44,809 nt of DNA, taken from assembly GCF_000311725.1 (NCBI RefSeq), contig NZ_HE978511.1:27089-71897 (forward strand), read 5' to 3'. The notes beneath the pieces are model-generated. The model was not told the origin of the DNA. It saw only the letters and a list, made by a program, of their open reading frames with translations, and ran no database searches. This DNA is from Robertmurraya massiliosenegalensis JC6. Lineage in GTDB: Bacteria > Bacillota > Bacilli > Bacillales > Cytobacillaceae. Numbering within the stretch: the stretch's first letter is position 1; every line of letters starts with the position of its first letter. The position numbers and the translations under genes were made by a program. Below, piece after piece: positions 1 to 44,809 of the stretch.

Positions 1-161
1 TGCTTAAAGGGCTGGCGCTGCTGAATGAGCATTTCACCTTTTGAATTAAAAATACATACGTGTACAACTAAATGAAACTCGTCTGGATGCATTTCATCTC
101 CACGAGTGATTTGTTTCTCCATTTTATTACGATGCTTATCAAATAAGTCCCACTTTTCCAT
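1..161 (-). CDS. NUDIX-family hydrolase, N-terminal fragment
   Basis: The gene runs off the left edge, so only about 53 N-terminal residues are visible. They begin MEKWDLFDKHRNKM and contain an EFHLVVHVCIFNSKGEMLIQQRQ strand pattern. This is the usual start of isopentenyl-diphosphate-isomerase-like NUDIX proteins, which hydrolyse nucleoside-diphosphate-linked substrates. The NUDIX box itself (GX5EX7REUXEEXGU) would lie outside the window, so the assignment rests on the N-terminal strands only. The ATG at 161 is preceded by an AAGGGG ribosome site about 7 bases upstream. Confidence 0.75.
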   Translation of the reverse strand, partial: MEKWDLFDKHRNKMEKQITRGDEMHPDEFHLVVHVCIFNSKGEMLIQQRQPFK

Positions 162-375
162 TGCTAAACCCCTTATGTATGTTTAGTCATTCTATTTACC
201 TGTCCGTTTATCTTTACTACAGTCTAATTAGAACCGTAACCATTTCATCAGTTGCTTCGGACCTCTTCCATCACAAAAAAATAGCAATTAAATTATAGAG
301 TTTTTCTTCCTATTTAATACTTACGAATGAAGAACAATTAAGTTTCCTCTTTTGTCTCTCATTCCACCCATGAAT

Positions 376-408
376 AAAAAAAGCCATTCTCTTTCGTAAA
401 GAATAGCT
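376..408 (-). terminator. Rho-independent terminator after the alkylation repair gene
   Basis: Read on the minus strand, the stem GCTATTCTTT / AAAGAGAATGGC (one bulge) is followed by seven T residues. It lies about 100 bases downstream of the 512 stop codon. The rest of the 162-511 interval is AT-rich, and I see no gene or conserved RNA in it. Confidence 0.7.
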
Positions 409-511
409 GGATGTAGAAACTTTTTAATGATTCTTGTAGTTTAAAAAATTGTCTCGCATTCAGAAGAGTCTATTGTGACATTGCATACTTTACTGTGGCA
501 ATTGTTGAACA

Positions 512-1327
512 CTATTGACTGTGTCGTTTTTTAACTTCAATTGTAATGAACTCCGGCAAATAGCTGGGAGTACATCCTTTTGCTACGATTTCATCTTTAT
601 AAAGACCCGTTTTCTCACCTAGTTCAATACAACGTGCACGATTCTTCACATCATAAACACCTATCCAGCCTGCCGTGAAATTCATAGCCCATTGAACCTC
701 CGGTTCTTCCTGCGCAATATTCGCTTCGATTGCAGATAGTATGTATGCGGTGTTATCAGGCGGTGTTTGTCCAGTCCATCTCAAGCGCGCTTGATAATAC
801 CAAAAAGTTCGCCTTTGAAGAGGAGAAGGGCTGTTTTCCCATGACTCCATCAATCCAATTAACTTCTTGTCTTTGGTGAGCTGATTAGCCATTAACCAAT
901 CCATTAAGTTAATTCGTTCATTAAAAGTGTGAGTCTGAATATCCTTATCAAGCTCATTTAGGACATCTGGTGAAAGAAGTTTTTTGTCCATAATTAAGAT
1001 TGCCAATAGTCTGGGCAAAAACTTTTCGGTTAACCAAAGTTCCATAGCTAGTGCGTGATCTTTTTTAATGTCCTTCGCGATTTTTCGTAAGTCGCCTAGC
1101 TTCGTTTTACTATTGATCTGAGATAGAATGCTTTCTGCTTTTAAAGAGCGTTTTATTTCTGTACTTCTATTTTCATTCAATATATACAACTCCTTCAATA
1201 CAGCACCGATTGATAATATTTCCTTAACGGGATATAACAAGAACTTTTTTTCCTTAATAAGTCCTATTGCAGTGGTGTTCCTCCAAAGTAAATAGTGTAG
1301 TATATATCCTATGAAAGCATTCTCCAA
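512..1327 (-). CDS. DNA alkylation repair protein (AlkD-like HEAT-repeat family)
   Basis: The C-terminal half carries the hallmarks of the DNA alkylation repair family (PF08713): an all-helical fold with MDWLMANQL, SPSPLQRRTFWYYQARLRW, EVQWAMNFTAGWIGVYD and a final CTPSYLPEFI segment. Family members use HEAT-like repeats to bind duplex DNA and remove bulky or charged alkylated bases. The long open frame begins at a TTG (1327), but its first ~45 residues (hydrophobic, LLW...KFLLYP) do not look like the family. A TTG about 50 codons in (near 1180, before NENRSTEIKRS) has AAGGAG about 9 bases upstream and is a good alternative start, giving ~222 residues, close to the usual length. It appears to be a single-gene unit ended by the hairpin at 376-408. 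Confidence 0.8.
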   Translation of the reverse strand: MENAFIGYILHYLLWRNTTAIGLIKEKKFLLYPVKEILSIGAVLKELYILNENRSTEIKRSLKAESILSQINSKTKLGDLRKIAKDIKKDHALAMELWLTEKFLPRLLAILIMDKKLLSPDVLNELDKDIQTHTFNERINLMDWLMANQLTKDKKLIGLMESWENSPSPLQRRTFWYYQARLRWTGQTPPDNTAYILSAIEANIAQEEPEVQWAMNFTAGWIGVYDVKNRARCIELGEKTGLYKDEIVAKGCTPSYLPEFITIEVKKRHSQ

Positions 1328-1469
1328 TAAGGAACCATCTTTAATATACTAATATTTCCATCCTATTAATTGGCGTGGAAAAGAGTAACTCCTTTTTAAA
1401 AAACGTACCCGTTTTGTATGAAACTTAGACAATAATTTCATCTTGTTTAAATGATGTGACAATAAGAAA

Positions 1470-1754
1470 TTATTTCTTCCGTAATCGTTCTAATAGTATA
1501 GGTGCTATATTTAGTAAGATCGAAACCATTGTCAAAAACCATAATGCCCTTTCCATACCAGGTACTACATCCATTAAAGCTGCCCAATCTTCCGCTTCTA
1601 CCCACACCGATACAAGACTGTATTCTGCACAAAGCGTTAATGCTGTAAATGATAATCCCATTGCCATATAAAGCTTATAATCCTTTCCTGATACATACAT
1701 ATAAAGATTTATAAGCGTTGCTACTATTGCAAGAACCCCTAATATTACCCACAT
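1470..1754 (-). CDS. Small three-helix membrane protein, function unknown
   Basis: 94 residues. Three hydrophobic stretches (about residues 1-20, 28-50 and 69-88) and a basic tail (LERLRKK) suggest an integral membrane protein with the C-terminus inside. The ATG at 1754 has an excellent GGAGG site, which supports a real gene. I do not recognise the family. It is followed on the same strand, downstream of its neighbour at 1859-2113, with no obvious shared function. Confidence 0.7.
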   Translation of the reverse strand: MWVILGVLAIVATLINLYMYVSGKDYKLYMAMGLSFTALTLCAEYSLVSVWVEAEDWAALMDVVPGMERALWFLTMVSILLNIAPILLERLRKK

Positions 1755-1858
1755 AACGTAACCTCCAGATGTTTATAAGTAATGTCATGTATTAGTACTA
1801 ATGTACCTCGTCTTAATTTTTGCATTACTTTTTTAATGGACTCCAATATTGAACAAAA

Positions 1859-2113
1859 TTACATCAGTACAGCGGCAATATAAACATAAAGAAAGTAAGC
1901 AACTGGAATAAACGAAATAATTAATCCTATTATCCTAGTTTTTTGTTTGAATTGTAATAATAAACCGATTAACCAAATAAACAACCAAATAAAGATTTTA
2001 AAGTCATTGGTAGAACCTTCACCCATCCCGCTAATACCGTATCCAAGAACACTAGAAATCACAACAAATAGGCCAGTAATTACATTTATGACAATTAACA
2101 TAGTTTTGTTCAC
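1859..2113 (-). CDS. Small hydrophobic membrane protein, function unknown
   Basis: 84 residues starting at a GTG (2113) with an AAGGGG site about 9 bases upstream. Three predicted membrane helices (about 5-25, 41-54 and 61-82) are joined by short loops; the second loop, FKQKTR, is positively charged. No catalytic motif is visible and I do not recognise the family. Confidence 0.65.
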   Translation of the reverse strand: MNKTMLIVINVITGLFVVISSVLGYGISGMGEGSTNDFKIFIWLFIWLIGLLLQFKQKTRIIGLIISFIPVAYFLYVYIAAVLM

Positions 2114-2194
2114 TATTCTAAGCCCCTTTTAACAAAATTTCTTCCTCTTAATTGTGAGACTCGAGCGAAAATCTTAACTTACCTCAATTCAATA

Positions 2195-2345
2195 TTAGTG
2201 CTCGTCGGCTTCTACTTCAAACATGACATAACCATATTCATCAAATTGAGCATTTGATTTCTAAGTAATATACATCTTTTATAACTATCCTGCTTCGATG
2301 GTTCAATAATCCATTATAATCTCCTAATTTGATGTTTTTCATGAC
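2195..2345 (-). pseudogene. Possible gene remnant downstream of the RDD gene
   Basis: On the minus strand a short reading frame beginning near MKNIKLGDYNGLLNHRSR runs to a stop. A second frame overlapping its end reads AQFDEYGYVMFEVEADEH before a TAA at 2195. Both halves look protein-like, and joining them needs one frameshift. This may be the tail of a decayed or indel-broken small gene. The evidence is composition and coding-like sequence only. Confidence 0.3.
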
Positions 2346-2374
2346 TGAATGAACCATGCAGTTTTTTCGTAATG

Positions 2375-2790
2375 CTATTTATCATAACTAACATAAGTTC
2401 CAGCGATAAAATCGTGAATAGCTCTTTTATCCTCTCTTAGAATTACCATCAAAATACTTACTATAATTGATATACCTACTGTTAAATACACTACTAATAA
2501 CTTCCCGACAACTTCCCTTAAAAGTGTATTTCTTAGTGTTAATTTTTCTTCATCCATTCGTTTAACTTTAATTCTAAACAAACGTTTTCCAATGATGTAT
2601 CCACCCACAGTAAAGGTATTATAGTTAAATAGCATGTATATATAATTTGCCACTGCCAATTCAATGCCCAATCAAATGAATATTCCCCTCTGATAAAGTA
2701 GAACATCAAAGCAATAGGAACACTTACTATTAAAAAATCAATAAAATCAGCTAGCAGCCTTACGCCAAATCCTGCTGTTGTTTTAGACAC
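2375..2790 (-). pseudogene. RDD-family membrane protein, broken by a frameshift
   Basis: Two overlapping frames together make one RDD-domain protein of ~138 residues. The N-terminal frame (GTG start at 2790, GGAAGGAAG site) gives AGFGVRLLADFIDFLI, the Arg/Asp-rich first helix that names the family, and reaches IIPLLW. The other frame continues GGYIIGKRLFRIKVKR, the family's central GKR motif, and ends with HDFIAGTYVSYDK. The switch falls at a short G run near 2605 (TGGGTGGA), so one base has been lost or an assembly indel exists. RDD proteins are small three-helix membrane proteins, some implicated in cation/proton exchange. Confidence 0.8.
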
Positions 2791-2902
2791 TATTATTCTT
2801 CCTTCCCTCCATAATCTAGTAAGCTATATAGTGCTTTCTTGATGCAACATAATAAAAGAGATTGACGAAAAGACAACCTCTAATGAAACATTTATGATAT
2901 AG

Positions 2903-2986
2903 TTATTTTTTCCCTTTCTTTGAAGAGCTTTTACCCCAGAAGGCATTTGCTATTGCACCCAATAAATCTCCTAATGCTTCAAACAT
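2903..2986 (-). CDS. 27-residue small protein with amphipathic helix and lysine-rich tail
   Basis: A complete 27-codon frame, ATG at 2986 to TAA, has a full GGAGG site 10 bases upstream of the start. The product begins MFEALGDLLGAIANAFWGK and ends in a Ser/Lys-rich tail (SSSKKGKK). This is an amphipathic helix with a strongly basic end, suited to lying on a membrane surface. I cannot assign a function. It is too short for ordinary gene callers. The strong ribosome site and isolated position argue for real translation. Nothing else was seen in the flanking non-coding sequence from 2791 to 3154. Confidence 0.45.
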   Translation of the reverse strand: MFEALGDLLGAIANAFWGKSSSKKGKK

Positions 2987-3154
2987 TTAGAATGAACCTC
3001 CATTAATAAAAGGAATGTATATACATATAATACCATTTCATCCATTTTATTAAAAGTAAAATAAGAAGGTCTTAACGTTACCCATATTTTTTTAAGGTGT
3101 TTTTTGTCAATCGTATCGCAAGCAGCAAAGTGATGTAATTAAAAGAAGAATCTA

Positions 3155-3523
3155 GTGGCAATAAGTGAAGGAAAATGGTCCATAAGAGAAATCGTGGGAC
3201 ATCTTTATTATTGGGACAAATTCATATTAGAAAATATGGTACCTTTCATGACAGATGGATCCAATTTACCGCCATTTCCTGACCATGACCAGTACAATGC
3301 CGAAGCGATTTCGTATTTAAAGGATGATTCAGCAACTTCAATAATTGAGCATTTTGTTGAAACTCGAATACAATTAACAGAGAGTCTGTCGAATTTAGAT
3401 AGTGATATTCGCTTTACGATTGGTGGAGGAAAAGAACAATTCTACGCAGAAAGCTTTACGGAGATGTTCCTCGAGCATGACGAACATCACTTAAATCAAA
3501 TTAATGAAAAACTACATATCTAG
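3155..3523 (+). CDS. DinB-superfamily protein, probably truncated or frameshifted at the 5' end
   Basis: 122 residues matching the DinB/YfiT four-helix family. WSIREIVGHLYYWDKFI supplies the first metal-binding His, and a late EHDEHHLNQI supplies the other two. Members are divalent-metal proteins, some acting as thiol-dependent transferases. The family normally carries ~30 more residues before this point. Here an in-frame TAA lies five codons above the GTG at 3155, the ribosome site is weak, and another frame just upstream reads QSYRKQQSDVIKRRI. A lost N-terminal segment through a frameshift at about 3150 is likely. All metal ligands are present. Confidence 0.65.
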   Translation: MAISEGKWSIREIVGHLYYWDKFILENMVPFMTDGSNLPPFPDHDQYNAEAISYLKDDSATSIIEHFVETRIQLTESLSNLDSDIRFTIGGGKEQFYAESFTEMFLEHDEHHLNQINEKLHI

Positions 3524-3571
3524 TTGGACTTTAGAAAGATCGGAATACAAAAAAGTTTATATTTATCACTG

Positions 3572-3598
3572 AAGGGATGCCGATTCGCATCCCTTTTA
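3572..3598 (+). terminator. Terminator after the DinB-like gene
   Basis: A perfect stem AGGGATGC / GCATCCCT with a 6-base loop is followed by TTTT on the plus strand, about 50 bases after the 3523 stop. Confidence 0.85.
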
Positions 3599-3769
3599 GC
3601 ATAGAAAAATAAACTATTTAGTTTTCTGTTGAGGGGAAAGGATTAGGGGATCAAAACTATTTGTTGATTCCTTTAGGGAGAACGATACTACCTCATGAGC
3701 TTGAAACTTTTTCAACAAGTGTTCCGTAGAATATAACAAAGTAACTTTACTCATTTGGAGGTTAATGAA

Positions 3770-4229
3770 TTGGATAACCAAACTGATCATGTAAAATCCA
3801 TGATAAGCGAGCTTCGAAGAACTGTTAGTGAACCCATTTTGAAGAAACTTAATTTAAACAAATGTGAACGAGTTGCTGAGAAGTTAGCTTCCTTTTCATC
3901 AAATTGTGAAGATTGTCAGGTACAACTTCTTGAATTAGAGAATCAGCTTAATCTAAAAAGAAGATATAGAAACAATAGACGATACAAAAATAAAGCTCTT
4001 CCAACAATCAATATCTCACATCACTTCTCATCTTGAGAAAAAACATAAACTGATCCAAGAGGGACACTATCTTGCCATTTACATGTCCTTAGGAATAAGT
4101 TTAGGTGTAGTGTTTGGATTAACGATATTTGATAATATTGCTTTAGGAATACCGATTGGAATGTGTTTAGGGTTAGCAATAGGCACCGGATTGGATTCTG
4201 ATGCAAAGAAGAAGGGCAAAACGATATAG
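3770..4229 (+). pseudogene. Coiled-coil plus glycine-rich membrane protein, frameshifted
   Basis: A TTG start at 3770 sits 8 bases after GGAGG. The first frame gives a helical, charged domain (DHVKSMISELRR ... CEDCQVQLLELENQL). At an A run near 3956 the coding sequence must jump frame to continue KEDIETIDDTKIKLFQQ, then an amphipathic segment, two glycine-rich hydrophobic helices (MSLGISLGVVFGL and IPIGMCLGLAIGTG) and the tail LDSDAKKKGKTI, ending at 4229. The two parts make one ~152-residue protein with a soluble coiled-coil domain and a glycine-zipper-like membrane hairpin, a layout seen in uncharacterised Bacillus proteins. One extra A, real or an assembly error, explains the break. Confidence 0.7.
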
Positions 4230-4263
4230 TTTCTAAATAGACGTGCCTGTCGACTACATGACT

Positions 4264-4325
4264 AAAAGCGCAAAATAATGGAACTACCCTTTTGTGAATA
4301 GTGCTTCCATTATTTTGCGCTTTTT
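4264..4325. terminator. Long bidirectional terminator between convergent genes
   Basis: AAAGCGCAAAATAATGGAA pairs with TTCCATTATTTTGCGCTTT (19-bp stem, ~20-base loop), flanked by A on one side and T on the other. It separates the plus-strand gene ending at 4229 from the minus-strand permease gene ending at 4505. Confidence 0.9.
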
Positions 4326-4504
4326 ATATTTTGTGCTACCCCGTTAGAGTATGTCCAAACTTCAAACTGTGAGTTTATTTCCTTCCCCTTTTTTTGATAG
4401 AGAACCATATAAGAGTGCAACCCCAGAAATGGAAGTTATTAACACTCACGCCTTTCCCTTCCTTCGTAATCCATCTCAAAGATACAGAAAATAGTAAATA
4501 TCAC

Positions 4505-5569
4505 TTATGCCGAAAGTGCCCCATTCCCCTTATTTCCTTTGCGTTGCAACAAGACTGCACCAATAACGATAAAGCCTTTAAAGGCTTCTCGTAAAAATGG
4601 TGGCACACCAAATAGGTTTAATAGATTATTCATAACGGCAATGATGAGCATGCCGTACACGGTTCCAAGGATGAACCCTCTTCCGCCACTCATGCTCGTT
4701 CCTCCGACAACAGCAGCAGCAATCGCGTCCATTTCCATTCCTCTTCCTGCGTTGGAGAAATCCATCGAACCAACTCGAGAAACTTGGATAATCGCTGCAA
4801 TCGAAACAAGTAAGCCCATCAATGCATAGACGCGTAATTTGATTTTATCGACGTTCACACCTGATAGTTTAGCCGCTCGCTCATTGGAACCAACTGCAAT
4901 AATTTGTCTTCCAAAGGTGGTCCTTTTAGAGACATAGTAGAGAATATACGCAATGATTGCCCAATAGAGAATCGGCATAATCATATAGTTTCCGATTTTA
5001 AAGCTTGCAATCTGCAAAAACTCGGAAGGAAGCGTTGTGTTATAGCCTTGCATAAAGTGCTGGGTCACACTTCTAAAAATTAGCATTGCACCTAATGTGA
5101 CAATAAATGGTGGGACATTCCCTTTTGTAATAGTAACGCCAATTAGTGCCCCAAGAAGATAACCAAATATAAGCACGAGTACAATCGTGATGATAAAGGC
5201 GGGAATACCAGTCATTCCAAGCATTGCAAGGACTCCTTTTGTTCCGGTGTCAAGAAGAATCATCGAAAAGGCACCCGTTGCAACCAATGTTGATCCGACC
5301 GCTAAATCAATCCCACCAGTCATAATGACGAAGGTCATCCCAAGAGCGATAATGGCAATACTGGCATTATTTCTTAAAATATTAATCCAGTTATTGGTCC
5401 ACGACTGAAACCAACTACCAAAAGAATCATAGTCAAATCCCAATACAAATGTTTGCAGGATAATCATAATAATAAGTGCGATAGCGGTGCTAAATAGTGG
5501 TTCATTCGACCATTGATGTTTAAACCAACGGAAGAAATTCCGTTCATTTTCAACATTCGATGTGCTCAT
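4505..5569 (-). CDS. Sugar ABC transporter permease (RbsC family)
   Basis: 354 residues; the inner-membrane subunit of a ribose-type carbohydrate importer. About 9-10 membrane helices are visible. The family signatures are MTGGIDLAVGSTLVATGAF (about residues 84-102) and the late AAAVVGGTSMSGGRGFILGT. It normally acts as a homodimer with the double-ATPase subunit. The ATG at 5569 overlaps the 3' end of the ATPase gene by 20 bases, so translation is probably coupled. The first ~30 residues (FFRWFKHQWSNEPLF) form a cytoplasmic lead. It is the last gene of the transporter group. The substrate cannot be read from the sequence. Confidence 0.92.
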   Translation of the reverse strand: MSTSNVENERNFFRWFKHQWSNEPLFSTAIALIIMIILQTFVLGFDYDSFGSWFQSWTNNWINILRNNASIAIIALGMTFVIMTGGIDLAVGSTLVATGAFSMILLDTGTKGVLAMLGMTGIPAFIITIVLVLIFGYLLGALIGVTITKGNVPPFIVTLGAMLIFRSVTQHFMQGYNTTLPSEFLQIASFKIGNYMIMPILYWAIIAYILYYVSKRTTFGRQIIAVGSNERAAKLSGVNVDKIKLRVYALMGLLVSIAAIIQVSRVGSMDFSNAGRGMEMDAIAAAVVGGTSMSGGRGFILGTVYGMLIIAVMNNLLNLFGVPPFLREAFKGFIVIGAVLLQRKGNKGNGALSA

Positions 5570-7076
5570 GGCGTTCGCCCTCCTCTTCTTCTATCAATCT
5601 CCCACCAGTAGCCAGAGTCATGATTTGATGTTCGGTCATGTTTTGTCCTGATAACTCCCCTTGAATGACACCATGGTACATGACAAGGGCACGATCGCAA
5701 ACACGAATTATTTCATGGGCTTCACTAGATAGGACAACGACAGCTATATCTTCATCAGCCAGTTGCAAAATGATGTCATAAATATCTTCCTTCGCCCCTA
5801 CATCCACACCCTGTGTAGGATTATCTAAGATGAGTAGCTTCGGATTTGCTGCTAACCATTTGGCTAACACAACCTTTTGCTGATTTCCCCCTGAAAGACT
5901 ATTAATACTGTCTGTCAGATCACCCATTTTGATCCGTAGCGCTTGTCGATGGCCCTCAAACACTTCTATATGTTTTTCAGTATGAATGATCCCTCTCTTG
6001 GCAAACGTTGGCCAAGTGACAATTGCTGCATTTTCCATGATATTCATATCTTTAATAATCGCATTTTCTTTTCGATTACGAGGAAGATAAGCAATTCCTT
6101 CTTCAATCGCTTGAGTCGTGCTTCGAATCGTGACTTGTTCACCATTTAAGAATATCTTTCCTTTAGGGATTCCTTCAGCACCGAAAATGGTTTGAAACAA
6201 TTCACTTCGGCCATCACCAAGTAAGCCGGTAAATCCAACTACTTCTCCTGCCCGAATGGAGAAATCTACATTATTGAAAAAGGTTTGCGAAGTTAACCCT
6301 TCTACCCGCAAAACTTCTTCTCCGATCTTTTTCTCCCGTTTAAGAGGCTCTGTTCGGACATCATATCCGACCATGAATCGTGCTAACTCGGCGGTAGTGG
6401 TCTCGGCAACATGCCCGTCTGCAACCAAATTTCCGTCGCGAAGAACCACAAATCGGTCACAAATCTCCATCACTTCATTCAATTTATGCGAGATAAAGAT
6501 AATTCCTACTTGGTGTTCTTTTAATGTTCGCATCATCGTAAAGACGCGTTCAATTTCTTGATCGGTTAATGAGGTCGTTGGCTCATCCATAATAATGATA
6601 GAAGCGTTTGCCATCATAGCTTTGCCAATTTCTACGATTTGCTTATAGGAAGCGTCCAAATCATGAACCATCGTTGTCGGTTTTAAATCGATATTCATCT
6701 TCCGAAACATCGCTTCTGTTTCCTGCTTCATTTTTTCAAGATCTAAAGTCCCTTTTTTGGTCTTAAGCTCTCTCCCAAGAAACATATTTTCATAGATCGG
6801 TAAGTCATTGATTAAATTTAACTCTTGGTGGATGAATGCAATTCCTTTTTCCTGTGAATCTGCTGGCGTTTGAAAATTTATTGCCTCTTCATCGATGACG
6901 ATTGAGCCAGCATCTTGTTTGATGACACCACCAAGAATATTCATTAATGTTGATTTACCAGCACCGTTTTCCCCTAACAAAGCACATATTTCTCCACCTT
7001 TGATCGAAAAAGAAACATTCTTCAATACTTCGTTATGTCCGAAAGCTTTGCGAATATCATTCATTTCAACCTTCAT
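5550..7076 (-). CDS. Sugar ABC transporter ATP-binding protein (RbsA/MglA type)
   Basis: About 508 residues from the ATG at 7076, which has GGAAGTG at good distance; a TTG 18 bases upstream extends the open frame but lacks a site. Two fused nucleotide-binding domains are present. The first has Walker A GENGAGKST and Walker B IIIMDEPTTSLT. The second has a degenerate P-loop (GLLGDGRSE), a perfect signature LSGGNQQKVVLAKWL and LLILDNPTQGVDVG. A weakened P-loop in the second domain is normal for this carbohydrate-importer family. It energises import with the permease at 4505-5569 and the lipoprotein at 7164-8150. Confidence 0.95.
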   Translation of the reverse strand: MKVEMNDIRKAFGHNEVLKNVSFSIKGGEICALLGENGAGKSTLMNILGGVIKQDAGSIVIDEEAINFQTPADSQEKGIAFIHQELNLINDLPIYENMFLGRELKTKKGTLDLEKMKQETEAMFRKMNIDLKPTTMVHDLDASYKQIVEIGKAMMANASIIIMDEPTTSLTDQEIERVFTMMRTLKEHQVGIIFISHKLNEVMEICDRFVVLRDGNLVADGHVAETTTAELARFMVGYDVRTEPLKREKKIGEEVLRVEGLTSQTFFNNVDFSIRAGEVVGFTGLLGDGRSELFQTIFGAEGIPKGKIFLNGEQVTIRSTTQAIEEGIAYLPRNRKENAIIKDMNIMENAAIVTWPTFAKRGIIHTEKHIEVFEGHRQALRIKMGDLTDSINSLSGGNQQKVVLAKWLAANPKLLILDNPTQGVDVGAKEDIYDIILQLADEDIAVVVLSSEAHEIIRVCDRALVMYHGVIQGELSGQNMTEHQIMTLATGGRLIEEEEGERHEHIEC

Positions 7077-7120
7077 CTTATCACTTCCATACAATGATTT
7101 AAGGGTGTTGTACTATGTAT

Positions 7121-7156
7121 GAAAAGAGAGGCTACAGCCACGCCATATCCTCTCTA
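7121..7156 (-). terminator. Intercistronic hairpin between binding protein and ATPase genes
   Basis: On the minus strand AGAGAGG pairs with CCTCTCT and is followed by TTTTC. It lies just after the lipoprotein stop and before the ATPase start. The usual role of such hairpins is partial termination or 3'-end protection, making more binding protein than membrane subunits. Confidence 0.6.
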
Positions 7157-7163
7157 ACCGAAC

Positions 7164-8150
7164 TTAATAAGGTGAACCCTCGTCAATAAATTGCTCATAA
7201 TTGTCTCGATCCACGATCGTCGTTGGGATAATCGTTTCTTTCTCGACTGATTCTCCATTTAATATCTTCACAGCAATATCAACAGCATCTTTGACCATTG
7301 CTGGACTATAAAGAGCAGATTGAATCCAGATATCTTCATTTTCTGGCATCATTTTGAAATACTCCTGCATACCGCCGCCACCTGTAACGACTTTAATATC
7401 GGTACGTCCAGCTTCACTAATCGCTTGCAATACACCTATCGACGTTTCATCATCCATTGAAAACACGGCATCAATTTGACTATTACTTGTTAAAATGTCG
7501 GCAAAGTCCTTTAATCCATCTTCTCTTGTAAATTGAGTTGCATAGGTTAACAGATTCATATCAGGGGCTAGTTGTTCCATCGTCTCAACAAACCCTTTTC
7601 CTCTTAATTCAGAAACAGAACCAGATGACGGCACCTCTAGAATCACAACATTTCCTTCTGTTCCAATTTTATCAACGATGTAATTCGCTCCTTGGACGCC
7701 CATATCTTCATTATCCCCAGCTACTCGGTATACCCCGTCAACGTTAATGGCGATATCAAAGTTCACAACTTCAATTCCTTCATCAATCGCTCTTTGGATT
7801 GGTACCTCCATGCCTTCCCATTGTGGAAATGCGACAATCGCTTCTGCTCCCCATGTCATTAAATCATCAAGCTGAGAAGTCATCTCTTCTGCATTGGTAC
7901 TTGTTTGAATTTGATACTCAATTTCTTCAGATAATTCTTTAGCGCGTGCTTCAGCATGATAGGCAACTGCTGCCACCCAACCATGGGTAACCGCTGGTGC
8001 TAAAATCCCAATTTTCAACTTATCTCCACCTGCATCATTGGACCCATCACTTTCTCCTGAATTATCACTAGTTGACTCACTATTACATGCGGCTAAAATA
8101 GGTATCACTACGAGAATCAGTAACGTAAATAGTTTTAACGCCTTTTTCAT
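7164..8150 (-). CDS. Sugar-binding lipoprotein of the ABC transporter (Peripla_BP_4)
   Basis: 328 residues with a lipoprotein signal peptide: KK start, hydrophobic core and lipobox LAAC with Cys22 as the lipidation site. A Ser/Gly/Asp-rich linker follows, then the mature type I periplasmic-binding fold beginning DKLKIGILAPAVTHGWVAAV. SMDDETSIGVLQAI and VTGGGG are typical of ribose/xylose/allose-type binding proteins. It should sit on the outer face of the membrane and hand sugar to the permease. The start has AGGGGG upstream. The upstream interval holds a cre site and an inverted repeat, so these transporter genes may have their own promoter besides read-through. Confidence 0.93.
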   Translation of the reverse strand: MKKALKLFTLLILVVIPILAACNSESTSDNSGESDGSNDAGGDKLKIGILAPAVTHGWVAAVAYHAEARAKELSEEIEYQIQTSTNAEEMTSQLDDLMTWGAEAIVAFPQWEGMEVPIQRAIDEGIEVVNFDIAINVDGVYRVAGDNEDMGVQGANYIVDKIGTEGNVVILEVPSSGSVSELRGKGFVETMEQLAPDMNLLTYATQFTREDGLKDFADILTSNSQIDAVFSMDDETSIGVLQAISEAGRTDIKVVTGGGGMQEYFKMMPENEDIWIQSALYSPAMVKDAVDIAVKILNGESVEKETIIPTTIVDRDNYEQFIDEGSPY

Positions 8151-8186
8151 TCGAAATTACCCCCTAATTTAATTGATGAATCTATT

Positions 8187-8220
8187 GAGTCGATTTCATA
8201 ACCATTTGCATGTCATGAAA
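8187..8220. promoter_or_regulatory. Inverted repeat upstream of the binding-protein gene
   Basis: ATTTCAT and ATGAAAT arms are separated by about 15 bases, 35-70 bases before the lipoprotein start codon. It may be an operator or a simple mRNA hairpin. It does not match the LacI-type palindromes elsewhere in the regulon. Confidence 0.3.
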
Positions 8221-8231
8221 TAGAAACCGAT

Positions 8232-8245
8232 TTTAAGCGCTTACA
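8232..8245 (-). promoter_or_regulatory. cre site (CcpA catabolite control)
   Basis: The minus strand reads TGTAAGCGCTTAAA, matching the Bacillus cre consensus TGWAANCGNTNWCA at all but one fixed position. It lies between the dehydrogenase gene ending at 8255 and the lipoprotein start at 8150. Glucose repression of the transporter genes, by blocking initiation or read-through, is the expected effect. Confidence 0.75.
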
Positions 8246-8254
8246 TTCACGGTA

Positions 8255-9232
8255 TTACATTTGAATTTGTTCTCCTTTTTCCAATGAGGCTTCAATCGCC
8301 TTCATGACCCTCATCGTATAGAGGACATCTTTCAACGGAACAACGGAGTTCACTTCACTATTTTCAATACAATGGATAAAATAACTAAGTTCATTTTGAA
8401 AAGCGTTCTCTTGAGGAAATTCGATTGTAGATATGGCATGTTTCGTGTAGTTGGTCATGGAGCTTTGACTGATTTTTTCTATATTTGTCCCAGCAAAAAG
8501 GTGGAAGTCAAGTGTTTGATCGAGAGCCTGTGCCCGAAAAGACATGGTAAATGGAAATGTGTCAGGCATTCTTTGTGATGCTTCTACAAAGGCAGTCGCA
8601 CCATTTTTTAATGTGAGAGTCGTCACGATATGATCCCACGCGCCTTGTGAATTTTTCGTACCTACTGCATATACCTCTTCAACCTCACCTAAAAGATAGG
8701 AGATAAAATCAATATCGTGAATATGCAAATCATAAAGGGCACCACCACTTTTTAATGGGTCCTTAAACCATTCACTCCACTGTGGTGTTTGTCCGAGACG
8801 AGTTGCATGGATGACATCGATGTTCGAAATTTTTCCTGAGTCTAAATATGTTTTAATTGTTTTATATTCTGGCCAAAATCGTAACACGTGAGCAATAAAT
8901 AATCTCACATTATATTTCTCAATCTCAACCATGATTCTTTCCGCTGATTCAACCGCCAATGAGAGTGGTTTTTCGCAAATGATATCTTTGCCTGCTTGGG
9001 CTGCCTTGATAATGTATTCTTCATGTAAAAAGGTTGGTAAACAAATATCAATCACGTCAATACTTGGATTTTTCAGGATTTCTTCGTATGTTGAAGGAAC
9101 TATATCATTTGGAAATGACTGTGCTTCGTTTCTAGTACAAATGGTGACAACGTTAGCATTGTCAATTTGCTGATATGCCTCAAAATGGGTTTTAGCAATA
9201 AATCCCCAACCAATTAATCCAATATTCTTCAT
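8255..9232 (-). CDS. Gfo/Idh/MocA-family sugar dehydrogenase
   Basis: 325 residues. The N-terminal Rossmann domain starts IGLIGWGFIAKTH (NAD(P)-binding GxGxxA), followed by DVIDICLPTFLHEEY and the family's ICEKPLSL with the catalytic Lys. The C-terminal domain has GGALYDLHIHDIDFISYLLG, matching the GGxxxDxxxHxxD substrate/catalytic motif. Members oxidise or reduce a ring carbon of sugars, inositols or glycosides. It is 15 bases downstream of the isomerase gene, clearly in one operon with it. With a second dehydrogenase and two isomerases nearby, a 3-keto-sugar route is plausible. The substrate is unknown. Confidence 0.9.
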   Translation of the reverse strand: MKNIGLIGWGFIAKTHFEAYQQIDNANVVTICTRNEAQSFPNDIVPSTYEEILKNPSIDVIDICLPTFLHEEYIIKAAQAGKDIICEKPLSLAVESAERIMVEIEKYNVRLFIAHVLRFWPEYKTIKTYLDSGKISNIDVIHATRLGQTPQWSEWFKDPLKSGGALYDLHIHDIDFISYLLGEVEEVYAVGTKNSQGAWDHIVTTLTLKNGATAFVEASQRMPDTFPFTMSFRAQALDQTLDFHLFAGTNIEKISQSSMTNYTKHAISTIEFPQENAFQNELSYFIHCIENSEVNSVVPLKDVLYTMRVMKAIEASLEKGEQIQM

Positions 9233-9247
9233 GGTTCCCCTCCCTAT

Positions 9248-10054
9248 TTAACGGAGAATACGAGCAAGATATTGAAAGGACCGCTGAACACTTTTATTCA
9301 CTTCTTGAAGATCACGAGGTCCTTCAGGTGTAAATTCAATTTCTACACTAATCGGTCCGTTATAATTCATTTTTGTAAAGGTATGGAAAATTCTCGTAAA
9401 ATCAAGATTTCCATCTCCGATAGCTGGAAAATTCCATTCGCAATTGTTCCCTAATTTATCTTTTAAATGAATAAACTCAACAAACTCTATGGATGCTTCC
9501 AAGTCATCATACGGTAGGATATCGCCATAAAAGATAACGTTTGCCGTATCGTAGTTAATCTTCACTCGATTTGATAAAGAATGAACCAGCTTTTTCAAAG
9601 CAACCCCGGTCGCATAGTTATTTCCATGCGTTTCGATCACGAGCACTTTATTTAATCGTTCACACTTTTCGATAATAGGTTGCAAATTTTGTATTAATAT
9701 TCTTTCATCTTCAATAACATCGCTGTCATCATGAGCATCCCCAGTAGCAGTGACAATATATTTGCAATTAAATACACTCGCTAAATCAATACTTTTTAAT
9801 AAATTGGCAATGCCTTCTTCTCGCATGACGTTGCTATGAGCTCCTATGCCAATACATTTCATTCGATATTCGTGAAGCAGTTCTTTAATGTCATCTAATT
9901 CTTGCTCTGACATGTCAGGTAATACATGAGCAGTATGGTCCTTAACAGCCGCCATTTCAATTTGAGTAAACCCAGCTCTACTGGCCCCCTTAACAGCATC
10001 TTCTAGAGAAAAACCATGATACGTATTTGAATTAATGGCTAATTGATGGATCAT
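9248..10054 (-). CDS. Sugar phosphate isomerase/epimerase family protein (TIM barrel)
   Basis: 268 residues of the AP-endonuclease-2/xylose-isomerase-like barrel (PF01261). Expected metal-ligand positions are visible: ETHGN (Glu), YDTANV (Asp), IHLKDK (His) and a late VEIEFTPEG (Glu). Such proteins epimerise, isomerise or eliminate on keto-sugar substrates. GGAGG lies 8 bases before the ATG at 10054. It is the first gene after a promoter carrying two LacI-type operators and is co-transcribed with the dehydrogenase at 8255-9232. IolE- or YcjR-like activity is conceivable, but not decidable from sequence alone. Confidence 0.88.
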   Translation of the reverse strand: MIHQLAINSNTYHGFSLEDAVKGASRAGFTQIEMAAVKDHTAHVLPDMSEQELDDIKELLHEYRMKCIGIGAHSNVMREEGIANLLKSIDLASVFNCKYIVTATGDAHDDSDVIEDERILIQNLQPIIEKCERLNKVLVIETHGNNYATGVALKKLVHSLSNRVKINYDTANVIFYGDILPYDDLEASIEFVEFIHLKDKLGNNCEWNFPAIGDGNLDFTRIFHTFTKMNYNGPISVEIEFTPEGPRDLQEVNKSVQRSFQYLARILR

Positions 10055-10073
10055 ATTAGCCTCCTTTCAAACA

Positions 10074-10087
10074 TGTAATTGATTACA
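10074..10087. promoter_or_regulatory. LacI-family operator 1 (leader of the isomerase operon)
   Basis: The palindrome TGTAATTGATTACA lies 20 bases upstream of the isomerase start codon. It is one of four copies sharing the pattern TGTAAynrrTTACA around the regulon. Confidence 0.8.
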
Positions 10088-10150
10088 ATATATAGTGAAA
10101 TTAATATTACAATGATGAAAACGGTATCAAAAATGAAATGATAAGAAGTT

Positions 10151-10166
10151 ATGTAATCCGTTACAT
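10151..10166. promoter_or_regulatory. LacI-family operator 2, overlapping the transcription start
   Basis: ATGTAATCCGTTACAT lies immediately downstream of the -10 box at 10169-10174 and so covers the predicted +1. It is 78 bases (centre to centre) from operator 1. Confidence 0.85.
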
Positions 10167-10168
10167 CT

Positions 10169-10197
10169 ATAGTAAAAGAAAATTCTGACTTCGTCAA
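10169..10197 (-). promoter_or_regulatory. SigA-type promoter of the isomerase-dehydrogenase operon
   Basis: Minus-strand -35 TTGACG (10197-10192), a 17-base spacer, and -10 TACTAT (10174-10169). A repressor bound at operator 2 would occlude initiation. Confidence 0.75.
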
Positions 10198-10219
10198 TTG
10201 CATTTATTTTAGCGTTTTT

Positions 10220-11224
10220 CTACTGTAGCAATTTTTCAATTACCTTTAATGTCGCAATCGCTTGTTGGCCTGTGATAGCTGGCTCTTTGTCATGTATAAT
10301 CGAATCAACAAAGGCATCGATCACTCCACTACTTGTTTGATTATCATTCGTTTGAATCGGTTCTAATTGATATTTAACAACTTCCCCTTGCTTCGTTTCA
10401 ATCAATAACGGTACGTTTGGTTCTTGGTAGATCTTGATCGTCCCTTTTTGACAATATATGGTCGTAGAGTTGTCCTCAGAACCGTAATATGTCCATGAAA
10501 ATGAAGCAGTTCCTAATCTTCCTTTTTTCGTTTTCAACGCACAGACAACATTATCACAAACCTCTATTGGTTTCCCATGTTCATCCACTTTATCTAAGGC
10601 ACCGTGAAAGGCGTGGACTTCATCAATTTCATCATTCAAAAGAAAATGAATTAAATCAATTTTATGGATCCCTAAATCACCTGCAACACCTGTAAACGAA
10701 CGTTCTTTTTTAAAAAACCAGGTTGAATTACTTTTGTTCACTCCCCATGATTCAGGACCACCATGACCGAAAGTAGTCTTAAAAGTTAATACCTCACCTA
10801 ATTCTTTTCTTTCAATTAACTCTTTAGCCTTTTGATGTGCCTTCGTGAAGCGTTGATTATGGGCAACCATTAATTTTTTTCCTGTTTTTTCTTGTGCTTT
10901 AAGAATTTCTTCCGCACGTTTCACTGTTGTCGCTAATGGTTTTTCGCATAGCACATGTTTTCCATTTAATAACGCTTGTGATGTATGAATATGATGTACA
11001 TCATTGGTCGAGCAATCACTAATCGCAACAATTGTCGGGTCATTGTAAAGTTCTTCTACTGATTTGGCTACTTGACCATCAAATTTTTTGGCAAGCTTTT
11101 TTGCTCGGTCTTCATTACGGTCATAAAAAACGATTTGCTCTACATAAGGGTTTGCTTTGTATTCTGGAGCATGACGGTGCATGGCAATTGAGCCACACCC
11201 AATAATTGCAACCTTTATGCCCAA
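10220..11224 (-). CDS. Second Gfo/Idh/MocA-family dehydrogenase
   Basis: About 334 residues from a TTG at 11224 (MGIKVAIIGCGSIAMHRH), placed 9 bases after AAGGAG. An upstream TTG at 11257 would overlap the repressor gene and gives extra residues foreign to the family. Features: Rossmann GCGSIA, HVLCEKPLATTV with the catalytic Lys, and GVAGDLGIHKIDLIHFLL in the second domain. It follows the lacI-type gene by 13 bases, so repressor and dehydrogenase are probably co-transcribed. Its job is likely redox on the same sugar, or on a later intermediate, as the dehydrogenase at 8255-9232. Confidence 0.9.
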   Translation of the reverse strand: MGIKVAIIGCGSIAMHRHAPEYKANPYVEQIVFYDRNEDRAKKLAKKFDGQVAKSVEELYNDPTIVAISDCSTNDVHHIHTSQALLNGKHVLCEKPLATTVKRAEEILKAQEKTGKKLMVAHNQRFTKAHQKAKELIERKELGEVLTFKTTFGHGGPESWGVNKSNSTWFFKKERSFTGVAGDLGIHKIDLIHFLLNDEIDEVHAFHGALDKVDEHGKPIEVCDNVVCALKTKKGRLGTASFSWTYYGSEDNSTTIYCQKGTIKIYQEPNVPLLIETKQGEVVKYQLEPIQTNDNQTSSGVIDAFVDSIIHDKEPAITGQQAIATLKVIEKLLQ

Positions 11225-11237
11225 AATGATCATCTCC

Positions 11238-12227
11238 TTATCCCATCGTTGACTCACGGATAATCAATTCGTGATCCAACAAAATACTTTCAACTTTCTT
11301 TTCCTGGATGCTACTGATTAGCATCGTTGCAGCTGTATGCCCCATTTTATACATTGGTTGTGATACCGTCGTTAAGGTTGGATTCGTCATATTGGAAAAG
11401 CTAATATTATCAAAACCCACCACTGCGATATCATCAGGTGCATGTAAGCCTTGAGCATTGACTTCTTTTAACGCACCAATCGCCAACGTATCAGATACCG
11501 CAAAAACGGCTGAAGGTCGATTCTCTAATTTCAAGAGCATTCGCATTGCTTGAACTCCATCTTGAAAATCGAGCTGAGTTGTATGATAAATCCACTCTTC
11601 ACGGAGTGGGAGCTGAAACTCAGCCAATGCTCTTTCATACCCGCTTCTTCTTTGCCTCGCATAGAGAAATTTCTCATCTGAATTAATGAGTGCAATTTTT
11701 TCATTTCCTAATTTAATCAAATGTTTGACCGCATGATAGGCCGCCAACTCGTTATCAATACTCACATACGGAATCATATTGCCTTCATCATACTCACTAC
11801 ATAGAATAATAGAATGATTTTCAGCGAGTTCAATCAATTTTTGCATATTAACAGCCGGATCCATGGAAATAACACCATCTGCTAATTTGTTTTTGACCAT
11901 ATTAAAATAAATGTTTTCTCGCTCAGGATTCGAATTGGTTTCACATAGCAGGATATTATAATGGTGAGCAATAGCTGTATTTTGAATCCCATTAATGATT
12001 TCTGTGTAAAAGGGATTTGAGATGCTTGGAATCAAGACTAAAAGAAGTCGACTCTCTGAATTCCGTAAATTTCTTCCGAGCATACTTGGCTCATAATTCA
12101 GTTCTCTTATTGCATTCTCCACCTTTATTCTAGTACGTGGAGCTACAGTTGAATTGTTATTAAGGACTCTTGAAACCGTCGCAACTGAGACACCAGCTCT
12201 TTGTGCTACTTCTTGAATATTCGCCAT
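11238..12227 (-). CDS. LacI-family transcriptional repressor of the sugar regulon
   Basis: 329 residues. The N-terminal helix-turn-helix and hinge read IQEVAQRAGVSVATVSRVLN and NYEPSMLGRNLR, followed by a periplasmic-binding-type effector domain (LLVLIPSISNPFYTEII; late VVGFDNISFSNMTNPTLTTV). The YEPS-x-x-GRNLR hinge predicts binding to a CG-centred palindrome. The TGTAATCGATTACA sites at this gene's own promoter and three other places fit well. It likely represses its own gene, the adjacent dehydrogenase, the divergent isomerase and the 10054 operon until a sugar or intermediate binds. Confidence 0.93.
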   Translation of the reverse strand: MANIQEVAQRAGVSVATVSRVLNNNSTVAPRTRIKVENAIRELNYEPSMLGRNLRNSESRLLLVLIPSISNPFYTEIINGIQNTAIAHHYNILLCETNSNPERENIYFNMVKNKLADGVISMDPAVNMQKLIELAENHSIILCSEYDEGNMIPYVSIDNELAAYHAVKHLIKLGNEKIALINSDEKFLYARQRRSGYERALAEFQLPLREEWIYHTTQLDFQDGVQAMRMLLKLENRPSAVFAVSDTLAIGALKEVNAQGLHAPDDIAVVGFDNISFSNMTNPTLTTVSQPMYKMGHTAATMLISSIQEKKVESILLDHELIIRESTMG

Positions 12228-12257
12228 TCAATTTCCCGCTTTCAACCAAATAGGTTT

Positions 12258-12271
12258 TGTAATCGATTACA
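12258..12271. promoter_or_regulatory. LacI-family operator 3 (repressor promoter)
   Basis: A perfect palindrome TGTAATCGATTACA lies a few bases downstream of the repressor gene's -10 box. This predicts autorepression. Confidence 0.88.
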
Positions 12272-12277
12272 ATTTAA

Positions 12278-12305
12278 ATTGTAAAATCAATTCTTTTTTT
12301 GTCAA
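12278..12305 (-). promoter_or_regulatory. SigA-type promoter of the repressor gene
   Basis: Minus-strand -35 TTGACA (12305-12300), a 16-base spacer and -10 TACAAT (12283-12278), followed by operator 3. Confidence 0.75.
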
Positions 12306-12363
12306 CTATCATAATATATTGAATATATTAGTAGTTTTATTTAGTATTTAATGATATTTTTGC

Positions 12364-12369
12364 TATAAT
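12364..12369 (+). promoter_or_regulatory. -10 box of the divergent isomerase promoter
   Basis: A perfect TATAAT lies just before operator 4. A weak -35 (TTAGTA, 12341-12346) stands 17 bases upstream. Confidence 0.6.
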
Positions 12370-12372
12370 AAT

Positions 12373-12388
12373 ATGTAACGGATTACAT
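12373..12388. promoter_or_regulatory. LacI-family operator 4 (divergent isomerase promoter)
   Basis: ATGTAACGGATTACAT lies three bases downstream of the TATAAT and covers the predicted +1. It is 116 bases centre to centre from operator 3, close to 11 helical turns, so a repressor loop between the divergent promoters is possible. Confidence 0.85.
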
Positions 12389-12411
12389 AATCAATGAAGG
12401 AGGTATATTTT

Positions 12412-13380
12412 ATGAGATTAGGAGTATTTACTGTTCTGTACTCAGACAAAACATTGGATGAAATGCTAGATCATGTTACATCTCTTGGAATTGAAGCAGT
12501 AGAAATTGGCACAGGCGGCTATCCAGGTAATGCCCATTGTCATATAGATCAATTATTAGCCGATGCAGTGAAGCAGAAGGAATTTATTGATAAGGTGACA
12601 AGTCGAGGATTAATTGTAAGCGCTTTAAGTTGTCATTCTAATCCCCTACACCCACAGAAAGCCATTCGGGAGGAAGCGGATATCCTTTTAACGAAAACCA
12701 TTCAACTAGCAAGCGCCTTAGAAATTCCGGTTGTCAATACATTTTCTGGATGCCCTGGTGATCACGAAGACGCCAAATACCCTAACTGGCCAGTTGCCCC
12801 TTGGCCAAATGAATTTCAGGAAATTTTGAAATGGCAATGGGAAGAAAAAATCATTCCTTATTGGAAAGAGAAAGCTCGGTTCGCTGAACAGCATCAAGTG
12901 AAAATTGGTCTTGAGTTACATGGCGGCTTCTCTGTTCATACCCCTGCTACTCTTTTAAGATTAAGAAAAGAATGCGGTCCCGCCATTGGCGCAAATCTTG
13001 ATCCTAGTCATATGTGGTGGCAAGGAATTGACCCTGTTGAGGCAATCAAACTATTAGGATGTGAAAATGCGATCCATCATTTCCATGCAAAAGATACGAT
13101 TATGGACCAACCAAATCTAAATCGAAACGGTATCACCGACATGACTTCTTATGCGGACATGAAAAATCGTTCTTGGTATTTTCGCACTGTCGGCTACGGA
13201 CATGACGCAAAAGTGTGGGCCGATATGTTGAGTACGCTACGTCTTTATGATTACGATTATGTCGTAAGCATTGAACATGAGGATGGCTTAATGTCGATTG
13301 ATGAGGGGTTAACGAAAGCGATTAGCACATTGAAGCCAATTATATTTAAAGAATCACTCGGAGAAATGTGGTGGACTTAA
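12412..13380 (+). CDS. Second sugar phosphate isomerase/epimerase family protein (TIM barrel)
   Basis: 322 residues. The chosen ATG at 12412 has AAGGAGG eight bases upstream; an in-frame ATG at 12394 overlaps that site and is unlikely. Metal-ligand positions of the barrel are visible: LELHGG (Glu), NLDPSHMWW (Asp), HHFHAKD (His) and SIEHED (Glu). The long insertions rich in Trp and His (PNWPVAPWP, DPSHMWWQG) are typical of epimerases/isomerases paired with Gfo/Idh/MocA dehydrogenases. It is transcribed away from the repressor, with operator 4 at its start point, and is part of the same regulon. Confidence 0.9.
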   Translation: MRLGVFTVLYSDKTLDEMLDHVTSLGIEAVEIGTGGYPGNAHCHIDQLLADAVKQKEFIDKVTSRGLIVSALSCHSNPLHPQKAIREEADILLTKTIQLASALEIPVVNTFSGCPGDHEDAKYPNWPVAPWPNEFQEILKWQWEEKIIPYWKEKARFAEQHQVKIGLELHGGFSVHTPATLLRLRKECGPAIGANLDPSHMWWQGIDPVEAIKLLGCENAIHHFHAKDTIMDQPNLNRNGITDMTSYADMKNRSWYFRTVGYGHDAKVWADMLSTLRLYDYDYVVSIEHEDGLMSIDEGLTKAISTLKPIIFKESLGEMWWT

Positions 13381-13475
13381 AATAAATGATGTTTATTTGT
13401 ATATAGTTCAGATAATGTGAAATAACAACCTTATTCTTCGTACACAAAATAAAGTAGTAATAGCAATAAGATTAG

Positions 13476-13735
13476 GAACAAATCTCCTACAACATGTAGG
13501 AAGCTACCGTTTTGTCTAATTCGCTCCAAACATCTCTCACTCTTAAGCGGAGTTTTTCCTGTTATCTCCTCTATCGAGTTCCTTTTAGGGGAAATAACGG
13601 AAGAATTTCCGCTTATGGAGAGCAAAAGCGTTTATTTTGACTTTTTTTGAGGGAATAGCAGGAATATTTCCTGTTATATCGGCTCTTTTTCATGATGGTT
13701 GCTCATTAAGCGGAATTTTTCCTGCTATTTTTTTG
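13476..13735 (+). repeat. Dispersed ~260-bp repeat, copy A
   Basis: Nearly the same sequence recurs at 33784-34043 in the same orientation. Inside are four versions of a ~24-base module, TAAGCGGAA-n-TTCCTGTTAT. The second is inverted, and the third is close to a perfect palindrome around GGAATATTTCC. A minus-strand open frame across it is an accident of the repeat. The rest of the 13381-13848 gap shows no gene. Confidence 0.85.
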
Positions 13736-13848
13736 CAAACATCATTCAACTCGTTTTCTTTGTTTTGCGCTGTATCGAGTTTTATGCATAAGTTAAGAAC
13801 CGCTAGTGAAATCTAATGGCATGAACAGTTAAGAAGGATGGGAATGGC

Positions 13849-14325
13849 ATGCTTAACAAAATTATACTTTGGACAATTTTTATTGCACCTTGGTTTTCAT
13901 TGTTCTTTCTTAAGAAAGAACATATCAAATATTATATGCCAGCTGGTATATTCGCCACTTTGTTAATGCTTATCTATAATGTATTTGCCTTTAATCACAA
14001 GCATTGGGAGCTTCAGGTAACTATTTTGCCTGCCTAAAAGCCATTATTTGCTTCTGGTGTATTAGGTGCTTTTCCTGTCTTAACAATTTGGATTTTCCAC
14101 TTTACATACGGGAGATTATTGGTCTATTTTTTCACAAATGTGATTCTCGATTTCATGTTTGCTATTTTTCCAGGTAATTATCCTTTTGAAGATGTATTAG
14201 GCATATACGAATTAATTAATATCACTAGCTGGGAAAGATGGATCATTTTTGTGATTTTCTCTATCATCATTTATGGCTATTTTAAGTGGCAAGAGTCTAT
14301 TTTTGATGAGAAAAAGTTATACTAA
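13849..14325 (+). pseudogene. Multi-helix membrane protein interrupted by an in-frame TAA
   Basis: A single reading frame starts at the ATG at 13849 (AAGGATGGG site) and runs to a stop after 14322. It is broken once, by TAA at 14035-14037, directly after TILPA. The frame continues unchanged with KPLFASGVLGAFPVLTIWIF and YFFTNVILDFMFAIFPGNY. The ~158-residue product would have four or five membrane helices and a C-terminal KWQESIFDEKKLY, like uncharacterised Bacillus membrane proteins. A point mutation to a nonsense codon is the simplest explanation. A restart downstream could make a partial product. Confidence 0.75.
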
Positions 14326-14336
14326 AAAGACCCTTA

Positions 14337-14999
14337 TTACTGGTCATTAATTTTGATTTGTTCCGCCACTTGAATAACCTGTTCCTTGCTGACATTATCT
14401 CCACTAATATAGTAAATATAATTTTTCGTATAAATAATCACTTGAGGAGCATATGGATTTAACTCTGCGTAGTGGTCTTTGATCCACATCTTTTCCTTAC
14501 CTATTGTATTTTTTTCTATGATATTTATTTCACCAGTTTCATTCTTAGTTGAATGGAGATGGATACCTCCTTCTTCTTCAAAGGGATAAAATAAATATAC
14601 ATAAGGCTGACTTCCTTTCGTAATTGAATAACTTCCTATGCCTTTAATGCCGTTCACCCTGCCGCTCAAATTAATCGAAATCGTACCTTCAGGAGTTAGA
14701 TTGACGTTTGGAACTCCGTTTATACTTTGAACTACATCCTCCTTTTTGATTACAGGTGAAGTCGATTGGCTAGCTGTTGTGCCAATGAAAGAAGTTTCTT
14801 TAGGATATTGTGCAAAGTGTGTGCCAATAATCATAATGAGTGAAAGTGTAACAATACTTGAAATGTAAATCATCGGCTTATTCATTCTTTGCTTATTCGT
14901 TTGAGCGAAAATTCGCACTTTTACCTCTCTTCGGCGTTTTTCTGGCCAAACTATTTGTGAATCAAGAGCTTTCAGTGATTCATCATACCAATTTTTCAT
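14337..14999 (-). CDS. Membrane-anchored anti-sigma-like protein
   Basis: 220 residues with a basic cytoplasmic lead (~43 residues, containing WPEKRRREVKVRIF), one membrane helix (about residues 44-62) and a large extracytoplasmic domain ending VIQVAEQIKI. That ending is a common pattern in proteins carrying DUF4367-like sensor domains. The gene starts inside the 3' end of the ECF sigma gene (17-base overlap), the classic sigma/anti-sigma arrangement. It should hold the sigma factor at the membrane until an envelope signal arrives. The assignment rests on topology and position; the anti-sigma domain itself is not recognisable by motif. Confidence 0.7.
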   Translation of the reverse strand: MKNWYDESLKALDSQIVWPEKRRREVKVRIFAQTNKQRMNKPMIYISSIVTLSLIMIIGTHFAQYPKETSFIGTTASQSTSPVIKKEDVVQSINGVPNVNLTPEGTISINLSGRVNGIKGIGSYSITKGSQPYVYLFYPFEEEGGIHLHSTKNETGEINIIEKNTIGKEKMWIKDHYAELNPYAPQVIIYTKNYIYYISGDNVSKEQVIQVAEQIKINDQ

Positions 15000-15498
15000 T
15001 TAGAAAACCCTCCTTTTCAAATTGCTTTTCCAACGCTGGCATAGCTCTATGTAAAGTTGCTTTCACTTTACTTTCTGTCCAATTTAAAATAGCAGCCGTT
15101 TCAACTGTAGAAAACCCTTTGATTTTTCTTAAAATAATGACTTCGCGGTACGAGTCCTTTAAGCCATTTAAAGCTAGATAAAGTTCCTTCGAATTCTCCT
15201 TCATCACCATCAATTCATCAGGCTGCTTTCCACTATCTTTTTTCAAATGAAATATTTCTTTCATCATCGTTAACGGCTTTCTTTTTCTTAAATAATCAAT
15301 CGTAACATTGTGAGCAATTCGAAATAGCCACGTTTTCGGACTCGACTCTCCTTTATACGCTTGCATATTTTTGTATGCTTTCACAAATGTCTCTTGAGTC
15401 AAATCCTCAGCTTGCTGATAATCATGTACCATCAAAAGGATATACTTGAAAATTGGATAACTATATTCGTCGTACCATTCCTCTATTTCATTTTCCAA
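14983..15498 (-). CDS. ECF-type RNA polymerase sigma factor
   Basis: About 171 residues from the TTG at 15498, which lies 8 bases after GGAGG; a further upstream TTG extends the frame without a better site. Region 2 is seen as DYQQAEDLTQETFVKAYKN and TWLFRIAHNVTIDYLRKRK. Region 4 is seen as LRKIKGFSTVETAAILNWTESKVKATLHRAM, the DNA-binding helix-turn-helix. It resembles SigW/SigX/SigV-type envelope-stress sigma factors, without a safe assignment to one. It is co-transcribed with its presumed anti-sigma at 14337-14999. Confidence 0.93.
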   Translation of the reverse strand: MENEIEEWYDEYSYPIFKYILLMVHDYQQAEDLTQETFVKAYKNMQAYKGESSPKTWLFRIAHNVTIDYLRKRKPLTMMKEIFHLKKDSGKQPDELMVMKENSKELYLALNGLKDSYREVIILRKIKGFSTVETAAILNWTESKVKATLHRAMPALEKQFEKEGFLNEKLV

Positions 15499-15585
15499 AA
15501 GACTTCCCTCCTTTTCATGAATCAATATTTAGACGAATTAAGAGAAAAAAGGATGTGAAATTTTCATAAAAATCATAAAAAGAAT

Positions 15586-15612
15586 AGACTATCTCAAATG
15601 GATAGTCCACCC
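15586..15612 (-). terminator. Hairpin terminator before the sigma gene
   Basis: GGACTATC / GATAGTC(T) with a 7-base loop is followed on the minus strand by TATTCTTTTTA. It probably ends the transcript of the decayed phosphatase-like gene and the phospholipase-like gene upstream of it. Confidence 0.6.
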
Positions 15613-15615
15613 TTC

Positions 15616-16079
15616 TTAGCTTTTTAGGAGATAGTTTATTCGTAAATCCTTCACAAATTCAGGATGAATTTCTACTTCTTGTCTCACCTTTTTAACCATC
15701 TCTATTGCTTCCTCAATGGATTTGACGATATTTAGATCTAATACACAGTCGCTGCTACGCTACCTTTTCAATGAATGATAATCTTTTCACCTTTCCGATA
15801 ATTTTTAGCTAAAATGCTTTTTTTGAAGGAATTCAACTTGATTCGGTTCGGTCAAAGGAATTTGTATTCTTTTTGCATCCTCATTATGAGAAAATTGTGG
15901 TGCTTCTGCACGTAAATCTAGCACTACATCCACATCTTCATCTTTTATCACTTTATCAATCACTTGTATACGACAAATAAGTAGATCATTTAATCGTGTT
16001 TGAAAACTGCTGCTCTTAACAGTTCAATTTCTGTCATATCCCCTACTTCTATTTTACATTTTTTGAAAATTATATCCAT
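15616..16079 (-). pseudogene. Decayed protein-tyrosine-phosphatase-like gene
   Basis: Pieces in different frames line up as one protein: MDIIFKKCKIEVGDMTEIE, then VIKDEDVDVVLDLRAEAP and IQIPLTEPNQVEFLQ, then ILAKNYRKGEKIIIH followed by TGA-KGSVAATVY, then IVKSIEEAIEMVKKVRQE up to a TAA. The arrangement (DLR, a middle acidic loop, then HCxxGxxR) is that of dual-specificity phosphatase-like proteins. The P-loop Cys codon is a TGA and the P-loop Arg is missing, and at least three frame changes are needed. The gene is non-functional. It follows the phospholipase-like gene closely and may have been its operon partner. Confidence 0.7.
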
Positions 16080-16087
16080 TAAATCCA

Positions 16088-16360
16088 TTACCTGAAAAGA
16101 CAATTAATCCCTTTAAGTATTCTCATATGATTTAGCAACACTCTCGCATGTCGCCCTTCTCTTGTATAGCGATTTTGTAAGCGTTCTAGTCGCTCAATAA
16201 AGTCATGATCACAACGACATCGTTCTCTTGTCCATTGATAACATAAATCATGCTGTCTACAAGCAGCATCGACTTCGTTTATTGGAGCTCCTGGACCACT
16301 GCAGCCAGGACCACACCAGTTATAACCGGGAAACATACAAAAACGTGGAGATCTTCTCAT
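16088..16360 (-). CDS. Small phospholipase A2-like protein
   Basis: 90 residues from the ATG at 16360, 8 bases after GGAGG. It contains a glycine-rich Ca-loop-like segment, PGYNWCGPGCSGPG, and DAACRQHDLCYQ. The latter matches the secreted PLA2 active-site pattern DxCCxxHDxCY except for the first Cys, and includes the His-Asp dyad (about H37/D38). The tail is Arg-rich (RERCRC, NRYTREGRHARVLLNHMR). There is no signal peptide. The enzyme class hydrolyses the sn-2 ester of phospholipids with Ca2+. Whether this small form is catalytic, or a structural or spore protein, cannot be told. A phosphatase-like pseudogene follows directly. Confidence 0.75.
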   Translation of the reverse strand: MRRSPRFCMFPGYNWCGPGCSGPGAPINEVDAACRQHDLCYQWTRERCRCDHDFIERLERLQNRYTREGRHARVLLNHMRILKGINCLFR

Positions 16361-16481
16361 CACTCTCACCTCCTACTCAACTTTCTATAAAATATGTTTT
16401 TTAAAGAGTAGAGGTATAGTCCTTCATCTGAAAACTTGTTCAGAAAAACGTAAAACTAATTTTAATCTTTCGTTTTAAATA

Positions 16482-16527
16482 TAAAAAGTGCCTGTTCTTC
16501 GTCAATAATGACAAACAACAGGCACTA
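16482..16527 (-). terminator. Terminator after the DUF4317 gene
   Basis: AGTGCCTGTT pairs with AACAGGCACT. On the minus strand the stem is followed by TTTTTATAT. It is about 45 bases past the 16573 stop. Confidence 0.85.
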
Positions 16528-16572
16528 GAATTTTCTCTTATATTGGGACAAGGTACCTGTCCCTACGTCCCA

Positions 16573-17733
16573 CTACAGGGTGATCGTTTCTAATTTAAAG
16601 CCTTCTAACAATATGTCTTCTTCAATTTCAAGAAGTAGGCATTTCTTTCCTTCGAACATGATGTATTTGACTTTTTTCATTTCTTTTGGGTTAATCGTTA
16701 AATTCGCAACGTTCGTGCTAATTTTGATTTTTTTTGGTACGAGATTTGTTGCTTTGAATTCATGTGTTTCATCTTCGATCACATCTTTAAAGGCAAATTC
16801 TACTTTCTCCGTATCGACATTTTCAACGCCGCTAACAGTCAGGATGCGTTCAATATCTTTATAATCGATCTTCGGTTCTTCGCTTTCTTCATTTTCCTCG
16901 TTTTCTTGCACAACTCGATCAATTTCTTCATATACATTCGAGATTGTTTCCGTATCGAGCTCATCTCCGATAACTTTTTGCAAAATGATTTCGAAGCTTG
17001 CCTTATCTTCCTCAGCTGTAATGATATCTTCGCAATTAAGAACCTCTTCGATGAATCGATAGTCCGGCTCATTTGCCTTGCCTGCACTATATAGAATATG
17101 ATTTACATCAGCCATATTATCATGAAAGGCTGGAAACATAAAACCAGCTAAAGGCGCAGTCAAATTGATAATAGGATCTAAGTTTGTATTTGGCTTAAAT
17201 TCTCTTTCAATATAATCAAAGGTTAATGATTTTTTCGGCTGATCCGCTTTGTTAAAGCTACAGAAAACAAAAGAGCTGGAGTATACTTCATCATCCCCGC
17301 CTGTTTCTGATTCAGGATCTCGCTTTCTTGTCGGCTTTTGATACTCACCGCGGATAAAGGTAACGACTGTATCGAATTCATATACTTTAACGGAAAACAT
17401 TTTTTCAACAATTTGGAGCATATGTTGCTGCCAATCATCTGATAGGTCTGTTTGAAGAGATTCAAACAATATTTCTTGTGTACTCCCTACCACATCACGT
17501 TGAAATTTTAATTCAAATAATTTCGTATCCAGCTGACCCGTTAACACCTTTTTAAAATTCGCCAAAAATAATTCCTGTGCTTCTTTTTCAAGCATATCAA
17601 ACGGTTGACAAATATGCGTATAGATTTCACCTGATTCTTTTTTTACATAAACATTGAAAATCTCACGTATTTGCATATGTTTGTTATTTAATTTAAATTG
17701 TTTTCGGATATTTGCAATGGTCTCTTTATTCAA
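16573..17733 (-). CDS. DUF4317 family protein
   Basis: 386 residues, soluble and acidic, with no signal peptide or membrane segment. The sequence fits the DUF4317 family of Firmicutes: NVYVKKESGEIYTHICQPF near the N-terminus, an FIRGEYQKP segment and SSFVFCSFNKADQPKKSLTFDY in the middle, then an acidic stretch (ENEENEESEEPKIDYK) and a C-terminal beta region. The molecular function of the family is unknown. The start is a TTG at 17733 with GGGAG upstream. It lies just downstream of helD on the same strand, about 75 bases away, possibly in the same transcript. Confidence 0.85.
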   Translation of the reverse strand: MNKETIANIRKQFKLNNKHMQIREIFNVYVKKESGEIYTHICQPFDMLEKEAQELFLANFKKVLTGQLDTKLFELKFQRDVVGSTQEILFESLQTDLSDDWQQHMLQIVEKMFSVKVYEFDTVVTFIRGEYQKPTRKRDPESETGGDDEVYSSSFVFCSFNKADQPKKSLTFDYIEREFKPNTNLDPIINLTAPLAGFMFPAFHDNMADVNHILYSAGKANEPDYRFIEEVLNCEDIITAEEDKASFEIILQKVIGDELDTETISNVYEEIDRVVQENEENEESEEPKIDYKDIERILTVSGVENVDTEKVEFAFKDVIEDETHEFKATNLVPKKIKISTNVANLTINPKEMKKVKYIMFEGKKCLLLEIEEDILLEGFKLETITL

Positions 17734-17809
17734 ATTGTCTCAACTCCCATATCCGATTATACTTTGTTGAAATAATAATTGTAATACTTGATTTTCATGA
17801 AAGAAAAGA

Positions 17810-20155
17810 TTACATCATTTTCTTTTGAATGAAACCTTGCTCCAAAACAGCTTTTACAAATGATGTTGGTTCTCCCACACTATAAAGTATCAATTCGTGC
17901 ATTGCCCTCGTGCAGACTGTATAAAAAGTTCGACGCAAGCTTTCATCATCGTAAACATTATGTGAGGCATTATAGATAATGACAGCATCAAACTCGATCC
18001 CCTTTGATAAATACGATGGCACAACGACGACACCTTGCTCGTAATCTAGTGATGTACTCTTTAGAAGTTTGAGCTCATTTATTTCAGAAAGAGCCTCATA
18101 AGCATAATTGCTTTCTTTTGCTGATTTGCAAATGATCGCGATGCTATGATAATTATGCTCTTTTAATTCAGTGACTTTGGAAACAATCGAACTGTGCAGT
18201 TCTTCATCGTTGTTGACTTGAATGAGCATAGGTTTCTCACCATCTCGTTCAAATGGAATAATTTTGTCTCCATTCGGAACAAGCCTACGTGTAAATTCGA
18301 TAATCGGTTTTGTTGATCGATAACTTCGTGCAATATTGACCACCTCCGTTTCACTTGGTCCATACAAATGGGAGAGAGTGTTGAAATCAACCATTTCGCT
18401 TGCATGAGCAAATATTGCCTGATTAAAATCCCCAAGAACCGTCATCTTTGCTGCAGGAAATAGACGTTTCAAAAACTCAAATTGAAACGGAGAATAATCC
18501 TGTGCTTCATCAACAACAATATGTCTAATTGAGCTATTGATATGAAAGCCTTCTATCAGCTCCTTCAATAATAGAAAAGGAGTAGCATCCTCGTAATATA
18601 GCTTCCCATCCTCCAACATATCTATTGTTGATCGACAAATTGTTGGCCACTCAGGCGGAACCTCTGCGTTTAACCCCTTCATCATTTGCTCATCCTCTAC
18701 AAAAAGTTGCTTGTAGATTTCCGTTATATGAATAAAACGATAATCACGAATTTGTTTTCTTATTGGTTTTAATTTTTGCTGAACAATCAATCGAGCTAGT
18801 GCTTTCGGCTCCATCTCATAATCTGCTGTCTCTTCCCTTTTAAAGCCTCGTTTTTCTGCAAGTTGAAGATGTGCCTGGTGATATTCATCATCACTTAGGA
18901 GCTCGATTTCTTCTTGTACCCATGGTTTCTTCCATTCATCCTTATGAAGTTCTTTTAGTTGCTTGATAAGCCAATCCTTCAAATTATCAAGTCGATTATG
19001 GAAACGAATCGAAGGATCACCACTGTAAAAGTGGTTTTCAATCTGCTCAGCTGTGATAATCGTTTTTTCTCTAAATACAATATCTTTGAATTTCATACCT
19101 GAGTTTTCTAGTGACTGTCTGTATAATTGAAGTGCTTCAAAAAAACGAGTGGACGCTTTAAATTGGATACTCGCTAATCTTGTAAAGTATTCAGGCGTCT
19201 TCTCTCTTGTCAAAACATATTCTAATTGCTCAAATGGAGTTTCCACTCGAAAATCTTTACTTAGTCGATGGTCTAAATATTCTTGAAAGGTGACCTGCTG
19301 CATATTCTCTTCACCGAGTTCAGGTAGGACATTAGATACGTAACTATTAAACATCGTATTCGGAGAGAAGAGAATGATTTGATCAGCATTCAAGCGATCA
19401 CGATATTTGTATAGCAAATAAGCTATTCGTTGCATTGCGGCCGAAGTTTTGCCACTTCCTGCTGCCCCATGGACAATGAGCAGCCTCCCAAGATCATGAC
19501 GAATGATTTTGTTTTGTTCCTGCTGAATTGTCGCAACAATATTATGCATTTTCTTATCTGTCCCTTTGCCGAGAACCTGCTGTAAGATTTCATCTCCAAT
19601 TGTCAGACTCGTATCAAACATCGACTGGAGTTCGCCATCACGTATTAAATATTGCCACTTTTTCTCCAAAATTCCATGGATCGTACCTCCAGGCGTTTCA
19701 TATTTTACAGGACCTGGTTGGTAATCGTAGTAAACACTTGAGACAGGGGCACGCCAATCGTATATTAGAAAGTCATCACTGCTCGGATCCCTGAGCGTGG
19801 ATATCCCGATATAAATTTGTTCAGCTTTTGTCGTACCTTCTTCTAATAAATCAATTCGTCCAAAATAAGGAACCTCATGCATTCGTTGTAACGTAGACAA
19901 GCGCTTTGCTGCATGTCTATGGCTACTTTGGCTAACGGACAAGGCCTGAACCTCTTGTCTCAAACCAATAATGGTTTCAAGATAATCGTCAAAGGAATCT
20001 AAGTTCACCTTTACTTCATCCCAAAAGTGCTTGCGGATATCGACTACTTCGTTTTTACGTTTAGACTTTTCTTCTTCCAATCGATTGAGCTCATCTGTTA
20101 TGATTCCCATTACAAGGTCTACTCGCTTTTGCTCTTGCTGAAAATTTGACTCCAT
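17810..20155 (-). CDS. helD: RNA polymerase recycling motor HelD
   Basis: 781 residues from the ATG at 20155 (AGGAG 8 bases upstream); a GTG three codons earlier overlaps the site. The N-terminal coiled-coil arm (residues ~1-90, QQEQKRVDLVMGIITDELNRLEEEK) precedes a superfamily 1 helicase-like ATPase: Walker A VHGAAGSGKTSAA (about 228-240), Walker B VDEAQDYSPFQ, and C-terminal motifs SKGIEFDAVIIYNA and YTVCTRAMHELIL. Length and N-terminal arm match Bacillus HelD (YvgS), which pries stalled RNA polymerase off nucleic acids using ATP, rather than UvrD or PcrA. It stands upstream of DUF4317. Confidence 0.93.
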   Translation of the reverse strand: MESNFQQEQKRVDLVMGIITDELNRLEEEKSKRKNEVVDIRKHFWDEVKVNLDSFDDYLETIIGLRQEVQALSVSQSSHRHAAKRLSTLQRMHEVPYFGRIDLLEEGTTKAEQIYIGISTLRDPSSDDFLIYDWRAPVSSVYYDYQPGPVKYETPGGTIHGILEKKWQYLIRDGELQSMFDTSLTIGDEILQQVLGKGTDKKMHNIVATIQQEQNKIIRHDLGRLLIVHGAAGSGKTSAAMQRIAYLLYKYRDRLNADQIILFSPNTMFNSYVSNVLPELGEENMQQVTFQEYLDHRLSKDFRVETPFEQLEYVLTREKTPEYFTRLASIQFKASTRFFEALQLYRQSLENSGMKFKDIVFREKTIITAEQIENHFYSGDPSIRFHNRLDNLKDWLIKQLKELHKDEWKKPWVQEEIELLSDDEYHQAHLQLAEKRGFKREETADYEMEPKALARLIVQQKLKPIRKQIRDYRFIHITEIYKQLFVEDEQMMKGLNAEVPPEWPTICRSTIDMLEDGKLYYEDATPFLLLKELIEGFHINSSIRHIVVDEAQDYSPFQFEFLKRLFPAAKMTVLGDFNQAIFAHASEMVDFNTLSHLYGPSETEVVNIARSYRSTKPIIEFTRRLVPNGDKIIPFERDGEKPMLIQVNNDEELHSSIVSKVTELKEHNYHSIAIICKSAKESNYAYEALSEINELKLLKSTSLDYEQGVVVVPSYLSKGIEFDAVIIYNASHNVYDDESLRRTFYTVCTRAMHELILYSVGEPTSFVKAVLEQGFIQKKMM

Positions 20156-20303
20156 GGCAAACACTCCTAAAAAAAGTTTTATATAAAGGTTGACGAATAA
20201 ATTAATTACATTGTATAATTAAAATAGGGATATTAGATTTAAATTAATAAATACAATGTATATCTATATAAATTTAACATAAACATTCAATGTTTTCAAT
20301 AAT

Positions 20304-20352
20304 AAAAGGAGTCGTATTAGACGTTTTTTAGCGTAAATACGACTCCTTTTTT
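20304..20352. terminator. Bidirectional terminator
   Basis: AAAAGGAGTCGTATT pairs with AATACGACTCCTTTT; T tracts follow on both strands. It ends the VOC gene (minus strand, stop at 20442), ahead of the helD promoter region. Confidence 0.88.
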
Positions 20353-20441
20353 ATTTTTTTATCTTAATTGAGTCCAATAATAACCACTCTCAGACTTAGT
20401 ACATTCCAATTTACTCCTATTCAAAGAACAAGCTCTTATTC

Positions 20442-20828
20442 TCAACATGTTATTTCGATTGTATTATTCATTGGGTCCAATATCGGAAAGCTCCAATAAC
20501 CGTTCCATTTAGGTTCATGATAGTATTTGGGAATCTCATTTTGAATGGCAGATTGTACAATTTGGATGAAATCTTCATTATCACACTCTAATGACCAACT
20601 TATTCTTGGTTCGGTACCACCTTGCCAACCTGGTTGAATCGAGAAACCGGAAGCAAATGGAGTGTAATATTCATGGAAATCGATACTTAATTGATGATCA
20701 CCGATTTTAAAAGCGAGAGATTTATCGCTTTCCCAAATAAGATCTAGATGAAGAATTTCCGTATAAAACTGTTTCATTTTCGCTAAATCATTACAAAATA
20801 TGTACGTAAAGCCCCATCGTTTTGTCAT
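20442..20828 (-). CDS. VOC-superfamily (glyoxalase/bleomycin-resistance-like) protein
   Basis: 128 residues from the ATG at 20828 (MTKRWGFTYIFCNDLAKMK; AAGGGTG site). The paired beta-alpha-beta pattern is visible: FTYIFCNDLAKMKQFYTEIL-HL, then LAFKIGDHQLSIDFHEYY, and a second half ending WSFPILDPMNNTIEITC with the metal-ligand-type Glu. Such proteins are metal-dependent lyases, isomerases or drug binders. No specific substrate can be assigned. It appears to be a single-gene unit. Confidence 0.85.
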   Translation of the reverse strand: MTKRWGFTYIFCNDLAKMKQFYTEILHLDLIWESDKSLAFKIGDHQLSIDFHEYYTPFASGFSIQPGWQGGTEPRISWSLECDNEDFIQIVQSAIQNEIPKYYHEPKWNGYWSFPILDPMNNTIEITC

Positions 20829-20920
20829 TTCATCACCCTTTTCAACCAAATTAACAAGAGTATTCTTGTTAGTTTGATCGTATCATAAATTTCTCAATTT
20901 TCAATTTTTATATCGGGATA

Positions 20921-21223
20921 TTAACTAAATAACATTTTACCTGTGACTTCAAACCATATATTATCTGTAGATACGATCAATATGAATGCCAAAATGAAGG
21001 CGATAATTGAAAAGAACATTTTGTTTCTAAGGCTCGTGTTAATACGGCTATATAGCTTACCATTAAAACCAACAAGCAATATATATAATGGTACTGTGAC
21101 AAACATTGCGATTAAATCAACATAAGAAAACGGCTTACCGATGTAAGGATCGGAATAAACAGCAACTAGGATAAGGGCGATAAATATGATGGATTGATAG
21201 AATACAAATTTCTTCCAAGTCAT
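20921..21223 (-). CDS. Three-helix membrane protein, function unknown
   Basis: 100 residues with GGAGA about 10 bases before the ATG. Hydrophobic helices at about 7-25, 35-54 and 68-85; the loops contain SDPYIGKPFSYVD and KLYSRINTSLRNK. I do not recognise a family. It is divergent from the ECF S-component gene at 21364, sharing a ~140-base promoter region. Confidence 0.6.
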   Translation of the reverse strand: MTWKKFVFYQSIIFIALILVAVYSDPYIGKPFSYVDLIAMFVTVPLYILLVGFNGKLYSRINTSLRNKMFFSIIAFILAFILIVSTDNIWFEVTGKMLFS

Positions 21224-21363
21224 GAAATAAGGTCTCCGTTCTAATAAAAAATTGGATGTTTAGTAATTATACGATAACATATTCTTACAAAATATGATTT
21301 AATATTTATTTACGTCAATTTTCATAGTATGATAATAATTAAAAACTAGAAAGAGGTTAACAG

Positions 21364-21888
21364 ATGAATTCAACTTTGGCACCAAAACAATCAGTGAAAA
21401 CAAAAACCCTCGTTATCAATGCTCTTTTTATTGCATTGGTGTTTGTATCGACGATGTTTATTAATATCCGACTCCCTATTATGGGAAATGGCGGACTCAT
21501 CCACTTAGGAAACGTCCCCCTATTTATAGCTGCTTTTCTTTATGGTAGAAAATCTGGAGCGATTGCTGGGGCTGTTGGAATGGGGTTATTTGACCTTATT
21601 TCTGGTTGGACTGCCTGGGCCCCATTTACTTTCGTTATTGTCGGTGCGATGGGTTATTTTGCTGGCTTAATCGCTGAAAAGCTTCCAGGTAAAAAGCTAT
21701 ACGTTTATTCAATGGCTGTTGCCGTTGCTTTAATTATTAAAGTGGTAGGTTATTATTTTGCGGAAGTACTCCTTTATAGTAACTGGATGTTACCATTTGG
21801 TTCAGTACCAGGAAACATTATGCAAGTCGTCATTGCTGGTATTATCGTTGTTCCACTAGCAGCACGATTAAAGAAACATTTAAAATAA
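21364..21888 (+). CDS. ECF transporter S component (vitamin-binding membrane subunit)
   Basis: 174 residues with six likely membrane helices. FINIRLPIMGNGGLIHLGNVPLFIAAFLYG followed by GAVGMGLFDLISGW and APFTFVIVGAMGYFAG is typical of the ECF-type riboflavin/thiamine-like S-component families (PF07155 group). These bind a vitamin or precursor and dock onto shared EcfA/EcfT energy-coupling modules encoded elsewhere. AGAGG lies 7 bases before the ATG. No FMN, TPP or preQ1 aptamer is visible in the short upstream region, so the substrate stays open. Confidence 0.85.
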   Translation: MNSTLAPKQSVKTKTLVINALFIALVFVSTMFINIRLPIMGNGGLIHLGNVPLFIAAFLYGRKSGAIAGAVGMGLFDLISGWTAWAPFTFVIVGAMGYFAGLIAEKLPGKKLYVYSMAVAVALIIKVVGYYFAEVLLYSNWMLPFGSVPGNIMQVVIAGIIVVPLAARLKKHLK

Positions 21889-22062
21889 TGGGAAATTGAT
21901 AGATGTGCAGGAGAAAAATTACTGCCTCTTTCTTTTATTGTACAAGAAAAATGTTCCCTTCTATTACACACATATCTATATTTGCAAATTTTTTTCACCT
22001 CCTCTCGGTATCGGTAGAGCGATTTAAATAACATGCATTAATCATTGTTATAAATGGAAATA

Positions 22063-22087
22063 AGACCAAATCATTTTGATTTGGTCT
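22063..22087 (-). terminator. Perfect hairpin downstream of the flavin oxidoreductase
   Basis: AGACCAAATCA pairs with TGATTTGGTCT with a 3-base loop. A weak T tract (TTATTT) follows on the minus strand. Probable terminator for the gene ending at 22152. The rest of 21889-22151 shows no gene. Confidence 0.6.
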
Positions 22088-22151
22088 ACTGATGAATATT
22101 CTGTCACATATGTTGCTCCACTTATAAACGATTAATTCATTCTATTGATTT

Positions 22152-24080
22152 CTAGATTTTAACCGCTAATTTAGCCCCTTCATACACAGCTTCTGTAATG
22201 GTTCTTGCTTGAAGAGCATCGCCTATAACCGTAATATTTTTTCTTAGGGAAAGTAATTGCTCTTCAAGTGGATTATTAGATGTTGCTCCAAGAGCCAGAA
22301 TAATATGATCAAAGCCTTCTAATTTTTCCTCTTGTTCGTTTCTTTCAAAAAGAACTGCCCCTTTGGATAATGCTTTCACTTTTGAATTAGTCAAAATTTC
22401 AACACCATACTGATTCAATCGCTCTAATAGCATGCTCTTCACATCAAAATGCTCATCCATTGCAACATCTTCTTTCATTTCCATGACCGTTACTTCGTGT
22501 CCATGTTCTCCTAAAAGATCAGCGGTTTCTACACCGACAAGTCCGCCACCAATAATTAATACCTTATGCCCAACTCTTTCTTTCCCTTCAATGACATCGA
22601 CTGCATCTAGAACTCCGGATTCTTCAATTCCGTCAAAAGCAGGACGAATGGGAACTCCACCTGTTGCCAGTACTATTTCATCGAATTCCACCAGCATTTC
22701 TGGGGTTGCTTCTTGTCCGAATTGGAACGTAACACCATATTTTTCTCCTAAAGTCACGTAAGCCTGAATGGCTTTAATCAATTCTTGTTTATGAGGTGGC
22801 ATCGCACCAATAGCAACCTGACCACCTGGGCGGTCCTTTTTTTCAATTAATGTAACATGATGGCCTCTTTTTGCTGCAATCCACGCCGTTTCCAGTCCAG
22901 CAGGTCCAGCACCGAAAATCGCAATTTTCTTTGGCTCCTCAACAGGCTCAATTTTTAACAGCCCTTCTTTTCCAGTAAAAGGGTTATAGGTACAAGAAAC
23001 ACCTGTATCCCATTCATCTCTCCCTCTTGCCCCAGCACAACGTTGCAGACAGGCTACACAAGGGATAATTTCATTCACTCGGTTCTCGGTTACTTTATTT
23101 GGAAACTCCGGATCTGCAAGAGACGTTCTTCCTAGTGCAAGTAAATCGGCAGAACCTGAAGCAATAATATCTTCAGCCAAATATGGATCATTAATTCGTC
23201 CTGCAACGATAACAGGAACAGTGAGCGCTTTTTTTATATATGCTGCATTTCCAGCATTAAAGCCAGGCATCACTGCTTGAGGTGCTAATGTATATTGAGC
23301 GACACCATAACCACCTATTGATATGCTAATCACATCTGCACCAGCATCTTCAAGCGTTTTTGCTACCATTCTCGTTTCCTCTAGTTTTCTTCCACCAGCT
23401 ACCGGTTCGATCGCACTGACTCTGATACTAACTGGAAAATCGAGTCCACATCTACCCTTAATACCTTGGATGATTTTTTCCGCAAACTTCATCCTGTTTT
23501 TAAAAGAGCCACCGAACTCGTCAATTCGTTTATTGGAATAGGATGACATAAATTGTGCTATCATGTATTGATGTGCCCCATGTAATTCCACACCATCATA
23601 GCCAGATTCTTTTGCTCTTACTGCTGCCTCAATATATTTTTCAATCACTTGATAAACTTCTTCAGTGGAAAGTTCACGAGGAACCTCTTTATAAGTAGGA
23701 CTTGGAATTGGCGATGCACCTACAGGTTGCTTTCCTGTGAAATTTTGAGATGTTTCCCTACCTGCATGGTGCAGTTGGCAAAAAATTAACCCCCCATGTT
23801 CATGAATCGTTGACGTCAATTTTAAATGTCCTGGAATAAACGTATCATCCCAAATCAATAATTGACCAGGCATCGCTAAGCCTTCTGGATCGACACAGGT
23901 AAACTCAGTAAAAATTAAACTATATCCACCTTTTACCCTCGCAAGATAATAATCAATTGTACGTTCTGACACTTGACCATTTGCTTCTCCTAGATGTGTT
24001 CCCATAGCTGGTACGATGAAGCGGTTTTTGAGCTCTAAGCTTCCAATTTTTATCGGTGATAACACATGTTCAAAACTCAT
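22152..24080 (-). CDS. NADH:flavin oxidoreductase / 2,4-dienoyl-CoA reductase-like protein (FMN, 4Fe-4S, FAD)
   Basis: 642 residues. Residues ~1-340 form the old-yellow-enzyme TIM barrel (LKNRFIVPAMGTH, CQLHHAGRET, YDGVELHGAHQYMIAQFMS). Next comes the iron-sulfur cluster motif CVACLQRC followed about 14 residues later by another Cys (GVSC). Last are two nucleotide-binding folds: KKIAIFGAGPAGLETAW for FAD and KVLIIGGGLVGVETAD for NAD(P)H. This layout is that of FadH, trimethylamine dehydrogenase and bile-acid/enoate reductases, which reduce activated C=C bonds. No fatty-acid genes adjoin it, so the substrate is open. It appears to be a single-gene unit. Confidence 0.92.
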   Translation of the reverse strand: MSFEHVLSPIKIGSLELKNRFIVPAMGTHLGEANGQVSERTIDYYLARVKGGYSLIFTEFTCVDPEGLAMPGQLLIWDDTFIPGHLKLTSTIHEHGGLIFCQLHHAGRETSQNFTGKQPVGASPIPSPTYKEVPRELSTEEVYQVIEKYIEAAVRAKESGYDGVELHGAHQYMIAQFMSSYSNKRIDEFGGSFKNRMKFAEKIIQGIKGRCGLDFPVSIRVSAIEPVAGGRKLEETRMVAKTLEDAGADVISISIGGYGVAQYTLAPQAVMPGFNAGNAAYIKKALTVPVIVAGRINDPYLAEDIIASGSADLLALGRTSLADPEFPNKVTENRVNEIIPCVACLQRCAGARGRDEWDTGVSCTYNPFTGKEGLLKIEPVEEPKKIAIFGAGPAGLETAWIAAKRGHHVTLIEKKDRPGGQVAIGAMPPHKQELIKAIQAYVTLGEKYGVTFQFGQEATPEMLVEFDEIVLATGGVPIRPAFDGIEESGVLDAVDVIEGKERVGHKVLIIGGGLVGVETADLLGEHGHEVTVMEMKEDVAMDEHFDVKSMLLERLNQYGVEILTNSKVKALSKGAVLFERNEQEEKLEGFDHIILALGATSNNPLEEQLLSLRKNITVIGDALQARTITEAVYEGAKLAVKI

Positions 24081-24204
24081 GACAAAACCTCCTGATTCAT
24101 TTTGGATAAAGGATGAACCTCAATCTAATCAAATTATACCTTCAACTTTTGTGAATCAGTGAGCATTTATATGAACTATTTGTGAAAGAGATCACATAAA
24201 TATT

Positions 24205-24245
24205 AAAGCAAAAACCCTAGTCAAAGTAACTAGAGTTTTTGCTTT
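24205..24245. terminator. Bidirectional terminator
   Basis: AAAGCAAAAACCCTAG pairs with CTAGAGTTTTTGCTTT around a 9-base loop, adjacent to the 24250 stop codon. It serves the minus-strand hypothetical gene at 24250-24603. Confidence 0.85.
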
Positions 24246-24249
24246 AATA

Positions 24250-24603
24250 TTATTCTCCAGGCACCCAAACTAATTTAACGTTGTACTTCGTATTCCCTTT
24301 CTTGAAAACACGATTGAATTTCCCGTCCAAAATTAATTGTTGCAATGAACTCTTTGTTTCATCTGCCCACGCATTGATTTTTCCACTGCCATCATAAGGT
24401 GAAATAGATGACTGTTTCTCACTAATTTTCATTAAATCATCTCCATCAAAATGGTGACGATGCTGGTAGTTATACGTGTCTGATTTATCTTTAAGCTTTA
24501 GTGGAGCACGATCAATTAATCTATTTTTGCGGTAAAAAGAAATGATATTCGCTTTGCCTGATTTAATTTTATCAATTTCAATGATAATTTCCTTCTCATT
24601 CAT
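24250..24603 (-). CDS. Hypothetical soluble protein, function unknown
   Basis: 117 residues if started at the ATG at 24603, which has GGAG 9 bases upstream; the frame is open for 20 more codons to a TTG at 24663. Segments such as EKEIIIEIDKIKSGKANIISFYRKNRLIDRAP and a terminal KKGNTKYNVKLVWVPGE look like a small mixed alpha/beta domain. There is no membrane helix, Cys pair or known motif. The terminator follows within 5 bases of the stop, so it is a clean single-gene unit. Confidence 0.6.
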   Translation of the reverse strand: MNEKEIIIEIDKIKSGKANIISFYRKNRLIDRAPLKLKDKSDTYNYQHRHHFDGDDLMKISEKQSSISPYDGSGKINAWADETKSSLQQLILDGKFNRVFKKGNTKYNVKLVWVPGE

Positions 24604-24744
24604 ATGCACAGTCTCCATTTCCAAACCATATTTTTGAATCTTATTAATAATCAGTATCCCCAAAACGAATCAGCGGAAACATTCCTCCATCTAAATCTGT
24701 CTTATCATGGTGATATTACCTTAACAATGGAGCTATTTCTTATA

Positions 24745-24792
24745 ATAAAAAAGCTTGCAGACCTGTTTTCATTAAACTAGCCTGCAAGCTTA
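24745..24792 (-). terminator. Terminator after the P1 peptidase gene
   Basis: AAGCTTGCAG pairs with CTGCAAGCTT. The minus-strand copy is followed by TTTTTTATT. The rest of 24664-24882 shows no gene. Confidence 0.8.
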
Positions 24793-24882
24793 GAGCAAAA
24801 ATCCTGTTATTCTAATGATACACTTATTTTTGAAAAATAGCGATACTTATTTATGAATAGACTTATATAGCTAATTGTTATA

Positions 24883-25956
24883 CTACTTTTTCAACAAATG
24901 AAAAGGAAGCTCTTTCACTGTTCTCCCTTTTCTACCCTTTTTAGTTTCTGCTTTAGTTAATGAATTTAAAATGGCTTCCTCAGTTGCTTCAGCTGCAGCC
25001 TTAAATAGAGAATTCATTACAGATTTATCTTCTCTTAAAAGGAACTGTTGCTCCTTATTTTGTTCTGAAAAATGAGGAATTGTTTGTGAAGTTGAAAAAG
25101 CAATCACAATGTCTCCACTACCATGACTCATATGACTTCCTGTTCTCCCCAAACCAATCCCACATCTTTTGGCGATTCTTTGTAGTTGCCGTTCGTTGAC
25201 TGGAGCATCTGTCGCTAACACAATCATAATGGAACCATCTGTTTGTGAATCAGTACCAACATCGCTCATTTCGTTTCCGACAAAACGATTATACGTGTGT
25301 AATTCTTCTTGAGTGCCAAAGTTACTTAATACTAAACAACCGAGCGTGTACGTTTCTTCATTGTCATTTATTGTGACTAATCGGGAAGAACAACCAATTC
25401 CACCTTTATAACCGAGACACACCATTCCAGTCCCTGCTCCAACAGCTCCTTCTTCAACTTTACTTGTTGAAGCTTTTCTAATCGCCTCTTTTGCATGCTC
25501 TGGTTTTACCGGCATCATTCGAATCGAATTTAAATAGCTATCGTTACATTCTCCTACCACGATATTTACAGTACCGGTTGTTTCACCAATCTCGGGATTT
25601 TTCTCTAACACATACTCTAAAGTCCCTTGGGTAACAGCGGGAATTGCGAACGTATTGGTTAACATGATTGGAGATTCTAATCTTCCTAATTCGTTTAGCT
25701 GTACGAATCCGGTTGACTTGCCAAATCCATTAAAAACAAAGCTCGTTGCAATCACCTTTTTACTGAACAGATTTCCACCATGTGGAAGAATGGCTGTAAC
25801 ACCTGTACAAGCCCACTCATTCTCATCTTCAGTTAGAGGATAATGGAGGGTTACATGGCCAATATGTACTCCTTTGACATCTGTAATACAATTTTTGCTC
25901 CCAGGCGGTAATTGTCCAACTTTGATCCCCAATTCTCTTAATTTCTTCCTTGTCAT
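24883..25956 (-). CDS. P1 family (S58) peptidase, DmpA-like aminopeptidase
   Basis: About 357 residues from the ATG at 25956, which has GGAGG 7 bases upstream; the frame is open further upstream but those residues (YWYYKCINFFDLI) are not family-like. Family marks: GSKNCITDVKGVHIGH, VVGECNDSYLN, EEGAVGAGTGMVCLGYKGGIGCSSR, and GSGDIVIAFST. The Gly-[Cys]-Ser segment is where the proenzyme self-cleaves to expose an N-terminal nucleophile. Enzymes of this class cut N-terminal or beta-amino-acid residues from small peptides. It is downstream of queCDE but separated from it by ~130 bases. Confidence 0.88.
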   Translation of the reverse strand: MTRKKLRELGIKVGQLPPGSKNCITDVKGVHIGHVTLHYPLTEDENEWACTGVTAILPHGGNLFSKKVIATSFVFNGFGKSTGFVQLNELGRLESPIMLTNTFAIPAVTQGTLEYVLEKNPEIGETTGTVNIVVGECNDSYLNSIRMMPVKPEHAKEAIRKASTSKVEEGAVGAGTGMVCLGYKGGIGCSSRLVTINDNEETYTLGCLVLSNFGTQEELHTYNRFVGNEMSDVGTDSQTDGSIMIVLATDAPVNERQLQRIAKRCGIGLGRTGSHMSHGSGDIVIAFSTSQTIPHFSEQNKEQQFLLREDKSVMNSLFKAAAEATEEAILNSLTKAETKKGRKGRTVKELPFHLLKK

Positions 25957-26085
25957 CGTAACTCCTCCATCATCAAATAATGGCCCCTGATTTCTTAAGA
26001 AGAACAACAGTTCCCTTATTAAATCAAAGAAGTTGATACATTTGTAGTACCAATAGGTTTTCATAAGCTTTTCGTTACCTATAAG

Positions 26086-26811
26086 TTACACTCCACGCTT
26101 ATTTCCCCATATCAAAGTATGGAGTTGCGGGAGTACTCTCACATTTTTCAATTCGTTATCTTCAATCGTTTTATTGATCAGCCATTCATACTGATTTAAT
26201 AAATGTTGAACAAGTGTACTCTTATTAGTTGTTTGACTATCATTATTTCCAACTTGTAAGTAGAATGGTAGACTAGGATATCGAAGATGAATCTCTTTGG
26301 CATAAGAGAAATCGTCGTCATCAAAGATGACAACTTTTAAGCTAATATGGCCTGAATCGGTATTAATATATCTGCTGATAATCTTGTCTAACGCATCAAA
26401 GTCAGTGACCATACTAGAGCTTGGAGGCTTTGGTGAAATCGTTAGCTGATCAATCTGTAAGAACCATTCCTGCCATTTACTCCCTTGCGTTTCTAAACCA
26501 ATTTCGATTTGATTTTCTTTCAATATATCGATTAAATACGTAAGGTTTTTCAATAGAGCAGGGTTTCCACCAGATAAAGTAACAAAGGAAAACCCTTCCC
26601 CGCCAATTCTTTTAAGCTCTTGCCAAATTTCCTCTGCGGTCATTTGTTTAATTAACCCTTTACCTGAACCATCCCAAGTAAAAGCAGAATCACACCAAGC
26701 GCAAGAGTAATCGCACCCAGCTGTGCGGACAAACATCGTTTTTTGCCCAATAACCATTCCTTCGCCTTGAATCGTTGGACCGAAGATTTCCATGACAGGA
26801 ATTTTACTCAT
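26086..26811 (-). CDS. queE: 7-carboxy-7-deazaguanine synthase QueE
   Basis: 241 residues from the ATG at 26811 (MSKIPVMEIFGPTIQGEGMV), whose start overlaps the queD stop. It is a radical-SAM enzyme with the cluster motif CDYSCAWC (Cx3Cx2C, as in Bacillus QueE), then SGGNPAL and LETQGSKW for SAM and substrate binding. It converts 6-carboxytetrahydropterin to 7-carboxy-7-deazaguanine, the third step to preQ0/queuosine. It is the last gene of the riboswitch-controlled queCDE operon. queF is not in the window. Confidence 0.95.
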   Translation of the reverse strand: MSKIPVMEIFGPTIQGEGMVIGQKTMFVRTAGCDYSCAWCDSAFTWDGSGKGLIKQMTAEEIWQELKRIGGEGFSFVTLSGGNPALLKNLTYLIDILKENQIEIGLETQGSKWQEWFLQIDQLTISPKPPSSSMVTDFDALDKIISRYINTDSGHISLKVVIFDDDDFSYAKEIHLRYPSLPFYLQVGNNDSQTTNKSTLVQHLLNQYEWLINKTIEDNELKNVRVLPQLHTLIWGNKRGV

Positions 26812-27283
26812 GTTCCATCCACTCCCGTCTTGCTTCTGCATAGCTTGTTGGAGTTTCAAACAAACGAATGAATTCTACTCTCGTATCAGGATGTGAATTT
26901 ACGAGTGCATCTTGTAATTGTTCATAAATCCATACCACCATATTTTCTGCTGTTGTATTCATTTTTGGCAAAGTTTCGTTCAAATATCGGTGATCAAGAT
27001 GAACTTCAATTCTCTCTTTCCAGATTTTTTTTAAGTCACCAAAATCGATGACAATGCCAATCTCATCGACAAAGCCACTCACACCTAGTACCACTTTATA
27101 AGTGTGGCCATGGAGATTTTTGCATTTCCCCTCATAGCAATGAAGATGATGGGCTGCATCAAATGTAAACTCCTTGCTGACAAGAACACGTTTTTGGTGA
27201 TACTTCAATTCATTTTTTTGGATATCTTGTTCTATTTTTTGTAATTGTTCTACGATACGAAAACCAAACATAGATGTATCCAT
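26804..27283 (-). CDS. queD: 6-carboxytetrahydropterin synthase QueD
   Basis: 159 residues of the PTPS family. Zinc-ligand histidines are visible in FDAAHHLHCYEGKCKNLHGHTYKV, with the catalytic Cys in the ECKN-like segment (KCKNLHGH). HLDHRYLNE and TPTSYAEA complete the fold. It converts 7,8-dihydroneopterin triphosphate to 6-carboxytetrahydropterin. The N-terminal ~30 residues (GFRIVEQLQKIEQDIQKNE) are an added helical segment. The ATG shares one base with the queC stop (TAATG) and its end overlaps queE, so all three genes are translationally coupled. Confidence 0.95.
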   Translation of the reverse strand: MDTSMFGFRIVEQLQKIEQDIQKNELKYHQKRVLVSKEFTFDAAHHLHCYEGKCKNLHGHTYKVVLGVSGFVDEIGIVIDFGDLKKIWKERIEVHLDHRYLNETLPKMNTTAENMVVWIYEQLQDALVNSHPDTRVEFIRLFETPTSYAEARREWMEHE

Positions 27284-27951
27284 TATTCTGCCACACCCAC
27301 TCGAGTTGAAAGATAACGGTCAAGTCCCTTCTTTCTTAGCTTACAAGATGGACATTCTCCACAACCATCACCAATGACACCGTTATAACAAGTTAAAGTT
27401 TTTTCACGGACAAATTCCAAGGCATTTAAGTCATCAGCCATTTTCCACGTATCAGCTTTATCTAACCACATTAATGGTGTATGAATCACAAACTGCTTAT
27501 CCATGGAAAGATTAATGGTTACATTCAATGATTTAATAAAGGCATCGCGGCAATCAGGATACCCGCTAAAATCTGTTTCACAAACACCAGTAATGATGTG
27601 TTTTGCATTCACTTGACTAGCAAGGACAGCTGCAAAGGATAAAAAAATGAGGTTCCTTCCTGGAACAAAAGTAGATGGAAGCTCCCCTTCCTCGCCCTCT
27701 TTTATTTCAATATCATCTCTTGTTAACGCATTTGGCGCTAACTGATTTAATAAATTCATATCCAATAGATGATGCTTGACGTTTAATTCTTTCGCAATCG
27801 CCTTGGCACATTCAATTTCTTCGATATGCCGTTGATTATAATTAAACGTAACGACCTCCACTTCCTTAAATGTTTCTAGAGCCCAAAACAAACACGTTGT
27901 GCTATCCTGACCACCACTAAAAACAACAATCGCTTTTTCATCTTTCAACAT
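27283..27951 (-). CDS. queC: 7-cyano-7-deazaguanine synthase QueC
   Basis: 222 residues from the ATG at 27951, eight bases after AAGGAG; the longer open frame upstream runs through the riboswitch and is not coding. ATP-pyrophosphatase motif [17 protein letters not shown] near the N-terminus. [19 protein letters not shown] in the middle. Zinc site [11 protein letters not shown] near the C-terminus. It converts 7-carboxy-7-deazaguanine, ammonia and ATP to preQ0. First gene of queC-queD-queE. Confidence 0.96.
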
Positions 27952-27974
27952 TAAAAAAACTCCTTTTTTCAAAA

Positions 27975-28009
27975 GAAAAAGCAGTACCCCAAGATCGAAG
28001 TACTGCTTC
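27975..28009 (-). terminator. preQ1-controlled terminator
   Basis: AAGCAGTAC pairs with GTACTGCTT, followed by TTTTTC on the minus strand, between the aptamer and the queC ribosome site. Ligand binding would favour this hairpin and stop transcription. Confidence 0.88.
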
Positions 28010-28011
28010 AT

Positions 28012-28050
28012 CTTAGTTTTTTTAGAGAGGGGTGCTAGAACCTCTTTTAT
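28012..28050 (-). ncRNA. preQ1-I riboswitch aptamer
   Basis: The minus strand reads AAAGAGGTTCTAGC, then ACCCCTCT, then an A-rich tail AAAAAAACTAA. This is the class I preQ1 pattern: stem P1 AGAGG/CCTCT, conserved TTCTAGC, and an A-rich strand that docks to form the H-type pseudoknot. The usual core C-rich loop (CTACACCC) is shortened to CACCCC. It controls queCDE by feedback from preQ1. Confidence 0.92.
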
Positions 28051-28149
28051 TCCGTTACTATCATAGTAGCATATTTCTTGATGAAGGAGTAGTAAAACAA
28101 AAACCACCCTGTAATCAAGAGTGCCACACAGACTACAAATGCTCCAGTT

Positions 28150-28225
28150 TGACTTTAAGGTCAGCTATTACCATCTGTTCAAGCCCCAACCTCATTTTCT
28201 GAATACTTTTGTACTATTTGTGACA
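28150..28225 (-). pseudogene. Partial duplicate of the 3' end of the neighbouring coiled-coil gene
   Basis: The minus strand reads [24 protein letters not shown] and a stop. This clearly resembles the end of the gene at 28314-28538 (EKMRLELEQMVSEDKFEKK). No start or upstream part is seen. It looks like the remnant of a tandem duplication. Confidence 0.5.
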
Positions 28226-28313
28226 TGTCAGATTCAAAATTGAATAGGCAGATATATTTTAACTGTATGGAAACATGAAAAGAGCCCTCTAAATAATAGA
28301 GTGGCCTAATGGT

Positions 28314-28538
28314 TTACAATATTTTTTTCTTCTCAAACTTATCCTCGCTCACCATCTGTTCTAACTCAAGTCTCATTTTCTCTGTCTCAATTAAAAAGTT
28401 TTCATGCTTTAATTTTTCTAATTCCAACTGGTCCTTCAGCATTTTATGTTTCATTTTCGTTTGTTTTTGAAAATGATCTGTTACAATCGCAACCAGCGGG
28501 ATAGAGAAAATCATGATGACAGTTATCATTCCAGTCAT
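28314..28538 (-). CDS. Small membrane-anchored coiled-coil protein
   Basis: 74 residues, ATG with a strong AGGAGG site. One membrane helix (about residues 3-20, MITVIMIFSIPLVAIV) is followed by a charged heptad-like helix (KMLKDQLELEKLKHENFLIETEKMRLELEQM). The PspB-like layout, with a short N-terminal anchor and cytoplasmic coiled coil, suggests a membrane-tethered partner protein. No function can be assigned. A partial copy of its 3' end lies immediately downstream. Confidence 0.75.
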   Translation of the reverse strand: MTGMITVIMIFSIPLVAIVTDHFQKQTKMKHKMLKDQLELEKLKHENFLIETEKMRLELEQMVSEDKFEKKKIL

Positions 28539-28661
28539 AACGACCCTCCTAACGAAATATGGTTTTGATTACATTTTACACTAGATATCGTTTGGGAGGT
28601 ATCATTATTCACAAAACATCTTCAAAAGTACAAACACCAAATAATTGAGAATAAACTCCTC

Positions 28662-29714
28662 TTATAATTCAAAGATATCATACAACATGTCCCTAGACTC
28701 TTCTGAATAACAAACTATTAGATCAATCCATTGCTTTAATCGATCAGCTTGAATAGGATTTTCACCTATTTCCCAAATATCTCTTAACCATTCTTCATCA
28801 GCATGAATAATCAATTCGATTACATCGTCTTTTACCAAAAATAATTGATGAAATATTTGCGGTTGAGATACCCATTTTTTTCTATTCGTATTAATATTTT
28901 GTTTTCCACCAGCAGAAAAAAGATCCCGCAGTGAGGTGTTAAGAGTTGATTTATGTGTAGCAAGCCATAAAGCTAATCTATTGTATTTCAATTGGCTACT
29001 TCCAAAAATCTCTGGAAACCATGCAAATGCTTCGATCTGGAGTCTCTTTTTTTCTTCTGCGTCAAGAGAGCTCCACAATTTAACAATCGGAGATACTGAA
29101 CTTTCTTCTTTAAGGTCGCCTTCTGTTATCCACCAAAGCTTTTGTCCTTGTTTTAATTGAGTTTTGTAGTATTCTTGAACTCTATTTATCGAAGATTCAC
29201 TGTTTCTAAATTGATCATATTCAACATCCATTTTTTCAAATATTGTATCTTCTGAGCTTAGACTCATATCAATTTTATACCGAGGAGAATGGGTAACAAC
29301 GATATCAGATAGGCATTCTTCATAGGGTCTGGCTCTAAATTCAACTGGTTCTGATAACTTGCCAAAAAGCAAAAATATTCGTTCTACACTCTGTATTCTT
29401 GTAGATTCAACAATACTACTTCCAGTACTTGTCCAATTTTTCCCCTTCGAAGTTTTTACCTCAACACCATAATATTTTGATGCGATTATATCAGGAAAAC
29501 GTTGATTAGATATTAATTCAATTGTATCTTCAAAAACGGTTTCTTTAGCAAATCTTACCATTAGTTCAAAAATATCTTCCTCTAACTTAGTTCCATTTCT
29601 ACTTAAATAATAATCTGGTCGTCTGACAGCATCTTCATTCAAATATTTGCAAGTTTTATGCACAAGTTCGGTAAATGCTTCATATGAAGGCTTGTTGTTA
29701 GTTGAGATCAACAT
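28662..29714 (-). CDS. Type II restriction endonuclease (PD-(D/E)XK fold)
   Basis: 350 residues with the catalytic PD-(D/E)XK signature: FPDIIASKYYGVEVKTSKG, with P74-D75 and E85-V86-K87. The rest is not family-specific (TGSSIVESTRIQSVERIFLLFGK is a beta-strand-rich core continuation). Its ATG lies 5 bases from the methyltransferase stop, giving a classic restriction-modification pair on one transcript with the methyltransferase first. It should cut DNA lacking the methyltransferase's m5C mark. The recognition site cannot be deduced from the sequence. Confidence 0.82.
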   Translation of the reverse strand: MLISTNNKPSYEAFTELVHKTCKYLNEDAVRRPDYYLSRNGTKLEEDIFELMVRFAKETVFEDTIELISNQRFPDIIASKYYGVEVKTSKGKNWTSTGSSIVESTRIQSVERIFLLFGKLSEPVEFRARPYEECLSDIVVTHSPRYKIDMSLSSEDTIFEKMDVEYDQFRNSESSINRVQEYYKTQLKQGQKLWWITEGDLKEESSVSPIVKLWSSLDAEEKKRLQIEAFAWFPEIFGSSQLKYNRLALWLATHKSTLNTSLRDLFSAGGKQNINTNRKKWVSQPQIFHQLFLVKDDVIELIIHADEEWLRDIWEIGENPIQADRLKQWIDLIVCYSEESRDMLYDIFEL

Positions 29715-29719
29715 ATAGT

Positions 29720-31072
29720 TTATTCCCCTTTAAAATAAAGGTCCCAGTTATCTTCCAATCTTTTTGCAATATGATATCCTAGTAATGGCGGTACAGCATT
29801 TCCAATAATTTTATAGGCACTAGATGCAGATAAACCATTAGTATTTTCATTCTTTTTCCAAACAAATTCATAATCATCTGGAAATGTTTGTATTCTAGCG
29901 CATTCTCTAACCGTTAAACGTCTCTGCTTCATCCCTTTTGAAAGTTCTTCTCCTATTTTTCCACCATTTTCTTCTGATAACCTTCTAAACTCAATATTAC
30001 CATGGTGTTCTGAGCGAATGGTTGGTCCAAGCCCTGAAAGATTAACTTCTGTTTGGCCTTGACAGTGCTTTCCCATAAATTTAGCTTTAGAGTAACTTCT
30101 TTGTGCTAAATCATCACTTTCCTCTGGTTCTTTTAAATCGACAAACGCTTGTTTTACGGTAACAAACTTTCGCCGTTGATCTTCTTCGTTGATCGCAAAA
30201 ATATTAGGTTGATCGTTTGGTAAGAAATGAGTTTTTTTAGGGTAGGGATCGTACATATCTGAAATAAAATCCTTCGATAATTCTTGTAAAGTACCGGTAT
30301 TTAATGCATCTTTTCTAAAACCATAGAAAATGACTCTCTCCCTTGATTGTGGAACACCGTACTCTGCTGCATGAAGAACTTTAGCTGGAATTACGAGATA
30401 TCCATTCCCGCCTATCATTCTAAAGTCATTTTCAATCACTTCTTTTACATCACCTAAATTAACTAACCCTTTTACATTTTCAGCCACAAATACTTTCGGT
30501 TTCGTAATGGAAATGACTTCTCTCATCCACATATATAGCTGTCCACGACTTTCAACACTCGGCTCAGACGCCTCATACAATAGCCCTGTATGCGATTTAT
30601 TCGAATTAAAACCTTGCCTTTTACCTGCTATTGAAAAATCTTGACATGGGAATCCACCTGTAACCACATCAATATTCTCTGGAAAAGAGTTATTACCCTC
30701 ATCATGATATTTTTTCACAAGATCAACAATACTCTCTAAGTGATAAGTTTTGCTAGAAATTCCTCTTTTTCCAAAAAATGATTGCCAAGCTAACTTTGCA
30801 TCAGGTCGTATATCATTTGCGAATACAGTCTTAAATCTAGTTTGTTTAAGAATAGACCAATTTTCATCAATTTCTTTCGTGAACCAATGAGGATTGATAT
30901 CTTTATTAAGTGAATCTTTAAGCACTTTAAATCCACCCTCAAAGCCAAGATCCATTCCACCGCATCCAGAAAATAAAGATAATAGATTTATATCTTTTTG
31001 GGTCTTAATTCTATTCTTTACAATGTTTTCTTCGGAATCTTGTAACTCTTTTTCCAATATACTTAAAGTCAT
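29720..31072 (-). CDS. DNA (cytosine-5)-methyltransferase of a type II R-M system
   Basis: 450 residues with ordered m5C motifs: I LLSLFSGCGGMDLGFEGG (residues ~30-47), IV VTGGFPCQDFSIAGKRQGF with the catalytic Cys143, VI VFVAENVKGL (~195-203), VIII RERVIFYGFR, and IX/X RLTVRECARIQTFPDDY and YKIIGNAVPP. The target-recognition region lies between VIII and IX (about residues 255-365). It methylates cytosine C5 in the recognition sequence to protect against the partner nuclease at 28662-29714. No controller (C) protein gene is seen. The upstream gap to 31424 is AT-rich with no gene. Confidence 0.94.
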   Translation of the reverse strand: MTLSILEKELQDSEENIVKNRIKTQKDINLLSLFSGCGGMDLGFEGGFKVLKDSLNKDINPHWFTKEIDENWSILKQTRFKTVFANDIRPDAKLAWQSFFGKRGISSKTYHLESIVDLVKKYHDEGNNSFPENIDVVTGGFPCQDFSIAGKRQGFNSNKSHTGLLYEASEPSVESRGQLYMWMREVISITKPKVFVAENVKGLVNLGDVKEVIENDFRMIGGNGYLVIPAKVLHAAEYGVPQSRERVIFYGFRKDALNTGTLQELSKDFISDMYDPYPKKTHFLPNDQPNIFAINEEDQRRKFVTVKQAFVDLKEPEESDDLAQRSYSKAKFMGKHCQGQTEVNLSGLGPTIRSEHHGNIEFRRLSEENGGKIGEELSKGMKQRRLTVRECARIQTFPDDYEFVWKKNENTNGLSASSAYKIIGNAVPPLLGYHIAKRLEDNWDLYFKGE

Positions 31073-31424
31073 TATCTAAACCCCCACAATTCATTAATAT
31101 ATTATAAAGGTTTTTTCTAAAATAATCTTTCATATTTTAATCTTTTCATTTATTACCTTAAAAATATCTTAATGAGAAATTTTATCGCTCTATACGTCAT
31201 TCATTTAACACATTATAACAAAAACCAAAAATAAGAACAAACGTTTCCTGCTAATCGAAATACAAATAAATTACTGAAGTCCAGACTCAATAGCAGATAG
31301 CAATTTATGTTTTTAGTGACATATTAACTCTCTTTTAAAAATACCCAGCTCCTGCTATTTTTCAGTACATCAATTTGAACCATTTGCAACGAACGCCCAT
31401 AACATAATGGTATGGGGTGATCAT

Positions 31425-31904
31425 TTGAAACGTTGGTTAAAAATTGTGATTTTAGGTTACCTATCGTTTTTGTTCTTTGGAAGTTTTTTTGCTGTAGGGT
31501 TATTATGGGTGGGTGCACTTGAAGAGTTGTTTCCCATCCTTTCAAAGATTGAGGTATTCTTGTATTACTTTTTAGCTGGGGCAATTGGTGGCTCATTACG
31601 GCATCTCTATATGTTTTGTTCGCATTATCGGAAGGGTGAATTAACCAATTATCGCGATTGGGTGATGTATATATTTTATCCGATTTTTGCAACTGGTACG
31701 TCCGTCATCGCTGTTACCCTAGTGCAAAGCGGAATTTTTTTAATTGAATTTACAGAGCATATCGATGCTCCGTACGGTCAAGTAAGTGTCGCTTTTTTCG
31801 TGGGGTTTGGCTTTAACCGATTTCTCAATAAACTGAATGAAATTTCGCACGACCTTTTTGATGCAAAACAGGAAAATACCACAAAACAGAAAGAGGATTA
31901 TTAA
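31425..31904 (+). CDS. Multi-helix membrane protein, function unknown
   Basis: About 159 residues from the TTG at 31425; the GGGGTGATC just before it pairs well with the 16S tail, whereas an in-frame ATG at 31407 has no site. Four membrane helices (about 6-28, 38-57, 76-99 and 114-130) are followed by a cytoplasmic tail with FNRFLNKLNEISHDLFDAKQE. I do not recognise the family. It stands alone between the R-M system and hemY. A weak hairpin (TTTCAC/GTGAAA) lies downstream. Confidence 0.65.
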   Translation: MKRWLKIVILGYLSFLFFGSFFAVGLLWVGALEELFPILSKIEVFLYYFLAGAIGGSLRHLYMFCSHYRKGELTNYRDWVMYIFYPIFATGTSVIAVTLVQSGIFLIEFTEHIDAPYGQVSVAFFVGFGFNRFLNKLNEISHDLFDAKQENTTKQKEDY

Positions 31905-32082
31905 AGGAACCTTTCCCCCATGTATATTTCACAGCGTCGGTGAAAAGGCCTCCCTTTTTTAATCCTATCCAACCTTTCCTAGGTCCATCATAAACACATA
32001 CTTGTGTTTTTTACTAAATTCTATTTCTTCTTTCTGGCTTTTGCACGCATCTCTCATTTGTAAAACTTCTATTCCCCATTTA

Positions 32083-33465
32083 TTAAATTCTCTGTATGAT
32101 CTTCGTGGCTGAATCTGCTCCGTTTTTAATACAGTCTGGGATTCCTACACCATAATAAGAACAACCAGCAAGAATGATTCCTGGGTAGTCAGCTGCCATT
32201 TTTCTTTCCAGAGCTTCGACACTTTGTGGATGGGTAATCAAATAATTCGGCATTTGGTTAGTCCAATTGGTAACTTCAGTGGCGACGGGCTCAGCTTTTA
32301 TCCCTAGGCTCTTTTGAATATCAGTTAAAGCAATTTTAAGCAGTTCTTCATTATTCATATTCATTAATGAATCGAAGGAAGGATGACTACTTTTATAAAA
32401 AAGTCTAATAAGCAGATTTCCTGATTTTGTGGTATGCTTCCATTTCCGGCTTGTCCACGTACAAGCATTGCAGGATAATTCCTCAGTATTCGCAGTGATG
32501 AAGCCCGTACCATCTGCAGGAAGGATGCTGTCAGATACGTTAAAACCAAGGTACACACTAATAAGTGAACTACTTTTGAGGTTCGCAAATTCTCTCTTTA
32601 ATTCCGGGGCATGAAACAATGATTGAGCGCCTGAATGTGGGATGCTTAGAATCATATTGTCCGCTATTATTGGTTCCTGATTGTTCACATACACCTGATA
32701 GTGACGGTTTTCTTTTTTGATTTTTTGAACCTCTGTATTCTTTAAAATCTCTACATCAGCAAGCTTTTCCTCGAACGCATCAATTAACGAATCTAGGCCA
32801 TTTTGAAATGAAAGAAATTTCTTTTCGCCACTTATAAACTTCTGTTTATTTTTTTCAAGTCCTCGTATCATACTTCCATATTTATTTTTATAATCAAGTA
32901 AATAAGGTAGAGTTGAGGCAATCGTTAAGTCATTAAGTGTTCCCGAATAGACTCCGGAAAGAACAGGAGCAATTTGTTTCTCAACTAATTCTTGCCCAAG
33001 AAAGTATTCTAGAAATCGACCGACCGAATCGCTCTTCGTGAAGGTTTCGTTAGGTGTATACAAATCCTTCAATGCCGCCACTTTTCCCTCGGCAGATACG
33101 ATCGTGCTGTTCACGAGTGATTCAATGCTTGCAGGAATACCGAAGACAGAATCCTCTGGAATGGGCTTTATTTCTCCATCCGTGTATATATAAGAAAGGC
33201 CCGTCGCATTGTAGACAACTTCTTTTTCCAAACCAAGTTCTTCTATCACAGGCATTATATCCAGTTTACGAGCCACAATCGAATCTGCCCCTGTTTCCAT
33301 CAAAAACTCATTTTGCTTTACTGTTCGAATTTTCCCACCAAGCTGATTGGACGCCTCAATCAGTACTAACCTGACATCTGTTCCACTTGCTTTCTTCCAT
33401 TTTTGCAATTCATACATAGCGGATAACCCTGTTATACCTCCGCCAATTACTACTACTGTCTTCAC
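32083..33465 (-). CDS. hemY: Coproporphyrinogen III / protoporphyrinogen oxidase HemY (CgoX)
   Basis: 460 residues. FAD-binding Rossmann VVVIGGGITGLSAMYEL and IEASNQLGGKIRT at the N-terminus, then TGADSIVARKLD. C-terminal FAD-contact segment GIILAGCSYYGVGIPDCIKNG. It oxidises coproporphyrinogen III to coproporphyrin III with O2 in the Gram-positive coproporphyrin heme pathway. The GTG start has GGAGAG upstream. It is not next to hemE or hemH here, unlike the usual hemEHY operon, so it may be a moved or additional copy. Confidence 0.93.
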   Translation of the reverse strand: MKTVVVIGGGITGLSAMYELQKWKKASGTDVRLVLIEASNQLGGKIRTVKQNEFLMETGADSIVARKLDIMPVIEELGLEKEVVYNATGLSYIYTDGEIKPIPEDSVFGIPASIESLVNSTIVSAEGKVAALKDLYTPNETFTKSDSVGRFLEYFLGQELVEKQIAPVLSGVYSGTLNDLTIASTLPYLLDYKNKYGSMIRGLEKNKQKFISGEKKFLSFQNGLDSLIDAFEEKLADVEILKNTEVQKIKKENRHYQVYVNNQEPIIADNMILSIPHSGAQSLFHAPELKREFANLKSSSLISVYLGFNVSDSILPADGTGFITANTEELSCNACTWTSRKWKHTTKSGNLLIRLFYKSSHPSFDSLMNMNNEELLKIALTDIQKSLGIKAEPVATEVTNWTNQMPNYLITHPQSVEALERKMAADYPGIILAGCSYYGVGIPDCIKNGADSATKIIQRI

Positions 33466-33543
33466 TTATTTCTTCTCTCCTATTCTCAGGTTCATCGCAC
33501 CAATATTTTACCATAGTTTTTTTATATCCAATGGGCAGTACTC

Positions 33544-33726
33544 TTAAATTTTTAGTATAAGCAGAAATTCTAAAAGGATAAATAATGCCCAAAATGAGGG
33601 TAACCAATACAATTCTAGATTGGGGAATGCACCGTGTAATAAGCAGCTGACAAGAATTAAGACGATGATCGCAGATAATATCTCAGAATATAAATAAGCT
33701 AACCTTTTTTTGATCCATTTCTTCAA
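33544..33726 (-). CDS. Small two-helix membrane protein
   Basis: 60 residues from a TTG at 33726 (MKKWIKKRLAYLYSE), 8 bases after AGGTGA; a GTG four codons earlier is too close to the site. A basic amphipathic lead and two hydrophobic helices (about 14-30 and 39-58) are joined by a short loop, HGAFPNLELYWLP. The family is not recognised. The protein-like composition and ribosome site support it, but there is no other evidence. Confidence 0.5.
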   Translation of the reverse strand: MKKWIKKRLAYLYSEILSAIIVLILVSCLLHGAFPNLELYWLPSFWALFILLEFLLILKI

Positions 33727-33783
33727 CTTTTCACTCACCTTATAAAAAATCTGTTAAGTTATTCTGAACGTTTTTCAAATTTA

Positions 33784-34043
33784 CGAACAAAGCTCCTACA
33801 AAATGCAGGAAGCTTCCGATTTGTCTCATTCGTTCCAACCATCTCTCCCCCTTAAGCGGAATTTTTCCTGTTATCTCCTCGATGGAGCCCCTTTTAGGAG
33901 AAATAACGGAAGATTTTCCGCTTATGGAGAGCAAAATCGTTTATTTTGGCATTTTTTGAGGGAGTAGCAGGAAATTTTCCTGTTATTTTGGCTCTTTTTC
34001 ATGATGCTTGCTCATTAAGCGGAATTTCTCCTGTTATTTTTTC
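33784..34043 (+). repeat. Dispersed ~260-bp repeat, copy B
   Basis: Same orientation as 13476-13735 and similar along its whole length, with scattered substitutions and almost no indels. It holds the same four TAAGCGGAA-n-TTCCTGTTAT modules with the second inverted. It fills most of the gap between the small membrane gene and the TusA-like operon. Confidence 0.85.
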
Positions 34044-34111
34044 ATGCCGATACGCCAACTGTTTATACGAATACGTTATCCACAAGTCGAGGGAATTTAT
34101 AAATTCCTGAC

Positions 34112-34148
34112 AATAAAAAAACAAGGTGGGCTCTTCGTCCCACCTTGT
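34112..34148 (-). terminator. Terminator of the DsrE-YedE-TusA operon
   Basis: A perfect stem ACAAGGTGGG / CCCACCTTGT is followed by TTTTTTTATT on the minus strand. It begins two bases past the TAG at 34150. It therefore fits the full-length, UGA-containing frame and not an early stop at 34342. Confidence 0.92.
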
Positions 34149-34149
34149 C

Positions 34150-34395
34150 CTACTTTACCACTTTTATATAAAAGTAAATATCTTGTCCATCCTTTTCCGG
34201 CTCTTCGACTAGTTCATATCCATGTTTAACAGCTTCTTCAGGAACACTGCGGAAGGATTGAGGACAATCCGCAATGACCTCCAGCACTTCTCCGATTCTC
34301 ATGGTTTTCAGCGCATCCAGCGCATAAATGACTGGGTATGGTCAAGGCTCACCGCGAATATCTAAAGTATAGTCAATTTCTAACTCTTGAGACAT
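34150..34395 (-). CDS. TusA/SirA-like sulfurtransferase-fold protein, candidate selenoprotein with in-frame UGA
   Basis: 81 residues if UGA is read as an amino acid. The ATG at 34395 follows AAGGAGGGG and lies 3 bases after the YedE-family stop. The start MSQELEIDYTLDIRGEP-U-PYPVIYALDALKTM matches the TusA/SirA/YedF signature LDxRGxxCPxP. The catalytic Cys is codon 18, a TGA at 34344-34342. All else is intact: RIGEVLEVIADCPQSFRSVP, then the usual strand and tail, a TAG and a terminator. A SECIS-like hairpin follows the UGA. SirA-like selenoproteins with U in this place are known in other bacteria. The neighbours are YedE- and YedF/DsrE-type selenium/sulfur genes. The alternative is a Cys-to-stop mutation. 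Confidence 0.8.
34306..34328 (-). promoter_or_regulatory. Candidate bacterial SECIS element
   Basis: The minus-strand RNA 13 bases after the UGA folds as UUU-(AU)-GCGC-[UGGAU]-GCGC-(UG)-AAA: a 4-bp GC stem capped by a 5-base loop with two guanines, and a lower 3-bp AU stem across a 2x2 internal loop. The apical loop begins 22 bases after the UGA. This fits the bacterial rule (loop 16-37 bases from UGA, G among the first two loop bases) and resembles E. coli fdhF, whose GGUC loop is similarly placed. It was folded by eye only. Confidence 0.6.
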
Positions 34396-34398
34396 GAA

Positions 34399-35631
34399 TT
34401 ACCCCTCCTTTACGACAATATGCTTTGTTTGTTCTTGTTTGATCCCTTTGCCATAACGGAAGCGTTTTTCCCACCAGTTAGAGAACAAGAACCAGAGTAC
34501 TAGCATCGCTAATGTGCCAAAAAGGGCTCCAGTTGCTCCCCACTCATTGATTAAATTGACCCGTGGCCATCCAGCAGCCAGTGCGTTGAAGATGCCAAGG
34601 TGATCCCAGCCGTAAGATAGTATCGTAGCACCGACAATATTCCCCGCTCCGACAACGAAGAATAGCACTTGTCCTTCCATAGCACGATACATCATTCCAG
34701 TTTCACAACCACCAGCAAGAACAATTCCGAAACCAAATAAAAGTCCCCCAATCACCGTACTTGGTGCAGCCATTTTGATAATTTGGGCAGAACCTGTTTG
34801 GATAAAAATGAACGTAATCACAACACTCACCATCATTCCTACTGCAATCGCCTTTGACATTACGGCACGCCCGCTAATCCATAGATCACGGAAAGCGGAT
34901 GTGAAACAAATTTGGCCACGTTCAATTAAAATACCAAATAATGCCCCAGCAAGTGCGCCCACCGCAAGAAGAACCTTTCCAGTAGCTAGGAAATAAATAA
35001 TAATTGCTCCATACAAGATAGCTACGCTCCACCCTAAGATGGGCTGGATATTGGATTGTTTAACGTGATTCTTTCTAATCACTTTTTTTCCCTTATTGCT
35101 TTGTAAGTTCGGCTTTCCCAGCCACCATTTCGTATTAACGACTTTTACACCAAAGTATGTTCCAATCGCTGTCATGACCATAAAAATCCAAGCATGGAAG
35201 GAAAACTGAGGAACTCCTGTGAAGAAGGCAGCTAAATTACATCCCATTGCCAGCCTTGCGCCAAAGCCTGCGATAATCCCACCAATAAAGCCTTGTACAA
35301 GACGACGTTTTTGCTTAGGCATACGGATTTTAAAACTACCACTTAACAAAATCATCATCAATGCTCCAACAAGCATTCCGATCACTATCCAACCATCTGT
35401 ACGGTTAATAGGCGAGCCATTTAGTCCGATTAACTCAAAATAGGCCCATTCAGATACATCAACTCCGAACAACTGCAGAACATGTCCTCCTAATCTAGTA
35501 AACTCTCCTGTGACTGCCCATACAGTTCCGGTTATACCAAAATACAGTGCACTTAGTAATCCTGCAATTCCAATCGCAAAATAGGGATTCCAGTATTGTT
35601 TGAATATCTTGTTGTATAGATTCATTTTCAT
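34399..35631 (-). CDS. yedE: YeeE/YedE-family transporter (selenium/thiosulfate type)
   Basis: 410 residues with ~10 membrane helices in two pseudo-repeats (Sulf_transp, PF04143). Conserved cysteines lie in GARLAMGCNLAAFFTG (C131), ERGQICFTSAFRD (C242) and LAGGCETGMMYRAMEG (C309), as in thiosulfate importers of the YeeE/TsuA group and in YedE (FdhT), linked to selenium metabolism. AAGGAG precedes an ATG, with a second ATG two codons on. It lies between a DsrE-like gene and a TusA-like gene; in other bacteria these two domains are often fused as YedF beside yedE. The cargo, selenium or sulfur species, is not decided by sequence. Confidence 0.9.
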   Translation of the reverse strand: MKMNLYNKIFKQYWNPYFAIGIAGLLSALYFGITGTVWAVTGEFTRLGGHVLQLFGVDVSEWAYFELIGLNGSPINRTDGWIVIGMLVGALMMILLSGSFKIRMPKQKRRLVQGFIGGIIAGFGARLAMGCNLAAFFTGVPQFSFHAWIFMVMTAIGTYFGVKVVNTKWWLGKPNLQSNKGKKVIRKNHVKQSNIQPILGWSVAILYGAIIIYFLATGKVLLAVGALAGALFGILIERGQICFTSAFRDLWISGRAVMSKAIAVGMMVSVVITFIFIQTGSAQIIKMAAPSTVIGGLLFGFGIVLAGGCETGMMYRAMEGQVLFFVVGAGNIVGATILSYGWDHLGIFNALAAGWPRVNLINEWGATGALFGTLAMLVLWFLFSNWWEKRFRYGKGIKQEQTKHIVVKEG

Positions 35632-35655
35632 GTTTCTCCTTTTAAAAAGACTTAA

Positions 35656-35994
35656 TTATGATAAAGTCAGGACTTCATATTTTGAAGCTAATTCAATAAA
35701 ATGGGCCATGCTACTGATATTTCCAGCAACAAGCTTCTCCCCTAGCTCATAGTAATCTACACACGTTTTACATGCTAAAATATCGACGCCCTTCTTCTCT
35801 ATTTCAACTAACTGAAGGGATACGAACGAACTTTCGGTTAGTGTAAAAACACCTCTGTTCATACAGAAAATAGCTTTTGGTAGTTTTTCTTTTTGCTTAA
35901 GAATGGCAAAGAACGTTTCTAGTATATTCTCTCCTAGCGCAGGTTCTCCCATCCCGAGCTGATCTGATGATAATAAGATTACTTTGTTTTCCAT
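35656..35994 (-). CDS. DsrE-like protein resembling the C-terminal domain of YedF
   Basis: 112 residues. VILLSSDQLGMGEPALGENILETFF opens the DsrE/DsrF-like fold. AIFCMNRGVFTLTE and the Cys pair in VDILACKTCVDYYELGEKLVAGNISSM (C75, C78) match the second half of YedF (selenium metabolism protein). The protein probably binds a sulfane-sulfur or selenium group on cysteine and passes it to the TusA-like partner. ATG with AGGAGAGGG. First gene of the operon, 24 bases from yedE. Confidence 0.85.
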   Translation of the reverse strand: MENKVILLSSDQLGMGEPALGENILETFFAILKQKEKLPKAIFCMNRGVFTLTESSFVSLQLVEIEKKGVDILACKTCVDYYELGEKLVAGNISSMAHFIELASKYEVLTLS

Positions 35995-36178
35995 GTTATC
36001 CCTCTCCTTGGATGATTTCTATGCCGATGATAAAAATTCTATTCCTTTATACGTTGATCCTCACATTCTCAAATTCTAACATTCATAAATCCGATTGTTT
36101 CATTCAAAATTCAAATAGAATCGATAGATATGTATCTGTTTTATCAATAGATAATAAATTGACTAATTAAATATTCAG

Positions 36179-36200
36179 TTTGACAAATATACTTGTCAAA
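36179..36200. promoter_or_regulatory. Operator-like inverted repeat on the XRE promoter
   Basis: Arms TTTGACAA and TTGTCAAA are perfectly complementary and separated by 6 bases. The right arm contains the -35 box, so a dimeric regulator, probably the XRE protein encoded next, could repress its own transcription. Confidence 0.65.
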
Positions 36201-36221
36201 TTGAAAAAGATACCTTACAAT
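36193..36221 (+). promoter_or_regulatory. SigA-type promoter of the XRE-DUF3169 operon
   Basis: -35 TTGTCA (36193-36198), a 17-base spacer, -10 TACAAT (36216-36221), and then the AGGTGAGG ribosome site and ATG at 36241. Confidence 0.75.
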
Positions 36222-36240
36222 AGCCATATGAGGTGAGGAA

Positions 36241-36444
36241 ATGAAAACAAGGTTGAAGGAGCTTCGTGCACGAGATGGACTTAATCAAACAGAACTTGCC
36301 AAACTTGCCAAAATATCACGGCAAACAGTTAGTCTTATCGAACGTGAGGAATTTGTTCCATCATTATTAATCGCAGTTCGAATAGCAAAGATTTTCGATG
36401 AATCAATAGAGAATATTTTCTTTTTCGAGGAGGATGAATTGTGA
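36241..36444 (+). CDS. XRE-family helix-turn-helix regulator
   Basis: 67 residues. An almost pure XRE domain: RLKELRARDGLNQTELAKLAKISRQTVSLIEREEFVPSLLIAVRIAKIFDESIENIF. This is the small YozG-like type that usually sits beside a membrane protein gene. It is likely autoregulatory through the 36179-36200 palindrome. Its stop overlaps the GTG start of the DUF3169 gene (GTGA), so the two are translated together. Confidence 0.92.
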   Translation: MKTRLKELRARDGLNQTELAKLAKISRQTVSLIEREEFVPSLLIAVRIAKIFDESIENIFFFEEDEL

Positions 36445-37124
36445 AAAAAACAATTGGACAGATGTTAGCAGGTGCCGCAGTCGGATTTATTTTGATGTAT
36501 ATATTGCTTGATTTTCAGCTGGATGTAAACATTCCATTTATGTCCACTGAATTAATGATTATTTTCATGGTGATTACCATTTTATTAATTCTTTTTAGTT
36601 TGAGTGGTTATGTCAGAATGAAGAGAATGAATAAGAAGGAGTTGTCTGGGGAGGAAGAAGACAACCGTGAAGAACAACAATATCGAACATATTGTGATAT
36701 CTCTTTTGCTATCAACACCGCTCTGTATTTCTCTATCTTGACGTTAGCCATTGTAGCAGTGACAGAACAACATAATGCATTTATTTTCATAACCCTTGCT
36801 CTTTCTTTATTGTGCATGATACTAAATTTTGTCTACTTAGAAATGGTAAATAAAATTTCACCTGAACGAAATCTCCCTTCTGTAAACGATAAACAGTACG
36901 CAAAGAAGTTATTGGAAATGAGTGATGAAGGCGAACGACATGTTATGCTTCAAGGTTTATATGGGGCATTCACAAGTATGAACGCTCTATTATTATTCGC
37001 GCTGTTTTTAATGATTGCCTACTCTGTAATCACAGGCGTCTCACAATTATTTGGGATTTTTATTATCGTGTTCATTTTAGTCGTTTCAAATTTACAGTAC
37101 GTGCTAAAGATTCGTAACAAATAG
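36441..37124 (+). CDS. DUF3169-family membrane protein
   Basis: 227 residues, GTG start with GGAGG 7 bases upstream. Six hydrophobic helices in pairs: residues ~8-26, 35-57, 90-107, 113-133, 180-200 and 205-220. An acidic loop, KKELSGEEEDNREEQQYRTY, lies after helix 2 and a conserved-looking MVNKISPERNLP segment after helix 4. DUF3169 proteins are uncharacterised but typically paired with small XRE regulators, as here. A role in envelope stress or peptide resistance is conjecture. Confidence 0.85.
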   Translation: MKKTIGQMLAGAAVGFILMYILLDFQLDVNIPFMSTELMIIFMVITILLILFSLSGYVRMKRMNKKELSGEEEDNREEQQYRTYCDISFAINTALYFSILTLAIVAVTEQHNAFIFITLALSLLCMILNFVYLEMVNKISPERNLPSVNDKQYAKKLLEMSDEGERHVMLQGLYGAFTSMNALLLFALFLMIAYSVITGVSQLFGIFIIVFILVVSNLQYVLKIRNK

Positions 37125-37167
37125 AAATCATTAAACGGCTGATCATTTCCTAAACAGGGATAAATTT

Positions 37168-37204
37168 GGAGAGTCAAATAACATATTGACTCTCCTTCTT
37201 TTAT
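37168..37204 (+). terminator. Terminator of the XRE-DUF3169 operon
   Basis: GGAGAGTCAA pairs with TTGACTCTCC around an 8-base loop, followed by TTCTTTTAT. Confidence 0.85.
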
Positions 37205-37243
37205 ACCTCCCTACACATTTATTGCAAATTTGCTATAAAATAC

Positions 37244-37281
37244 GAAGGCTGCTATCCCAATTGAGATAACAGCCTTTCTTC
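37244..37281. terminator. Terminator for the 37289 gene
   Basis: AAGGCTGCTATC pairs with GATAACAGCCTT (one wobble or mismatch). It is close to the minus-strand stop at 37289 and has T-rich flanks on both strands. Confidence 0.7.
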
Positions 37282-37288
37282 CAAAAAT

Positions 37289-38968
37289 TTATTCCAATCC
37301 TTCAATCACAACTTCTTTCGCTGGCATAAACACTTCTCCAGTATCCAAGTAGCGGACATTCACTTTATCGCCTTCCTGCAAGTAGATAACAAATGGACTA
37401 TTTTCAGATGAAATAACATAACTTTTCTTGTTATCTAACAAGAAAGTGATAGTCGTAAAATCGCCAACCTTTTCCTTGTAGACTCGGACGACCGTACCGC
37501 TTACTTGCTTTTCCTCAGCTTTCGAAGTTCCATCCACACTTCCACCGCCTCGTTGCAATGCTGTTTTATACAGCTTTAATGCTTCATTTGGTGTATTCGC
37601 ATATACCGAAATTTCAGGGTTTGCAGCGGACACAATAAAATAATTTTGTAAGAACCCGTTTGAATCAAGTACTGGGGTCAACCAACTGGCCTCTCCATAA
37701 AAATTATATAGGACCGGCATTTCGCCATTCCATTTCTTTTCAATAAATCGCTTATCAATAATTTGTAGAGCACCTTGTGAATCCATATAGGATTGTTCAA
37801 GATCACCGGTATAATAAGTAGCTTCACCTGTTCTAGAATTCGTAAGGGAGTAGCCAAGCATTGAGTCTACACCTTCTTTAGGACTTGTAAAATCAGTGAA
37901 GTAATACATTTCCCCATTTTCATCAAAAATCGGGCTCACATTTGCCTCTGTCCCTTCATCAGAAGGAAGTTTGACATCTCTTTTGCCAAATTTACTATTC
38001 CAAAAACCATGAATATAATTACCATAGTAACTATTTTGTAAGCTGACGACTTCTGGTGAAACGGCCCCATCAATAAAAGCTGGAATTTCTGATAATGAAT
38101 AGTTGCTAGCTTGCCCTGTTTTCGGATCTACCATAACAATTCCCTGCACATCAAAACCATTGCGTCCAGAGATGAATTGACCATAAGAACGAATATAAAA
38201 TGGCTTTCCTTCTTCATCAATTTCTAATTGTACATCCCCATAGAAAATGTAATTTGGATACTTCATCCGAATATGGCGTTCTAAATTCTTATGAAAATAC
38301 GAGGATGGTGTGTATTCCATTTCTGCTTTCATAAATTTTGGATTATCACTTGAGTCAGTCGCACTAATCGTGAAATAACCTGGTGTCGTATCTCCATTCA
38401 TCCATTTGAAGAAACCAGAAAATTCAACAGGTGCAATATAAACATAATTTCCATCAACTTTTTGAATTTGTAAGTTCCCAAGTTCATAATAGCTCGTGTT
38501 TGGTACTTGGCCAAAAGCTTTCTTCATTTTATTACGCGCAAATTTTGGTGGGACACTTGCTGGTGTTTCTGTCTCATCAAATGTTTCTATTTCAGTTTTT
38601 TCGTTCATCTTTGCAATCTCATATTTGTCGTCAGCATTAAACAAGAATGCGGATAAGAACACTGCACCAACAACTAAACTTCCAAGGAATAATACTCCTT
38701 TAATCATTCTTTCCTTACCTGAAGCAAGAAGCGTCCCCAAAAGGGTAACAGGAATCGCTAATCCCCATAAAGACGTAAAGTTTCGGTCTAGATTTGTCAG
38801 ATAATAGAAGGCAAAAATAGCCATGATAATAAAAATTATTGCGATAATAAGCAGTTTCGTTTTTGATTTCTTTTCTTCTTTTTTATTCGTTTTTTTACTC
38901 GTAAAGGGAATTAGCACTAGTGCAGAAGCTAATCCAGCGATTAGTGAAAACAGATAGATATTACTCAT
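37289..38968 (-). CDS. Large membrane-anchored protein of unknown function
   Basis: 559 residues from the ATG at 38968, 9 bases after AGGAGG; the frame extends upstream without a site. Four hydrophobic helices lie in the first ~120 residues (5-24, 40-58, 66-84 and 91-108). A long soluble part, presumably extracytoplasmic, contains repeating beta-rich segments: YVYIAPVEFSGFFKWMNGDTTPGYF, GVDSMLGYSLTNSRTGEATYY, NFYGEASWLTPVLDSNGFLQNYFIV. A final small domain, SGTVVRVYKEKVGDFTTITFLL, resembles an OB-like strand set. I know similar hypothetical proteins only from Bacillaceae. Function unknown. Confidence 0.75.
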   Translation of the reverse strand: MSNIYLFSLIAGLASALVLIPFTSKKTNKKEEKKSKTKLLIIAIIFIIMAIFAFYYLTNLDRNFTSLWGLAIPVTLLGTLLASGKERMIKGVLFLGSLVVGAVFLSAFLFNADDKYEIAKMNEKTEIETFDETETPASVPPKFARNKMKKAFGQVPNTSYYELGNLQIQKVDGNYVYIAPVEFSGFFKWMNGDTTPGYFTISATDSSDNPKFMKAEMEYTPSSYFHKNLERHIRMKYPNYIFYGDVQLEIDEEGKPFYIRSYGQFISGRNGFDVQGIVMVDPKTGQASNYSLSEIPAFIDGAVSPEVVSLQNSYYGNYIHGFWNSKFGKRDVKLPSDEGTEANVSPIFDENGEMYYFTDFTSPKEGVDSMLGYSLTNSRTGEATYYTGDLEQSYMDSQGALQIIDKRFIEKKWNGEMPVLYNFYGEASWLTPVLDSNGFLQNYFIVSAANPEISVYANTPNEALKLYKTALQRGGGSVDGTSKAEEKQVSGTVVRVYKEKVGDFTTITFLLDNKKSYVISSENSPFVIYLQEGDKVNVRYLDTGEVFMPAKEVVIEGLE

Positions 38969-39166
38969 AAGATATTCCTCCTGTAATGAACCTATATAAG
39001 CTAGTACGGATGATAGATGGATAAGTTTCAAATGAGCAAATTCGTCAGATGATAGCCTAGCTTTAAAAATGGATTAATATGTATTTTTTAAATACTTCTT
39101 TATTACTATAACCTCAAACCAACATAAAAAAAGAATATAAATAGATCTACTCTACATTCCGATTCA

Positions 39167-40108
39167 TTAGACCATTTTTATTAAAAATACTCCAACAAGC
39201 ATAATCATTAAACCTAATATTTGGATGAAAGCAATGGAATTCTTAATCGATTTAAATAATCCAAATTGCTGCACTATAAGACTTCCAGCAATCTGACCGA
39301 AAAGAGCAAGAACTACGGTTTGTCCTGTGCCAATTTGACCAACAAGATAAACATTAATTAATACATATAGTCCACCGATTAATCCTCCAATCCAAACCCA
39401 CCAAGGTGCAGATTGTTTAATAGGTTCCTTCATATTCGTAAATTTGCGTTCTTTAATAACCACTACAATTAATAATGTTAAAGAACCAATAAAGAATGAA
39501 ATAAAAGATGATTGAAAAGGTGATTCAAGAACCACACCTAATTGTCCATTGATTGCTGCTTGGATGGCTACTAACATTCCTGCTCCAATTCCAGCAACAC
39601 GCCATATCCACTGATTTAAATGATTATGTTTGAGCGAAGCTGATTCACGACGATTAAGAATGACTTCCTGTAAAACCACAGCTAAAATAACTCCTAATAA
39701 AACAAAGAAAACACCGAAAATTCTACTCCATTCAAATGGCTGTTTTATCGAGTGAAACCAACCGAAATGATCAATTAACATCCCCATGACAATCATCCCT
39801 AAAATAGGCATTACCGTTGTTTGAACACTTCCTAATTTCGGGAAAAGCAGTATATTGGTCGTTAGAAAAATAACACCACAAATTCCTCCAAACCAAATCC
39901 AAACAGGCTGACTTGTGAACATGCTTAAAGGAATTCCCAATCGTGAACCACTCATGAATGTCGCAATAGCCAAGAAAACTGTCCCGACTAAAAACGATAT
40001 AAATGAAGCTAAAAATGGAGAAACTACAAATTTTCTTAATTGCGAATTAATGGCAGTTTGTGTCGCCAAACCAAATCCAATACCAATACCTAAAAAACCA
40101 GTTAACAT
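39167..40108 (-). CDS. DUF606/YdcZ-type DMT-superfamily transporter (tandem duplicate domains)
   Basis: About 313 residues from the ATG at 40108 (MLTGFLGIGIGFG, AAGGGAAGTGG site); an earlier in-frame start adds a hydrophilic leader that does not fit. The protein is two five-helix DUF606 repeats: GFLGIGIGFGLATQTAINSQL...FFVLLGVILAV and GIGAGMLVAIQAAINGQLGVVLESPFQSSF...LMIMLVGVFLI. The repeated A[T/A]xxAINxQL motif is the family's mark. Single-domain DUF606 proteins usually pair up, so this is a fused form. The substrate is unknown. Confidence 0.88.
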   Translation of the reverse strand: MLTGFLGIGIGFGLATQTAINSQLRKFVVSPFLASFISFLVGTVFLAIATFMSGSRLGIPLSMFTSQPVWIWFGGICGVIFLTTNILLFPKLGSVQTTVMPILGMIVMGMLIDHFGWFHSIKQPFEWSRIFGVFFVLLGVILAVVLQEVILNRRESASLKHNHLNQWIWRVAGIGAGMLVAIQAAINGQLGVVLESPFQSSFISFFIGSLTLLIVVVIKERKFTNMKEPIKQSAPWWVWIGGLIGGLYVLINVYLVGQIGTGQTVVLALFGQIAGSLIVQQFGLFKSIKNSIAFIQILGLMIMLVGVFLIKMV

Positions 40109-40303
40109 CTTTCCACTTCCCTTTTGCCTAAAATACAATGATTCAATGACTTGATTAAGAGCCTCTGACAGAAATTTCTCAGTCACTAGACTCTATTAAA
40201 TACCTGATTGTCCCCAATCAATCCACCAAAATACACCACTTCGGTCCACCAACTCCAAAACGTAACGTAAACATTTACGACAATCTATGTGAAAACAATC
40301 ATT

Positions 40304-40336
40304 AGAAAAGACTGACTCAAATTTTTGTCAGTCTTT
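40304..40336 (-). terminator. Terminator overlapping the pentapeptide gene stop
   Basis: AAGACTGAC pairs with GTCAGTCTT, followed by TTTTCT on the minus strand. The first arm contains the TGA stop codon of the gene ending at 40328. Confidence 0.8.
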
Positions 40337-40963
40337 AATAATTAACCCCAATAGAGTTGCAAATTGTATTGCCTGGAAACTTGAGACCTTACATCCTCTT
40401 AAGTCCTTTATATCAATCGTTAGTTCATCGAATGTTGATGTACTGATATCAATCCCTTTTAAAGAGGTTTCACTGTAATTCGCTCCATCAAGCTGGCATT
40501 CTTGAAATTGAATTTTTTTAAATTTGCAGTTGTAGAAATCTGTTCCCTTTAGGCTACTATTAAGATAAAGTACCTTTTCAAATTTTGAATCTCCAAATAA
40601 TGCAAAATTTAAAACAGAATCAATGATCTTCACATTTCCAAAACGAGAATCAGTAAAGTCTACTCCAACTAGCTTACAATTTCTAAAAATCACTCGATGA
40701 ATAGAAGATTTATTCAATTTCGCATTCGATAAATCACAATTCTCAAAGATCACATCAGTCATATCAATTTGACTAAAATCTGTATTCATAAAACTACCAT
40801 TCTTAAACACCACATCATATAAACGAATCCGATCCGTCTTTTCGTACTCAAAAGTCGCATCCACTACTTCACAGGTTTCTAATTCTAGTTCTTCACTGTT
40901 AAATATGTCATAGAAATTCCTTGACGGTAAATCTGGTGTGATTTTGGGCGCATCAATTTTCAT
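40328..40963 (-). CDS. Qnr-like pentapeptide-repeat protein
   Basis: 211 residues, close to the 214-218 of Qnr proteins. Pentapeptide units of the A(D/N)LXX type run from about residue 35 to 180: FKNGSFMNTDFSQIDMTDVIFENCDLSNAKL, VDFTDSRFGNVKI, LKGTDFYNCKFKKIQFQECQLDGANY. The end, IDIKDLRGCKVSSFQAIQFATLLGLIIKD, parallels the Qnr C-terminal dimerisation helix. Such right-handed beta-helices mimic DNA and shield gyrase from quinolones or toxins. Chromosomal Qnr-like genes occur in other Gram-positives. Resistance cannot be assumed from sequence. Confidence 0.8.
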   Translation of the reverse strand: MKIDAPKITPDLPSRNFYDIFNSEELELETCEVVDATFEYEKTDRIRLYDVVFKNGSFMNTDFSQIDMTDVIFENCDLSNAKLNKSSIHRVIFRNCKLVGVDFTDSRFGNVKIIDSVLNFALFGDSKFEKVLYLNSSLKGTDFYNCKFKKIQFQECQLDGANYSETSLKGIDISTSTFDELTIDIKDLRGCKVSSFQAIQFATLLGLIIKD

Positions 40964-40995
40964 ATATTGTATCCTCTTTCCCCACGTTAATCTAT

Positions 40996-41868
40996 TTACT
41001 CTTCAACATTGTGTAGAAATTCATTCACCACGTGTACATATTCTTCCATTTCCTCTAGATATGGCATATGAGCACTTTTTTCAAAGACATGAAATTTGGC
41101 GTTTGGTGTAAGGCTTTTAAAATACGCAGTAGATTCAGGCGTAGCTTCATCAAAACGTCCACATGTATAGAGCGCTGGTATGTCAATATTCTTAAGTTCA
41201 GACGTACAATCAAAGTTTCTTAAATTTCCAGTAACATGAAATTCTGATGGTCCCCACATAATCTTATATACTTCAGGATTTTTAAACTTAGCTCCTTCTT
41301 TTAAGAAGACTGGCATGGGGTCAAGACGGCATACAAATCGTTTATTAAATTCTTTCGTAGCACTACTATATTCCTCTGAATCTGTTGTGCCATTTTTTTC
41401 ACAAACCATTAATGTCTCCTGTACATCTTTGGGCAGAAGCTTTCGATTACGTTCCTGATCTTCTGCCCAAAGTGGAGCACTTAAACATGGACTGGAAAAG
41501 ATGACACTTTCGACTCCTTTAGGTTTAGTTAGTAGATAGGCAGCAGCTAATGTCGTCCCCCATGAATGCCCTAAAATATGTAGTTTATCGAGATGTAGAG
41601 CCTTCCTTATTTGACTTAATTCTTCTACAAAGCGATCAAGATTCCATAGTTCGGGGTTTTTCGGACGATCGGATTTCCCGCAGCCAAGCTGGTCATAAAA
41701 AATAACCGGACGCTCTTCCCCTAATATTCTTAAACCTTGTAAGGAATAGTGGGAAGAGCCCGGTCCGCCATGAAGAATAATAACAGGGATATTTTCTACA
41801 TGACTATTATGAACTTGGTACCAGACTTTCCCACCAGTAACATCTATAAATCCTTCTTCTAAAGACAT
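40996..41868 (-). CDS. Proline iminopeptidase-type alpha/beta hydrolase
   Basis: 290 residues. Oxyanion segment VIILHGGPGSSHYS, nucleophile elbow LHILGHSWGTTLAAAYLL (Ser about 103), late acid in TCGRFDEATP and catalytic His in FEKSAHMPYLEE. The HGGPG plus GHSWG pairing is that of prolyl aminopeptidases and related lactonases of family S33, which free N-terminal proline from peptides. Cytoplasmic; no signal peptide. The start has AGGAGAG. It lies about 30 bases upstream of the Qnr-like gene, perhaps co-transcribed. Confidence 0.9.
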   Translation of the reverse strand: MSLEEGFIDVTGGKVWYQVHNSHVENIPVIILHGGPGSSHYSLQGLRILGEERPVIFYDQLGCGKSDRPKNPELWNLDRFVEELSQIRKALHLDKLHILGHSWGTTLAAAYLLTKPKGVESVIFSSPCLSAPLWAEDQERNRKLLPKDVQETLMVCEKNGTTDSEEYSSATKEFNKRFVCRLDPMPVFLKEGAKFKNPEVYKIMWGPSEFHVTGNLRNFDCTSELKNIDIPALYTCGRFDEATPESTAYFKSLTPNAKFHVFEKSAHMPYLEEMEEYVHVVNEFLHNVEE

Positions 41869-41967
41869 AATTTCTCTCCTTTACATTAGAGCACTCTTGA
41901 TTATTCCTATAAGCACTATAGGGTTATTGTTCCATTATAGCAAATAATTACGGTCGTTATAATGTAG

Positions 41968-42675
41968 TTACAAATTATAGCCTTCCTTTTTGATCAACAT
42001 CCCCATAGGCAAATAAGTAATGTAAAAGACCAGTAAGCCGATGATTTCAAGATTGATATAATACCAAATTCCGCTTCCGAAGAAGGATAAAATGGTTTCC
42101 GATTCAGTGGGACTAGCTAAGTAGAAGAAATTAGTGTCTAGAAGCTGATTTAAGAAAAAGATGGGGAAAGCAATAATGTTCAACATCAAGAAGCTTTTTA
42201 CAATTGCCATTTTCGGTACTCTGTAGTTCTCGTATAAGATGAAATATAGAACAGCTAGTGGGATAGCGGAATGATGAAGGAAATATTTTAAAAAACGAAA
42301 ATGAGGAAATTGGTATTCAAGCTCTGGTGTTACCATACTTAAAATGGCAGGAAGGAGACCAATGAAGTACAGAAGATTAAAAACTCTTTCATCTTTCTTT
42401 ATGAATAAGTACAACGCTAAAAACGTACTTAGTGAACACATCTGTAGTGGCAAATCCTTGACGTCCCATTGATTAGTTAGAATTAACCAAGTGTGAAAAG
42501 ATAGCTCACATAATAGTAAAATACTAAACAAAGTCCATTTAATAGATAAGTGAAATGGCTTAAGCTTGATTCTGTACATTATTAATCCTAAACAAAGAAA
42601 GAGGAATAGTAAAAATGTAATGATATGAGGAAATGAAAACATAGAAAATTCTTGCATTTGGGAAACAGAAAACAT
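41968..42675 (-). CDS. YwaF-like TIGR02206 family membrane protein
   Basis: 235 residues with seven membrane helices. HTWLILTNQWDVKDLPLQMCSLSTFLALYLF in the middle, LPAILSMVTPELEYQFPHFRFLKYFLHHSAIPLAVLYF and LGSG-like IWYYINLEIIGLLVFYITYLPMGML at the C-terminus agree with the YwaF family of Firmicutes, whose function is unknown. The start has AGAGGTGATG upstream. Confidence 0.85.
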   Translation of the reverse strand: MFSVSQMQEFSMFSFPHIITFLLFLFLCLGLIMYRIKLKPFHLSIKWTLFSILLLCELSFHTWLILTNQWDVKDLPLQMCSLSTFLALYLFIKKDERVFNLLYFIGLLPAILSMVTPELEYQFPHFRFLKYFLHHSAIPLAVLYFILYENYRVPKMAIVKSFLMLNIIAFPIFFLNQLLDTNFFYLASPTESETILSFFGSGIWYYINLEIIGLLVFYITYLPMGMLIKKEGYNL

Positions 42676-42788
42676 GACATCACCTCTTGATTAAAGTCAG
42701 CTACTGCTTCTTACAGTTTATTCATGAAATGTCATTTTGACTATCACTATACACATTATTGTACCTGATATAGCTACCATTACGTAAA

Positions 42789-42842
42789 AAGAACCAGTTC
42801 CATCATTGTGAAGCTGTACAATGCTTGGAAACTGGTCCTTTT
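42789..42842 (-). terminator. Terminator of the MFS transporter gene
   Basis: On the minus strand GGACCAGTTTCC pairs with GGAACTGGTTC across an inner CATTGT/ACAATG stem, followed by TTTTT. It begins 15 bases after the 42857 stop. Confidence 0.8.
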
Positions 42843-42856
42843 AAGAAAGTCATTTT

Positions 42857-44284
42857 TTATTCTCTTACTAATTCTTTATCTCTTTCTTCCAGCTCTTCCT
42901 GGGAAACTTTCTTGTCTTTTATGAAAAACGAAATAATCAGTCCTAAAAATGATAAGACTGCCACTACGATAAAAGCTACATTCGCTCCATAGATATCAGG
43001 ATTAACGATTTCTCTTCTTGCTGCTGACACTTCAGAAGTCGTCATAACCGTGACAAGAATGGCCGTTCCAACTGAAGCAGCAATTTGTCTCATTGTATTA
43101 TCCATTGCTGTTCCATGTGGAATTAATCGTTTCGGTAGTTGATTTAAGCCTGCCGTCGCAATTGGCATCATCACCATCGATAATCCTAACATGCGGAAAC
43201 CATACATTGTAGTCAAGTACACTAACGAAGTTGAAGTATCTAATCGGACAAATGCCAAGGATGCAAGCGTCATGATCGTTAAGCCCACCATCACTAATTT
43301 CTTTGGTCCAAATTTATCAAAAATTCTACCAGCTATTGGGGACATTATTCCGGTAATGACAGCACCTGGTAATAAGGTAAGCCCCGCTTCAAACGCTGTA
43401 AATTCACGCATGTTTTGCATATAAAGAGGGATTAGCGTTTCAACCCCAATTAACCCCATGAATGCGATCATTCCAATCGCCACTGCAAATGGGAAAATCG
43501 AATAAGTAAAAACTCGGAACTCCAACATTGGATATTTTAGCTTTAATTGTCTGAATATGAACGCAACAAGTGACACTACTCCAACCGTAAGTGTCAAAAT
43601 CGTCAGCATAGAGGACCAGCCATTATTACCTGCCGACGTAAATCCGTAAAGAAGTCCGCCAAACCCGAAGGAAGACAAAATAATCGATGGAATATCGAGC
43701 TTTGGTTTCCGTAGTTCTGTCACATTTTTTAATGCAAAAAAGGCGATAATGATATCGATAATAGCAATAGGTAAAATGATATAGAATAACACTCTCCACG
43801 AATAATGTTCTGTCACATACCCTGATAACGCCGGACCAATGGCAGGTGCAAAAGAAATAACGAGACCAATTAGTCCCATTGCCGCCCCACGCTTATTAAC
43901 AGGGAAAATCATTAAAAATACAGTTTGCATTAACGGTAACATTACTCCTGCACCAGCAGATTGTATCACTCGACCAATCAGGAGCATTGGAAAATTCGGA
44001 GCAATTGCTGCCACTAATGTTCCAGCTGCAAAAATACTCATCGCTGTGATAAATAGTTGTCTAGTCGAAAACCGTTCTAATAAAAAAGCACTGATAGGAA
44101 TCATAATCCCGTTTACTAACATAAATACCGTCGTCAACCATTGAGCAGTATTTGCGGTTATGCCCATCTCTACCATAATCGGCGGGATTGCTGTAATCAT
44201 TAACGTTTGATTTAAAATCGCAATAAATGATCCAGCGAGTAAAAGGATGACAATCGTTTTCCTGTTGAATTCTACATTCTGCAT
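42857..44284 (-). CDS. DHA2-type MFS multidrug exporter (EmrB/QacA group)
   Basis: 475 residues with 14 predicted membrane helices. Motif D1-like AILNQTLMITAIPPIM in helix 1, motif A-like ERFSTRQLF, motif B LIGRVIQSAGAGVMLPLMQT, and motif C APAIGPALSGYVTEHYSWR of drug:H+ antiporters in helix 5. The tail, KKVSQEELEERDKE, is cytoplasmic. It is close to Bacillus LmrB/MdtP-type pumps. The substrate is unknown and no regulator gene adjoins it, although the region to the right contains inverted repeats. Confidence 0.9.
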   Translation of the reverse strand: MQNVEFNRKTIVILLLAGSFIAILNQTLMITAIPPIMVEMGITANTAQWLTTVFMLVNGIMIPISAFLLERFSTRQLFITAMSIFAAGTLVAAIAPNFPMLLIGRVIQSAGAGVMLPLMQTVFLMIFPVNKRGAAMGLIGLVISFAPAIGPALSGYVTEHYSWRVLFYIILPIAIIDIIIAFFALKNVTELRKPKLDIPSIILSSFGFGGLLYGFTSAGNNGWSSMLTILTLTVGVVSLVAFIFRQLKLKYPMLEFRVFTYSIFPFAVAIGMIAFMGLIGVETLIPLYMQNMREFTAFEAGLTLLPGAVITGIMSPIAGRIFDKFGPKKLVMVGLTIMTLASLAFVRLDTSTSLVYLTTMYGFRMLGLSMVMMPIATAGLNQLPKRLIPHGTAMDNTMRQIAASVGTAILVTVMTTSEVSAARREIVNPDIYGANVAFIVVAVLSFLGLIISFFIKDKKVSQEELEERDKELVRE

Positions 44285-44767
44285 AACATTCCTTCTTTCC
44301 TGCGTGTTCTCACTTTATAAAGAATACATGATTTGGTTTCAATAATCTATTCACACGTTTTAATATGTAAATGTTATGTACTCGTTTTAATAAATCGCTG
44401 TTTTCGTAAATGAGGTTTAAAGAACACACATTGTTTTTGTGCGGAAATTTTCGCTTCCTTGCTCCTCATTTAACGAGGAATACTAGGGCTTTATTCTCCT
44501 ATCTATGACTTAACAGCAACGTTTGCGAAAAGACCCTAATAAATAATAAAATTCTCTTCTTTTTAAAATGGTCTTTTCGCTTCAACTTTCATTTAAATTC
44601 GACATTTCGATCAGTACAATAGTCACGAAAAGCATTTGATTCTATACACACCAATTAGAAAAGAATATATCCTACTAAAAGTTCTTGAGATATTAGTAAG
44701 TGTAAAGATTATATAAGACAAAAAGCAGTAGGAACGATTCCTACTGCTCATTTATAACTTTTATTCA
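44285..44767. other. Gene-free stretch with inverted repeats
   Basis: No gene is seen in about 480 bases. It holds GCGGAAATTTTCGC near 44441, TCCTC/GAGGA near 44463-44480, and an 11-bp perfect pair GCGAAAAGACC (44525-44535) / GGTCTTTTCGC (44570-44580) with a 34-base AT-rich loop. The MFS promoter should lie in its left part. Confidence 0.5.
44719..44748 (-). terminator. Terminator of the gene entering from the right edge
   Basis: AGCAGTAGGAA pairs with TTCCTACTGCT with a 2-base loop, followed by TTTTTGTC on the minus strand. It is 20 bases after a likely stop codon at 44768-44770. Confidence 0.85.
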
Positions 44768-44809
44768 TTATGCTGATATGGATTGAGGTGCTTCGTTCTT
44801 TCCTTTTCC
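44768..44809 (-). CDS. C-terminal tail of a protein running off the right edge
   Basis: The last 13 codons before a TAA read GKGKNEAPQSISA. A terminator sits directly downstream, which supports a real gene end. Too little is visible to name it. Confidence 0.4.
   Translation of the reverse strand, partial: GKGKNEAPQSISA

Follow-up and report, generated by a model that had tools for sequence, protein, structure and literature searches.

The window analysed here, a stretch of 44,809 nucleotides from the genome of Robertmurraya massiliosenegalensis JC6, carries a run of three genes on its minus strand: a DsrE-like gene (35994-35656), a yedE gene (35631-34399) and, last, a yedF gene whose frame is interrupted by one UGA codon. 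This is the arrangement that the initial annotation had described as an operon with a YedE-family transporter and a DsrE-like protein. The features of the run, all on the minus strand, are as follows.

35656..35994, minus strand: DsrE-like protein of 112 residues (match to positions 84-186 of TIGR03527, 100.3 bits, under the cut-off of 110).
34399..35631, minus strand: yedE/fdhT membrane protein of 410 residues, with three conserved cysteines at 131, 242 and 309 (NF033796, 568.9 bits, cut-off 350).
34404..34410, minus strand: ribosome-binding site AAGGAGG (from the sequence).
34150..34395, minus strand: yedF-Sec, a TusA-fold protein of 81 residues with predicted selenocysteine (Sec) at residue 18 (translation; Pfam TusA and NF008242 scores).
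34342..34344, minus strand: UGA, predicted Sec codon (U18), in place of the CPxP Cys (translation; comparison with homologues).
34118..34151, minus strand: hairpin followed by a T run, resembling an intrinsic terminator, where yedF-Sec ends (terminator scan).

When the TGA is read as U, the yedF-Sec frame encodes 81 residues with a single U, at position 18, and meets no further stop until the TAG at its end (MSQELEIDYTLDIRGEP-U-PYPVIYALDALK...); by the standard code it stops at residue 17. U18 takes the place of the Cys in the motif LDIRGEPUPYP. Translation therefore bears out the earlier description of a frame from 34395 to 34150 that is open save for one TGA, at 34344-34342, falling on the invariant Cys of the family. 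The further claim that the family pattern is kept after the TGA also holds: with C in place of U, the protein scores 75.5 bits against Pfam TusA (cut-off 28.6) and 109.3 bits against the YedF model NF008242 of NCBIfam, above the curated cut-off of 79. Because a typical YedF has Cys in the CPxP motif and this protein has Sec, we file it as a variant and not as a typical member. It is the sole place in the window genome above the YedF cut-off; at E 1e-8 two further places come up, with 41.8 and 37.4 bits. The part of the gene that lies 3' of the TGA is under strong purifying selection, with a median dN/dS of 0.07 and a maximum of 0.31 over the 58 usable pairs of the 91 that 14 chosen sequences provide. 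As to expression signals, the strong ribosome site that had been noted is present as AAGGAGG at 34410-34404. The proposed terminator just past the TAG corresponds to a terminator-like hairpin of 13 pairs with a T tail that starts at 34151, at the stop codon; a scan of the region returned 2 such sites where 2.3 were expected, so the count itself is no evidence. Elsewhere in the genome, on contig 5, five TusA-domain matches, all free of internal stops, are grouped in about 13 kb and form a separate sulfur-relay region (L089).

The codon state was compared across relatives at several taxonomic depths. A search of 193 genomes from the same family gave a yedF match at E 1e-8 in 56: 47 carry TGA at this exact codon, 8 carry a Cys codon, and the last (L086, in genome G081), a Cys-containing TusA of more distant kinship, was left out of the codon counts. 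Alignment of orthologues at position 18 thus shows that the relatives are not all of the Cys type and that most matched genomes of the family (47 of 56) have TGA there. A miscalled base is excluded, the TGA being seen in dozens of separate assemblies. No genome among the 193 combines a U form with a Cys form at the same threshold. The Sec elongation factor gene selB is present in 170 of the 193 genomes and in all 47 that have a TGA yedF (co-occurrence p = 0.001); since selB is so common in the family, this co-occurrence alone is weak support.

A scan of named genomes found 47 U and 33 Cys forms among the best 80 of 174 relatives, shares that are not to be read as a census. Within these 80, the U form occurs in Robertmurraya, Mesobacillus, Neobacillus, some Cytobacillus, Schinkia, Calidifontibacillus and Aneurinibacillus, as well as in Brevibacillus massiliensis and Tumebacillus lacus; the Cys form occurs in Paenibacillus, Cohnella, Bhargavaea, Oceanobacillus, other Cytobacillus and one Aneurinibacillus. 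Robertmurraya siralis comes closest among them (96% of the protein). Broader samples, which overlap with one another and with the family sample, gave lower frequencies. In the order sample a yedF protein was found in 14 of 397 genomes, 7 of them with U, and in the class sample in 33 of 398, with 18 U and 15 C, both samples being evenly drawn and including the window genome. For six of the class genomes (G1279, G1295, G1007, G1116, G1074 and G1104) the entry C means that no internal stop was reported, the codon itself being unread; in G1287 it is TGC, and the one internal TGA reported for that genome lies elsewhere than at the Cys position. The locus of G1104 (L242) was unmatched by the codon-reading pattern, and L145 was read by hand as a Cys form. 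In the phylum sample of 398 genomes, 7 score over the YedF cut-off and TGA occurs in the window's own genome only.

Comparison of the UGA and Cys genes brought out a SECIS hairpin shortly after the UGA, with the following parts.

34307..34328, minus strand: bacterial SECIS hairpin, whole (comparison, covariation and RNAalifold).
Lower stem UUUA/UGAA with a bulged U at 34324, minus strand (comparison).
34323-34320 with 34314-34311, minus strand: upper stem GCGC/GCGC (comparison).
34319-34315, minus strand: loop UGGAU, starting 22 nt after the UGA.

Of 47 distinct UGA sequences in the family, 46 share GCGCTGGATGCGCT without a single difference, even at synonymous positions; Cys genes vary in this stretch. 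With identical sequences counted once, the 4-bp upper stem is intact in every one of 60 distinct UGA sequences and in none of 39 distinct Cys sequences. A later draw from the class, which contributed 9 new UGA and 8 new Cys sequences, gave the same result: the stem was present at 16/16 UGA loci and at 0/9 Cys loci. L241, a Cys gene of this draw, retains three of the four pairs. The GG of the loop is no discriminator, being present in 19/39 Cys genes. Over codons 7-10 after the UGA, the commonest synonymous codon has a share of 0.996 in UGA genes versus 0.501 in Cys genes, and outside these codons synonymous constancy is 0.586 and 0.576, respectively. The passages of PMC13188914 that set out a bacterial SECIS model call for an upper stem of 4-16 bp, a loop of 3-9 nt with G in its first two positions, a distance of 16-37 nt from the UGA and a minimum free energy of -7.5 kcal/mol or lower. 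With 4 bp, a 5-nt loop, G at loop position 2 and a distance of 22 nt, the yedF element lies within the limits given there for stem, loop, G and spacing. Of four 30-nt hairpins that were folded, three sit right at the published energy limit (-7.5 kcal/mol for the window, L032 and L033) and that of L075 gives -5.8.

RNAalifold, applied to 35 sequences, recovered the hairpin with its bulge, plus a short stem containing the UGA. Thermodynamic folding of single sequences did not single the hairpin out: the window RNA alone is not unusually stable (z -0.37), and its minimum-energy fold need not contain the element. Comparison alone identified it. Rfam at gathering scores gave no match in the window. 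A covariance model built on the element found one site at E <=1 in the window genome, the yedF site itself, with 150 of 3405 first-look candidates scored. This model gives 52-85 bits to UGA genes and 14.6-43.7 bits to Cys genes; it matches the latter too because it also spans coding sequence.

Compensatory change supports the pairing. At the outer pair, AU has replaced GC in the Schinkia group and also, once more, in L232 and L233, and L172 has GU; the third pair has changed from GC to AU in L075, at the cost of an Ala to Val replacement; and UA to GC changes in the lower stem mostly come with Ile to Met and Lys to Gln. Among close relatives a first count was weak, with 1 two-sided change, matched by 12/500 shuffles, and the signal became clear only with distant U forms. 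The two sets were chosen rows, 35 of 60 and then 44 of 69 distinct sequences. In the 44, two-sided compensatory change fills 19 cells against 6.0 +/- 1.8 in shuffles, with 0/500 as high, and sliding the stem partner destroys the pairing. The upper stem alone has 6 two-sided cells versus 0.7 and is paired in 176/176 cells (100%); pairing in the lower stem is less strict, and one of its pairs is broken in 9/44 sequences. A control of 22 rows chosen from the 39 Cys genes is 57.4% paired and has no two-sided excess. The shuffles ignore kinship and the rows are mostly related bacilli, so these cells are not independent events; the stronger arguments for a SECIS are the matched Cys control and the fact that the outer pair changed in two separate groups. 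On this comparative evidence, a hairpin that is kept by compensatory changes, some of them costing amino acids, is to be regarded as a bacterial SECIS. On a YedE tree made by a quick method from 79 of the best 80 of 174 relatives, three changes between U and Cys are required. Aneurinibacillus sp. Ricciae_BoGa-3, a Cys form, stands beside a U-bearing Aneurinibacillus on this tree and has a broken stem (ACGC-TCGAT-GCCC), which may reflect a change from Sec to Cys with loss of the SECIS.

The genome of the window (4.96 Mb, 24 contigs) has the full gene set for Sec decoding: all four genes that the initial annotation had named, selA, selB, selC and selD, were found. SelB scores 359.9 bits (cut-off 242), SelA 565.4 bits and SelD 386.8 bits. 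The tRNA-Sec scores 56.7 bits against an Rfam cut-off of 47 and is called SeC, anticodon tca, by ARAGORN; as 5 of 14 control genomes also pass the Rfam cut-off, that score alone is not specific and we give more weight to the ARAGORN call. Other genes also appear to use Sec. SelD itself (contig 8) has an in-frame TGA at the catalytic Sec position, SKAGUGCK, followed by a SECIS-like hairpin with loop GUU. Three FdhA matches (L211, L215 and L216) have one in-frame TGA each, and only L211 is over the model cut-off. In L211 and L215 the TGA lies at the Sec position and is followed by a SECIS-like hairpin, that of L211 having a strong stem and the loop GGUCU; L216 was not found by the Sec-motif pattern. 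Near selA and selD lies a short frame with a CxxU motif (L088), which resembles a SelW-type selenoprotein.

The genes around yedF were compared in the same relatives. A yedE gene lies directly upstream of yedF on the same strand in 80/80 named loci (the best 80 of 174), with a median gap of 10 nt (range -13 to 107). Wherever one of 80 YedE rows, the window's own among them, has a residue at one of the three conserved Cys positions, that residue is Cys. A relative of the DsrE-like gene occurs in the flanks, up to 4 kb, of 12/47 U loci and 0/33 Cys loci of these 80. In YedF, a second Cys follows 26 residues after the U or C in 67/69 distinct U sequences and 47/47 Cys sequences. In the other two U sequences (L081 and L082, from two genomes of genus g18) it lies three residues further on, hinting that the Sec/Cys pair is needed. 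Among individual loci, L064 (genome G022) has two UGA yedF copies about 2.4 kb apart, only one of which directly follows yedE. At L127 and L070 yedE falls into two tblastn pieces beside an intact Sec-yedF, likely through a frameshift or an assembly error.

The structure predicted for yedF-Sec (pLDDT 87.8) places it among TusA-fold proteins. A fold search with this model returned as its best match YeeD of the YeeE-YeeD complex (8j4c and 8k1r; E 7e-7), then TusA, with the NMR model 1JE3 in ninth place (TM-score 0.57). 1JE3, which we take to be E. coli YedF (NF008242/PRK11018), is the best sequence match among solved structures and shares with yedF-Sec a similar length, the TusA fold and the GEPxPYP and DCPQS motifs. 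It differs in having Cys, whereas yedF-Sec has Sec and a SECIS built into its coding sequence. The likeness to YeeE-YeeD (TsuA-TsuB) extends to gene order, a TusA-fold partner being encoded beside a Sulf_transp membrane protein in both; U18 occupies the position that Cys17 of YeeD holds in the CPxP motif, and E. coli YeeD also has a second Cys. In contrast, yedF-Sec scores 29.5 bits against the TsuB model NF041048 and does not reach its cut-off of 147.5, YedE is below both TsuA models (120.2 versus 400 and 71.6 versus 645), and the substrate of YedE-YedF is presumed to hold selenium. Both halves of the fused YedF of TIGR03527, a TusA part and a DsrE part, are encoded in the operon as separate proteins, the DsrE-like protein being by its match the C-terminal half; they score 25 bits (TusA part) and 100.3 bits (DsrE part), below the model's cut-off of 110.

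A UGA at the codon of the catalytic Cys, a full set of Sec-decoding genes, a covarying SECIS and selection after the UGA together lead us to conclude that Sec is almost certainly inserted at U18. The initial proposal that this UGA is decoded as Sec is thereby supported: the genome has selB, selC and selD, the relatives are not all of the Cys type and the base is no miscall. That the gene product is a Sec-containing YedF is the explanation that best covers the whole, and we hold it to be very probable. The more specific assignment of the protein to selenium capture, which draws on analogy, has somewhat less than an even chance. In the YeeE-YeeD system, as described in part of PMC11073785, three Cys of YeeE form a relay that carries thiosulfate to Cys17 of YeeD, where it is bound and decomposed; the two Cys of E. 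coli YeeD are both important for growth. By analogy with that transfer to Cys17, we infer that YedE would hand a selenium species to Sec18. Sec-tRNA-Sec would be delivered at U18 by SelB sitting on the hairpin; YedE would pass a selenium anion, or a mixed Se/S anion, along its three conserved Cys; the anion would reach Sec18 of YedF at the cytoplasmic exit and be bound there; and Sec18, with Cys44, would release reduced selenium for SelD. Through SelD, this selenium could then supply the Sec-FdhA, the Sec-SelD and YedF itself. It is possible, though doubtful, that YedE-YedF(Sec) goes further and constitutes dedicated selenium uptake by group translocation, a Cys-Cys-Cys relay ending on Sec as its fourth residue. 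If so, the selenium importer would itself need selenium, and the supply line from YedF-Sec to SelD-Sec would feed itself. Deletion of a yedE operon in Methanococcus maripaludis caused no clear defect in selenium uptake, with redundancy named as a possible reason in the passages of PMC11097638 concerned; this result counts against a simple transporter view of YedE.

Two other readings accept the insertion of Sec and differ in what the protein does. YedF-Sec may instead be a redox or detoxification enzyme that acts through a selenylsulfide pair of U18 and C44, with YedE as exporter, and that would remove excess or oxidised species of selenium and sulfur. The near-constant second Cys fits this reading, since the pair seems needed, and passages of Lin et al. 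2015 (PMC5322559) suggest an exporter role for YedE and a redox role for YedF. The closest solved relative pair, YeeE-YeeD, nevertheless imports, and the other Sec genes of the genome fit a need for selenium supply; we give this reading a minor but appreciable chance. Somewhat less plausible, and on balance unlikely, is that YedE-YedF serves the biogenesis of formate dehydrogenase directly, in an FdhT/FdhU role, and not general selenium supply. YedE passes the YedE/FdhT model (NF033796), the genome has three FdhA matches with an in-frame TGA, one over the cut-off, and FdhU is said to regulate selenium-dependent formate dehydrogenase biogenesis in Campylobacter (Pryjma 2012 and Shaw 2012, via the part of PMC5322559 that cites them). 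The three-gene run is nevertheless without an fdh gene. Read-through of the UGA by other means, either suppression that inserts Trp or Cys or a regulatory short peptide, is most improbable: nothing specific favours it, the Sec machinery is present, the TGA falls exactly on the catalytic Cys, and the SECIS-type stem, present in the UGA genes, is missing from every Cys gene examined. That the TGA merely truncates a dead yedF, through decay or sequencing error, accords with the standard-code stop at residue 17 and has next to no chance, given a TGA common to 47 family genomes, strong selection after it and a hairpin that is kept.

A selenocysteine-containing YedF appears to be new to the catalogues. 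YedE and YedF have been tied to selenium by comparative genomics (in passages of PMC5322559 and PMC2432076), and YedF figures in the relevant part of a survey of Epsilonproteobacteria (PMC4607533); the passages of these three papers describe no Sec form of either protein, and neither do those of the deep-Sep paper (PMC12013277) and the ISME 2016 paper (PMC5029168) describe a Sec form of YedF. The initial annotation had regarded SirA-like selenoproteins with U at this Cys as already known, and this could not be confirmed: neither Table 1 of the 2022 selenoprotein list (PMC9312934) nor Table 1 of the 2026 list of 119 families (PMC13188914) has an entry for TusA, SirA, YedF or PF01206. The literature searched on SirA-like, YedF, TusA, COG0425, FdhT or FdhU proteins and selenium, and on Sec proteins in these genera, likewise yielded no report of a Sec form. 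What the tables of the two catalogues do include is a DsrE-like and a YeeE/YedE protein with Sec (PMC9312934, PMC13188914). These are likewise sulfur-relay or transport proteins with Sec, from families other than that of yedF-Sec. The Sec form of YedF is thus, on the comparative evidence, a well-supported and apparently unlisted variant, found in many Bacilli and with a clear SECIS.

It would add a member of the TusA family to the selenoproteins. According to the relevant passages of PMC13188914, prokaryotes have no known selenium transport system that is both specific and of high affinity, and the selenium donor to SelD is unresolved; YedE and YedF are long-standing suspects in selenium handling without a settled function. 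A natural Sec form in named isolates of Neobacillus, Mesobacillus and Robertmurraya offers a residue to label, trap and mutate. Standard-code annotation would be expected to truncate the gene in dozens of genomes. Matched sets of UGA and Cys genes, the first with the hairpin and the second without it, also make this a clean case of SECIS gain or loss.

Elsewhere in the window, at 28662-31072 on the minus strand, a C5-cytosine DNA methylase (PF00145, 189 bits) is followed by a protein of 350 residues without a Pfam match, perhaps its restriction partner.
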